Below, piece after piece: positions 1 to 36,757 of a DNA stretch of 36,757 bases. A program made the translations under genes and the position numbers. Every line of letters starts with the position of its first letter. The stretch's first letter is position 1. The stretch is from a virus. The notes under the pieces are model-generated. The model was not told the DNA's origin, made no database searches, and was given only the letters and a program-made list of their open reading frames with translations. The stretch lies in the IMG/VR virus record IMGVR_UViG_3300019487_000061, positions 1 to 36,757 of that record. One strand, written 5' to 3'.

Positions 1-186
1 CACGATGACGTGGGTGTCGATCTCGAAGGTGTCGTCGGCGGAAGCCGTGCAGCCGGTCCAGGTGCCGCCGGTGACGGCCGACCAGATGAAGTCGGCGTTC
101 GCGTTGCAGACCTCTGCGCGCGCGAGCTGCGGGAGCGCGATTGCACACGCGAGCGCCAAGAGCGCCCGAAGTACGGTCCTCTGCAT
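1..186 (-). CDS. Secreted-type protein with signal peptide, C-terminus beyond the window edge
   Basis: Only the first 62 codons are inside the window; the frame runs open through base 1. The ATG at 186 follows a purine-rich GGGGGAAGAGAA site. The product begins MQRT and has a hydrophobic stretch of about 15 residues ending in Ala-Arg-Ala, a good signal peptidase I site, then mature-like sequence with Trp, Gly and two Cys. The segment near codon 50 (DDTFEIDTHVIV) resembles the start of parallel beta-helix proteins, but that is a weak impression. It is the last gene seen in the tail operon, 25 bases after the 1019-residue protein, which also starts with an export signal. Function unknown; an appendage or cell-surface protein is the likeliest role. 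Confidence 0.6.
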   Translation of the reverse strand, partial: MQRTVLRALLALACAIALPQLARAEVCNANADFIWSAVTGGTWTGCTASADDTFEIDTHVIV

Positions 187-211
187 TTCTCTTCCCCCCA
201 TCAGGCCAGCC

Positions 212-3200
212 CTACGGGATGTCGTAGAGCGCCGGAAGCTCCTTCACGCGCACTCGGAAGGCGTTCAGCCCGTTGCAGCTGCACGAGCTGCCTGCCTCGC
301 ATAGCGTCCCGCCCGAAACCGGCCGCACCTCGACAGTGATGTCCTGCCCTGGCGTCACCGCGTCGTTGAGAGCCCAGAGCGTCCAGTCGCCCGCATCGCG
401 GAGCGGGTCGCCCCAGATGTCCGTCCCGCCGTACCGGAAGACCTTCCCCCCGGCCGGCTCACCCGCGAAGGTCGAGCAGGCCGTGCAGCCGCCCGCGATC
501 TCGACCTGGATCTCGCACTCAGTCGCCGTGCTCGGCACGTCCTCGAGCAGCTCGAGGTATACCGCGCCGAGGAAGGAGTCCTCGGCGCGATTCTCCCACA
601 CAGTGTCGTAGCTGGCGGACGCGGCGAGCGTCGCGAAGCCATCGCCGCGCTTCATGTAGCTGTTAGCGCTCACGGAGCCCTGTCCGTCGACCGTCCAGAC
701 GTACTCGCGGCTCCCCACGAAGTCGATCAGGCCTGGGCCCTGGAAGGCTGAGTTGATCGGCTCCGTTGAGATCGGAGAAAGGCCGGTGCTGAGCACGCCG
801 TCCGCGAGCATCATGACCACGTTTTTATACTGGAAGCTGTCCGGCGCGATCGCGTCGTTCGCGATCGTATTGATCACGCCCTGGAGCAGGAGACCGTCGG
901 ACTCGAACACGATGTCACCACTGATGCTCGCGTCGGCGTGCAGCCGAACTCGCTCGCAGTGGCTGCAATGGATCCGCGCGGGTCCTGCCAGCGAGATGTC
1001 GGGACCGACGAAGAACTCGGTGTCTCCGGTGACGACAAGGCGGTCGGCGATGAAGTCACGCGGGAAACCGCCCGAGTGGATCGCGAACCCAGAAATACCG
1101 ACGAGAGTCACGCTCTGGCAAGTTCCCCACGCCGCGTTTCCCTTGTAGTTGCAGCCGTTGTTAGTCACCGTGGTATGGCCCGTCTCCGGGTCCTTGTACC
1201 CGGCACGGTCCCAACCGAGATAGAGATCCTCGAAGTGGGGAGCGGAGACTCCCTGAGGCTCTCCGATCACGGTGACTTTGTCGCTGTCGCCGTCGAGGTA
1301 GACGTCGCCGAAGCTCGTCGAAGCTCCCTCAGCCCAGGAGAGCAGCTTCAAGGTGGAGACGTCCGCGACGAAGACGATCGGGAGGTTGTCGGAGTCTCCC
1401 GTGTTCTTCGGCCGGATCGCCACGAGCGAGTCGTCGATGCCGTCGAAGAAGAAGCCATAGTGGAAGTCGGTGCCGGCCGTGACGGACGCCTTCGACATCG
1501 ACACCACCGGCGCTCCGTCGAAGCGAACGCCGGGGCGGTCTCCCTTCTGGACACCGTGAGTAGACTCGGATCCCATGCGGAAGCAGTGCGTGACGTTGCC
1601 GCCTCCGAGTAGTGTCGGATCGCACGCAATCTCGACCCCGTCCCAGCTTCGGCCGAACACGAGCTCGGGGATCAGGCTCCGTTCACCCGGCGACGTGCAC
1701 GCCGGCATCGTGTAGCCCGTCGGCGTCTCGCTGTTCCAGTTCCGGCAGTACGAGACGCGGCTCTTGAAGTCTGTTTTCGCGAGTCCCTCCGGTGCCTCGA
1801 TCCGAACCGGCTGGGCAGAGATACCGCCGTTTGCGGAGGTGACGTAGGTGTAGTTGCAGGTCGTGGTCCCGGCCGGTGTCGACGCCCAGCGTCCGATGAG
1901 CCGTGTGTTCGCCGTGGCGTCGTTGGTGCGGAACGGGACTGCGTTATCGGCCTTGCGCGTGTAGCTACAGGTCGTGGCACCCGTCCCAGCCGACCATGCG
2001 AGCGAGAGAGTCCCGTTTCGATGAACGGTGCCGGGCAAGGTGAGGCTTGCACTGGTGCACGTGCCCGTCTGCGCGTCCGATACGCCCGCGACGCTGTCGG
2101 AGGTGCAGGTCGCGTTCGTGGCGCCGCTCCGTGAGCAGACCACGGTCCCGACGTCGACGGGGCCGTTCAAGAAGTCGTCGCCACTCGCGCTGCTGAAGCA
2201 GGTGGCGTCGCTGCCGTCGTCGTCGCATTCCATGTTCTGATTGGAGACCGAGATTCCCGACGCGCTGACGTTCCCCGTGATCGTGCCATTGGCGTTGATC
2301 GTCGCCGACTGCGCGCCGTTCACGCACGATCCACCGGCGAGGATCGCGATCGGGCCATTGTTCAGGCGGTCGTACCCGTCGACCGTCGCCGTGCTCGCGT
2401 CGTAGTTGATCCCGAAGAAGCCTTCCGAGTTCGTCGCCACCACCTCGCCGGTAACCACCACGGTCGAGTAGTTGGAATAGGCGAGGTCATTGATCGACTT
2501 CTGCAGGTCGTCTGCCCAGTCTCCGTCACCGTCGGTGTCGTCGAGCTCGATGCAACGAGGGTTGCTGCCGCACGGCCCGAGCTGTGGCCCGATGCCGAAC
2601 GACTCGAGCGTCCGCCAGAGGAGCTTCCCGCTGCTCTGCTGGAAGGTCGCGAGTCCGCCGTCGATGGGCGCGTTGTTGAAGTTGATCTTCGGCTCGGTGA
2701 TCGCACCGTCTGCGATCGCGGACGTCGGTGCCTGACCCCATGCGGCCTGGGTCGACGAGGAGGACACGGGGACCTGGCCGCCCGCCGAGGGCGCCACCTC
2801 GGCCGTGAGCCCGGCGTGCGCCTCGCCGACCAGGTACTCCGCCGAGACCGGGGCGCCGGCGCTCCCACCTCCGCACTGCCCACCGCTCGCGTCGACGTCG
2901 AGGATCGAGCAGTCGAGGCCTTCGCGGGTGCCGCTGCAGTCGTTGTCGAAGAAGACCTCGTCGTCGCCGGGCAGCGTCTCGCGCGACAAGCACGCGCTAA
3001 TCGCACCCGGCGAACCGATGCGGAGCTTTCCCAGGAAGCCGAAGTCGCCATCGGGCTCCAGTACCGCCTCGGATCCGTCAGCTGCGGCGCGGTCCACGTC
3101 GAAGAAGACGTTGGTCCCGTCGTGGCAAATCCGTCCGAGGTGGGCGATGGCGAGACACGGTCCCGCCTGCGAGACGGCCTCGCGAGCCGTGAGGAAGACC

Positions 3201-3271
3201 GCGCCCGCTCCGAGCACGACCGCGAGCAGCACAGCAACGAGCGCACGACCTCCACGCATGCGATCCCTCAC
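212..3271 (-). CDS. Large secreted-type appendage or tail-fibre-like protein
   Basis: A 1019-residue protein. The N-terminus is basic, followed by a hydrophobic segment (about residues 9-30: ALVAVLLAVVLGAGAVFL), which reads as a signal peptide or membrane anchor. Residues about 150-240 resemble phage fibre sequence (Ala/Gly/Ser-rich, ITEPKINFNNAPIDGG). A DTDGDGDWADDL segment near residue 245 looks like a Ca-binding loop. After that come repeated Thr/Gly/Asn-rich beta-strand-like stretches with many cysteines, consistent with a beta-helix. Position downstream of the J-like tail-tip gene suggests a receptor-binding or appendage role; this is inference from context. The GTG at 3271 sits only 3 bases after GGAGG, so the ATG at 3259 may be the true start. 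Confidence 0.6.
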   Translation of the reverse strand: MRDRMRGGRALVAVLLAVVLGAGAVFLTAREAVSQAGPCLAIAHLGRICHDGTNVFFDVDRAAADGSEAVLEPDGDFGFLGKLRIGSPGAISACLSRETLPGDDEVFFDNDCSGTREGLDCSILDVDASGGQCGGGSAGAPVSAEYLVGEAHAGLTAEVAPSAGGQVPVSSSSTQAAWGQAPTSAIADGAITEPKINFNNAPIDGGLATFQQSSGKLLWRTLESFGIGPQLGPCGSNPRCIELDDTDGDGDWADDLQKSINDLAYSNYSTVVVTGEVVATNSEGFFGINYDASTATVDGYDRLNNGPIAILAGGSCVNGAQSATINANGTITGNVSASGISVSNQNMECDDDGSDATCFSSASGDDFLNGPVDVGTVVCSRSGATNATCTSDSVAGVSDAQTGTCTSASLTLPGTVHRNGTLSLAWSAGTGATTCSYTRKADNAVPFRTNDATANTRLIGRWASTPAGTTTCNYTYVTSANGGISAQPVRIEAPEGLAKTDFKSRVSYCRNWNSETPTGYTMPACTSPGERSLIPELVFGRSWDGVEIACDPTLLGGGNVTHCFRMGSESTHGVQKGDRPGVRFDGAPVVSMSKASVTAGTDFHYGFFFDGIDDSLVAIRPKNTGDSDNLPIVFVADVSTLKLLSWAEGASTSFGDVYLDGDSDKVTVIGEPQGVSAPHFEDLYLGWDRAGYKDPETGHTTVTNNGCNYKGNAAWGTCQSVTLVGISGFAIHSGGFPRDFIADRLVVTGDTEFFVGPDISLAGPARIHCSHCERVRLHADASISGDIVFESDGLLLQGVINTIANDAIAPDSFQYKNVVMMLADGVLSTGLSPISTEPINSAFQGPGLIDFVGSREYVWTVDGQGSVSANSYMKRGDGFATLAASASYDTVWENRAEDSFLGAVYLELLEDVPSTATECEIQVEIAGGCTACSTFAGEPAGGKVFRYGGTDIWGDPLRDAGDWTLWALNDAVTPGQDITVEVRPVSGGTLCEAGSSCSCNGLNAFRVRVKELPALYDIP

Positions 3272-3277
3272 CCCCTC

Positions 3278-4246
3278 CTAGCTCCCATCGGCCGGAAAGA
3301 TCACGCCCGCGAAATGGCAGAACGGGCGCCCGCCCGGACCTTCGTAGGTCACCGCCCCATTCGCCGCGATCTTGATGCGCTCGCCGAACCCGACCTCATA
3401 GTGAGAATCCTCGGCCGGTCGGAACCCGGACGGCAACACGTTCCCTCCGGAGAGGATCGACGCGCCGAGGTTCACGTCCGACGATGGCGTGATGATGCCC
3501 TTCAGCTGAACGGAGTCGATCGCCGGAAGGTAGCGGCGCGCGACGGTCGGTGATCCCGCAGCGAGCCCCCAGGGCGCGGTGAGCGTGAGCCCGAGCCACG
3601 CACCAGGAGGCGAGCCGCCGCCGCCGCCACCACCGCCAGCAGCGTCGAGTCGTCGCATCGCCTCGTTGTAGGCCTCGGCCGAGAACTTCGCGCCCGGCGC
3701 GAGGAGCGGAAGCGCGAGAACAGCAGTCAGGGATCGGTTCACCACCGCCTCGCGACCCTGCGGGTACGTGGCGACGGTGGTCTCGTCGAAGGTGTTCCCG
3801 CCCCAGTTCACGCCGAGCTTGAAGCTCGACCGCTTGATGTCGATCGTGGCACCGACGATCCCGACCCCCTCGCCGGTAATGTGGAAGATTTGGCCCGTGG
3901 CGATCGCGCCTTGGTCGGGCGAATCTCCGAAGCGTGGCGGATTCCCGCAGAAGGCTGGGAAGCTCTTGGGCGTCGCCGAGGCCACGGTGACCGTGGCAGT
4001 GCTGGTGCCGCCGGTCAGGACCTGGCCCACGGCAGGCTCGACCTCAGTGCCCGTGAGGTAGCAGTAGAGCCGGCCCCCATCGCCCGTGTCCGAGAGGTAG
4101 ACCGCTTGCCCGCTCCCCGGGAACGTGAGCGTCTCGCCGGCGATGAAGGGACCGCCGGTCACGACTCCGATCACGATCTCCCAGACCGCGCGGACCGTGT
4201 TCTGCCCGTTCTTGACGATGCAGTGGAAGCCGGCGAACTGGCTCAT
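3278..4246 (-). CDS. Phage tail appendage protein, unknown family
   Basis: A 322-residue protein with ATG at 4246 overlapping the upstream stop as ATGA. It is Gly, Thr and Val rich and probably all-beta. A run of nine glycines near residue 206 separates a roughly 200-residue N-terminal part from a C-terminal part of about 105 residues. The linker probably lets two domains move independently. The C-terminal part (GFRPAEDSHYEVGFGERIKI) has the look of a fibre head or baseplate accessory domain, but I do not recognise a family. It lies between the acyltransferase fusion and the large secreted-type protein in the tail-tip operon, so a virion component is likely. Confidence 0.55.
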   Translation of the reverse strand: MSQFAGFHCIVKNGQNTVRAVWEIVIGVVTGGPFIAGETLTFPGSGQAVYLSDTGDGGRLYCYLTGTEVEPAVGQVLTGGTSTATVTVASATPKSFPAFCGNPPRFGDSPDQGAIATGQIFHITGEGVGIVGATIDIKRSSFKLGVNWGGNTFDETTVATYPQGREAVVNRSLTAVLALPLLAPGAKFSAEAYNEAMRRLDAAGGGGGGGGSPPGAWLGLTLTAPWGLAAGSPTVARRYLPAIDSVQLKGIITPSSDVNLGASILSGGNVLPSGFRPAEDSHYEVGFGERIKIAANGAVTYEGPGGRPFCHFAGVIFPADGS

Positions 4247-5580
4247 TCAGCCGCGCCTGGGCCGCGCCGAAGCGCACCCTCTACGCCATCGAGGAAGCGC
4301 CCCACCTCGTAGGCGTCCCAGACCCGGTGATCCGCCGTCACGCCGAGGTGCACGCGGCCATCGACGGGCGCGCCGATCACGACCAGCGCAGCCACGCCCT
4401 CGAGCGGCACGAGCGCCGCGAAGCCCTCGCGCACCGACCAGGGCGCGCACTGCGAGACCACGACGGCGCACGCCGGGGCCGGGAGCAGCGCCTCCAGGTC
4501 GCCCAGAACGGGCACGGCTTCGTAGGGCTGCTCTCGGATGCGGGTCACCCGTCGCGCGAGCTCGGCTTCGAGCACTTCGAGCGTCCGGTGGTGGGGCGAC
4601 CGGGCGTAGACGGTAACGACTGCCCGCGTCTGCCGGTCGTGAAGGCGCCGAACCCCCACCACCACGCCGCGGGGCCGGAAGAGCTCTCCGGCGCGGATCG
4701 TCCGGCGGAGGCCCGGCCGGTAGTCGAGCGTCGCGCCCACCGCCTGCACCACGAGCGCCTCGACGCGGTCCGCCGCCTCGGCCGGGGCCTCGACCCACCG
4801 GCCGTCGTAGATCGGCGCGGGCTCCCGCCAAAGCCGCGCCTTCGAGACCTGCCACGCCGTCATGGGGACCGACTCCGGCGCTCCCTCTGGGTAGGCGCGC
4901 GCGGTCCGGCACGAGACCTCGATCGCTCGCGCCCCGTCCTCCGGGCGGACTCCCAGGTGCGCGCAGGCCAGCCGGTGAGCAGCGACTCCCCCGAGGCCCA
5001 TCTCCGCGCAGCCCTGGGATCCGATCAGCTCGTGAAGTGGCAGAAGCCAGCCCGGGCTCGAGGCGAAGCGCGCGAGGTGCGCTTCGAGCTCGGCGAGCGG
5101 CTCCGCTGCCTCCTCGGGCGTCGGCTTCGCGAGGGCCAGCGCCTCGTGCGTGTGGCGCTCTTCGTCCTTGCCGACCGCTTCGAGGAGCGCCGGCGAGAAG
5201 CCCGCGCGCGCCAGGTGCTCGAAGGCGTTCCCGAGCCAGCCCTCCGCTACCACGTTGAGCACGGCGAGCGAGAGCGGACCGTGGAGCCGGCACACGTAGG
5301 ACACGAGGGCCTGGCACTCCGGGGTCGGCGAGAGCATGCCCCCGAGCGCGTTCGCCTCGGCCGCGAAGGCTGCGCGATGCACGAGCTCGTCCTCGAGCTG
5401 GCCCGGGATCCCGTCGCCCCGCTCGGCTGCGATCACGGCGAGCTCCTCGAGATGCGAGAGCGTCGAGAAGAGGTGGCGCGCCGCCAGCTGACGCCGCCCA
5501 CCGCACGCGAGTGATCGATCGCGGCAGGCCTCGAGCGCCTGGAGTCGGCCGCGAATCTTCTCGCGCTCCGCGGCTCTCAC
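4243..5580 (-). CDS. Ferritin-like domain fused to a 2-oxoacid dehydrogenase E2-type acyltransferase domain
   Basis: A 445-residue protein. I chose the GTG at 5580, which overlaps the upstream stop as GTGA; the frame is open farther upstream. Residues about 35-155 form a helical region with spaced Glu/His motifs (HLEEL, ELVH, AEGWLGNAFEHL and an EERH at 140-143), the pattern of ferritin-like four-helix bundles. Residues about 250-440 match the order of the CAT/E2 acyltransferase fold and end in TADHRVWDAYEVGRFL. That corresponds to the E2 catalytic motif DHRxxDG, with His418 and Asp422 kept and the Gly replaced by Ala. No lipoyl domain is present. E2 enzymes transfer acyl groups to CoA thiols; the substrate here is unknown. 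Both assignments are by eye, the C-terminal one being stronger. The placement in a tail operon is odd. Confidence 0.6.
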   Translation of the reverse strand: MRAAEREKIRGRLQALEACRDRSLACGGRRQLAARHLFSTLSHLEELAVIAAERGDGIPGQLEDELVHRAAFAAEANALGGMLSPTPECQALVSYVCRLHGPLSLAVLNVVAEGWLGNAFEHLARAGFSPALLEAVGKDEERHTHEALALAKPTPEEAAEPLAELEAHLARFASSPGWLLPLHELIGSQGCAEMGLGGVAAHRLACAHLGVRPEDGARAIEVSCRTARAYPEGAPESVPMTAWQVSKARLWREPAPIYDGRWVEAPAEAADRVEALVVQAVGATLDYRPGLRRTIRAGELFRPRGVVVGVRRLHDRQTRAVVTVYARSPHHRTLEVLEAELARRVTRIREQPYEAVPVLGDLEALLPAPACAVVVSQCAPWSVREGFAALVPLEGVAALVVIGAPVDGRVHLGVTADHRVWDAYEVGRFLDGVEGALRRGPGAAE

Positions 5581-5906
5581 GCGCGCGCCTCGAGCGCTGT
5601 CGCGAGCCGGTCGACGCACGCCTCGAAGCGCGCGACCGCCGCGTTCATGCTGGCCGCGATCCGCTCAGCGGTCTGCGCCACGCTCTCGGCGACCTGGCTC
5701 ATGTCGGCGCCCTTGAGACGGAGGTGGCGCACCTCACCCGTGTTCTCCCGCACCGCCGCCTCGAGCTCCTCGATCATGCGCGCGTGAATCGCCGACTGCT
5801 CCTCGAAGCTCTTGCGCATCGCGCACAGCGCCGCGGTCTGCGTTGCCTCATCCGCCACGGCGGCGTGCTCGGGAAGCGGCGCGAAGCGATTGACGAGTCC
5901 TGACAT
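5577..5906 (-). CDS. Small coiled-coil protein in the tail operon
   Basis: A 109-residue protein starting at the ATG at 5906, preceded by GAGGAG; the open frame continues upstream but that part overlaps the previous gene. Sequence from about residue 25 to the end is almost entirely helical with heptad-like spacing of Ala, Leu, Met and Val (SFEEQSAIHARMIEELEAAV, then AESVAQTAERIAASMNAAVA), so a trimeric or dimeric coiled coil is likely. It has no Cys after residue 45 except one near the end. It sits between the tail-tip accessory gene and the ferritin/acyltransferase gene. It may be a scaffold or adaptor for its neighbours; function not recognised. Confidence 0.6.
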   Translation of the reverse strand: MSGLVNRFAPLPEHAAVADEATQTAALCAMRKSFEEQSAIHARMIEELEAAVRENTGEVRHLRLKGADMSQVAESVAQTAERIAASMNAAVARFEACVDRLATALEARA

Positions 5907-6369
5907 GCTCCATCTCCTCTTCGTAGCGGCTGGGCTCGACAGCTCGGGTGACGCGCTCTGCACTCGCCATCGTGAAAAAGCGCGGATCGACGAGGCGCAC
6001 GCGGAACGCTCCGAGCTTCGTGCTGCGGATCGGGATGGCCTCGCTCGGCTGGACCGTGATCCGCTCGCCGTTCACCTCGAGCGCGATGTCGCGCGCGACC
6101 GTCGCCTCCCGACACTCGGGAATGACCATGAACACGGCCTCGTCCTCGCCGTCGGCGCAGAAGCGGTCGGTGGACATCGAGAGCCGCACCTCGATCCGCT
6201 TCTCGACGCTCTTCGCGTCGGCGCTCGGGCAGAAGCGGTCGGGGTGCGCGCCCGCCTCGCCCGTGACCTCGACCGGCACGAGAGCCCAGCCCTCACCATC
6301 GGGGATCCCGTTCTGGAGCACCGTCTCGGTCGCGCCATCCGGGCGCACGCGGAGCCAGCGTCGGCGCAC
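5848..6369 (-). CDS. Hypothetical tail-tip accessory protein
   Basis: A 173-residue protein starting with GTG at 6369; the codon shares one base with the TAG stop of the giant tail-tip gene (TAGTG). The first 130 residues look beta-rich, with motifs such as GEGWALVPVEVTGEAG and GERITVQPSEAIPIRS, and carry two FC pairs (DRFCPSADAK, DRFCADGEDE) that could form a disulfide or bind metal. The last 20 residues are basic and overlap the start of the coiled-coil gene by 59 bases, an unusually long overlap for this operon. The tight coupling to the J-like gene suggests a baseplate or fibre-attachment role. No family recognised. Confidence 0.65.
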   Translation of the reverse strand: MRRRWLRVRPDGATETVLQNGIPDGEGWALVPVEVTGEAGAHPDRFCPSADAKSVEKRIEVRLSMSTDRFCADGEDEAVFMVIPECREATVARDIALEVNGERITVQPSEAIPIRSTKLGAFRVRLVDPRFFTMASAERVTRAVEPSRYEEEMEHVRTRQSLRAASRARRRGG

Positions 6370-9300
6370 TAGGTCCCCGAGAGCGCGTCTTCGCGCACCG
6401 TGATGAAGGCGTTCTTGACGAGGAGTCGAAGGTTCGGCTCCTGCATCTCGGTGACGTCGCCACGGGATCGGTAGGCGAGGAAGGTGCCGCCACCCGCACC
6501 GGGGTTCGTCTCGAGCAGCGCAAGCGTGTCCGATACCACCTGATCCACGGCGTACCAGTTGGTCGGGTGCAGATCCTGGACCTGCACCTCGTCGCCATCG
6601 CGCAGGAACTTGGTCCAGCGCGTTCCCTGGCCCTCGATGTAGCGCTGCGATCCGAGTTGGACACCCGTCTTCGCGGTGCCCTCGTTGTAGCCCTCGCGCA
6701 CCCATCGGAGTTGGAGGGCGTAGAGGTAACTGCCCGCCGTGCGCAGATCGTAGTTGCCACCGTAGCCCGAAACGAAGTAGCCGTTGGCAGTGATGTCCAC
6801 CTTCCCCGGCTGGACCACCGTGATGTTGTCGGTCGCCGGGTTCACCACGATTCTGTATTCGATCTTTATCGGCTGCGCGATGGGCACGCCCCCGAACCCG
6901 AACTGATTGCCACCTTCCTCGACGAGCGCGCCGAAGATCCCGCCATAGGCGACGAGGCTCGGGACGCCGCCGGCCTGCCCGTTCACCTCGACGACCTTCG
7001 AGATCACCGTGACCCACGTGTCGACGTCCGACCCACTGCCGTCGAATACGACGACGTTCGCGACCTGTCCCTCGAAGGGATCGCCGGCGACGTGGTCCTG
7101 CAGCACGCCGCCCGGAATCCCGGGCTCGTTCTCGTGGATGAAGATCCGCGACTGCCACGCGGAGGGCTGGCCTGCGCGCGAGATCATCCGATAGCGGAGC
7201 CCGATCTTCCCGATCAGGGCTCGATCGAAGACGGCCTGCTGATCCGACCACTGAGCGTCTGCCGTGTAGAGGAGCGTTCGCGAGACCTGCTCGGGCCAGC
7301 GTCGGAGGAACGTGCCCGTATCGGGATCGAAGGCCTCCCACTCGAAGCCGCGCACGGCGGGGTCGAGCTCCGAGTCAGCCCGCACGATGTCGCCCGGGTC
7401 CTCCGCGAAGCCAGCGCCGATGGACAGGTTGGGCTCCGCGCCGCGCGAGCGCATGTCCGCGGTTCGCCACTCAGCCACCGACGTGCCCGACTCGTCGACC
7501 AGCTGAATCGGTGCCGGGAGGATCTGCGCGAAGTTGGCGAGTGGGCTGTAGTCGAAGGTGGCGAACTCGATCTCACCGAGCCGGCCATCCTCGCCTACCT
7601 GCCGCACCTCCACATCCCAGACTCCGAACGGCGCGGGGTAGACGTCGAGGAAGTTCTGGCCGGGAGGAATGATCGTATCGACGGGCTCGGAGCCCTCGAC
7701 CTGGTAGCGCACGACGGCCGGCGAGATCAGGTTCGAGTCGGCGGGTAGCCACGCGATGCGGACCACGGTGACCGCCCCTTCCACGGTCGCTTTCGCGTTC
7801 GCGCTCACGGTCACGCGGCCGGGCGCGTCGGGCCGACCGCGGAGCCCCGATCCCGCGATCGCCGTCATGGCCGAGCGGAGCGCGTTCCTTCGATGCCACG
7901 CGAAGAGGCGAATCATGAAGTCCTGATCGGCTTCGAGCGGTCCGACCTCGAAGCGCGCCGAGGCCGCCGACACGCGCCCGAGGTTCGTCCACTCGCTCTG
8001 GAGCGGGAGCCCGGTGCCCTCGTCGACGGGCATGAACTCCGCCTCGTATTCGTCGGTCGGGAGGCCCGGGAGCGTGCCGGGCGTCGGGCGCACGATCGCA
8101 TACTGCTCGAGCTCGCCGCTCTTGCCGTAGCGGAGCTCGTAGGTGACGCGCGCCTCGACCATGCGGAGCTGCTGCCCGCCGCTGTTGTTCTCGAAGCGGA
8201 GCGCGATCGCGGGGTCGTCGACGAAGACCACGCTCGAGGAGAGCGCGCGCACCATGAAGTGAGCGTCCGCGAGGCCCGCCGTCTGGAAGCCCACCGGGCG
8301 GACGCTGGCACCGACGAAGAAGGCCGGGTCGAAGCCGAGCCCGCTCCCGAAGAACTGGGTCTGGAGGGCCACCTGGCCGCCGTTCGCCGGCTCGGCCACG
8401 GCCGCGGCGTTCGTGACCTGGAGCCGATCGTTGGACGGCTTCCCCGTCACCGGGAAGACGCCCTGGTTCTCGTAGCGGAAGCCGAGGCCGAGCTGCACGA
8501 AGCCCGCGCCCCGGAAGTTCGCGAAGAGGTTCTGGCCGGGCGGCCCGTCGAGATAGACGTCGTTGCCCGGGGCCGAGAGGTCGACGGTGATCCCTGCGAG
8601 CCCGGTCGAGGCCGCGTCCACGTGGATCGTCCCGATGGCCGAGCGGCGCCCGGCGACGACCCGCTCGTCGCCGTTGCCGGTCTCGACGCCCGCGCCGGCG
8701 GTCGGATTCGTGAGGGTGAGCTGGCCCGCGGCGACCGCGGCCACGGCGAGCGACGGCGCGTTATTGGCCGGCGTCCCGAAGCCCGCCGGGTCCGCGCGCA
8801 TGCCCACGAGGAATCCATCCTCGATGTAGGAGCCCCCATCCTGGCGGGAGAAGACCTGCGCGGAGCCGCCGCCCACCGCGCCCGCGTTGATCTGGCAGAG
8901 GTGCGTCGCCACGATCACCTCGCGGAGCGGTATCAGCGGCGCGGGCGGCGGCATGTTCTCGTACAGGTTCTCGCGCGAAGTGATCGCCGACTTGTGGATC
9001 GGAACCGGCTTCACGTCGACGTCGTCGTAGATGAACGAGGCGTGGTCGTGCGCGTGCAGCACGCCCGCGAGACCCTGGCCCTTGCTGATCTTGTTGACGA
9101 TCGCCTCGAGCGCGATCGCCCCGATCTCGCCGAAGGTCACCAGCGAGCCCGCCTCGCTGCCGAACTTCATGTTGATGCCGCCGGCCGTCGTGTCGATGGG
9201 CGCCTGCAGCACGACCCAAAGCGGGTTTCCCGTCGAGCCCCGGAGCGTGTTCGTGGCGCCGACATCTACCTGGCGCTGGGTCACGACGACGCTCGGCCCG

Positions 9301-11918
9301 ACGCGGCTCCGAATGCGGACCCCGGGGTTGGCAAGGCCGGTCAGGTCGAAGACCTCGTCGACCAGAATCTGCGTCACGGAGGTCGGAGTGCCTGCGAAGC
9401 CGAGCGCCCGGCCACGGCCCTTCCCGACCGCGATCGTGTCCGACGATACCTCGATCAGGTCGCCCCGGATGCAGAGGAGCCAGTCCCACGGCACTTCGAT
9501 CTCGTGAATGGCCCGCCGGACCTTCTGGGCGAAGAGGTGGCGCCCGTTGCGGTGGATCTCGGTCGCCCGCTGCGTGTACGGGAAGGAGCGCCGCTCGATC
9601 ACCTGGGCCGCGGTCGTGGCGAAGCTCCCCGTGCTCGAGTGGGAGGCCGGCAGCGTCACGTCCACGTCGATCACGGAGAGGGCAGGCCCGCCCGTGTTCT
9701 CGTAGATGAGAAAGAACCGCTGCCCGCTGTAGAGGGCGGGGAGCGTGATCCCGATCCATCCCTCCTCCGGGAAGGCCGCCCACGTGCCCGATCGCGTGAG
9801 GATCGCGCGGTTGCCGGTGCGGGTGACCGTGATCCCAACGCCGGCCTCGCTCGCCGTCGCCTTGGCGAAGGTGTCGTTGTAGATCACGCGCTCGTCGCGC
9901 TTGCTGTCCTTCGCCGCGTTCAAGAACACGCAACGCCAGGCGTCGGGGATGTCTGGCCATGCGAAGGTCGATCGCACGCTGATCACGTCGGCATCTGAGA
10001 AGGGGATCGGCGTTGCGAGCACCTTCCGGTCGATCACCGGGCGATACTTCCCTTCGACGAAGTCGAGCTGCGCACGCGCCGAGCTGCAGATGTCGTGCGC
10101 GACGTCGAGGATGCTCTTCCCGTCGATGTCCTGCACACCGTCGACCCGGTGGCGCGCCTCGAGCGTGCCGTCGAGCCCAGGGACGTTCACGGCACAGTAG
10201 TCGAAGTAGTCCTGCCAGGCGGCGAAGTCCATCATCGAGTCGGGGATCTTGCGCGCGCCGGGGAGCGCGCCCGTCATGACGTCGACGGCGCAGGCCGCGG
10301 GGTTCGACGTGACCTGCGTGGCTCCGCGTGCGCCACCCACGAGGATCGGTCGCTTCTTCCTGACGAGGCCGCTGATCCGGTCCGACTGGTCGCTCCCGAT
10401 CGCATCGCCCGAGAGCGTGATGTCGAGGAAGGTGCCGTTGCCGACGAGGTTCTTGATGGCAGGCTCGTTGCGAAGTCCGGTGAGCAGGATCCAGCGCACG
10501 TCGGTCAGGAGAAAGCTCGTATCGCTCCCCGCGCCGCCGCGGATGTCGCCGTATTGGTGAGCGTCCATGTCGGGCGCGCGACCGATGCGGAGACGCACCT
10601 CGTAGGTGCCCCGCGGAACGTCCTTGGCGATGGACACGAACGTCTGCTTGTCGGTCCCGCCGACGTGCTTGACGTCGATGTCCTTGCCCTTGGCGGCCTT
10701 CTTCTCGGCCTTCTTGGCCTTCTTCTTGGCCTTCTGGAGGGCCTTCCCCGTGAGGCCGTCGAAGCTCTCGATCGCGGCCGTGCGCGACTCGGTCGCGATG
10801 CGCACGCGGTTCGTCGCGAGCTGGCGGACCGTGACGCCGTTGCCGCCCGTGTAGGTGGCCCCCGCCGCGAGTCCGGTCCACGTCTGCGCACCGACGGGCG
10901 AATACTCGATGTAGAGCTCGAAGGCATGGCCGCGCGTGCTGAGGCCGCCCGACCCGGAGTGCCCGCGCTGGAGACCACGCGGGAGCTCGAGATCGAGCAC
11001 GATCCGGTCGGCCGGGTTCGAGAGCGCCCAGGCGAAGTATTCGACCGGCGGAGAGAACACGTCCTCGAGCAGGATCCCGGGCCGCACCTGCTCGACCACC
11101 GGGAAGTCCACGGTCGAGACGTTCGTGTGGACGACGACCCTCGGATTCAGGCGCTCGAGGGGCGTGTTCCCCATCCGAAGCTGCACCACCTCGCAGTCTC
11201 CGGGGCCCGCCTGCAAGAGCAGACGCTGCGAAGGCTTCTGCCCGTGAAAGCTCTGGAGGGGGATGGCGACGAGCGGGAGGAAGAATCGGCACTCCCCGAA
11301 CACGTCCCAGACCTGCGCGTCTTGGTGGATCCTATTTCCAATGCCGAGCGCCGTCGGACTCGCTTGGCGCGTCGACACGGGGTCGATCGTCCCCTGGTCG
11401 GGCTGGCCGACGATCGCGTTCACCGCGAGCGCGAGCCCGTAGTAGACGCCCGCCGTGAGGAGTGCGCCGCCCGTGAGCGCGATCGCCGTTCCGAGCAGAG
11501 ACAAGCCGACGCCGGGGACGATCGCGAGGCCACCCACGAAGGCGCCGATGCCTGTGGCGACGAGGAGCTCACCGACCAGGCTCGCGAAGAGCACGAAGAG
11601 TGAGAACGGCTCCGCCGGGATCGCGTAGGCGCGCATCCGGTCGCCGGCCTGAAGCACCGTGCTCTCGTAGAGCTCGGCCGGGACCTCCTCGCCGTTCACG
11701 ATCACGAGGAGGCGGGCGCCTTCCTCGACCGTGGACATCCCGGCCTCTTCGAGAGTGCGCGCGACCGACCAGCCGGCCGGCGGCGCCCCCTCGATCCGCA
11801 CGCGACGCTTGAAGGGATGCGGGAGGCCGAGGAACGAGGCCCGCCCCGCGGCGATCAGCTCGGCGCGGGTTCGAGGCTGCGGTCCCTCGCCGTTAGGAAG
11901 AGCGAGCGCGGCTGACAT
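6369..11918 (-). CDS. Giant tail-tip protein, lambda J-like host-specificity hub with gpI-like N-terminus
   Basis: An 1849-residue protein starting at ATG 11918. Residues about 35-105 read as a beta-grasp region (LLVIVNGEEVPAELY). Residues about 107-175 are a hydrophobic Gly-rich segment (LVATGIGAFVGGLAIVPG) like the one in lambda tail protein I. The rest resembles host-specificity J proteins: tail-hub beta domains, a long middle and fibronectin-like segments (residues about 1370-1480, FDAPGRVTVSANAK-type strands). Known J proteins form the distal hub and contact the receptor. Near residue 400 there is a Lys/Ala-rich run. It follows the NlpC/P60 gene, as in lambda K-I-J order, with a 26-base overlap. 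The I-like and J-like parts being one chain is the main departure from lambda. Confidence 0.85.
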   Translation of the reverse strand: MSAALALPNGEGPQPRTRAELIAAGRASFLGLPHPFKRRVRIEGAPPAGWSVARTLEEAGMSTVEEGARLLVIVNGEEVPAELYESTVLQAGDRMRAYAIPAEPFSLFVLFASLVGELLVATGIGAFVGGLAIVPGVGLSLLGTAIALTGGALLTAGVYYGLALAVNAIVGQPDQGTIDPVSTRQASPTALGIGNRIHQDAQVWDVFGECRFFLPLVAIPLQSFHGQKPSQRLLLQAGPGDCEVVQLRMGNTPLERLNPRVVVHTNVSTVDFPVVEQVRPGILLEDVFSPPVEYFAWALSNPADRIVLDLELPRGLQRGHSGSGGLSTRGHAFELYIEYSPVGAQTWTGLAAGATYTGGNGVTVRQLATNRVRIATESRTAAIESFDGLTGKALQKAKKKAKKAEKKAAKGKDIDVKHVGGTDKQTFVSIAKDVPRGTYEVRLRIGRAPDMDAHQYGDIRGGAGSDTSFLLTDVRWILLTGLRNEPAIKNLVGNGTFLDITLSGDAIGSDQSDRISGLVRKKRPILVGGARGATQVTSNPAACAVDVMTGALPGARKIPDSMMDFAAWQDYFDYCAVNVPGLDGTLEARHRVDGVQDIDGKSILDVAHDICSSARAQLDFVEGKYRPVIDRKVLATPIPFSDADVISVRSTFAWPDIPDAWRCVFLNAAKDSKRDERVIYNDTFAKATASEAGVGITVTRTGNRAILTRSGTWAAFPEEGWIGITLPALYSGQRFFLIYENTGGPALSVIDVDVTLPASHSSTGSFATTAAQVIERRSFPYTQRATEIHRNGRHLFAQKVRRAIHEIEVPWDWLLCIRGDLIEVSSDTIAVGKGRGRALGFAGTPTSVTQILVDEVFDLTGLANPGVRIRSRVGPSVVVTQRQVDVGATNTLRGSTGNPLWVVLQAPIDTTAGGINMKFGSEAGSLVTFGEIGAIALEAIVNKISKGQGLAGVLHAHDHASFIYDDVDVKPVPIHKSAITSRENLYENMPPPAPLIPLREVIVATHLCQINAGAVGGGSAQVFSRQDGGSYIEDGFLVGMRADPAGFGTPANNAPSLAVAAVAAGQLTLTNPTAGAGVETGNGDERVVAGRRSAIGTIHVDAASTGLAGITVDLSAPGNDVYLDGPPGQNLFANFRGAGFVQLGLGFRYENQGVFPVTGKPSNDRLQVTNAAAVAEPANGGQVALQTQFFGSGLGFDPAFFVGASVRPVGFQTAGLADAHFMVRALSSSVVFVDDPAIALRFENNSGGQQLRMVEARVTYELRYGKSGELEQYAIVRPTPGTLPGLPTDEYEAEFMPVDEGTGLPLQSEWTNLGRVSAASARFEVGPLEADQDFMIRLFAWHRRNALRSAMTAIAGSGLRGRPDAPGRVTVSANAKATVEGAVTVVRIAWLPADSNLISPAVVRYQVEGSEPVDTIIPPGQNFLDVYPAPFGVWDVEVRQVGEDGRLGEIEFATFDYSPLANFAQILPAPIQLVDESGTSVAEWRTADMRSRGAEPNLSIGAGFAEDPGDIVRADSELDPAVRGFEWEAFDPDTGTFLRRWPEQVSRTLLYTADAQWSDQQAVFDRALIGKIGLRYRMISRAGQPSAWQSRIFIHENEPGIPGGVLQDHVAGDPFEGQVANVVVFDGSGSDVDTWVTVISKVVEVNGQAGGVPSLVAYGGIFGALVEEGGNQFGFGGVPIAQPIKIEYRIVVNPATDNITVVQPGKVDITANGYFVSGYGGNYDLRTAGSYLYALQLRWVREGYNEGTAKTGVQLGSQRYIEGQGTRWTKFLRDGDEVQVQDLHPTNWYAVDQVVSDTLALLETNPGAGGGTFLAYRSRGDVTEMQEPNLRLLVKNAFITVREDALSGT

Positions 11919-12315
11919 ACCGATAGTAGCCTTCGAGGTTCTGCGCCCAGAGCCACATCCGAAGTCGGTACGGGTGAGAGCCGTGGCTCTTCGTCGTGAT
12001 GAGCCCCCACGCGGGGTCGATCACGACGCCCACGTGCCAGCCTCCGTCCACGCTGTAGAGGGCCACGTCGAAGCGCTCGGGGGTCTCGACCTTCGACCAG
12101 GACCCGGACGCGAGCTCGTCGGCGACGATCGCCTCCGTTCGCGGCTGCCCTTCCTCGAGCCAGCGCGCGTCCTCGACGCGGTCGAGCTCGTTGTAGAGCC
12201 ACGGCACCTCGAGCCCCGCCTGCTCCCTGAGCACACGCCCGACGAGGCGCCCGCAGTTCGCCTCCGCGTAGGGGATCTTGAGATACGACCGGAGCCAGTC
12301 GGGCGCGGCGTTCAC
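11893..12315 (-). CDS. NlpC/P60-like tail peptidoglycan hydrolase
   Basis: A 140-residue protein starting with GTG at 12315, which overlaps the upstream stop as GTGA. The N-terminal YAEANCGRLVGRVLRE holds the catalytic Cys in the position seen in NlpC/P60 enzymes (usually DCxxLV, here NCGRLV). A WHVGVVID segment near residue 93 supplies the expected catalytic His. Members of this family cut peptide bonds in peptidoglycan stems; in phages they act at the tail tip during DNA entry, like the lambda K gene product. Gene order (DUF1833-like, NlpC, J-like) matches many siphoviruses. The domain is short, with no separate Mov34-type domain. Confidence 0.8.
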   Translation of the reverse strand: MNAAPDWLRSYLKIPYAEANCGRLVGRVLREQAGLEVPWLYNELDRVEDARWLEEGQPRTEAIVADELASGSWSKVETPERFDVALYSVDGGWHVGVVIDPAWGLITTKSHGSHPYRLRMWLWAQNLEGYYRYVSRARSS

Positions 12316-12794
12316 TGAAGCGCCATGTAGCCGAACCCGCGCGAGTAGCGGATGGCCGGGTACGGAGCCGTCCCGTGGTCGTCGTGGAGGTGCACGTCGC
12401 CGAGCGCCACGGGCTCGTCGAGCTTCACGTTGCGGAGCTCGCCCTCGACGGAGAACCCGATCTGATCGGGATCCGAGAGCCGCGCGAACGAGAGCTTGAT
12501 GTGCGCGTGATTCGTGAGCTTCACGAGCTCGTTTCGAATCGTGAGATCCACGTCATCGAAGACGACGTGAAAGATCGGAACCTCGGTCTCCTCCTCGTGC
12601 GGGAGCTCGAAGTGGAAGCTCGAGCGCGTGTAGGTCTGGCCGTTCGAGACCTCGTCCTGGTCGGACACGACGAGATGCAGATCGCCCGCGTGGATACCAT
12701 CGTCCCACGTGATGTCGGCGAGCGTGAGAAGACCCGTCGACGTCGAGGGCTGAAGGATCGCGTCCTTGAGCCAGTCGGGAATGTTGCGCGGCAT
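12312..12794 (-). CDS. DUF1833-type minor tail protein
   Basis: A 160-residue protein starting at ATG 12794. It resembles the phage DUF1833 family: an early LxxITWDDGIHAGDLHLV segment, then FHFELPHEEETEVPIFHVVF and a beta-rich middle. In siphoviruses this gene usually lies between the tape-measure/minor tail genes and the NlpC/P60 gene, as it does here. It is thought to be part of the tail-tip complex, analogous in position to lambda L. I see no catalytic motif. The end overlaps the next gene by four bases. Confidence 0.7.
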   Translation of the reverse strand: MPRNIPDWLKDAILQPSTSTGLLTLADITWDDGIHAGDLHLVVSDQDEVSNGQTYTRSSFHFELPHEEETEVPIFHVVFDDVDLTIRNELVKLTNHAHIKLSFARLSDPDQIGFSVEGELRNVKLDEPVALGDVHLHDDHGTAPYPAIRYSRGFGYMALQ

Positions 12795-12803
12795 GGCCTC
12801 TTC

Positions 12804-13199
12804 CTACGTGGGCAGATCCGGCAAGAGCCAGAGCTGTGCGGTCACGAGGCGATTCACCGGCGAGCCTTGCCAGAGATCGTCCTCGGGATCGGTGTTGAAC
12901 TGCCAAACGCGATTCGCGCCCACGCCCCCAGGCGGCGGCGTCCCGAGCGGGTGATTGAGACCCTGGAACGGAGCCTCGCCGGAGCTGATCGAGTCCCGAT
13001 ACCAGACGTCGAAGATCGCGACCTCGGCGTCGGTCATGACCCACGCGACGTCCCAGAGCTCCTGATACTTCTTTCCGATGAGCCTCGCGCGCATGCGACC
13101 GGAAGCGGTCCGCGTGCGCACCACGTTCTCCGGGCGGCGCCGGCGGTGCCGGTCGGCCGAGAAGAGCTGCGGGAGCGACGCATTCCACACGACCGCCAT
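12804..13199 (-). CDS. Minor tail protein (distal tail type by position)
   Basis: A 131-residue protein with ATG at 13199, three bases after the tape-measure stop. It contains ENVVRTRTASGRMRARLIGK, then a region of aromatic and acidic residues (VAIFDVWYRDSISSGEAPFQ) and ends with LVTAQLWLLPDLPT. Size, position immediately after the tape measure and the beta-rich pattern fit the lambda M / distal tail group of minor tail proteins, which link the tail tube to the tip. The assignment is from context plus general character; no decisive motif is visible. Confidence 0.6.
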   Translation of the reverse strand: MAVVWNASLPQLFSADRHRRRRPENVVRTRTASGRMRARLIGKKYQELWDVAWVMTDAEVAIFDVWYRDSISSGEAPFQGLNHPLGTPPPGGVGANRVWQFNTDPEDDLWQGSPVNRLVTAQLWLLPDLPT

Positions 13200-13202
13200 C
13201 GC

Positions 13203-16200
13203 CTACGGGCTCCGCACCTGGCGACGGATCGCGCCGCCGGTGACGCTCTGGAGCGCCTTGAAGCCCGGGCCCCGACGGAAGGCATCGTCGGCCTGTCCCT
13301 GCGAGACGGCAATGTTCACGTCCCAGCGCCGCCCGTTCTCGGACACCTCGATCGTGCGCCCCGACTCCTCGAGCGGCTCGCCGCCCTCGTTCACGATCTG
13401 GACGTTGACCTGGATCGGGCCGGCGGCACCTCCACCTCCGAGCGCGCCCATCGCATCGACGAACGCCATCTTGAGAGCCCCGCGCGTCTCGGACGTGCCG
13501 AGCGGGAGAAGGAGCTCGTCGCGCGTCGTCATGACCATCGTGCGACCGCGCGACATGCCACCCGAGTCGGCGATCTGGAAGTCGCCGCGCGTCGAGGCAT
13601 CGATGCCGGTCCCGATCGCGCCACCCGCCGCGGCGCCACCGGCGCCGCCCACGGCTCCGCCGACGAGCTGGAGCACGAAGCCGAGCCAGTCGAAGCCGCC
13701 GCCTCCGCCGCCTCCGCCACCGCCCAGGCCCGCAAGCGCGGTGAAGAGCTGGCCGATCGCGCCGACGATGCCCTCGCCGAGCGCGCCGAGCGCTTGAAGC
13801 AGCGTCACGTTCCCCTGCTCCTGCCCGGTGAATATGCCCTTCAGCCACTCGACGCTCTCGTCGAGCCGCGTGTTCGTCTCCGCCGTCTGCTGCTCGGCCG
13901 CGGCCTGGCCGTCCTCGCTCGAACCGAGGAGCGCCTCGAAGAACTCCGGGATGGCCGAGCCCGCCTCTTCGGCGCCACCGGGCCCAGCGATCCCGAGGAC
14001 GTCCGCGGCCACGCTCTTGCCGGTGATCGCCGCGACCAGGTCCCGTTTCATCGCCTCGATGGCCTCGACGATCGCCTGGTCGCCGGGCGGGATGCCGCGG
14101 ATCTCGCTCTCCGCCCCTTCGAGGATCACGCCGAGCGGGCCGCCGATGCCCGGGAGGCCCTTCAGGAGGCCGCCGAGCCCGCCCACCGCGTCCGCGAGCG
14201 GCTCGCGGATCGCTTCCTGGATGAACGAGCGCTGGATCTCGCGGACGACGTCGAGCGCCGTCGCGCGCAGCGTCTCGAGCGCGTTGATCGGGTCCTGAAT
14301 CGAGGTGGTCAGGCCCTCGAGCAGGTTCGAGCCGATGGAGCGGCCCACCTCGAGCAGGCGCTCCATCTCCGCGCGCGCCTCGGTCATGACGCCCGTGACC
14401 TGCTCGGCGTAGAGTGCGAGGGCCACGAGCGCGTCTTCCTGCGCGAGCTTCTCGTGCTGCACGAGGGTCACGAGCAGCGAGCGGAACTTGACCACCTCGC
14501 CGAGCTGGCTCACCTCGCCCGCGGTTGCGTCGCGGAGCTCCGCCTGCGCGATGCTCTGCGCGACGATCAGGTCGCGGACGCCAGACGCCGCCTCCTCGAG
14601 CTGCGTCTCGAAGCGGAGCGCCTCGGCGGCCTGCGCGGCGTTGAATGTTGACGTGGCCTCCGCGCGCGCGGCGGTTCGCTGCGCGGGAAGCGGGATCTTC
14701 TCGGCGTCGCGCAGCGCGTTCGCGTAGTCGAAGGCGAGCGCGATTAACGTCTGCTGGTGCGCGATCTCAAGCTCGGACAGGCCTGCGCGCCGGTGCTGCG
14801 CCTCGGTGGCGACAGCCGAGAGCTCTTGCTCGGACTCGATGCGGCGAGCGACGAAGGCGTCGAGCTCGCTCTGCGCGCGCTTCAGCTCCTCGGCATCGAA
14901 CATCGGCGGGAGCTTCTTGTTCGCGTTCGGGTCTGGCGTGGGCATCAGCGCCGGCTCGGGCGGGTGGCGAGGTGCCGCTGTGCGACCCTCTAGCGCCTGG
15001 ATGTCGCCGATCAGGCGCATGCGCTCCTGGAGCAGCCGGTTCACCTGGGCCTGCTCGGTGCTCTCGGGCTGCGTCTGCGCCGGGCCGAAGGCGCCGAGCG
15101 GGACCGGCACCACGTCGCCGGGCGTCGGCCCGCGGGCGGGATCCATGCCGCGGCGCGCGAGCTCCTGCTCGATCTCGATCAGCTGCGTGCGCTTGCGCGC
15201 GGTCTCGGCCTGGTTGGCCAGCGCCGCGAGCCCCTCAGCCTTGTCGAGCGCGGCATTGATCGCAGCAGCGAGCGCGCCGAAGCCTGCGATCACCGAGGCG
15301 CCCGCGAGCGCGACCAGGCCACCGCGCGCAGCGATGGCAGCGATGCCGAGCCCCGTGACACTCGTGGTGATCAGCGCGAGCGGCGCGGCGAGCGCGCCGA
15401 ACTGCGCCACCTGGAGCGCGATGCCACCCACAGCCGCTACACCGGCGGCAGCGGGCTGCGGGAGCCCGCCCAGCGCCTCGGCCACGGCATCGATCGCCGA
15501 CGCGAGCCCGTTCACGAGCGCGATCTGCGCGGGCGCGGCCACGTCGCCGAGCTTCGTGCGCGCGTTCTCGAGCTCGACGTTCGCCTGCTTCAGCTGGTGC
15601 GGGACGCGCTCGAAGAGCTTGCCGGCCGCCTGTTCCGTCGCGCCCGCAGCGGCGCCCACAGCCTCGATGATGCGGATGGACTCGCCGCCCTCGTCGCTGA
15701 TCAGCGCGAACGCGCCCGCAAGCGACGTCCCGAAGAGCCGCGAGAGCACCTGCGTATCGGTCCCGATCTCCTGGCGGATCTGCTTGAGCAGCGCCGGAAT
15801 CCCCTGCTGGCTGAGGGTCTGCTGAAGTCGCGCCCAGTCCACTTCGAGGGCCTGCGCGGTCTTCCTCGCCTCCTCGCCAGGCTGATGGATCGCGAGCAGC
15901 AGGTCGCGTACCTCGGTCCCGGCGCCGCGTGCGCTCATGCCCTGCTTGGTGAGCGCCGCGACCGCTCCGGCGACGTCGCCGAGCGACACCTCGAGCTCGG
16001 CAGCGATGGGCAGGATCGGGCCGAGCGCGGTCATGAACTCCCGCGCGTTGGCGTCGCCCTCCTGAGCGGCCTTCGTGAAGATGTCGACGGCGTGCGCGGC
16101 GGAGAGGTTCGCGGGCCCGTAGGCGGCGCTGGCGGAGGCGGCCGCGTCGATCACCGACGCGAGGTCCCCCATCCCGATCGCGGTCGCCTGGACCGATGCC

Positions 16201-17336
16201 CGGAGCAGCTCCAGCCCCTGCTGGCCCTCGATGCCCCGGGACCGGATGTCGAGTAGCCCTCGGGCCACCTCCTGCGGGCCCCGGCCCCCCTCGGCCGCGA
16301 GCTCCATCACCGCGGCGCGGAGGGCCTCGATCTCGCCCTCGGCTACGTCGGCCGTGGCGACCATGCGATCGAAGCTCTCCTCGAACTCCGCGAAGGATTC
16401 GACGCTCCCGGCGACGCTGAGGGCTGCCGCCCCCACGCCGGCGCCGGCCAGCAGCGCCGGACCGACGCGACCGAGGCTCGACCGCATCTGACGCGAGCCG
16501 GCCCGTCGCTGGCGGCTCACCTCCGCGGCCTCTGCGACCATGCGGTCGTCGGCCTCGCGCTGCTCGGGCGACCTGATCGCGGCGCCAGCGCTGGTGAAGC
16601 GCTGCTCGAGGTCGTCGAGTGCGCTGGCTCCGCGGGGCCCGAAGCCGCCCTGCGCGCGGATGGCGGCGATCTGCGCGAGCGCGCCGCTGGTCCGCGAAGC
16701 CTCGGCGGTCACCCCCGCGAGCGCCCGCTCGGCCACGCGCGATGCGGTCGCCTGCGCCGTGAGCTCGGCCGCGACGTGGGTAACGGCGCCCGAGAGGTTG
16801 GCCGCAGCGCCCACCTGCTTCGCGATTGCCGTCGTGGTGGCGTCGGTCGCGCCCTGCGCGCGCGTGGAGGCGGCCGCGAGCTCGTTGAGCCCGCCGGCCG
16901 CCGCGAGCGTGGCGACGGCTGCCGTGCCGCTCGGGAGCGTGGCGCGGGGCGCCTCCCGCACGGGCGCCGGGACCGCGCCGGCTGCGACGAGCGCCGCGCT
17001 CTCCGCCCCGAGCGCGATGCGCTGCTGCGCCGAGGTTCGCAGGCTCGCGGCGGCCGCACGCTCCGCCGCCGCGGTCCGATGTGTGGCGCCCTCGACCAGG
17101 ACCAGGACCTCGAGCAGCCGCTGCGCCTCGACGCGGGACGCCGCGATGGCTCGCGAGACGTCGCCGAGCTCGCCGACCGCGCGCCGGCCGAGCGCCCGCG
17201 TGAAGGCGCGGTCGAGCGCTTCGCCCGTCTCCTTCGCCTCGGTGCGGATCTGCCCGAGGAGGCGGTCGATCTCCTGCGTGTCCTGCTGGGCCTGCTCGGT
17301 CGGGAACCCGACCGCGATGCTGGTCTCGAACGCCAC
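13203..17336 (-). CDS. Tail tape measure protein
   Basis: A 1377-residue protein starting with GTG at 17336, directly after the tail chaperone region. The N-terminal 270 residues are Ala/Arg/Glu-rich helices. Residues about 300-530 carry the TP901-type tape measure core (SVESFAEFEESFDRMVATAD, then EGGRGPQEVARGLLDIRSRG). Hydrophobic Ala/Gly segments lie near residues 600-690. A long coiled-coil stretch follows and the C-terminus has a Gly10 run beside a hydrophobic segment (about residue 1205). Tape measure proteins set tail length and help form the DNA channel. By the usual ratio of about 1.5 angstroms per residue, a tail near 200 nm would be expected; this is a rule-of-thumb inference. Confidence 0.9.
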   Translation of the reverse strand: MAFETSIAVGFPTEQAQQDTQEIDRLLGQIRTEAKETGEALDRAFTRALGRRAVGELGDVSRAIAASRVEAQRLLEVLVLVEGATHRTAAAERAAAASLRTSAQQRIALGAESAALVAAGAVPAPVREAPRATLPSGTAAVATLAAAGGLNELAAASTRAQGATDATTTAIAKQVGAAANLSGAVTHVAAELTAQATASRVAERALAGVTAEASRTSGALAQIAAIRAQGGFGPRGASALDDLEQRFTSAGAAIRSPEQREADDRMVAEAAEVSRQRRAGSRQMRSSLGRVGPALLAGAGVGAAALSVAGSVESFAEFEESFDRMVATADVAEGEIEALRAAVMELAAEGGRGPQEVARGLLDIRSRGIEGQQGLELLRASVQATAIGMGDLASVIDAAASASAAYGPANLSAAHAVDIFTKAAQEGDANAREFMTALGPILPIAAELEVSLGDVAGAVAALTKQGMSARGAGTEVRDLLLAIHQPGEEARKTAQALEVDWARLQQTLSQQGIPALLKQIRQEIGTDTQVLSRLFGTSLAGAFALISDEGGESIRIIEAVGAAAGATEQAAGKLFERVPHQLKQANVELENARTKLGDVAAPAQIALVNGLASAIDAVAEALGGLPQPAAAGVAAVGGIALQVAQFGALAAPLALITTSVTGLGIAAIAARGGLVALAGASVIAGFGALAAAINAALDKAEGLAALANQAETARKRTQLIEIEQELARRGMDPARGPTPGDVVPVPLGAFGPAQTQPESTEQAQVNRLLQERMRLIGDIQALEGRTAAPRHPPEPALMPTPDPNANKKLPPMFDAEELKRAQSELDAFVARRIESEQELSAVATEAQHRRAGLSELEIAHQQTLIALAFDYANALRDAEKIPLPAQRTAARAEATSTFNAAQAAEALRFETQLEEAASGVRDLIVAQSIAQAELRDATAGEVSQLGEVVKFRSLLVTLVQHEKLAQEDALVALALYAEQVTGVMTEARAEMERLLEVGRSIGSNLLEGLTTSIQDPINALETLRATALDVVREIQRSFIQEAIREPLADAVGGLGGLLKGLPGIGGPLGVILEGAESEIRGIPPGDQAIVEAIEAMKRDLVAAITGKSVAADVLGIAGPGGAEEAGSAIPEFFEALLGSSEDGQAAAEQQTAETNTRLDESVEWLKGIFTGQEQGNVTLLQALGALGEGIVGAIGQLFTALAGLGGGGGGGGGGFDWLGFVLQLVGGAVGGAGGAAAGGAIGTGIDASTRGDFQIADSGGMSRGRTMVMTTRDELLLPLGTSETRGALKMAFVDAMGALGGGGAAGPIQVNVQIVNEGGEPLEESGRTIEVSENGRRWDVNIAVSQGQADDAFRRGPGFKALQSVTGGAIRRQVRSP

Positions 17337-17339
17337 CGG

Positions 17340-17696
17340 CTAGCCCTCACCCCGCGGCGAAGGCGGAGTCGCGCTCCGCAGGTTCGCCATGCGCCGCTCG
17401 ATGAAGACGGCGTCGAGGTTGCGCACGACGCGGAGCAGCCGGTTCACGAGCTCCGGGCTGTGGTCCCAGCGGTTAAGCCGCGCCCACGATTCGATCTCGC
17501 TGAACGGGATGCCGCCGCTCTCTGCTCGCACCGGCTGCAGCTCCTGGTAGGCCCTCAGGTACGGGAGCGCGCCCGATCGCAGGGTCGGCCGCTTCGCGAG
17601 CACCGGATGCCGCTGCCGCGAGTTGCGCTCCCACTCGATGAAGGCGCCGACCTCCCCGCCGTAGGCGAGCTCCCAGCGGAAAAGGTCGGTCAGGCT
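17340..17696 (-). CDS. C-terminal frameshift extension of the tail assembly chaperone (GT-like)
   Basis: An open frame of 118 codons in the -1 frame relative to the upstream chaperone. It begins around the A-run at 17699-17696 and ends just before the tape measure. It has no ATG, GTG or TTG until a GTG about 35 codons in, yet the sequence before that (TDLFRWELAYGGEVGAFIEW) looks like real protein. This is the classic siphovirus layout in which a fraction of ribosomes shift to make a longer chaperone that loads tail protein onto the tape measure. I infer expression as a fusion with the upstream ORF; coordinates mark the extension only. Confidence 0.65.
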   Translation of the reverse strand, partial: SLTDLFRWELAYGGEVGAFIEWERNSRQRHPVLAKRPTLRSGALPYLRAYQELQPVRAESGGIPFSEIESWARLNRWDHSPELVNRLLRVVRNLDAVFIERRMANLRSATPPSPRGEG

Positions 17697-18241
17697 TTTG
17701 TGTCGGCGGCCTCCGATGCTCTGCGGTAGCGCGATGCGTCGAGCGCGCGGCGGTACACGAACAAGTAGACCGGATAGACGTCGGTCAGGAGCTGCTCCGC
17801 GTGCGGTCGCGAGAACTCGAGCTTTCGCTCGCCGTACTGGATCAGGCCATCGCCGAGGATCTTGCTGCGCCAGCTGACGACGCAGCCGCGCGCCACCGCG
17901 AGGAGTGTGGCGCGTCGCTCGATCTCCGCCACGCGCACGCCCTCGGCCGCCTTCGCCTCCGGCGTCTCCGGATCGACCAGCGGCTCGGCGAGCTCGGGCT
18001 GCGTGCCGAGCTCGATGTACGCGAGCGCCTGCTCGCGGAAATAGTCGGGCGTGTGGAGGTGGCGGATCAGGAACTCGACATCCGTCGAGCCGTACTGCGC
18101 CCAGACGCCTTCGCGCGCGATCTTCGGATCGGCGGCGAGCTGCCCGAAGTCGAAGGCCACGGGCGCCGGCTTCTCCGGCATTTGCGGCGTCTCGACCGCT
18201 GCGATCGGCTCTCCCTCGGTGGTGGTCTGTTCCTCGGGCAT
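17690..18241 (-). CDS. Tail assembly chaperone (gpG-like)
   Basis: A 183-residue protein. I chose the ATG at 18241, preceded by AAAGGA with 9-base spacing; the frame is open farther upstream into the intergenic hairpin. The N-terminal 35 residues are acidic and Pro/Thr-rich and probably disordered. The rest is helical (TPDYFREQALAYIELGTQPE, then a long helix rich in Ala, Glu and Arg). Identification rests on position between the major tail protein and the tape measure, on size, and on the overlapping -1 frame at its 3' end. Known chaperones of this type bind the tape measure and recruit the major tail protein. Confidence 0.7.
   Translation of the reverse strand: MPEEQTTTEGEPIAAVETPQMPEKPAPVAFDFGQLAADPKIAREGVWAQYGSTDVEFLIRHLHTPDYFREQALAYIELGTQPELAEPLVDPETPEAKAAEGVRVAEIERRATLLAVARGCVVSWRSKILGDGLIQYGERKLEFSRPHAEQLLTDVYPVYLFVYRRALDASRYRRASEAADTKA
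17693..17699 (-). promoter_or_regulatory. Candidate -1 ribosomal frameshift site (A AAA GCC)
   Basis: In the chaperone frame the last codons read GAC ACA AAA GCC TGA. The run of four A lets the tRNA on AAA re-pair one base back, entering the open -1 frame as AGC CTG. It is not a perfect XXXYYYZ heptamer, so slippage may depend mainly on the AAA codon. The stop lies two codons downstream, as expected if non-shifting ribosomes end here. Confidence 0.5.
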
Positions 18242-18269
18242 GGTGTGGGTCCTTTCGCGATGATGGGGG

Positions 18270-18354
18270 TGCTCGCCTGCGCGTCCCATCGGCCCCTCGC
18301 CCGGCAGGTCGCCCATTGAAGCCGGGAGCGGCGCCTCTCACGCGCAGGCGAGCA
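18270..18354. repeat. 15-bp perfect inverted repeat (intergenic stem-loop)
   Basis: Arms TGCTCGCCTGCGCGT at 18270-18284 and its exact reverse complement at 18340-18354, with a 55-base loop. The loop itself holds a smaller CCCGGC/GCCGGG pair. It fills most of the 119-base gap between the major tail protein stop and the chaperone start. No U-tract follows, so it is not a typical intrinsic terminator; an mRNA-stabilising or attenuating stem is more likely. Confidence 0.7.
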
Positions 18355-18360
18355 TGAGAC

Positions 18361-19593
18361 TCACGGGAGCGGAGCGTTCGGGAAGAGGCTCACCTGGAAC
18401 ATGAAGTCGCTGTGCTGGCCGGCCGGGTCCTCGTAGAGCTCCGACTGGAACGGAGCATCGAAGAAGACGTCGGTGTCGATGCCTTCCTTCGTGATGCGCC
18501 CCTCGCCGTACCGGAACTGAGGGATGGTGAAGACGGCGATGTTCGGCGTCGCCGCCAGGTCCTTGCAGATCAGGTCGATGCGCGCGGCGTCGTGGTTTCG
18601 GAACTTGTTGAACTGAGTCAGGCTCTCGAAATACTGGCGGATGCGGCCGCTCGGGTTGAAGCGTCCGATGCCGACGTCGATCGGAGAGATGGATCCGACG
18701 GCCATCTTGCGCCGCACGCCGGTCTGGACGTTGAGCTCGAGCCGCGCCAGCACCGAGGTATCGGCGCCGTCCTGCCGGACCGCCTTGACCTCGCCCGACG
18801 CGGACATCGGGAGCGTGCCCGGCGCCCCGTTGAGTGTCTCGCCCGCGAACGCCGACGCGGATCCGACGACGTCAACGCCGTTGAACGAGAACTCGCAGGT
18901 CATGATCCGCCCGTTCTCGACGACCAGGCCGAAGCGCTCCACCACGAGACCCTTGCCCTGAAGGAAGGCGTGTGTCGCGTCGGTGAAGGTGATGTCCTCC
19001 TCGATGGAGAATCCGTAGCGGTTGAGGCCGTTGCGGACATAGCGGATGTCGACCTGCTCGTTTCCCTCACCCGTGGCGTCGTTGACGAGCACGTTGTTCG
19101 GATCGTTGACGATCATCTGCAGCCCAGTGATCGTTTCGATCTCGAAGACGTCGTTGCTCGCCGCCGGCTCGAAGCCCCAAAGTCGGCAATAGGCGCCTTC
19201 GTCGTCGACGGTGAACGGGGTCAGGAAGCTGCCCGACACGCGGTTGATGTGTGCCTTGCCGGCCGCCGCGCCGGTCTTGTCGATCGTGAAGGTGCCGGTG
19301 GCCTTCTTCGAGACGATGAGCGCGCCCATCAGGCCCTGCAGGAACATCTCGAAGTCGGCACCGTAGGCGAAGGACATGGGCAGCGCGCCGCGAGCGCCGA
19401 TCGCCTGGCGCACGAGCGACTGGATCATCCGGTCTCCGCGTAGCGTCGGATCCACCTCGGTCTGCTTGTCGGGGCTCAGGTCGCTCGACCGGATGCGGAC
19501 GACCTGCATCGCCGGTGTGCTGGGCGTGGTCCCGAAGGTCGTCTCCCGGATCGCGCGCACGGATACGAGGTTGCTGTCGGCAGTCTTCGGCAT
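18361..19593 (-). CDS. Major tail tube protein
   Basis: A 410-residue protein with ATG at 19593. The N-terminus (LVSVRAIRETTFGTTPSTPA) and the overall beta-rich pattern match the phage tail tube family in which the protein begins with a short 'RETTFGTTP' segment. It is larger than the lambda V protein but within the range for this family. The tail tube assembles as stacked hexamers around the tape measure. Position after the tail terminator and before the chaperone supports the call. A high-copy structural protein here would also explain the strong stem-loop just downstream of the gene. Confidence 0.85.
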   Translation of the reverse strand: MPKTADSNLVSVRAIRETTFGTTPSTPAMQVVRIRSSDLSPDKQTEVDPTLRGDRMIQSLVRQAIGARGALPMSFAYGADFEMFLQGLMGALIVSKKATGTFTIDKTGAAAGKAHINRVSGSFLTPFTVDDEGAYCRLWGFEPAASNDVFEIETITGLQMIVNDPNNVLVNDATGEGNEQVDIRYVRNGLNRYGFSIEEDITFTDATHAFLQGKGLVVERFGLVVENGRIMTCEFSFNGVDVVGSASAFAGETLNGAPGTLPMSASGEVKAVRQDGADTSVLARLELNVQTGVRRKMAVGSISPIDVGIGRFNPSGRIRQYFESLTQFNKFRNHDAARIDLICKDLAATPNIAVFTIPQFRYGEGRITKEGIDTDVFFDAPFQSELYEDPAGQHSDFMFQVSLFPNAPLP

Positions 19594-19602
19594 CTGAGCC
19601 TC

Positions 19603-20067
19603 CTAGTTGAACACGGACCGTCGGAACGGGGTGACCACGAGAACCTGAAACCACCCGGCGCCATCCGGGCCGAGCTCGAGGCCGTAGGGATCTCCGAAGC
19701 GGATCGGTCCCGAGCCGCCGAGCTCGATCTGCTGGCGGCGGAGCACGCCCGCGGCGTCCGACGCGATGGCCCACGCCGTCACGGCGTCGGTCTTCGCAGC
19801 CACGAAGACGGACGTGCGCGCCTCGCCGATGTAGGCGAACAGAGCGACCTGGCCCACTGTCTTCTGCGAGCTGCGCCCGCCCTCGGGATCGGGTCCCTCC
19901 GAGATGTCGAAGGCGACCCACGGCTGCCGCGGCTGCTCGGAGCCACCGACGGGCGGCACCTGGAACTCGACGTTGGTGAAGCGGATGGGCACCGTCGGCC
20001 GCGCGGACGCGAAGCCCATCTTGAAGAGCGACTCGATGGCCGCGCGCGCGTCGTCGACGCCGATCAT
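19603..20067 (-). CDS. Tail terminator-like protein
   Basis: A 154-residue protein with ATG at 20067 overlapping the upstream stop as ATGA. The N-terminal MIGVDDARAAIESLFK is a helix of the kind that opens tail terminator proteins (lambda U type), followed by strands (TVPIRFTNVEFQVPP, TVGQVALFAYIGEARTSVF). Terminators cap the tail tube and form the interface to the head. Size and place between the gp10-like gene and the major tail protein fit well. No motif alone is decisive. Confidence 0.7.
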   Translation of the reverse strand: MIGVDDARAAIESLFKMGFASARPTVPIRFTNVEFQVPPVGGSEQPRQPWVAFDISEGPDPEGGRSSQKTVGQVALFAYIGEARTSVFVAAKTDAVTAWAIASDAAGVLRRQQIELGGSGPIRFGDPYGLELGPDGAGWFQVLVVTPFRRSVFN

Positions 20068-20435
20068 TCGTGGAACGTCCAGACGGGCGAGAGCCCCATC
20101 GAGAGCAGCGCCTGCGCGACGAACCGGCGGGCGGCCATGCGCGACGTGCCGAACTCCACGAAGCCCGCGTAGGGGACCGCGGTCGAGATCCAGGCCGTGT
20201 CGCCGAGCTCGAAGCCGTCGAGCGTGTCGATCCCGGGCTCGACGGGCTCGGGTGCCTCTCCCTCGGTCGCGTTCCACGAGTCGCGGAGCCGCCCCGTGTC
20301 CACCGGGCACAGCTGCTCGATCCGCGCGCGGAGCTCGCGCGCGACGTCGGACACGTGCGCAGCGCCTTCCTCGCGCATCTGCTCCACGAAGCGCGCGCGG
20401 TCGCGGTCGAAGGCGTCGAGCTGCATGCCCATCAC
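20064..20435 (-). CDS. HK97 gp10-like head-tail joining protein
   Basis: A 123-residue protein. The GTG at 20435 overlaps the upstream stop as GTGA; the ATG at 20432 is equally possible. The motifs PVDTGRLRDSW and YAGFVEFGTSRMAARRFV are the two hallmarks of the HK97 gp10 family: the 'VDTGrLr' turn after the N-terminal helix and the 'YA.fvEfGT....arpF' strand-turn. Family members are tail-completion or head-tail joining proteins. The surrounding connector and terminator genes are in the usual order. Confidence 0.85.
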   Translation of the reverse strand: MMGMQLDAFDRDRARFVEQMREEGAAHVSDVARELRARIEQLCPVDTGRLRDSWNATEGEAPEPVEPGIDTLDGFELGDTAWISTAVPYAGFVEFGTSRMAARRFVAQALLSMGLSPVWTFHE

Positions 20436-20824
20436 CCGGCCCTCTGGACCCAGAGATTCACGGGCACGTCCGGGGGCCCGACCTTGACCACGGTCTCGAG
20501 GATCGGGACGCCGTCCTCGACGGTCTCGACCACGTCGCCGACGCGCGGCTCGAAGGTCACGTCCAGGGGGTCGAGCTCGAGGCCCCGCACGTGCTCCGTC
20601 GGCGCCCCGTCGGCTCGCGCGCGCTCCTTCTCCGTGAGCTCGTGGAAGAACCCGCGAAGGTTCCAGCTCTGCTTCGGTGTGGCAGCAGCGCCGACGCCCG
20701 GCGTGTAGGTCGCGCGGCCCGTGGCCCGTCGATACACGAGGTCCCTGCGAAGCTCGTCGATCTCCGGGTCGGTGTAGACCTGCTCGTGCAGCTCCTGCCG
20801 AAGGTTGGTGAGCTCGCCCGTTAC
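20432..20824 (-). CDS. Head-tail adaptor-like protein, start uncertain
   Basis: About 131 codons from the end of the connector gene to 20432. The sequence looks coding throughout (ELTNLRQELHEQVYTDPEID, then a beta-rich DPLDVTFEPRVGDVVETVED). However, I find no ATG, GTG or TTG at the expected place: the codon at 20824 is GTA, and the frame is open upstream inside the connector gene in Ser-rich shadow sequence. Either a rare start is used, translation re-initiates inefficiently, or a base is missing in the sequence. Position between the gp6-like connector and gp10-like protein suggests a head-tail stopper or adaptor. Confidence 0.5.
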   Translation of the reverse strand, partial: VTGELTNLRQELHEQVYTDPEIDELRRDLVYRRATGRATYTPGVGAAATPKQSWNLRGFFHELTEKERARADGAPTEHVRGLELDPLDVTFEPRVGDVVETVEDGVPILETVVKVGPPDVPVNLWVQRAG

Positions 20825-20831
20825 GCCCCCG

Positions 20832-21545
20832 TCACTTGATGAACTGGTAGCGGTCGAGAACCGACAGCGCGGAGAGAGGGAAGCCCGTGCTCGGGTCGCG
20901 CGTCTGCGCCATCGAGTCGCCCGACGCGCGCCGCGTGACCGAGATCCCGGTCGTGGCGATCGACGACACCACGCCTGCGGGCTTCGCGGCGCGCTGGTGC
21001 CATGAGTCCTTCGCGAGCATGGCGACCGCGCCCTCCAGGTCATCGGGCAGGTCCTGGCTGTTGGCGTTCTTCACGTAGCCCGACGGGAACGTCGGGAGCA
21101 CGAATCCAGCGGTGTAGTCCACCGAGTAGAGCGGCAGCTCTTCGCCGGGCACCGGGCCCGGCTCGGTCACCTCGCCGCCGTACCACTGCCCCGCGGTCGC
21201 CGGCGACGTCCAGCGCCAGCCGGAGCGGCGGTAGAGGAAGCCGGCCTTGCGGTCCTCGATCTCGAAGTCGGTGACCGGCATCCCGTCGAAGGCGACGGAG
21301 TGGACCTGGACGATGGGCGCGAGCGAGAGGATCAGCCGCGTCCCGCCCTGGCCGGGCAGGATCTCCGTCACGCGCTGCTCCGCGAAGTCGCGGTTGCAGT
21401 AGCTGCGCGCGGCCGAACTCGCGCGGTCCACGATGCGCGCGAGGAGGCGCATGGCGTCGTCGTCGCAAGCGGAGCCGAGCTCCTCCACGACGCGCTCGGG
21501 GCGCACGATCCGGTGCGTGGGCGGCGCCACGGTGACGCTGATCAT
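20832..21545 (-). CDS. gp6-like head-tail connector
   Basis: A 237-residue protein, ATG at 21545 overlapping the stop of the 44-residue gene (ATGA). Helical N-terminus (RPERVVEELGSACDDDAMRL, then ARIVDRASSAARSYCNRDF) followed by strands and a helical region (DLPDDLEGAVAMLAKDSWHQ), ending with LSVLDRYQFIK. This is the pattern of the phage gp6-like connector family: an N-terminal helix pair, the 'yc.r.f' segment, then a C-terminal '...l..yr' tail. Such proteins form the ring below the portal. Order relative to capsid and tail genes agrees. Confidence 0.8.
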   Translation of the reverse strand: MISVTVAPPTHRIVRPERVVEELGSACDDDAMRLLARIVDRASSAARSYCNRDFAEQRVTEILPGQGGTRLILSLAPIVQVHSVAFDGMPVTDFEIEDRKAGFLYRRSGWRWTSPATAGQWYGGEVTEPGPVPGEELPLYSVDYTAGFVLPTFPSGYVKNANSQDLPDDLEGAVAMLAKDSWHQRAAKPAGVVSSIATTGISVTRRASGDSMAQTRDPSTGFPLSALSVLDRYQFIK

Positions 21546-21676
21546 CGCGGCGCCTTCACGACGGGAGGCGCGGCCGGCTTGCGAACCACCGGGCCCCGAC
21601 GCTCGCGAAGGTGCGCCGCAAGCTCGCGGCGATCCTTGCGCTCACGCGGGCGGGCGTCCCCGCGAGGCTCGGGCAT
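21542..21676 (-). CDS. Short basic protein, 44 residues
   Basis: Begins with ATG at 21676, preceded by GGAGGAG about ten bases upstream, and ends in an ATGA overlap with the connector gene. The product is rich in Arg, Lys, Pro and Ala (MPEPRGDARPRERKDRRELA at the start; PAAPPVVKAPR at the end), with one central amphipathic helix. Strong ribosome-binding site plus translational coupling support it as a real gene. Such charged small proteins sometimes bind nucleic acid, but nothing specific can be said here. Confidence 0.6.
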   Translation of the reverse strand: MPEPRGDARPRERKDRRELAAHLRERRGPVVRKPAAPPVVKAPR

Positions 21677-21695
21677 TCGGGTGGATCTCCTCCGG

Positions 21696-22067
21696 CTAGG
21701 CCTCGGGGGCCGGCTCGGGAGCGGGCTCTTCCTCGGGCTGCGGCTCGTTCGCGCCGCTCATGTCGAAGGCGTCGGCCTCGTCGTCGCTCACCTGGCCGAC
21801 GTACTCGAGCGTGATGGGGCGGACGCCATCGCCGCGGTCCGCATCCACGGTCACCGTCCCGCGGATCTCGCCGACGTGTCCGCGCACGGGGCGGAAGATC
21901 ACCTGCAGCGGTCCGTCTCCCGCGAGCGCCTCGTGATTCGCGTCCGCCGGCGTGCACTGCGCCGGGCTGCGCGTGTCGACCGTGGTCGGCCTCCCCTGCT
22001 TCGTGCGCGGCGTCAGGTTCGCGCGGTGCTGCTCGCTGTTGCTCAGGGCGAACTCGTAGGGCGGCAT
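21696..22067 (-). CDS. Hypothetical structural-module protein
   Basis: A 123-residue protein, ATG at 22067 after a GGAGAGGAGA site. The middle (LQVIFRPVRGHVGEIRGTVT, then VDADRGDGVRPITLEYVGQV) looks like beta strands. The last 20 residues are acidic with Pro-Glu repeats (EEEPAPEPAPEA) and follow an ANEPQP segment that is nearly repeated at the end of the next gene upstream. Not recognised; a small virion protein is possible given the location between the capsid and connector genes. Confidence 0.55.
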   Translation of the reverse strand: MPPYEFALSNSEQHRANLTPRTKQGRPTTVDTRSPAQCTPADANHEALAGDGPLQVIFRPVRGHVGEIRGTVTVDADRGDGVRPITLEYVGQVSDDEADAFDMSGANEPQPEEEPAPEPAPEA

Positions 22068-22083
22068 GGGATTTCTCCTCTCC

Positions 22084-22350
22084 TCAGGCCTGCGGCTCGT
22101 TCGAGCCGTCGGCGGTGATGTGGTCGGGCTCGTCGCCCTCGATCAGCTTCGCCACCTCGGCTGCCACGGTCAGGAGATCGCTGATCGGGCGCCCGCCGGG
22201 CTCCCAGTCGGGCTCGAAGTCGAGGTCGAAGAAGAGCTGTTTCTGCGCGGGCGTCGCGTTCTTGAACGCCTTCGCGAGCTCGGCCTTCTCGAAGGTCGCG
22301 CCGAAGCTGACCTGCATGGGCTGCGAGCCGTGCGTGTGGGTGAACTTCAC
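22084..22350 (-). CDS. Hypothetical small protein, 88 residues
   Basis: Starts with GTG at 22350, with GGAG upstream. Basic N-terminus, then a helix-rich centre (FEKAELAKAFKNATPAQKQL, FFDLDFEPDWEPGGRPISDL) and an acidic end finishing GSNEPQA. The C-terminal NEPQ motif is shared with the next gene downstream, suggesting a duplicated tail segment. No family recognised. It could be a small assembly factor in the head-tail region. Confidence 0.55.
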   Translation of the reverse strand: MKFTHTHGSQPMQVSFGATFEKAELAKAFKNATPAQKQLFFDLDFEPDWEPGGRPISDLLTVAAEVAKLIEGDEPDHITADGSNEPQA

Positions 22351-22363
22351 CCGGGGTCTCCGA

Positions 22364-22738
22364 TCAGGCGGGGGGCGACTGGTCCGCGGTCGCGGGCCCG
22401 ATGCTCGCCGGAACGATGGGCGCGGCGTCGATCACGCGGACGCTGCCGGGGTCCACGCCCTCGAAGATCGCGCCACCGCTCGCGATCGTGAGCCCGTCCT
22501 TCGACGTGGCGGTCACCTCGCCGATGGCGTCGCCCTGGTCGGGCACGAAGAAGCCGACCCGGGCGCCCTTCGGGATCACCGGGGGCGCGGTCTCGCGCGC
22601 GGCCGAGCGCGGCACGCGCGAGCGCGTGGCGATGCCTTTTTCGATCAGGGACTGCGCCTGCTCGCTCGGGAACACGGCGCGCTCGCCCACGTTGTAGGGC
22701 GGAAGCCGCTTCTTGAACTCGACGACCTCGGCGCTCAC
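22364..22738 (-). CDS. Small PPY-motif protein, paralogue 3
   Basis: A 124-residue protein, GTG at 22738 overlapping the upstream stop as GTGA. The first 40 residues (FKKRLPPYNVGERAVFPSEQ, then AQSLIEKGIA) match the N-termini of the next two genes upstream. The rest is a separate beta-rich domain (GARVGFFVPDQGDAIGEVTA, TSKDGLTIASGGAIFEGVD) that the paralogues lack, followed by a Pro/Ala tail. In related phages small proteins with a 'PPY..GE.A.f....A..Li..G.A' start occur between capsid and connector genes; their role is not known to me. Confidence 0.6.
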   Translation of the reverse strand: MSAEVVEFKKRLPPYNVGERAVFPSEQAQSLIEKGIATRSRVPRSAARETAPPVIPKGARVGFFVPDQGDAIGEVTATSKDGLTIASGGAIFEGVDPGSVRVIDAAPIVPASIGPATADQSPPA

Positions 22739-22962
22739 GGTTCCTCCTCGGCCGGCTCGTGGGCCGGCTCGGTGTTTTCTGCGGACGTGCGTGCGGCCTC
22801 TTCGCGAAGCTCGCGCGGGCTCTTCCAGGTGCCGTCGGCCTGCTGCTCGACGAGCTCGCCGTCGCCCGCGCGCTCATGGCGCGCCGCCGTGTCCGGGTCG
22901 AACTCCGCGACGTCTCCCACCACGTAGGGCGGCGAGTGCTTCGAGAAGCGAAAGCGGCTCAC
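22735..22962 (-). CDS. Small PPY-motif protein, paralogue 2
   Basis: A 75-residue protein, GTG at 22962 overlapping the upstream stop as GTGA. Starts FRFSKHSPPYVVGDVAEFDP, clearly related to both neighbours, with an acidic Glu/Pro/Ala-rich tail (EPAHEPAEEEP). It keeps the PPY turn and the 'G..A.F' strand but its following helix diverges (RHERAGDGELV in place of LI..G.A). Tandem duplication with early divergence is the simplest explanation. Confidence 0.6.
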   Translation of the reverse strand: MSRFRFSKHSPPYVVGDVAEFDPDTAARHERAGDGELVEQQADGTWKSPRELREEAARTSAENTEPAHEPAEEEP

Positions 22963-23189
22963 GGCGCCGGCTCCGCGGCGCGCGGCACGCGCGGGGCGCT
23001 CTCCGGCTCTGCGGGTGCGGGCTTCGTGGTGGGCGGCGGGACATCGACCCAGCCCCTGCCCTTCACGCGCCGGACCTCGGTCGCCGCCCCCTGCGCGATC
23101 AGGCCCGCGGCCGCCGCGTCAGAGAGCTCGGCGACGTCGCTCGTGCCGTAGGGCGGGCTCGAGCGAAGGAACCGGACGAACTTCGGCAT
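22959..23189 (-). CDS. Small PPY-motif protein, paralogue 1
   Basis: A 76-residue protein, ATG at 23189 after GAGAGGG. Starts VRFLRSSPPYGTSDVAELSD, then AAAAGLIAQGAATEV, and ends with a Pro/Ala/Glu tail. It is the first of three consecutive genes sharing this N-terminal module, each coupled to the next by a four-base stop-start overlap. All lack Cys, membrane segments or catalytic motifs. Location just after the decoration-like gene suggests head-associated or assembly roles; this is context only. Confidence 0.6.
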   Translation of the reverse strand: MPKFVRFLRSSPPYGTSDVAELSDAAAAGLIAQGAATEVRRVKGRGWVDVPPPTTKPAPAEPESAPRVPRAAEPAP

Positions 23190-23210
23190 GGCGCCCTCTC
23201 AGCCCGCGGC

Positions 23211-23657
23211 TTACGCCGGGAGCTGCTGCTGCCCCGCGATCACGACCACGCCCGACCAGGCCGCGGTGTCGGTGCCGCTGGCGCTCAGGTTCGGCGTGAA
23301 CTGCACGCGGATGTACCTCCGCGCGCGGCGGATCGGAAGGCGGTAGGCGAATACGCCGGTGAAGGTGCCGCCGCCGCCACCGGCCTGGCTCTGCACCTGC
23401 GCCGCCTCGAGGTCGTCCCAGTTCGACCCGTCGGCGGAGTCCTGGAACTGGAGCGACGCGGAGAGGCTCTGGCCGCTCGCAAGCGCCGTCGTGTAGGGCA
23501 CGAGCAGCATCGCGGTGTGCCCGCGATCGCTGAGCGCACGGCGGTCGATCGTCGGTCCATCGACCTCCGTGTTGTCGCCGGCGCCGGCGGCCGTGGCCGT
23601 GCCGTTCGGGAGAGCTCGAACCGCCTTCGTGTAGGCGAGGATGTCGGTCTGTTCCAC
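23211..23657 (-). CDS. Probable capsid decoration or head accessory protein
   Basis: A 148-residue beta-rich protein with a Gly5 run near residue 95 (QVQSQAGGGGGTFTGVFAYR). N-terminal part includes DGPTIDRRALSDRGHTAMLL; C-terminal ARRYIRVQFTPNLSASGTDT and AAWSGVVVIAGQQ are strand-like. Directly follows the major capsid gene (13-base gap), the usual place for decoration proteins, and has the small jelly-roll-like character of such proteins. The family is not certain. Confidence 0.6.
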   Translation of the reverse strand: MEQTDILAYTKAVRALPNGTATAAGAGDNTEVDGPTIDRRALSDRGHTAMLLVPYTTALASGQSLSASLQFQDSADGSNWDDLEAAQVQSQAGGGGGTFTGVFAYRLPIRRARRYIRVQFTPNLSASGTDTAAWSGVVVIAGQQQLPA

Positions 23658-23670
23658 TTCAGCCCCCTTC

Positions 23671-24948
23671 CTACGCCCAGTCCACGTCGGAGAACACCGC
23701 GACGCTGGCGTCGTGGCGCATCCCGAAGTCGTGGCGCGAGATGGCGCGGATCACCGTCTCGTCGCGGCTGAAGCTCGAGACCACGGCACCCGCCGAGGAG
23801 TCGAAGTAGGCCGCGTTCGGCGAAGCGTCGATCTGGATCCCGCTCACCTCGGCGAGCACCGCGTCGGCGAAGTCGACGAGGTAGAGCTCGCTCTCGTTCG
23901 AGCCCGTTACCGCGAGGTTGATCGGGATCTGCGTCGTGGTCTTGAAGGGCCACGTCCAGAGCCGCCCCGTGAGCATCTCGTCGCGGAAGGCGTAGTTGCC
24001 GTTCCCGTCGCGGAGCGTCATGAGGTAGACAGCCGTGCGCGGCGCCATGAGCCACCCGGGTCGGATCATGCGCACGTTCGCGTTGAGCAGCGCGAGCATG
24101 ATCTTGCCGAGGTCAGTCGTGACGTTCGCGAGGTTCACCGTCGCGTTGACGGTGAGCACGTTGCCGGCGGGAGCCCAGTAGCGGAGCCCCTTCGGCGTGA
24201 GCGCTGTGCCGTCGTCGCGGATCAGCGCGAGATCCTCGCGCTGCGCCAGGCTCGCCGCGAGGTCTCCCATCACGATGTCGTCGGCCTGCGGCCCGCCAGC
24301 GTCGAAGAGCAGCAGGTCGTTCGAGATGGGCACCAGGGCCGCGAGCTTCTTCGCGACCATCTGGAGCTGCCCGAACGCGGGCTGCGAGCTCTGGATGTTG
24401 AGCCCCTCGCCCGTGTAGCTCGAGGTCGCGCCCGCCGTCTGCTTCGGGATCTGCGCGACGAGCTTGGACAGCGGGAAGAGCGTGGGGCTCATCGAGCGGA
24501 TGACCGACATCGGCCGGAGCAGCTCGATCACCTCGTTGGAATACTCGGGCGAGAGGAGAAAGCCGCCCTGGTCGGCGGTCCCCGCCGTGAGCGCCTTCAC
24601 GGCGCGGTCGTCCTTGCCGAAGAGCTTCTCGCCCATCGACACCGCCTGATCCTGGCTGCCCCTGCTCGCCGCGAGGAGGCGGACCGCGCGTCCCACGGCG
24701 CGGCGCTGCTCCTGCTGGTCGCGCGCGGCGTCCGGCGGCCGGAGGCCGGCCATGATCGCCGCGAGGTTCTGCGTCGCCTGCGCGGGCGCGCGCTCCTCGA
24801 TCGCGCCGATGCGCTTGTCGAAGGGCTCGAGGCCCTTCGCGAGACCCTCTTTCACCTGCTCTGCGATCGCGGCGCCGAGCGCGCCACCCTCGAGCTTCAG
24901 CGTCTCGGGCAGCAGCTCGCGCACCTGCGCGGCCGTGAGTTCCGGCAT
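23671..24948 (-). CDS. HK97-fold major capsid protein
   Basis: A 425-residue protein, ATG at 24948. Residues about 1-110 are helical and charged (a delta/scaffold-like domain). Then comes the HK97 pattern: DQGGFLLSPEYSNEVIELLR, SMSPTLFPL, IPKQTAGATSSYTGEG, KKLAALVPISNDLLLF, and a C-terminal ETVIRAISRHDFGMRHDASV. These are the N-arm, E-loop, spine helix and A-domain landmarks of HK97 major capsid proteins. With a protease gene immediately upstream, the N-terminal ~110 residues are probably removed at maturation. The first mature residues cannot be fixed by eye. Confidence 0.9.
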   Translation of the reverse strand: MPELTAAQVRELLPETLKLEGGALGAAIAEQVKEGLAKGLEPFDKRIGAIEERAPAQATQNLAAIMAGLRPPDAARDQQEQRRAVGRAVRLLAASRGSQDQAVSMGEKLFGKDDRAVKALTAGTADQGGFLLSPEYSNEVIELLRPMSVIRSMSPTLFPLSKLVAQIPKQTAGATSSYTGEGLNIQSSQPAFGQLQMVAKKLAALVPISNDLLLFDAGGPQADDIVMGDLAASLAQREDLALIRDDGTALTPKGLRYWAPAGNVLTVNATVNLANVTTDLGKIMLALLNANVRMIRPGWLMAPRTAVYLMTLRDGNGNYAFRDEMLTGRLWTWPFKTTTQIPINLAVTGSNESELYLVDFADAVLAEVSGIQIDASPNAAYFDSSAGAVVSSFSRDETVIRAISRHDFGMRHDASVAVFSDVDWA

Positions 24949-24991
24949 TCAGAACCTCTCGGATTTCGGGCGACCGAAGAGTCTCAGCGCG

Positions 24992-26056
24992 TCAAGCTGC
25001 CGACTTCGCGCTCTCTCCGATGATCTCCGAGAGGGCCTGCAGGACGGTTCGCATGTCGGCCGTGCTTCCGTCCGCGAATCGCACGATGATCTCCTGCGAT
25101 TCGCTGGCCTGAGCTTCTACCTCGTGACCCTCCGGTGTGTCAAGGGGCTCGGCTTGCGGCGCGTCCGCTTCGGGCACCACCGGCGCAGCGCTCGCATCCG
25201 GTTCGGGAGCGGGATCGGGCACCTCGCGCAGGTCGGCTTCGGGCTCCGGGTCTTCCTTCGTGACGTCCAGCACGTCGGGCGCCATGCGCTCGCCGCTCTC
25301 GTTCCGCAGGTGCACCGTCACGCGCTCCGCGGGGTCCGCGCTCTCGTGGATCGCGCGCAGAATCCGCTTCGGGATCCAGAGGTTGTCGCCGCGGTTCCCC
25401 TTCGAGCCCCAGGCGTCGAGCAGCTCCTCGCTCCACTCGCGGAGCGGCAGCGTGTCCACGCCCGCCGAGCGCGCCTCCACGAGTGCGTTCGGGTTCGCCG
25501 GGATCGGCACGAGCGAATACTCGAGCAGCTCCTGCTCGAGGAAGTCGATGCCGTAGGGCCGGTCGTCGTCCTCGACGAACTGCCACACCTTCGGGATGAA
25601 GCCCACCGAGCAGGCGTGCATGAACTTCTGGCGGTAGAGCTCATAGAGCGCGTCGGCCAGCGGGAGCACGCCCTGCGGCGTGAACTCCATGAGGCTCTTC
25701 AGCTGATCGCCCTCGGTGAACTCCGCGAGCGAGCGGCCCACGACCGGCGCGGCGATGTTCCACGAGTCGTGCCCGAAGAGCACCACGGGGTTCTTCCGGT
25801 ACTGCTTCATCTCCCAGCCTTCGACCTTCACGCTGTCGTGCATGCGGTCGAGCGTGTCGTCGCTGATCGCGAAGAGCATCTGCCGGCGATCGGGGTCGGG
25901 CTTGCGCTGGCCCTTCTGGTCGGAGGGCAGCACCTCGGCCACGCCCAGCTGGAAGCTGCAGGCGACGGCGGGGATCGGATCCGGGGAGTCGGCGGCGCGC
26001 GCTTCCATCACCTGTCGGAAGCGCTGGGCGCTGATGAACTTCGACCCGTTGGGCAT
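24992..26056 (-). CDS. HK97-family prohead protease (S78)
   Basis: A 354-residue protein. I chose ATG 26056, which has GGAGG five bases upstream and lies after the portal stop; the frame is open upstream into the portal gene. The protease core (residues about 35-190) shows NPVVLFGHDSWN with the catalytic His, then YELYRQKFMHACSVGFIPK with the catalytic Ser in the usual SvGF context. The C-terminal 130 residues are acidic, Pro/Glu-rich and end in a helix. Family members cleave scaffold domains of the major capsid protein. Gene order portal-protease-capsid is standard. The long acidic tail may serve as an internal scaffold. Confidence 0.85.
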   Translation of the reverse strand: MPNGSKFISAQRFRQVMEARAADSPDPIPAVACSFQLGVAEVLPSDQKGQRKPDPDRRQMLFAISDDTLDRMHDSVKVEGWEMKQYRKNPVVLFGHDSWNIAAPVVGRSLAEFTEGDQLKSLMEFTPQGVLPLADALYELYRQKFMHACSVGFIPKVWQFVEDDDRPYGIDFLEQELLEYSLVPIPANPNALVEARSAGVDTLPLREWSEELLDAWGSKGNRGDNLWIPKRILRAIHESADPAERVTVHLRNESGERMAPDVLDVTKEDPEPEADLREVPDPAPEPDASAAPVVPEADAPQAEPLDTPEGHEVEAQASESQEIIVRFADGSTADMRTVLQALSEIIGESAKSAA

Positions 26057-26079
26057 TCCCACCTCCACCAGCGCGGTTG

Positions 26080-29000
26080 CTACGCGCTGCGTTGACGGAC
26101 GCGCTCGATTGCATCGAGAACCGCTGTCCGCTGCTCCGAAAACGCGCCGCGGGCGGCCTCGACCGCCTGTGCCTCGAAGGAAAGCCGCTCCGCGTTGAGA
26201 CGTTTCCATGCCGCGTCGCGTTGCTCTTCGGTCGCGAGCGCGCGCTCACCCTCCGCCACGGCGGGCGCGATGATGCAGCGGCAGTTGCTAACGACGATGC
26301 CACTGGCGACCATCCACCCCGTCGTGGACTGGAGGTCGTAGACGTGCCCCGAGTAGTCGATCTGCCGGACCTGGACGATCTCATCCAGCGCTACCGCTCC
26401 GGGGTATCCCTCAAGCAGATCGCGGACGAACGCGGCGTCGGCCGTCCCGTTCTGACCCGCCGGTTGCTGAAGCACGGTGTCAAGATCCGCGGTCGTGCCG
26501 AAGCGGAGCGGCTGAAGTGGTCGAGAGCCGACCGTGCGGCTGTCACCCGTCAGTGCAGCGCCGCTTGGCGTGCCAGGCGGGGCCAGCGAGACACCATCGC
26601 CACGAAGCTCGCCCGAGCCCGCACGAACGAGCGACGTCTTCTGGCTCCTGGATTCTTCGAGGACGCGCTCGCCGCTGAGCTCACCCGCCGCGGTCTCTCG
26701 GTCCGACAGCAACTCGCGTGTGGCATCTACAACATCGATGTCGCCTTGCACCGCGACCGCATCGCCGTGGAGCTCGTCGGGTCGCGTGCGTCGCGGCTTC
26801 GACGTTCCTCTGACCGCGAGCGCCTGGAGTACCTGCTCGATCACGGTTGGGTGACGCTGTTCCTCTTGTGCTGCGACAGCGGAGGACGAACCCTCTCCGT
26901 GGACGTTCCCGACATGGGTCAGGACGTGGTCGCCTTCGTTGAGCTTCTGCGCAGGAACGAAACCGTGCGCCGTGGCTACGGGATGGTTCGGTGTCACCCG
27001 CAGGCGATACCCGTGGCGCGTGTTGAGTTCGATGGCCTTGCCCGAATAGCAGGCCCGAACGCCGGCGACGAAAGCGCCTGAGACATAGCTGCCGGGCAGG
27101 ATGCAGTTCGCGTTCTCCGCCGGGTCGTCGCCGAGCGCGCCGGGGTGGGGGCCCCGAGCGCCGGAGGGGCTCACGAAGTCCTGCTCGAGCGGGATGGGCT
27201 CGCTCTCGTCGAGGGCCTGGTGCGTCTCGCGCACCCGCTCGTCGCGCTCGCTGACCCAGTCCTTGAAGGGCATGTTCGCCTGGCGGAGGCCTTCCTGCGT
27301 GCCGAAGCCAGCGGCGGTCACCGTGGACGTCAGGCCGAGCGCGGCCGCGCGCGACGTGAGCGACGGCTCGAAGGCCGCATCGGCTGCGGTTCGCACGGCG
27401 GTCCAGCTCGAGGCCTCGACCCAGCGCTCGCTGACGGCCGTGGCAACCTGATCGCGCGTGGTCTGGTTCACCGCGCGCAGCACGTGGGCGTAGCCGTTCG
27501 CGCGCCAGTCCCGCATGCGCTGGCTCTCGGCGTCCCACGTGGCGCCGGCGCCCTCGGCCGCGAGCTTCCCGAAGTGGTCGGCCACGGCGCCGAGGATCGG
27601 GCGCAGCGCCGTGCGGAGCGTGACCCACGAGAGCGCGGCCGCGATCGCGGCGAGGATGGCGGAGAGCGTGTCGGCGTCGATCTCCGGCTCGTCGCCCTCG
27701 GCCTTCTCTCGGGCGAGCCGCTCGAGGGCGCGCTGCGCAAGCTGTCCGATGTCCAGCCGCGCGGCCTTCTGGTCCCCATCGTCCGGCGGGTCGTCCGGCT
27801 CGTCGCCCGGCTCTGGCTCGGGCTCCACCGGATCCGTGATCCCCTCCATGAGCTCGCGCCGGAACAGCAGCGTGTACGGGACCGCGTAGATTTTCCCCTT
27901 CCCGGCCTCGACGTCGCCGAAGCCCGCGAGCCCGCGCCATTCGTCCTGGGTGAAGGCCCACGGCGCCGCCGCCATCGCCGCGCGCTTCGCCTCGAGGTCC
28001 TCTTCGATCGGCGTCACGTAGTCGAGCAAGAGCGACGGGTCGCCGAAGTCGGCGACGAGCTGCGCCTGCAGCACCGCGCGCCGAACCTCGAGCCGCGGCA
28101 CGAGCACCCAACGCGCGAAGATGTAGGCCGCGGCCGTGATCGTGGCGCGGTTGCTGGTCTCGAGGATCCCGATGATCTCGGGCGGGATGCCCCACGTGTG
28201 CACGATCACGTCGCGCTCGAACCGGCGGAGCTTCTCGAGCTCCATCTCGCGCGCAGTGGCGCCGATCGTCGCGAACTCCAGCTTCTTGCTCACGAAGTAG
28301 AGCCGGAACGCGCGCCAGAAGCCGCGGGTCTGCTGCTCCATGTCGGCCTGCAGCCGTTGCGTCTGGGGCTCGGTGAGGCCATCGGCGAAGACGAGCGTGG
28401 GTTTGATGCCGCCGGTCAGGAAGGTCTGTCGCTCGAGCTTCGCGGCCATGTCGTCGACGTCGATCTCGTCGGCGAGCGCGGAGGCGATGCCCGATGCCGC
28501 GAAGTACGGATCGACGGGGCTCGGCGTCTGGATCCACACGACCTCGGTGGCCGGGAGGGACGCCTCCACGCCGTTCACGCGGAAGGTGAACGCGGGCAAG
28601 TGGTCGGTGGGGAGCGGGCGCTTCGCGCACCAGCGCGGCGGGATCGGATAGAGGGCGATCGGCATGCCCTGGGCGTCGCGCTCCTTCACGAGGATCGACT
28701 CGCCGGCGAGCTCGCCGTACACCTGGGAGAGTTGCGCGACGGTAGGGCCCGGGAAGTGCGGGTTGCCGCCCTCGATCACGTCGAGGGCGGGGTGCGTCGC
28801 GATCTCCTCGGCCTGGCCGGCGCGGGCGATGCGCCGACGTGCGGCCTGGTTCGGCGCGCGGTTCATGCGCCGCGCGAGCGCGACGCCCTCCGGCGCGGAG
28901 CGCCCGACGTCGGTGCGGGCCCCGCGCTGCAGCGTCCACTGCGTCGCGGCCACGCTGTCGGCGATGCGGCTCACCACGGCGCGGACCCACGGTGAGTGCA

Positions 29001-29220
29001 CGTAGGCCTCGACCAGGCGCGCGGGCTCCCGGCTCGCGCGGACGCCGAGGCGGCGCGCGGAAAGGAGCCCGAGCACGGAGCCTCCTCCGGCGCCCACGGT
29101 CCGCGTGGTCAGCTGGGCGTCGCCCATCTGCACCGCGCCGACGTGCTCGCGCAGCAGGTCGGCCATCGTGAGCTGTGCGGCGGCCGAGGTGCGGTTGCCG
29201 CGGCGGCTCCAGAACGCCAT
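26080..29220 (-). CDS. Portal-MuF fusion protein interrupted by an intein
   Basis: A 1046-residue precursor; ATG 29220 overlaps the upstream stop by one base (TGATG), a GTG at 29223 is also possible. Residues about 70-460 are an HK97-type portal (PTVAQLSQVYGELAGESILV, then RFERDVIVHTWGIPPEIIGI). After an acidic linker, residues about 530-705 form a MuF/SPP1 gp7-like domain (MPFKDWVSERDERVRETHQA, EQDFVSPSG, HPGALGDDPAENAN). An intein of 274 residues (706-979) sits exactly in the conserved Asn / Cys-Arg-Cys motif; the MuF end resumes as CRCIIAPA. Spliced product: about 772 residues. Portals form the DNA gate; MuF proteins are minor head proteins. The fusion of the two is known in some phages. 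Confidence 0.9.
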   Translation of the reverse strand: MAFWSRRGNRTSAAAQLTMADLLREHVGAVQMGDAQLTTRTVGAGGGSVLGLLSARRLGVRASREPARLVEAYVHSPWVRAVVSRIADSVAATQWTLQRGARTDVGRSAPEGVALARRMNRAPNQAARRRIARAGQAEEIATHPALDVIEGGNPHFPGPTVAQLSQVYGELAGESILVKERDAQGMPIALYPIPPRWCAKRPLPTDHLPAFTFRVNGVEASLPATEVVWIQTPSPVDPYFAASGIASALADEIDVDDMAAKLERQTFLTGGIKPTLVFADGLTEPQTQRLQADMEQQTRGFWRAFRLYFVSKKLEFATIGATAREMELEKLRRFERDVIVHTWGIPPEIIGILETSNRATITAAAYIFARWVLVPRLEVRRAVLQAQLVADFGDPSLLLDYVTPIEEDLEAKRAAMAAAPWAFTQDEWRGLAGFGDVEAGKGKIYAVPYTLLFRRELMEGITDPVEPEPEPGDEPDDPPDDGDQKAARLDIGQLAQRALERLAREKAEGDEPEIDADTLSAILAAIAAALSWVTLRTALRPILGAVADHFGKLAAEGAGATWDAESQRMRDWRANGYAHVLRAVNQTTRDQVATAVSERWVEASSWTAVRTAADAAFEPSLTSRAAALGLTSTVTAAGFGTQEGLRQANMPFKDWVSERDERVRETHQALDESEPIPLEQDFVSPSGARGPHPGALGDDPAENANCILPGSYVSGAFVAGVRACYSGKAIELNTRHGYRLRVTPNHPVATAHGFVPAQKLNEGDHVLTHVGNVHGEGSSSAVAAQEEQRHPTVIEQVLQALAVRGTSKPRRTRPDELHGDAVAVQGDIDVVDATRELLSDRETAAGELSGERVLEESRSQKTSLVRAGSGELRGDGVSLAPPGTPSGAALTGDSRTVGSRPLQPLRFGTTADLDTVLQQPAGQNGTADAAFVRDLLEGYPGAVALDEIVQVRQIDYSGHVYDLQSTTGWMVASGIVVSNCRCIIAPAVAEGERALATEEQRDAAWKRLNAERLSFEAQAVEAARGAFSEQRTAVLDAIERVRQRSA
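26331..26335 (+). promoter_or_regulatory. Ribosome-binding site of the antisense endonuclease gene
   Basis: GGAGG followed by 8 bases and GTG at 26344. It decides the start: the frame is open to an ATG at 26077, but that lies in the extein and the neighbouring protease start region, outside the mobile unit. On the minus strand this site encodes the Asp-Leu-Gln of intein block F, and the GTG is opposite the His codon in GHVYDL. Start signals and splicing motif therefore share bases. Confidence 0.6.
26344..27081 (+). CDS. Antisense homing-endonuclease gene inside the intein: HTH plus Vsr/EDxHD-like nuclease
   Basis: A 245-residue protein read on the strand opposite to the intein, from GTG 26344 to TGA 27081. 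Residues about 10-57 form a DNA-binding HTH (RYRSGVSLKQIADERGVGRP, then VLTRRLLKHGVKIRGRAEAE). Residues about 103-180 resemble the Vsr/EDxHD or DUF559-type PD-(D/E)xK fold: Glu106 in FFEDAL, QQLACGIYNIDVAL with Asp132, IAVEL with Glu143, then RERLEYLLDHGWVTLFLL. Related proteins I recall have FGG.WH after the Glu; here this is VGSRAS, so a His is missing. The last ~40 residues are antisense to intein blocks A and B and may be only tolerated. Plus codons are exact reverse complements of intein codons. Expected role: cut intein-free MuF alleles to drive homing. Activity is unproven. Confidence 0.72.
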   Translation: MPRVVDLPDLDDLIQRYRSGVSLKQIADERGVGRPVLTRRLLKHGVKIRGRAEAERLKWSRADRAAVTRQCSAAWRARRGQRDTIATKLARARTNERRLLAPGFFEDALAAELTRRGLSVRQQLACGIYNIDVALHRDRIAVELVGSRASRLRRSSDRERLEYLLDHGWVTLFLLCCDSGGRTLSVDVPDMGQDVVAFVELLRRNETVRRGYGMVRCHPQAIPVARVEFDGLARIAGPNAGDESA

Positions 29221-29537
29221 CACGCGCTCCCGATCACGGCGCGGAGGACGCGCTCGAGGTGCTTGTCGGCGCCGGCGTCGGCCACGACCACTATCCGCAC
29301 CATCTTGCCGGGGGCGAGCGCAGGCGGGTCACCGCTCCAGAGCGCATCGGGGATCACGCCGCGGTAGAGGCCCGAGCTCACGTGCGCGATCGGGATCGCG
29401 CTGCCGATTGCGGCGCCGTCTTCGTCGTGGAGCTGCGCGGTCACGGTGGCCGTGGTGACCGCGAGGCCGGCCTCGTCCTTCAGGTCGCGAAGCTCGAGGA
29501 TCGAGTCGCTCTTGTAGGCGAGCTCCTGGCAGGCCAC
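29220..29537 (-). CDS. Hypothetical beta-rich protein, 105 residues
   Basis: Starts with GTG at 29537, immediately after the stop of a 32-codon ORF (TGAGTG), and ends in a TGATG overlap with the portal gene. The pattern ILELRDLKDEAGLAVTTATV, TAQLHDEDGAAIGSAIPIAH and SSGLYRGVIPDALW resembles a small immunoglobulin-like or BppU-type N-terminal fold found in phage proteins that start 'D...L.l.D.dG'. A virion or assembly role is likely from context. No enzymatic motif. Confidence 0.6.
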   Translation of the reverse strand: MACQELAYKSDSILELRDLKDEAGLAVTTATVTAQLHDEDGAAIGSAIPIAHVSSGLYRGVIPDALWSGDPPALAPGKMVRIVVVADAGADKHLERVLRAVIGSA

Positions 29538-29636
29538 TCACCACCACCCGAGGGCTAGGCCGATCATGAAGAGGCTCAGGGAGACGCCGAGGGACGCGCT
29601 GGTGAAGGCGGCCGTCCAGTCGATCGTGCGCGCCAC
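29538..29636 (-). CDS. Possible single-span membrane miniprotein, 32 residues
   Basis: GTG at 29636 to TGA at 29538. The product VARTIDWTAAFTSASLGVSL continues into SLFMIGLALGWW, giving one hydrophobic helix of about 20 residues. Its stop touches the next gene's GTG with no gap, which supports translation. I see no strong ribosome-binding site, and the start could be elsewhere in the frame, so this stays tentative. A membrane miniprotein beside the packaging genes would be unexpected. Confidence 0.35.
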   Translation of the reverse strand: MARTIDWTAAFTSASLGVSLSLFMIGLALGWW

Positions 29637-29673
29637 GTGCCAGGCGTGGCGGCTGCGGCGTGCGAGCACTCGG

Positions 29674-29787
29674 CTACGAGCTGCCCACGGCCGGCGTCGC
29701 AGTCAGCCGCGGCGAGATGAGGACTACGCTCGCGCCGAGGCGCGGCGCGAGCACCAGCGTTCCGGTGAGCGTCTGCTGCCCCGGCAT
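29674..29787 (-). CDS. Possible small protein, 37 residues
   Basis: ATG at 29787 with a GGGGGAG site about nine bases upstream, stop TAG at 29674. Product begins MPGQQTLTGTLVLAPRLGAS and ends SPRLTATPAVGSS, with an internal repeat of the form 'L.l.PRL.a', which I have seen in small proteins beside phage terminase and portal genes. It lies just after the inverted-repeat region that follows the large terminase. Real but unidentified is my best guess. Confidence 0.45.
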   Translation of the reverse strand: MPGQQTLTGTLVLAPRLGASVVLISPRLTATPAVGSS

Positions 29788-29804
29788 CGGCCGAAGCTCC
29801 CCCA

Positions 29805-29915
29805 CCAGCACCGAACCCAGGCGCGCAGGCTAGCAGGGGCGGGCGGCGTCGCGAAAGGGAGAGGCCGGGCAGCGAGGTGCCACCCGGCCTCTGCGGATCC
29901 AGGGTTTCGGTGCTG
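29805..29915. repeat. Outer imperfect inverted repeat around the terminase 3' hairpin
   Basis: CAGCACCGAACCC at about 29806-29818 pairs with GGGTTTCGGTGCTG at 29902-29915, with one bulged T. Between the arms sits the inner GAGGCCGGG hairpin. The element occupies the gap after the large terminase and before the next small gene. Together the two repeats could fold as one long structured RNA, or mark a DNA site. Confidence 0.55.
29861..29891 (-). terminator. Hairpin downstream of the large terminase
   Basis: GAGGCCGGG at 29861-29869 and CCCGGCCTC at 29883-29891 form a 9-bp perfect stem with a 13-base loop. In minus-strand RNA the stem is followed by UCCCUUUCG, a weak pyrimidine tract. It lies 36 bases after the terL stop. 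It may be a leaky intrinsic terminator separating packaging from head genes. Confidence 0.45.
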
Positions 29916-29926
29916 AAGCCGTGTCG

Positions 29927-31267
29927 TTACCAGACCCGCGCGTCGCCGGTCAAGGTGTCGTCGAGCATCAGGTCGGTCAGGGCCCAGACGTAGGCGTCGG
30001 CACGGTCGGGGGAGCCGTCCCCCACGTAGCCGTCGAGCGTCATGGCGAGGAGCTGCTGCTCGAGCTCAGGGAACTCGCCCACGTGCGCGACCTTGTGCTG
30101 CTCGCAGAGCGCCGCGATCGGCTCCGCGCGCACGATCTTCCCGCGCGAGCCGTGGACCACGGTGACGGGGACGTTGGCGTCAACGGTGCGGATCGTGTGC
30201 TCGACCATCTCGCCGCCGTTGTTGATCTCGGCCACGATGCCGTCCGCCTTGAAGTGGTGATACGCCCGCACCGCGCGCGCTGCCCAGCCACCGGGCGAGA
30301 GGCGGCAGGAGTGGTCGGCGAGGACGCCACCACGGCCGAGCACGTCCTTCCCGGCAACGACGATGCCCGTCTCGTCGGCATCGTCGGTGGAGGTCGCCGC
30401 TGGGTCCACGCCGACGACGATGCGGCGGAGATCGCCGAGCTTGAGCGCGCGCGCGGCGTCGAGCATTTCCTGGGTCCAGAGCGCACCCGGGTAGTCGTCG
30501 AGCAGCTCGCCCTCGATCTCCTGGCGGCCAAGGCGAGTCCCGCCGTAGCGCTCCTGGATCATCTTCAGGAACTGCGGCGCTAGATTCTCGCGGTTATCTC
30601 GGGTGCTGCCGCGCGTCACGATGCAGTCGGCGCGCCTCCTGAGCGACGAGACGAGGCGCCCGCGCTTCGGCGTGCTGGTCGCGATGATGCGCGGGTCGGT
30701 GCCGAGGCGGATGCCGAGCTCGAAGAGCGAGAAGGCCTCTTGCGGGCTCACGATCTCGGGATTCCACGAGTCCACCTCGTCGGCCCACCCGCCGTCGGCC
30801 TGCGGGCCGCGGAAGCGCTCGGCGCGCTGCGCGGCGCGGAGGCGGATGCGCGCGCCGTTCCAGCACCGCAGGTGCGGGTTCTTCTCGTCGCGCACGACGC
30901 GGGGCGCCTGGTGTGCGGGCCAGATGCGCGCCAGGCCGGGCGCATCCTCGGTCCCGTAGACCATCGTATCCCAGACGTCGGTCCAGGTGGGCGCGGCCGC
31001 GTTCACCACGCGCCAGACGCCGGAGTCGATGCGCGCACGAACGGCCTCGGCCGCGGTGCGGGTTTTTCCCCATCCGCGACCCGCCTGTATGAGCCACACG
31101 TACCAGTCGCCGGGTGGCTCGAGCTGCTCGGGTCGCGCCCACGTGCGCCAGCTGAAGAGCACGTCAACGGTGGCGCGCAGCTCCGCCGGTTCGAGCTTCT
31201 CGAGGTACGAGCGCGCGTCAGTGAACGATCGGGTCCGCCGGGTCACCGTTCGCCTGGTCACCGTCAC
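29927..31267 (-). CDS. terL: Terminase large subunit
   Basis: A 446-residue protein. GTG 31267 is the first start; two more GTGs follow within seven codons, all overlapping the end of the small-subunit gene. ATPase part: Walker A GRGWGKT near residue 66, hydrophobic Walker B ending ADEVD (GGWADEVDSW), coupling motif IIATSTPKRG. Nuclease part: VGVDPAAT with the first metal Asp, IVAEINNGGEM in the middle and RADAYVWAL near the end with the last Asp. TerL pumps DNA into proheads and cuts the concatemer. The N-terminus has a short VTRRT tandem repeat, a product of GGTGAC-type repeats shared with the terS frame. Length fits the compact TerL class. Confidence 0.92.
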   Translation of the reverse strand: MTVTRRTVTRRTRSFTDARSYLEKLEPAELRATVDVLFSWRTWARPEQLEPPGDWYVWLIQAGRGWGKTRTAAEAVRARIDSGVWRVVNAAAPTWTDVWDTMVYGTEDAPGLARIWPAHQAPRVVRDEKNPHLRCWNGARIRLRAAQRAERFRGPQADGGWADEVDSWNPEIVSPQEAFSLFELGIRLGTDPRIIATSTPKRGRLVSSLRRRADCIVTRGSTRDNRENLAPQFLKMIQERYGGTRLGRQEIEGELLDDYPGALWTQEMLDAARALKLGDLRRIVVGVDPAATSTDDADETGIVVAGKDVLGRGGVLADHSCRLSPGGWAARAVRAYHHFKADGIVAEINNGGEMVEHTIRTVDANVPVTVVHGSRGKIVRAEPIAALCEQHKVAHVGEFPELEQQLLAMTLDGYVGDGSPDRADAYVWALTDLMLDDTLTGDARVW

Positions 31268-31661
31268 CGTCGCGGCGCTTCGCGACCCACTTCTCGAGGC
31301 GCTTGGCCGCCTCGTCGCGCTCGGTGTCGTTGACGTTCACGTGGACGTCGATCGGGTCGAAGCGCTCGCGCTGGCCGAGCTCCTGCTTCCCGAGCCAGAT
31401 GAGCATGCCGACGTTCCCGCCGACGGCGAGCTTGGTCTGCACTCGGCGGAGAGAGAGCTTCCGATCGGCGCGCGACTTGCGGAAGACGGCCGCGAGCGGC
31501 TCGCGCTGCGCCATGCGCTCGACGCTGGCCTCGGAGATCCCGAAATAGTCCGCGATCTCGGGATAGGTGCAGCCCGCGAAGACGAGCGGCCGGAGCTGCT
31601 CCGGGTGCACCCGCTCTTCCACCCGCGGCCTCCCCGGCGGGCGTCGCGTCCGATTCCCCAA
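31218..31661 (-). CDS. terS: Terminase small subunit-like protein
   Basis: A 147-residue protein starting with TTG at 31661, the only usable start. The N-terminus is basic (PPGRPRV), then an HTH-like segment (AGCTYPEIADYFGISEASVE) that would bind the packaging site. The centre (RKLSLRRVQTKLAVGGNVGM, then LIWLGKQELGQRER) is the helical oligomerisation region seen in several phage TerS proteins. The C-terminus is charged and overlaps the large subunit by about 50 bases. It sits first in the minus-strand structural operon, next to the divergent promoter region. Confidence 0.8.
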   Translation of the reverse strand: MGNRTRRPPGRPRVEERVHPEQLRPLVFAGCTYPEIADYFGISEASVERMAQREPLAAVFRKSRADRKLSLRRVQTKLAVGGNVGMLIWLGKQELGQRERFDPIDVHVNVNDTERDEAAKRLEKWVAKRRDGDGDQANGDPADPIVH

Positions 31662-31770
31662 CGAAATGGCCCCCCTACGAAATCCTAAAAGCCCTTGTTT
31701 TCCGGCTAGTTGCGTGGTAAGCTCCCCTTACATCAGGGCCGCAGGGCCCACCACCCACGGAGAGACAAGC
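31662..31770. promoter_or_regulatory. Divergent intergenic region with candidate promoters
   Basis: A 109-base gap between the terS start on the minus strand and a plus-strand start at 31771. It is clearly richer in A and T than its surroundings. On the plus strand TTGTTT (31695-31700), 17 bases, then TAAGCT (31718-31723) could be a weak sigma70-type promoter. GGAGAG at about 31759 precedes the plus-strand ATG. The structural operon must also start near here; no clear minus-strand box was recognised. Confidence 0.4.
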
Positions 31771-32477
31771 ATGGCAGAACTTTCGCGACCCCGCGCCACC
31801 GTGCGCGCCGATGGCTCCGCAGTCGTGACGCTCCCGACCGGCGAGGTTGCCGAAATCCACCCCCACGCGCACGAGCGCAACCGCTGGAACTGGACCCTCG
31901 TCGGCACCGACGACTTCGACACGTGGGGCCACTCCTACTCGCAGCGCCTCGCCTACTCGTGCGCCTGCGAGGCGAGCGCGCGCCGGACCATGAAGCCCGC
32001 CCGCGTCGCCGGCTTCACGATCGAGCAGGCCCGAGAGCGGCGAATTCGATGTCGAGCGCTTCGCCGAGATCGTGCCCCAGCTCGGCGAGTCGAAGGATTA
32101 CACCGAGGCCACCGACGCGCCGCACCTCATTGTTCGCCGAATACGACGACGTCAACTACGGGGCATGCTCGGACCGCGAAGAAGCCGCAGCGGCCGGGCT
32201 GCGCTTCTACGGGTCCGCCGGCGACGGCTGCGAATACGACGGGTGCGAGTTCGCAGGGTTCGGCGGCCGGATGTTCGAGGTCGAGTCGTCGCACAGCGGC
32301 CTCGTGGTGCCGATCGACCCGGAGACCCTCCGTGTCTCGCGCCGCGCGCTCGCGACGGCACGCGGCTACCTCCGCGCGAAGAAGGCCGTGCACCAGAACG
32401 CGACGCCGCCCACGCGCAAGGGCCGGTACACCACCGACGGCGGCACGCGCGACGAACGGCTCCGCACCACCGATTGA
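31771..32477 (+). pseudogene. Frame-disrupted hypothetical gene
   Basis: ATG 31771 with GGAGAG upstream opens a good protein (MAELSRPRATVRADGSAVVT, then WNWTLVGTDDFDTWGHSYSQ) up to about 32035. Sensible coding then continues one frame over (ESGEFDVERFAEIVPQLGES) and near 32130 shifts again (FAEYDDVNYGACSDREEAAA) to the TGA at 32477. In each frame the other parts become Arg/Pro-rich nonsense. Both shifts look like one extra base. This may be a decayed gene, two sequencing errors, or two genes, the second starting at TTG 32130. No family recognised; the last part has Cys and Tyr-rich GDGCEYDGCEFAGFGG. Confidence 0.5.
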
Positions 32478-32581
32478 CCTACCCTTCCCCGCGTGGGCCC
32501 GTGGGTGAGCTCGCGCCGGTCGGTGCTCGTTCACTCGACCCGGCCGGCGCTCTCGCCCGCGGGCCTGCGCACGGAGACACC

Positions 32582-33424
32582 ATGAACGAGACCGAGATCA
32601 ACTGGACCGAGCTCACCTGGAACCCGAACAGCGGATGCGAGGAAGTCACCGCCGGCTGCGCGTTCTGCTACGCGAAGACGCTCGCGGAAAACAAGCGCGG
32701 CACGCCCGCGTTCCCGAACGGCTTCGACTTGACGCTCCGCCCCCACAAGCTCCGCGAGCCCGCGTGCGTCAAGCGGCCCTCGCTGATCTTCACGAACTCC
32801 ATGTCAGACCTCTTCTGGGAGAAGATCCCCGACGACTACCGCGACCGCGTGCTCGAGGCCATGCGCGCCGCGCCGCACCATCGCTACCAGGTTCTCACGA
32901 AGCGGCCGGAGATCGCGGCGCGCTACCTCGCGACGCGCGCGCTCCCCGACTGCGTCTGGCTCGGCGTCACGATCGAGAGCCAGAAGACGGCGCACCGGCT
33001 CGACGTGCTGCGCGACATCCCGGCGCGCGTGCGCTTCGTCTCGGCCGAGCCGCTGCTCTCGCCGCTCGAGCTCGATCTGCGCGGCGTGCACTGGCTGATC
33101 AGCGGCGGTGAATCCGGCGTGCACCTCGCGGCGGGCCACACCCGCGCGCTCGAGACACGAGGCCTGGTGCGGCGCGGCGCGCGCGGCGAACCGTCGTGGG
33201 TGGCGCGCGAGGATCGCATCGACTGGGTCCGCTCGCTCCGCGATCAGTGCGCGGCCGCGGGCGTCGCCTTCTGGCACAAGCAATGGGGCGGGCCGCGACC
33301 GACGAGCGCCGGGCGCATCCTCGACGGCCGAACGTGGGACGAGCTCCCCCGCCACGTCGAAGGCGCCATGCCGGGCGAGCGCTACGTGCACCGCGAGGAG
33401 CGTCAGGCCTCGCTCGCGCTCTGA
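32582..33424 (+). CDS. Phage Gp37/Gp68 (DUF5131) family protein
   Basis: A 280-residue protein, ATG 32582 with GGAG upstream. It opens with INWTELTWNPNSGCEEVTAG followed by CAFCYAKTLAENK, the Cys-rich signature of DUF5131, resembling a radical-SAM iron-sulfur site (C..V..GC..CYA). Further family motifs are LIFTNSMSDLFWEKIPDDY, RYQVLTKRPE, VWLGVTIESQ and WLISGGESG. The biochemical role of the family is not established; similarity to spore photoproduct lyase-like radical SAM proteins has led to suggestions of DNA or nucleotide chemistry. It converges on the minus-strand methyltransferase, sharing 22 bases at the 3' ends. Confidence 0.85.
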   Translation: MNETEINWTELTWNPNSGCEEVTAGCAFCYAKTLAENKRGTPAFPNGFDLTLRPHKLREPACVKRPSLIFTNSMSDLFWEKIPDDYRDRVLEAMRAAPHHRYQVLTKRPEIAARYLATRALPDCVWLGVTIESQKTAHRLDVLRDIPARVRFVSAEPLLSPLELDLRGVHWLISGGESGVHLAAGHTRALETRGLVRRGARGEPSWVAREDRIDWVRSLRDQCAAAGVAFWHKQWGGPRPTSAGRILDGRTWDELPRHVEGAMPGERYVHREERQASLAL

Positions 33425-34026
33425 CCCTCGAAGAGCAGCGCCGCGTAGAACATCCGCGAGCCGCCTTTCCCCCTCCCGCGGCTCCGCGTCACGAGCGCGC
33501 GGCGTGGCTGGACGCCCGAGAGCTTCGCCCAGCGCCGTAGGGCGAGCGGGAGCAGCCCCTCGTGCGCGTCCTCGGTCGGCGCCGTACCCCGCGACTCGAT
33601 CCCGACCAGGCGCGCCAGCGCGGCAGGAAGAAAGCCGAAGCGCGTGCGCAGGCCCGAGCCATCGGTCACCACCAGCGCGCCGCGTTCGCCCGGCTCCCAG
33701 CGTCGGCGGTGCGCGATGATGAGCGCCTGTTCCCACGGCGAGCCGAACGCATCGAGGTCGAAGACGTTGAAGGCCTCGAGCTCGAGCACGCGCAGCGCCC
33801 GGCGGTTGTCGCAGACCAGGCGACGCCTCGCGTCCGCCGGCGTCCACTCGGTGTCGCAGCCGACGTAGCTCTCGGCGCGGCTCCAGACGGCGGCGTGCAT
33901 CGCGCCCTCAGTGCCGCAGAACGCATCGAACACGCGCGACGGCGCCGCCCACTCGAGCGCGGCCTCGCGGATCGCGACCTTCCGCCCCTTCCCCTCGCTG
34001 CTGTTCTCGACCTTCGGCCTAGCCAA
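33403..34026 (-). CDS. SAM-dependent methyltransferase-like protein
   Basis: A 207-residue protein, TTG at 34026 overlapping the ParB-like gene by eight bases; no better start is visible. VFDAFCGTEGAMHAAVW resembles methyltransferase motif I (D.fCG.G), and YVGCDTEW fits motif II. FNVFDLDAFGSPWEQALIIA resembles the motif IV region of tRNA or rRNA-type methyltransferases with a 'D.D.fGsP' loop, and ALVVTDGSGLRTRF follows. No DPPY motif is present, so it differs from the partial methyltransferase at the window edge. The target is unknown. It is often seen in phages next to ParB-like nucleases. Confidence 0.65.
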   Translation of the reverse strand: MARPKVENSSEGKGRKVAIREAALEWAAPSRVFDAFCGTEGAMHAAVWSRAESYVGCDTEWTPADARRRLVCDNRRALRVLELEAFNVFDLDAFGSPWEQALIIAHRRRWEPGERGALVVTDGSGLRTRFGFLPAALARLVGIESRGTAPTEDAHEGLLPLALRRWAKLSGVQPRRALVTRSRGRGKGGSRMFYAALLFEGQSASEA

Positions 34027-34636
34027 GCTGCGTCGATCCCACGCGCACGGTCACGCCCGGCAGCGCCTCGAGCGCCTCGCGCAGCGCCTCGAGCGCGTCA
34101 GGCTGCTGCGGCAGCGGACCGCGGACCGAGATCCAGAACTCGTCATGCACCTCGGAGAAGTCGAGCTCATCGATCGGCTCGTCGAACGCCCCGCGTCCCT
34201 TCGCCACGCGCGCCGCGATCTCCTCGGGCTCGAAGCCGGTGCCCTCGAAGTCACCGGCGGCGAGAAGCTCGCGCAGCTGCTCGTCGAGCACCTCGTCGTT
34301 CCATTCCGCGAGCTCCGCCGTGCGGTTGTCGGCGATCGCGTAGCCCCGCCGCTTCGCGCCGACCAGGTCCGACTCGATGGCGGCGACATGGGTCCACCCC
34401 TCCGCCATGGCGGCCTCGAGCGTGCCCGAGCCCGCGATCACCACGCCCGCCGCGTCCACCACGATCGGCTTCTGCTGCCCGTAGGCGCGGAGCGACTCGC
34501 GGATGGCCGCGAGGTTTCGCTCGCCGTGGTGACGCGCGTTCGCCGCGTCCGTCGAGAGCGAGTCCACCGGGCGAACGAGCGCGCGGAGGCCCGGCGCGAA
34601 GCGGCCTTTTACTCGGCCCTCAGAACCCTTCGCCAT
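34019..34636 (-). CDS. ParB/Srx-like nuclease domain protein
   Basis: A 205-residue protein. ATG 34636 follows GGGAGGG and is preferred over the GTG at 34672. Residues about 20-110 form a ParB/sulfiredoxin N-terminal-type domain: LVRPVDSLSTDAANARHHGE, YGQQKPIVVDAAGVVIAGSG, TLEAAMAEGW and YAIADNRTAELAEW. In phages this domain is commonly paired with DNA methyltransferases and is thought to nick or bind DNA; a chromosome-partition role is unlikely without ParA. The C-terminal half is acidic and includes a DELDFSEVHDEFWISV segment. Confidence 0.8.
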   Translation of the reverse strand: MAKGSEGRVKGRFAPGLRALVRPVDSLSTDAANARHHGERNLAAIRESLRAYGQQKPIVVDAAGVVIAGSGTLEAAMAEGWTHVAAIESDLVGAKRRGYAIADNRTAELAEWNDEVLDEQLRELLAAGDFEGTGFEPEEIAARVAKGRGAFDEPIDELDFSEVHDEFWISVRGPLPQQPDALEALREALEALPGVTVRVGSTQLG

Positions 34637-34859
34637 CGAGCCCTCCCGCTGCGATGTCCGGTTTCGTGCCACGTGGAACAGAACCGGACATCACGGCCAC
34701 CAGCGCGACCACGCTCTGCGCGGAGATCCTCTGCCAGCCGAGCTCACCCCTGCGCCGCGCGACAAGCTTTCCGCTCAGCACCAGGCGGCGCACGTGCCGG
34801 TCGGAGACGCCTAGGACAGCGGCCGCCTCGCGCGTGGTGATCCAGTCGGTGTCGATCAC
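34620..34859 (-). CDS. Small HTH (excisionase/MerR-like) DNA-binding protein
   Basis: A 79-residue protein, GTG 34859 overlapping the upstream stop as GTGA. DWITTREAAAVLGVSDRHVR followed by RLVLSGKLVARR is the compact winged-helix used by excisionase and DNA-binding 'helix-turn-helix 17' proteins: a 'T..EAA..LgVs...v.rli..GkL.a' pattern. The tail after residue 58 is Gly/Pro-rich. It could regulate the operon or help packaging. The name excisionase is only a family label; no integrase is in view. Confidence 0.75.
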   Translation of the reverse strand: MIDTDWITTREAAAVLGVSDRHVRRLVLSGKLVARRRGELGWQRISAQSVVALVAVMSGSVPRGTKPDIAAGGLDGEGF

Positions 34860-35272
34860 AGCGCAGGGCTCCGCACGGGCTCGATCCCGTGGCGCGCGAC
34901 GTGCTCGCGGTAGCGGCGCACCACCTTCCGCGACTCGCGCTCGGCGGCGTTCCGCGCCGCGTGCGTCACCCCGAAGCTCGAGGCGTGAACCGCCCCAGAT
35001 GGACGATCTCGGCGCGAGCCCGCTCGCGCATCCGACCGCGAGGACTTCGTCGATCGCTGGGCCGGTTGCGGCGGCGACATGCCATACTCCGGCGGAAGCG
35101 CGGCGCCAGAGCGGAGCGCTTCGCGATAGCTCGCGGCCCAGGCCTGACACTTCTCGGCGTCGCACGCGATCGATGCCTCTTCGCTCACGCGAGAGCGCCG
35201 GAAGCGGCGGCCGCAGGAGCGGCAGAGGTTGCGGGTGTGCTTCGGGATCAGCTTCACGGGCTTCGTCGTCAC
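34856..35272 (-). CDS. Hypothetical zinc-finger-like protein
   Basis: A 138-residue protein, ATG 35272 overlapping the upstream stop as ATGA. The N-terminal 45 residues have CRSCGRRFRRSRVSEEA then CDAEKC, a likely four-Cys zinc site (CxxC and CxxxxC). The rest is Arg/Ser/Ala-rich, probably disordered then helical (NAAERESRKVVRRYREHVAR). Its position in the replication/modification block and basic character suggest nucleic acid binding. Not recognised beyond that. Confidence 0.6.
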   Translation of the reverse strand: MTTKPVKLIPKHTRNLCRSCGRRFRRSRVSEEASIACDAEKCQAWAASYREALRSGAALPPEYGMSPPQPAQRSTKSSRSDARAGSRRDRPSGAVHASSFGVTHAARNAAERESRKVVRRYREHVARHGIEPVRSPAL

Positions 35273-35883
35273 TCGTACTGCGCCCTCCGCCTCCTCGCCT
35301 CAAGCCGACGCTGCGCGCTGCCGAGCACTCCGTCCACTGCCACGAGCGAGGCGCCGCCCGCCGCAGCACGAGCGGAGGCGGGCGCCTCGCGGGAGTCACT
35401 CCCCTCCCCCACACCCCCGCCCCTCGTCCCTCGATTCTCGTCCCTCGTCCCTCGTCCCTCGCTACTCGTCCCTCGTCCCACGTCAGACGGGTGGGGATCC
35501 GCGGGGATCTCCGGGGATCCGCGGGCATCCGCGGGAAGTTTCGGGGGAGGTGGGAAGCGCGACGTCTTGGCCCGCTTCCCGTTGGCCCGATGCTCCTCCC
35601 AGTTGACCAGGGCGATGAAGTCTCGTCCATCGACCTGGTAGCGCACGATCGGACCCGTCTCGCCGTCCGCGCGCTCGAGCTCGGCCAGCAGCTCTTGGAG
35701 CTGGTCGAGCGTAACGTTGCGTGCCGGCCACACCGCTGCGCGCAACACCGCAAGGCGCCCATCGAGGCGCCCGTAGTCGTCGGCCGCGATCAGCAGCCGC
35801 CAGAAGAAGGCCTCCGCCTCCGGGCTCACGCGGGAGAGCGAGTCGCTCGACAGGATCTCGCCGCGGATGACCCGGCTCGGCAT
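35269..35883 (-). CDS. Replication-type DNA-binding protein with repeat-rich C-terminus
   Basis: A 204-residue protein. ATG 35883 overlaps the upstream stop by one base and has AGGAG upstream. Residues about 1-110 (MPSRVIRGEILSSDSLSRVS, FFWRLLIAADDYGRLDGRL, IVRYQVDGRDFIALVNWEEH) fit the winged-helix N-terminal domain of phage replication or DnaD-like proteins. Such proteins begin 'R.Ik.e.l.sd.l..ls..a...y..L...aDd.GR'. After residue 115 the sequence is low-complexity (GRGTSSEGRGTRDENRGTRG), encoded by 7-bp and 10-bp DNA repeats, and lacks the second replication domain one would expect. The tail may be a degenerate or recently repeat-expanded region. Confidence 0.65.
   Translation of the reverse strand: MPSRVIRGEILSSDSLSRVSPEAEAFFWRLLIAADDYGRLDGRLAVLRAAVWPARNVTLDQLQELLAELERADGETGPIVRYQVDGRDFIALVNWEEHRANGKRAKTSRFPPPPKLPADARGSPEIPADPHPSDVGRGTSSEGRGTRDENRGTRGGGVGEGSDSREAPASARAAAGGASLVAVDGVLGSAQRRLEARRRRAQYE
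35424..35479. repeat. 7-bp tandem repeat, eight units (TCGTCCC)
   Basis: Eight consecutive heptamers on the plus strand: six exact TCGTCCC and two variants (TCGATTC as unit 2, TCGCTAC as unit 6). They lie inside the 35269-35883 gene. Since 7 is not a multiple of 3, each unit is read in a different frame and the product cycles through three peptides. Confidence 0.85.
35493..35532. repeat. 10-bp tandem repeat, four units (GGGGATCCGC)
   Basis: Four contiguous decamers on the plus strand: GGGGATCCGC, GGGGATCTCC, GGGGATCCGC, GGGCATCCGC. They lie 13 bases after the heptamer array in the same coding gene and encode part of a Pro/Ser/Asp-rich segment (SPEIPADP). Confidence 0.8.
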
Positions 35884-36209
35884 CAGCGCGGGCTCCTGTA
35901 GTACTCGCGCGTCGGGCCTGCGCGACCACACGGACAGCGTGAGTGGACATCCTTCTCGGCAACACGCGCTTCGGCGATCTGCTCGAACGGGATGAACGCG
36001 ACCAGCTGATACGGCCCGAGATCGAGCTCTGAAAGACGGCGACGCACGCTCACGGAGGAACCGATCTTCCAGAGGGACTCACCGGCGTAGGATGGAGCCG
36101 CGGACCGCGCGAGATAGACGCAGGGCCCCATCGGCATCGCTCCACGCCCAGCCTGCGCGCCTGGCTGAGCCATGAAGAACTCCCGGATGCGGCTGCGCTT
36201 CGTCGCCAT
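35883..36209 (-). CDS. GIY-YIG-like (T5orf172/MUG113-type) nuclease domain protein
   Basis: A 108-residue protein, ATG 36209, three bases after the zinc-ribbon stop. GPCVYLARSAAPSYAGESLW followed by KIGSSVSVRRRLSEL is the T5orf172 form of the GIY-YIG fold: 'vYl......lyKIG.s..v..Rl..L'. A later ARVAEKDVHSRC supplies the usual Glu and His. Family members are nucleases or DNA-binding homologues, many found as mobile genes in phages. It could be a free-standing homing endonuclease or part of the modification block. Function not established. Confidence 0.65.
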   Translation of the reverse strand: MATKRSRIREFFMAQPGAQAGRGAMPMGPCVYLARSAAPSYAGESLWKIGSSVSVRRRLSELDLGPYQLVAFIPFEQIAEARVAEKDVHSRCPCGRAGPTREYYRSPR

Positions 36210-36212
36210 CGC

Positions 36213-36350
36213 CTACGCCGCCCCCTTCCCGGCCGGCGCCGGATGCTGGCCGCCGCAGACCGGGCAGCGGACCTGCACGGCCGGGATGAACCACCACAGG
36301 ACGCGGCAGCGCGCGCAGAAGCGGCGCACGGCGGCCGGCGGCGCGCTCAC
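36213..36350 (-). CDS. Small zinc-ribbon protein, 45 residues
   Basis: GTG 36350 overlaps the upstream methyltransferase stop as GTGA; stop TAG at 36213. The product has FCARCRVLWWFIPAVQVRCP followed by VCGGQ, two CxxC knuckles 14 residues apart, enough for one zinc ion. Short zinc ribbons are common among phage accessory genes and often bind nucleic acid or protein. The four-base overlap and the three-base gap to the next gene support a real cistron. Confidence 0.65.
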   Translation of the reverse strand: MSAPPAAVRRFCARCRVLWWFIPAVQVRCPVCGGQHPAPAGKGAA

Positions 36351-36757
36351 AGGAACCCCTCGGGCTCGCGCCGGTACACCGTGAATGCGCGGATGCGGTA
36401 GCCGGCCCCCGTCGTGATTCCGTAGGCGCGCACGAAAGCGAGCCCTTCGACGGGCGACGGGACGAGAAAGTGAAGGATGCCGACGAGTCCGCCCGGCGCG
36501 ACAACGCGCGCGGCCTCCCGCAGCAGCGCCGACGGCCGCGGGTACTCGATTCCGTAGAGATCCGCCGCGTACTCGACCGTGTAGGGCGGGTCGATCGCGA
36601 CCGCCTTGAAGCTCCCGTCGCGGAACGGAAGAGAGCGCGCGTCGGCTCGCACATCGGGACGAGCGCCCTGGCGCACGTCCACCCGGAGCCCGTGCCCCTG
36701 CGCGAGTGCGCCGGAGCAGAGGTGAAGAACCTGATCTGGCTGCGCGTGGAGCACGCG
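36347..36757 (-). CDS. DPPY-motif SAM-dependent methyltransferase, N-terminus beyond the window edge
   Basis: 137 codons inside the window, open through the last base; a GTG at 36754 is unlikely to be the true start. VLHLCSGALAQG resembles motif I, VRADARSLPFRDGSFKAVAI leads to DPPY (motif IV), then EAARVVAPGGLVGILHFLVP. DPPY is the catalytic motif of amino-methyltransferases acting on adenine N6 or cytosine N4, but this phage subgroup (DPPY...YAADLYG..YPRP) is not experimentally defined as far as I know. Likely a DNA methylase protecting phage DNA, with the ParB-like and second methyltransferase genes nearby. Confidence 0.7.
   Translation of the reverse strand, partial: RVLHAQPDQVLHLCSGALAQGHGLRVDVRQGARPDVRADARSLPFRDGSFKAVAIDPPYTVEYAADLYGIEYPRPSALLREAARVVAPGGLVGILHFLVPSPVEGLAFVRAYGITTGAGYRIRAFTVYRREPEGFL

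Follow-up and report, generated by a model that had tools for sequence, protein, structure and literature searches.

A phage intein that carries, antisense to its splicing domain, the gene for a predicted homing endonuclease

The stretch of DNA analysed here (the window) comprises 36,757 nucleotides of the IMG/VR virus record IMGVR_UViG_3300019487_000061. At 26080..29223 its minus strand carries a gene, recognised from the open reading frame list and from Pfam and PHROG matches, for a single protein that joins portal to MuF head-morphogenesis domains and amounts, with the intein that interrupts it, to 1047 amino acids. The protein matches Pfam Phage_portal (3.2e-30) and the PHROG portal family (7e-66), with other PHROG matches to head protein and morphogenesis families. 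The intein occupies 822 nt (27105..26284, minus strand) and runs for 274 residues from Cys1 to Asn274, with a cysteine as the first residue of the C-extein; its junctions, marked here by a slash, are ENAN/CILPGSY on the N side and ...VVSN/CRC on the C side. Block B reads TPNH and block F reads GHVYDL, the match to Pfam Intein_splicing stands at 2.2e-9, and the presence of blocks A, B, F and G, Cys1, the TxxH motif, a terminal Asn and C/S/T at +1 satisfies the test for membership of the inteins. The N-terminal splicing half (blocks A and B, residues 1-65; 26911..27105, minus strand) is recognised by an N-block HMM at 1e-27 and the C-terminal half (blocks F and G, residues 235-274; 26284..26403, minus strand) by a C-block HMM at 3e-21. 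Solved inteins are the nearest matches both by profile and by fold; in the AF2 model residues 1-60 and approximately 241-274 form a confident Hint fold with pLDDT >90, residues 80-126 being of medium confidence, and Foldseek gives a probability of ~1.0 to the RadA and RecA inteins, but with E-values of only 2e-3. An endonuclease domain was sought in frame on the sense strand of the window intein and none was found, so that an earlier note on this DNA, made from the letters alone, was right in describing a minus-strand MuF intein with blocks A, B, F and G and no sense-strand endonuclease. In the window and almost all of its relatives the sense frame crosses the intein without a break and is not split into two genes, and it is inferred that the contiguous intein would excise itself. 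Elsewhere in the window, amid structural genes that otherwise lie on the minus strand, a plus-strand gene at 32542-33424 resembles, by eye, the phage Gp37/Gp68 family.

On the plus strand, wholly inside the intein, lies a putative homing-endonuclease gene of 245 codons (26344..27081, stop codon at 27079-27081), identified from its homologues, Pfam matches and AF2 model. It starts with GTG, and a Shine-Dalgarno-like GGAGG (26331..26335, plus strand) is set within the block F codons for VYDL with an 8-nt spacer. The two frames share codon boundaries, antisense position 3 facing sense position 1. The gene begins 20 codons in from the C-end of the intein and covers nearly the whole of it, including the block A/B DNA, and the stretch that encodes the N-terminal splicing half therefore encodes the C-terminus of the antisense endonuclease (HEN) as well. 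Both genes, and the nesting of one within the other, are thus directly observed. No sigma-70-like promoter for the antisense gene was found in this region of the window, and amongst relatives the excess of such promoters over background is only marginal.

The antisense protein matches Pfam REase_MTES_1575 (PF18741) at 5.2e-8, which is under the gathering score of that family, and gives weak matches to DUF559 and to HTH families; HTH families of Pfam also match its relatives. A sequence-profile search yielded 3hrl at 5e-7 and I-Bth0305I at 2e-4. With 71 diverse relatives as input, AF2 predicted a structure of pLDDT 88.6 in which an N-terminal helical/HTH region precedes a PD-(D/E)xK core. The former (residues 1-98; 26344..26637, plus strand) consists of helices with pLDDT of 87-98 and resembles the Hin recombinase HTH with a Z of 6.0. 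The latter, a Vsr-like domain (residues 104-204; 26653..26955, plus strand), is supported by the model, by invariant residues and by structure comparison, VIA-align giving Z 10.9 for Vsr, Z 9.9 for 3hrl (1.6 A over 89 residues) and Z 9.8 for the catalytic domain of I-Bth0305I. The alpha-beta-beta-beta-alpha-beta core typical of Vsr is present in the prediction, as membership of this group demands, and Foldseek recovers the same families, yet with no E-value <0.001. Across the 71 relatives R49, Y129, N130, D132, A141 and E143 are invariant and E106, Q123 and R160 are nearly so, and the catalytic acidic residues E106, D132 and E143, being kept or nearly kept, meet the corresponding test. In the window these positions include E106 at 26659-26661, Y129-N130 at 26728-26733, D132 at 26737-26739, E143 at 26770-26772 and R160 at 26821-26823, all on the plus strand. 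On the basis of the model it can be predicted with confidence that the product is a nuclease like Vsr and I-Bth0305I. The histidines typical of the Vsr family (W-H...H) belong to the family consensus and are missing from the window's own copy, so there is less assurance that this copy is active. The claim that the plus strand carries, within the intein, a 245-codon gene with a GGAGG-GTG start and with HTH and Vsr/EDxHD-like motifs is borne out by the coordinates, by PF18741 and by the model.

The earlier note had seen a single case, but the arrangement is that of a large family, widespread in phages and not confined to MuF. Relatives of the antisense protein occur in phages of Pseudomonas, Gordonia, Mycobacterium, Idiomarinaceae, Aggregatibacter/Haemophilus, Vibrio, Cronobacter and Rhodococcus, as well as in many IMG/VR contigs and in bacterial genomes. 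A sample of 127 sequences was made up of the window and 126 loci retrieved by similarity to the antisense protein alone. All 127 show an open frame on the opposite strand in the shared codon register, a long one in every case but one, and both intein halves were found on the opposite strand in 123, a figure made up of 121 together with L026 and L030, which were recognised once distant domain matches were no longer merged. As for the four exceptions, L080 and L109 are truncated contigs, L059 is probably frameshifted and in L125 only the N half was recognised. The reverse search, with the splicing domain alone as query, found the antisense gene in 80/80 of the nearest matches (the best 80 of 437) and hence no intein of this type without it amongst those 80; they include Salmonella Guernseyvirinae, in which the antisense ORF was missed by pairwise comparison and is plain in translation. 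A profile scan of 594 bacterial genomes gave five strong matches (E <1e-35), every one antisense to intein splicing blocks (four opposite both blocks and one opposite the N block), and no free-standing copy of the gene was found amongst the strong matches; the weak ones were other nucleases and HTH proteins that matched in the nuclease or the HTH part only. The arrangement is also kept in inteins of 34-45% GC. In some members (L004, L005, L007, L009, L017 and others) the antisense protein has two HTH units and the intein is some 45-60 aa longer, at about 316-330 aa, the second antisense HTH domain bringing with it an added linker on the sense strand. In the Rhodococcus phage REQ3 (L010, 2081-3859) and in Prescottella equi (L126/L351) the HTH region is missing from the antisense gene, there is only a weak C block, and the Cys1 position looks to be Ala or Val (HPN/A), perhaps reflecting a degenerate or class-2-like intein.

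The anatomy of the gene is also regular. Of 148 distinct inteins, 82 have a start codon with a Shine-Dalgarno match exactly 60 nt from the C-end of the intein, and 110 have one within 130 nt of it (<=130 nt), against a background of 11% per start codon. The ribosome-binding site falls where block F encodes VY(D/N)L, the Leu codon of which is CTC in 67/106 as against 21% in exteins. The antisense stop codon lies inside the intein in 139/148, mostly in the first few codons after Cys1. With its start fixed near the C-end and its stop near Cys1, the gene is nearly co-extensive with the intein.

Evidence for mobility comes from the Salmonella Guernseyvirinae, in which phage PhiSTP2 carries the element whilst in Shemara and PhiSTP1 the MuF gene is uninterrupted, at ~87% identity to the PhiSTP2 exteins. 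Filled and empty sites differ by exactly 816 bp at a codon boundary (PAHPN/CRS), a polymorphism that is directly observed, and precise presence and absence at a conserved site amongst related hosts meets the test for a mobile intein. No intein-free relative of the window's own extein was found amongst viral contigs, so the empty site has been demonstrated only in the Salmonella phages. Other members interrupt the large subunit of a terminase (L174) or further proteins, where the junctions differ, which indicates that this type of intein has moved between genes. The same type occurs in the phage proteins of L204 and L208, neither of which has a PHROG match, and in the similar L202. Inteins of the enterobacterial group resemble one another more closely than their exteins do, those of Gordonia less closely; both patterns are compatible with exchange between lineages, and double coding also slows change.

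All these observations are very probably to be explained by a mobile intein whose homing endonuclease is encoded by an antisense, co-extensive gene, with cleavage, antisense expression, splicing and homing being inferred. The sense transcript would yield a precursor of the head protein, out of which the contiguous intein would splice itself, and a separate gene on the opposite strand would supply an HTH-bearing PD-(D/E)xK endonuclease of Vsr/EDxHD type. On co-infection with an intein-free relative this enzyme would be expected to cleave the unoccupied site, which in most cases consists of the conserved MuF codons for HPN/CRC, and repair of the break would copy the entire segment so that both genes might move together. 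The suggestion of the earlier note that splicing is encoded on one strand and homing on the other is accordingly supported, with cleavage, antisense transcription and splicing only inferred: homologues of the antisense protein, selection in its frame and a PD-(D/E)xK fold had been named as checks, and homologues proved abundant (the 126 loci of the antisense-protein search), selection is evident in the counts given below and the predicted fold is closest to Vsr, 3hrl and I-Bth0305I.

It remains conceivable, if improbable, that the nuclease is real and has some other role, such as the exclusion or cutting of competing phages, and that the intein provides shelter and not a means of homing. The kinship of its domain to the restriction-type Vsr/DUF559 domains would fit such a role, but full-length relatives were found only inside inteins, the gene is nested in the mobile segment and nearly co-extensive with it, and presence or absence at the insertion site is clean, as it is for homing elements. 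Moreover, the cutting of intein-free relatives is itself a form of competition, and the two roles overlap.

Substitutions were counted in 11 pairs. In exteins they peak at sense position 3, those of the N-extein numbering 689:543:1308 at sense positions 1:2:3, and in the middle of the intein they numbered 641:201:345, with the peak at sense position 1, the antisense wobble position. Likewise, 804 of 1696 changed codons in the N-extein were silent in the sense frame and 160 in the antisense frame, and of the 859 changed codons in the intein middle 464 were silent in antisense as against 139 in sense. The antisense frame is clearly under purifying selection. Constraint from the sense frame is also strong: TTA, CTA and TCA, antisense codons that put stops into the sense frame, were seen 0 times against 664 expected in 139 inteins, although these had been preselected for an unbroken sense frame and stop avoidance is here a measure of the strength of constraint, not an independent test.

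The strand of the nuclease core that bears catalytic residues faces a sense motif that reads ELHGDA in the window (residues 111-116; 26758..26775, minus strand) and DFHGDG in the family, the latter exactly so in 67/148 distinct inteins. When the codons of each relative were compared with expectation from the antisense protein alone, sense residues 112-115 (FHGD) proved to be kept beyond antisense needs (z 5.7, 12.0, 8.6 and 7.6), and the splicing residues in blocks A and B were likewise conserved beyond the antisense requirement. Selection on both strands of the intein is therefore observed, and the DNA of the catalytic strand itself appears to be subject to it; the V/I exchanges seen at HEN 140 leave sense Asp115 unaltered, which indicates selection at the protein level on both strands and not a fixed DNA site. 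It is inferred that DFHGDG belongs to the intein fold. Eighty places bearing the sense motif were examined, 72 with the antisense gene and eight in unrelated proteins, and none was an intein without the antisense gene, but the search pattern fixed two codons and is hence biased. The excess conservation of DFHGDG could be taken to mean that it is the sense strand, or the DNA itself, that is selected in the middle of the intein, conservation of the antisense frame being secondary. This is very unlikely: the excess is limited to a few residues, changes over the whole middle are silent in antisense 3.3x as often as in sense, the variation at HEN 140 does not suggest a fixed DNA site, and sense residues 135-222 (26440..26703, minus strand), a read-through of the N-terminal region of HEN opposite its HTH region, are predicted to be disordered (AF2 pLDDT <50).

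Long antisense ORFs are common in the ORF list of this GC-rich window, and a register in which position 1 faces position 3 favours them where GC is high. An open frame is thus no proof by itself; what decides the matter is the homology, the bias in codon position and the avoidance of stops seen in relatives. That the ORF is a mere by-product of the register without a product is scarcely credible in the face of homology to PF18741 and to solved Vsr-like nucleases, a high-confidence fold, a codon-position reversal confined to the intein middle and absent from exteins in the same register, and an arrangement kept at 34-45% GC with start and Shine-Dalgarno at a fixed place, and a chance ORF is ruled out by the reversal and the silent-change counts. 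The observation of a gene opposite the splicing domain is confirmed, far beyond chance.

A further step beyond the antisense homing gene is that of strand-opposed dual coding, in which the VAVE strand of the nuclease and DFHGDG share base pairs, the ribosome-binding site is held within block F codons, and opposing transcription would time homing against splicing; the case for this is at present evenly poised. If true, it would define a class of intein by strand-opposed dual coding, with two interlocked selected proteins in each mobile segment.

Fractured-gene split inteins with free-standing endonucleases were reportedly described by Dassa and colleagues in 2009. In these too the homing endonuclease is separate from the splicing polypeptide, but its gene lies between the intein halves, whereas the present intein is in one piece and shares its DNA with an endonuclease gene on the opposite strand. 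Canonical bifunctional inteins of LAGLIDADG type such as PI-SceI share the contiguous Hint domain, Cys1, the TxxH block B, the (H or S)N/C junction, a conserved site in the host protein and a site-specific endonuclease encoded within the element, but there the endonuclease is an in-frame domain and here it is a separate opposite-strand gene of Vsr/EDxHD type. The Vsr-like catalytic domain is held in common with the EDxHD homing endonuclease I-Bth0305I (PDB 3r3p). Antisense homing endonuclease genes are known from self-splicing nuclear group I introns, for which antisense expression and cleavage have been demonstrated (PMC9548176); those are RNA elements of nuclear rDNA with the gene in a peripheral loop and a sense strand that does not code for protein, whereas here both strands encode selected proteins. 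ShiLan, in which an out-of-frame HNH gene lies in a non-splicing insertion of a phage methylase gene (PMC11855218), likewise hides a homing endonuclease in another reading frame of a phage gene's in-frame insertion, but on the same strand, of the HNH family and without any splicing domain found. A survey of mycobacteriophage inteins (PMC5050341) mentions neither MuF nor antisense genes. No antisense or opposite-strand endonuclease of an intein was found described in the searchable literature, which did not cover a preprint of 2025 that deals with 'non-canonical architecture' in the inteins of actinobacteriophages; since Gordonia phages carry the present type, that work could include it, and priority is not settled.

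The family is a natural system in which to study how the two strands of a single DNA segment are both selected and what decides between sense splicing and expression of the antisense homing gene, and it allows the question of how a homing gene changes while the splicing domain stays intact to be tested. The existence of Salmonella phages with and without the element makes a mixed-infection test of homing directly possible. The antisense gene is annotated in none of the phage records examined, and such inteins are in consequence read as endonuclease-free, though they probably possess a homing gene. The record of Escherichia phage Snoke, for example, annotates the intein and not the antisense gene. 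The mat_peptide 'intein' in that record (L127, 1131-1760) is 630 nt long, which is shorter than the 273-residue intein given in the record's own note.
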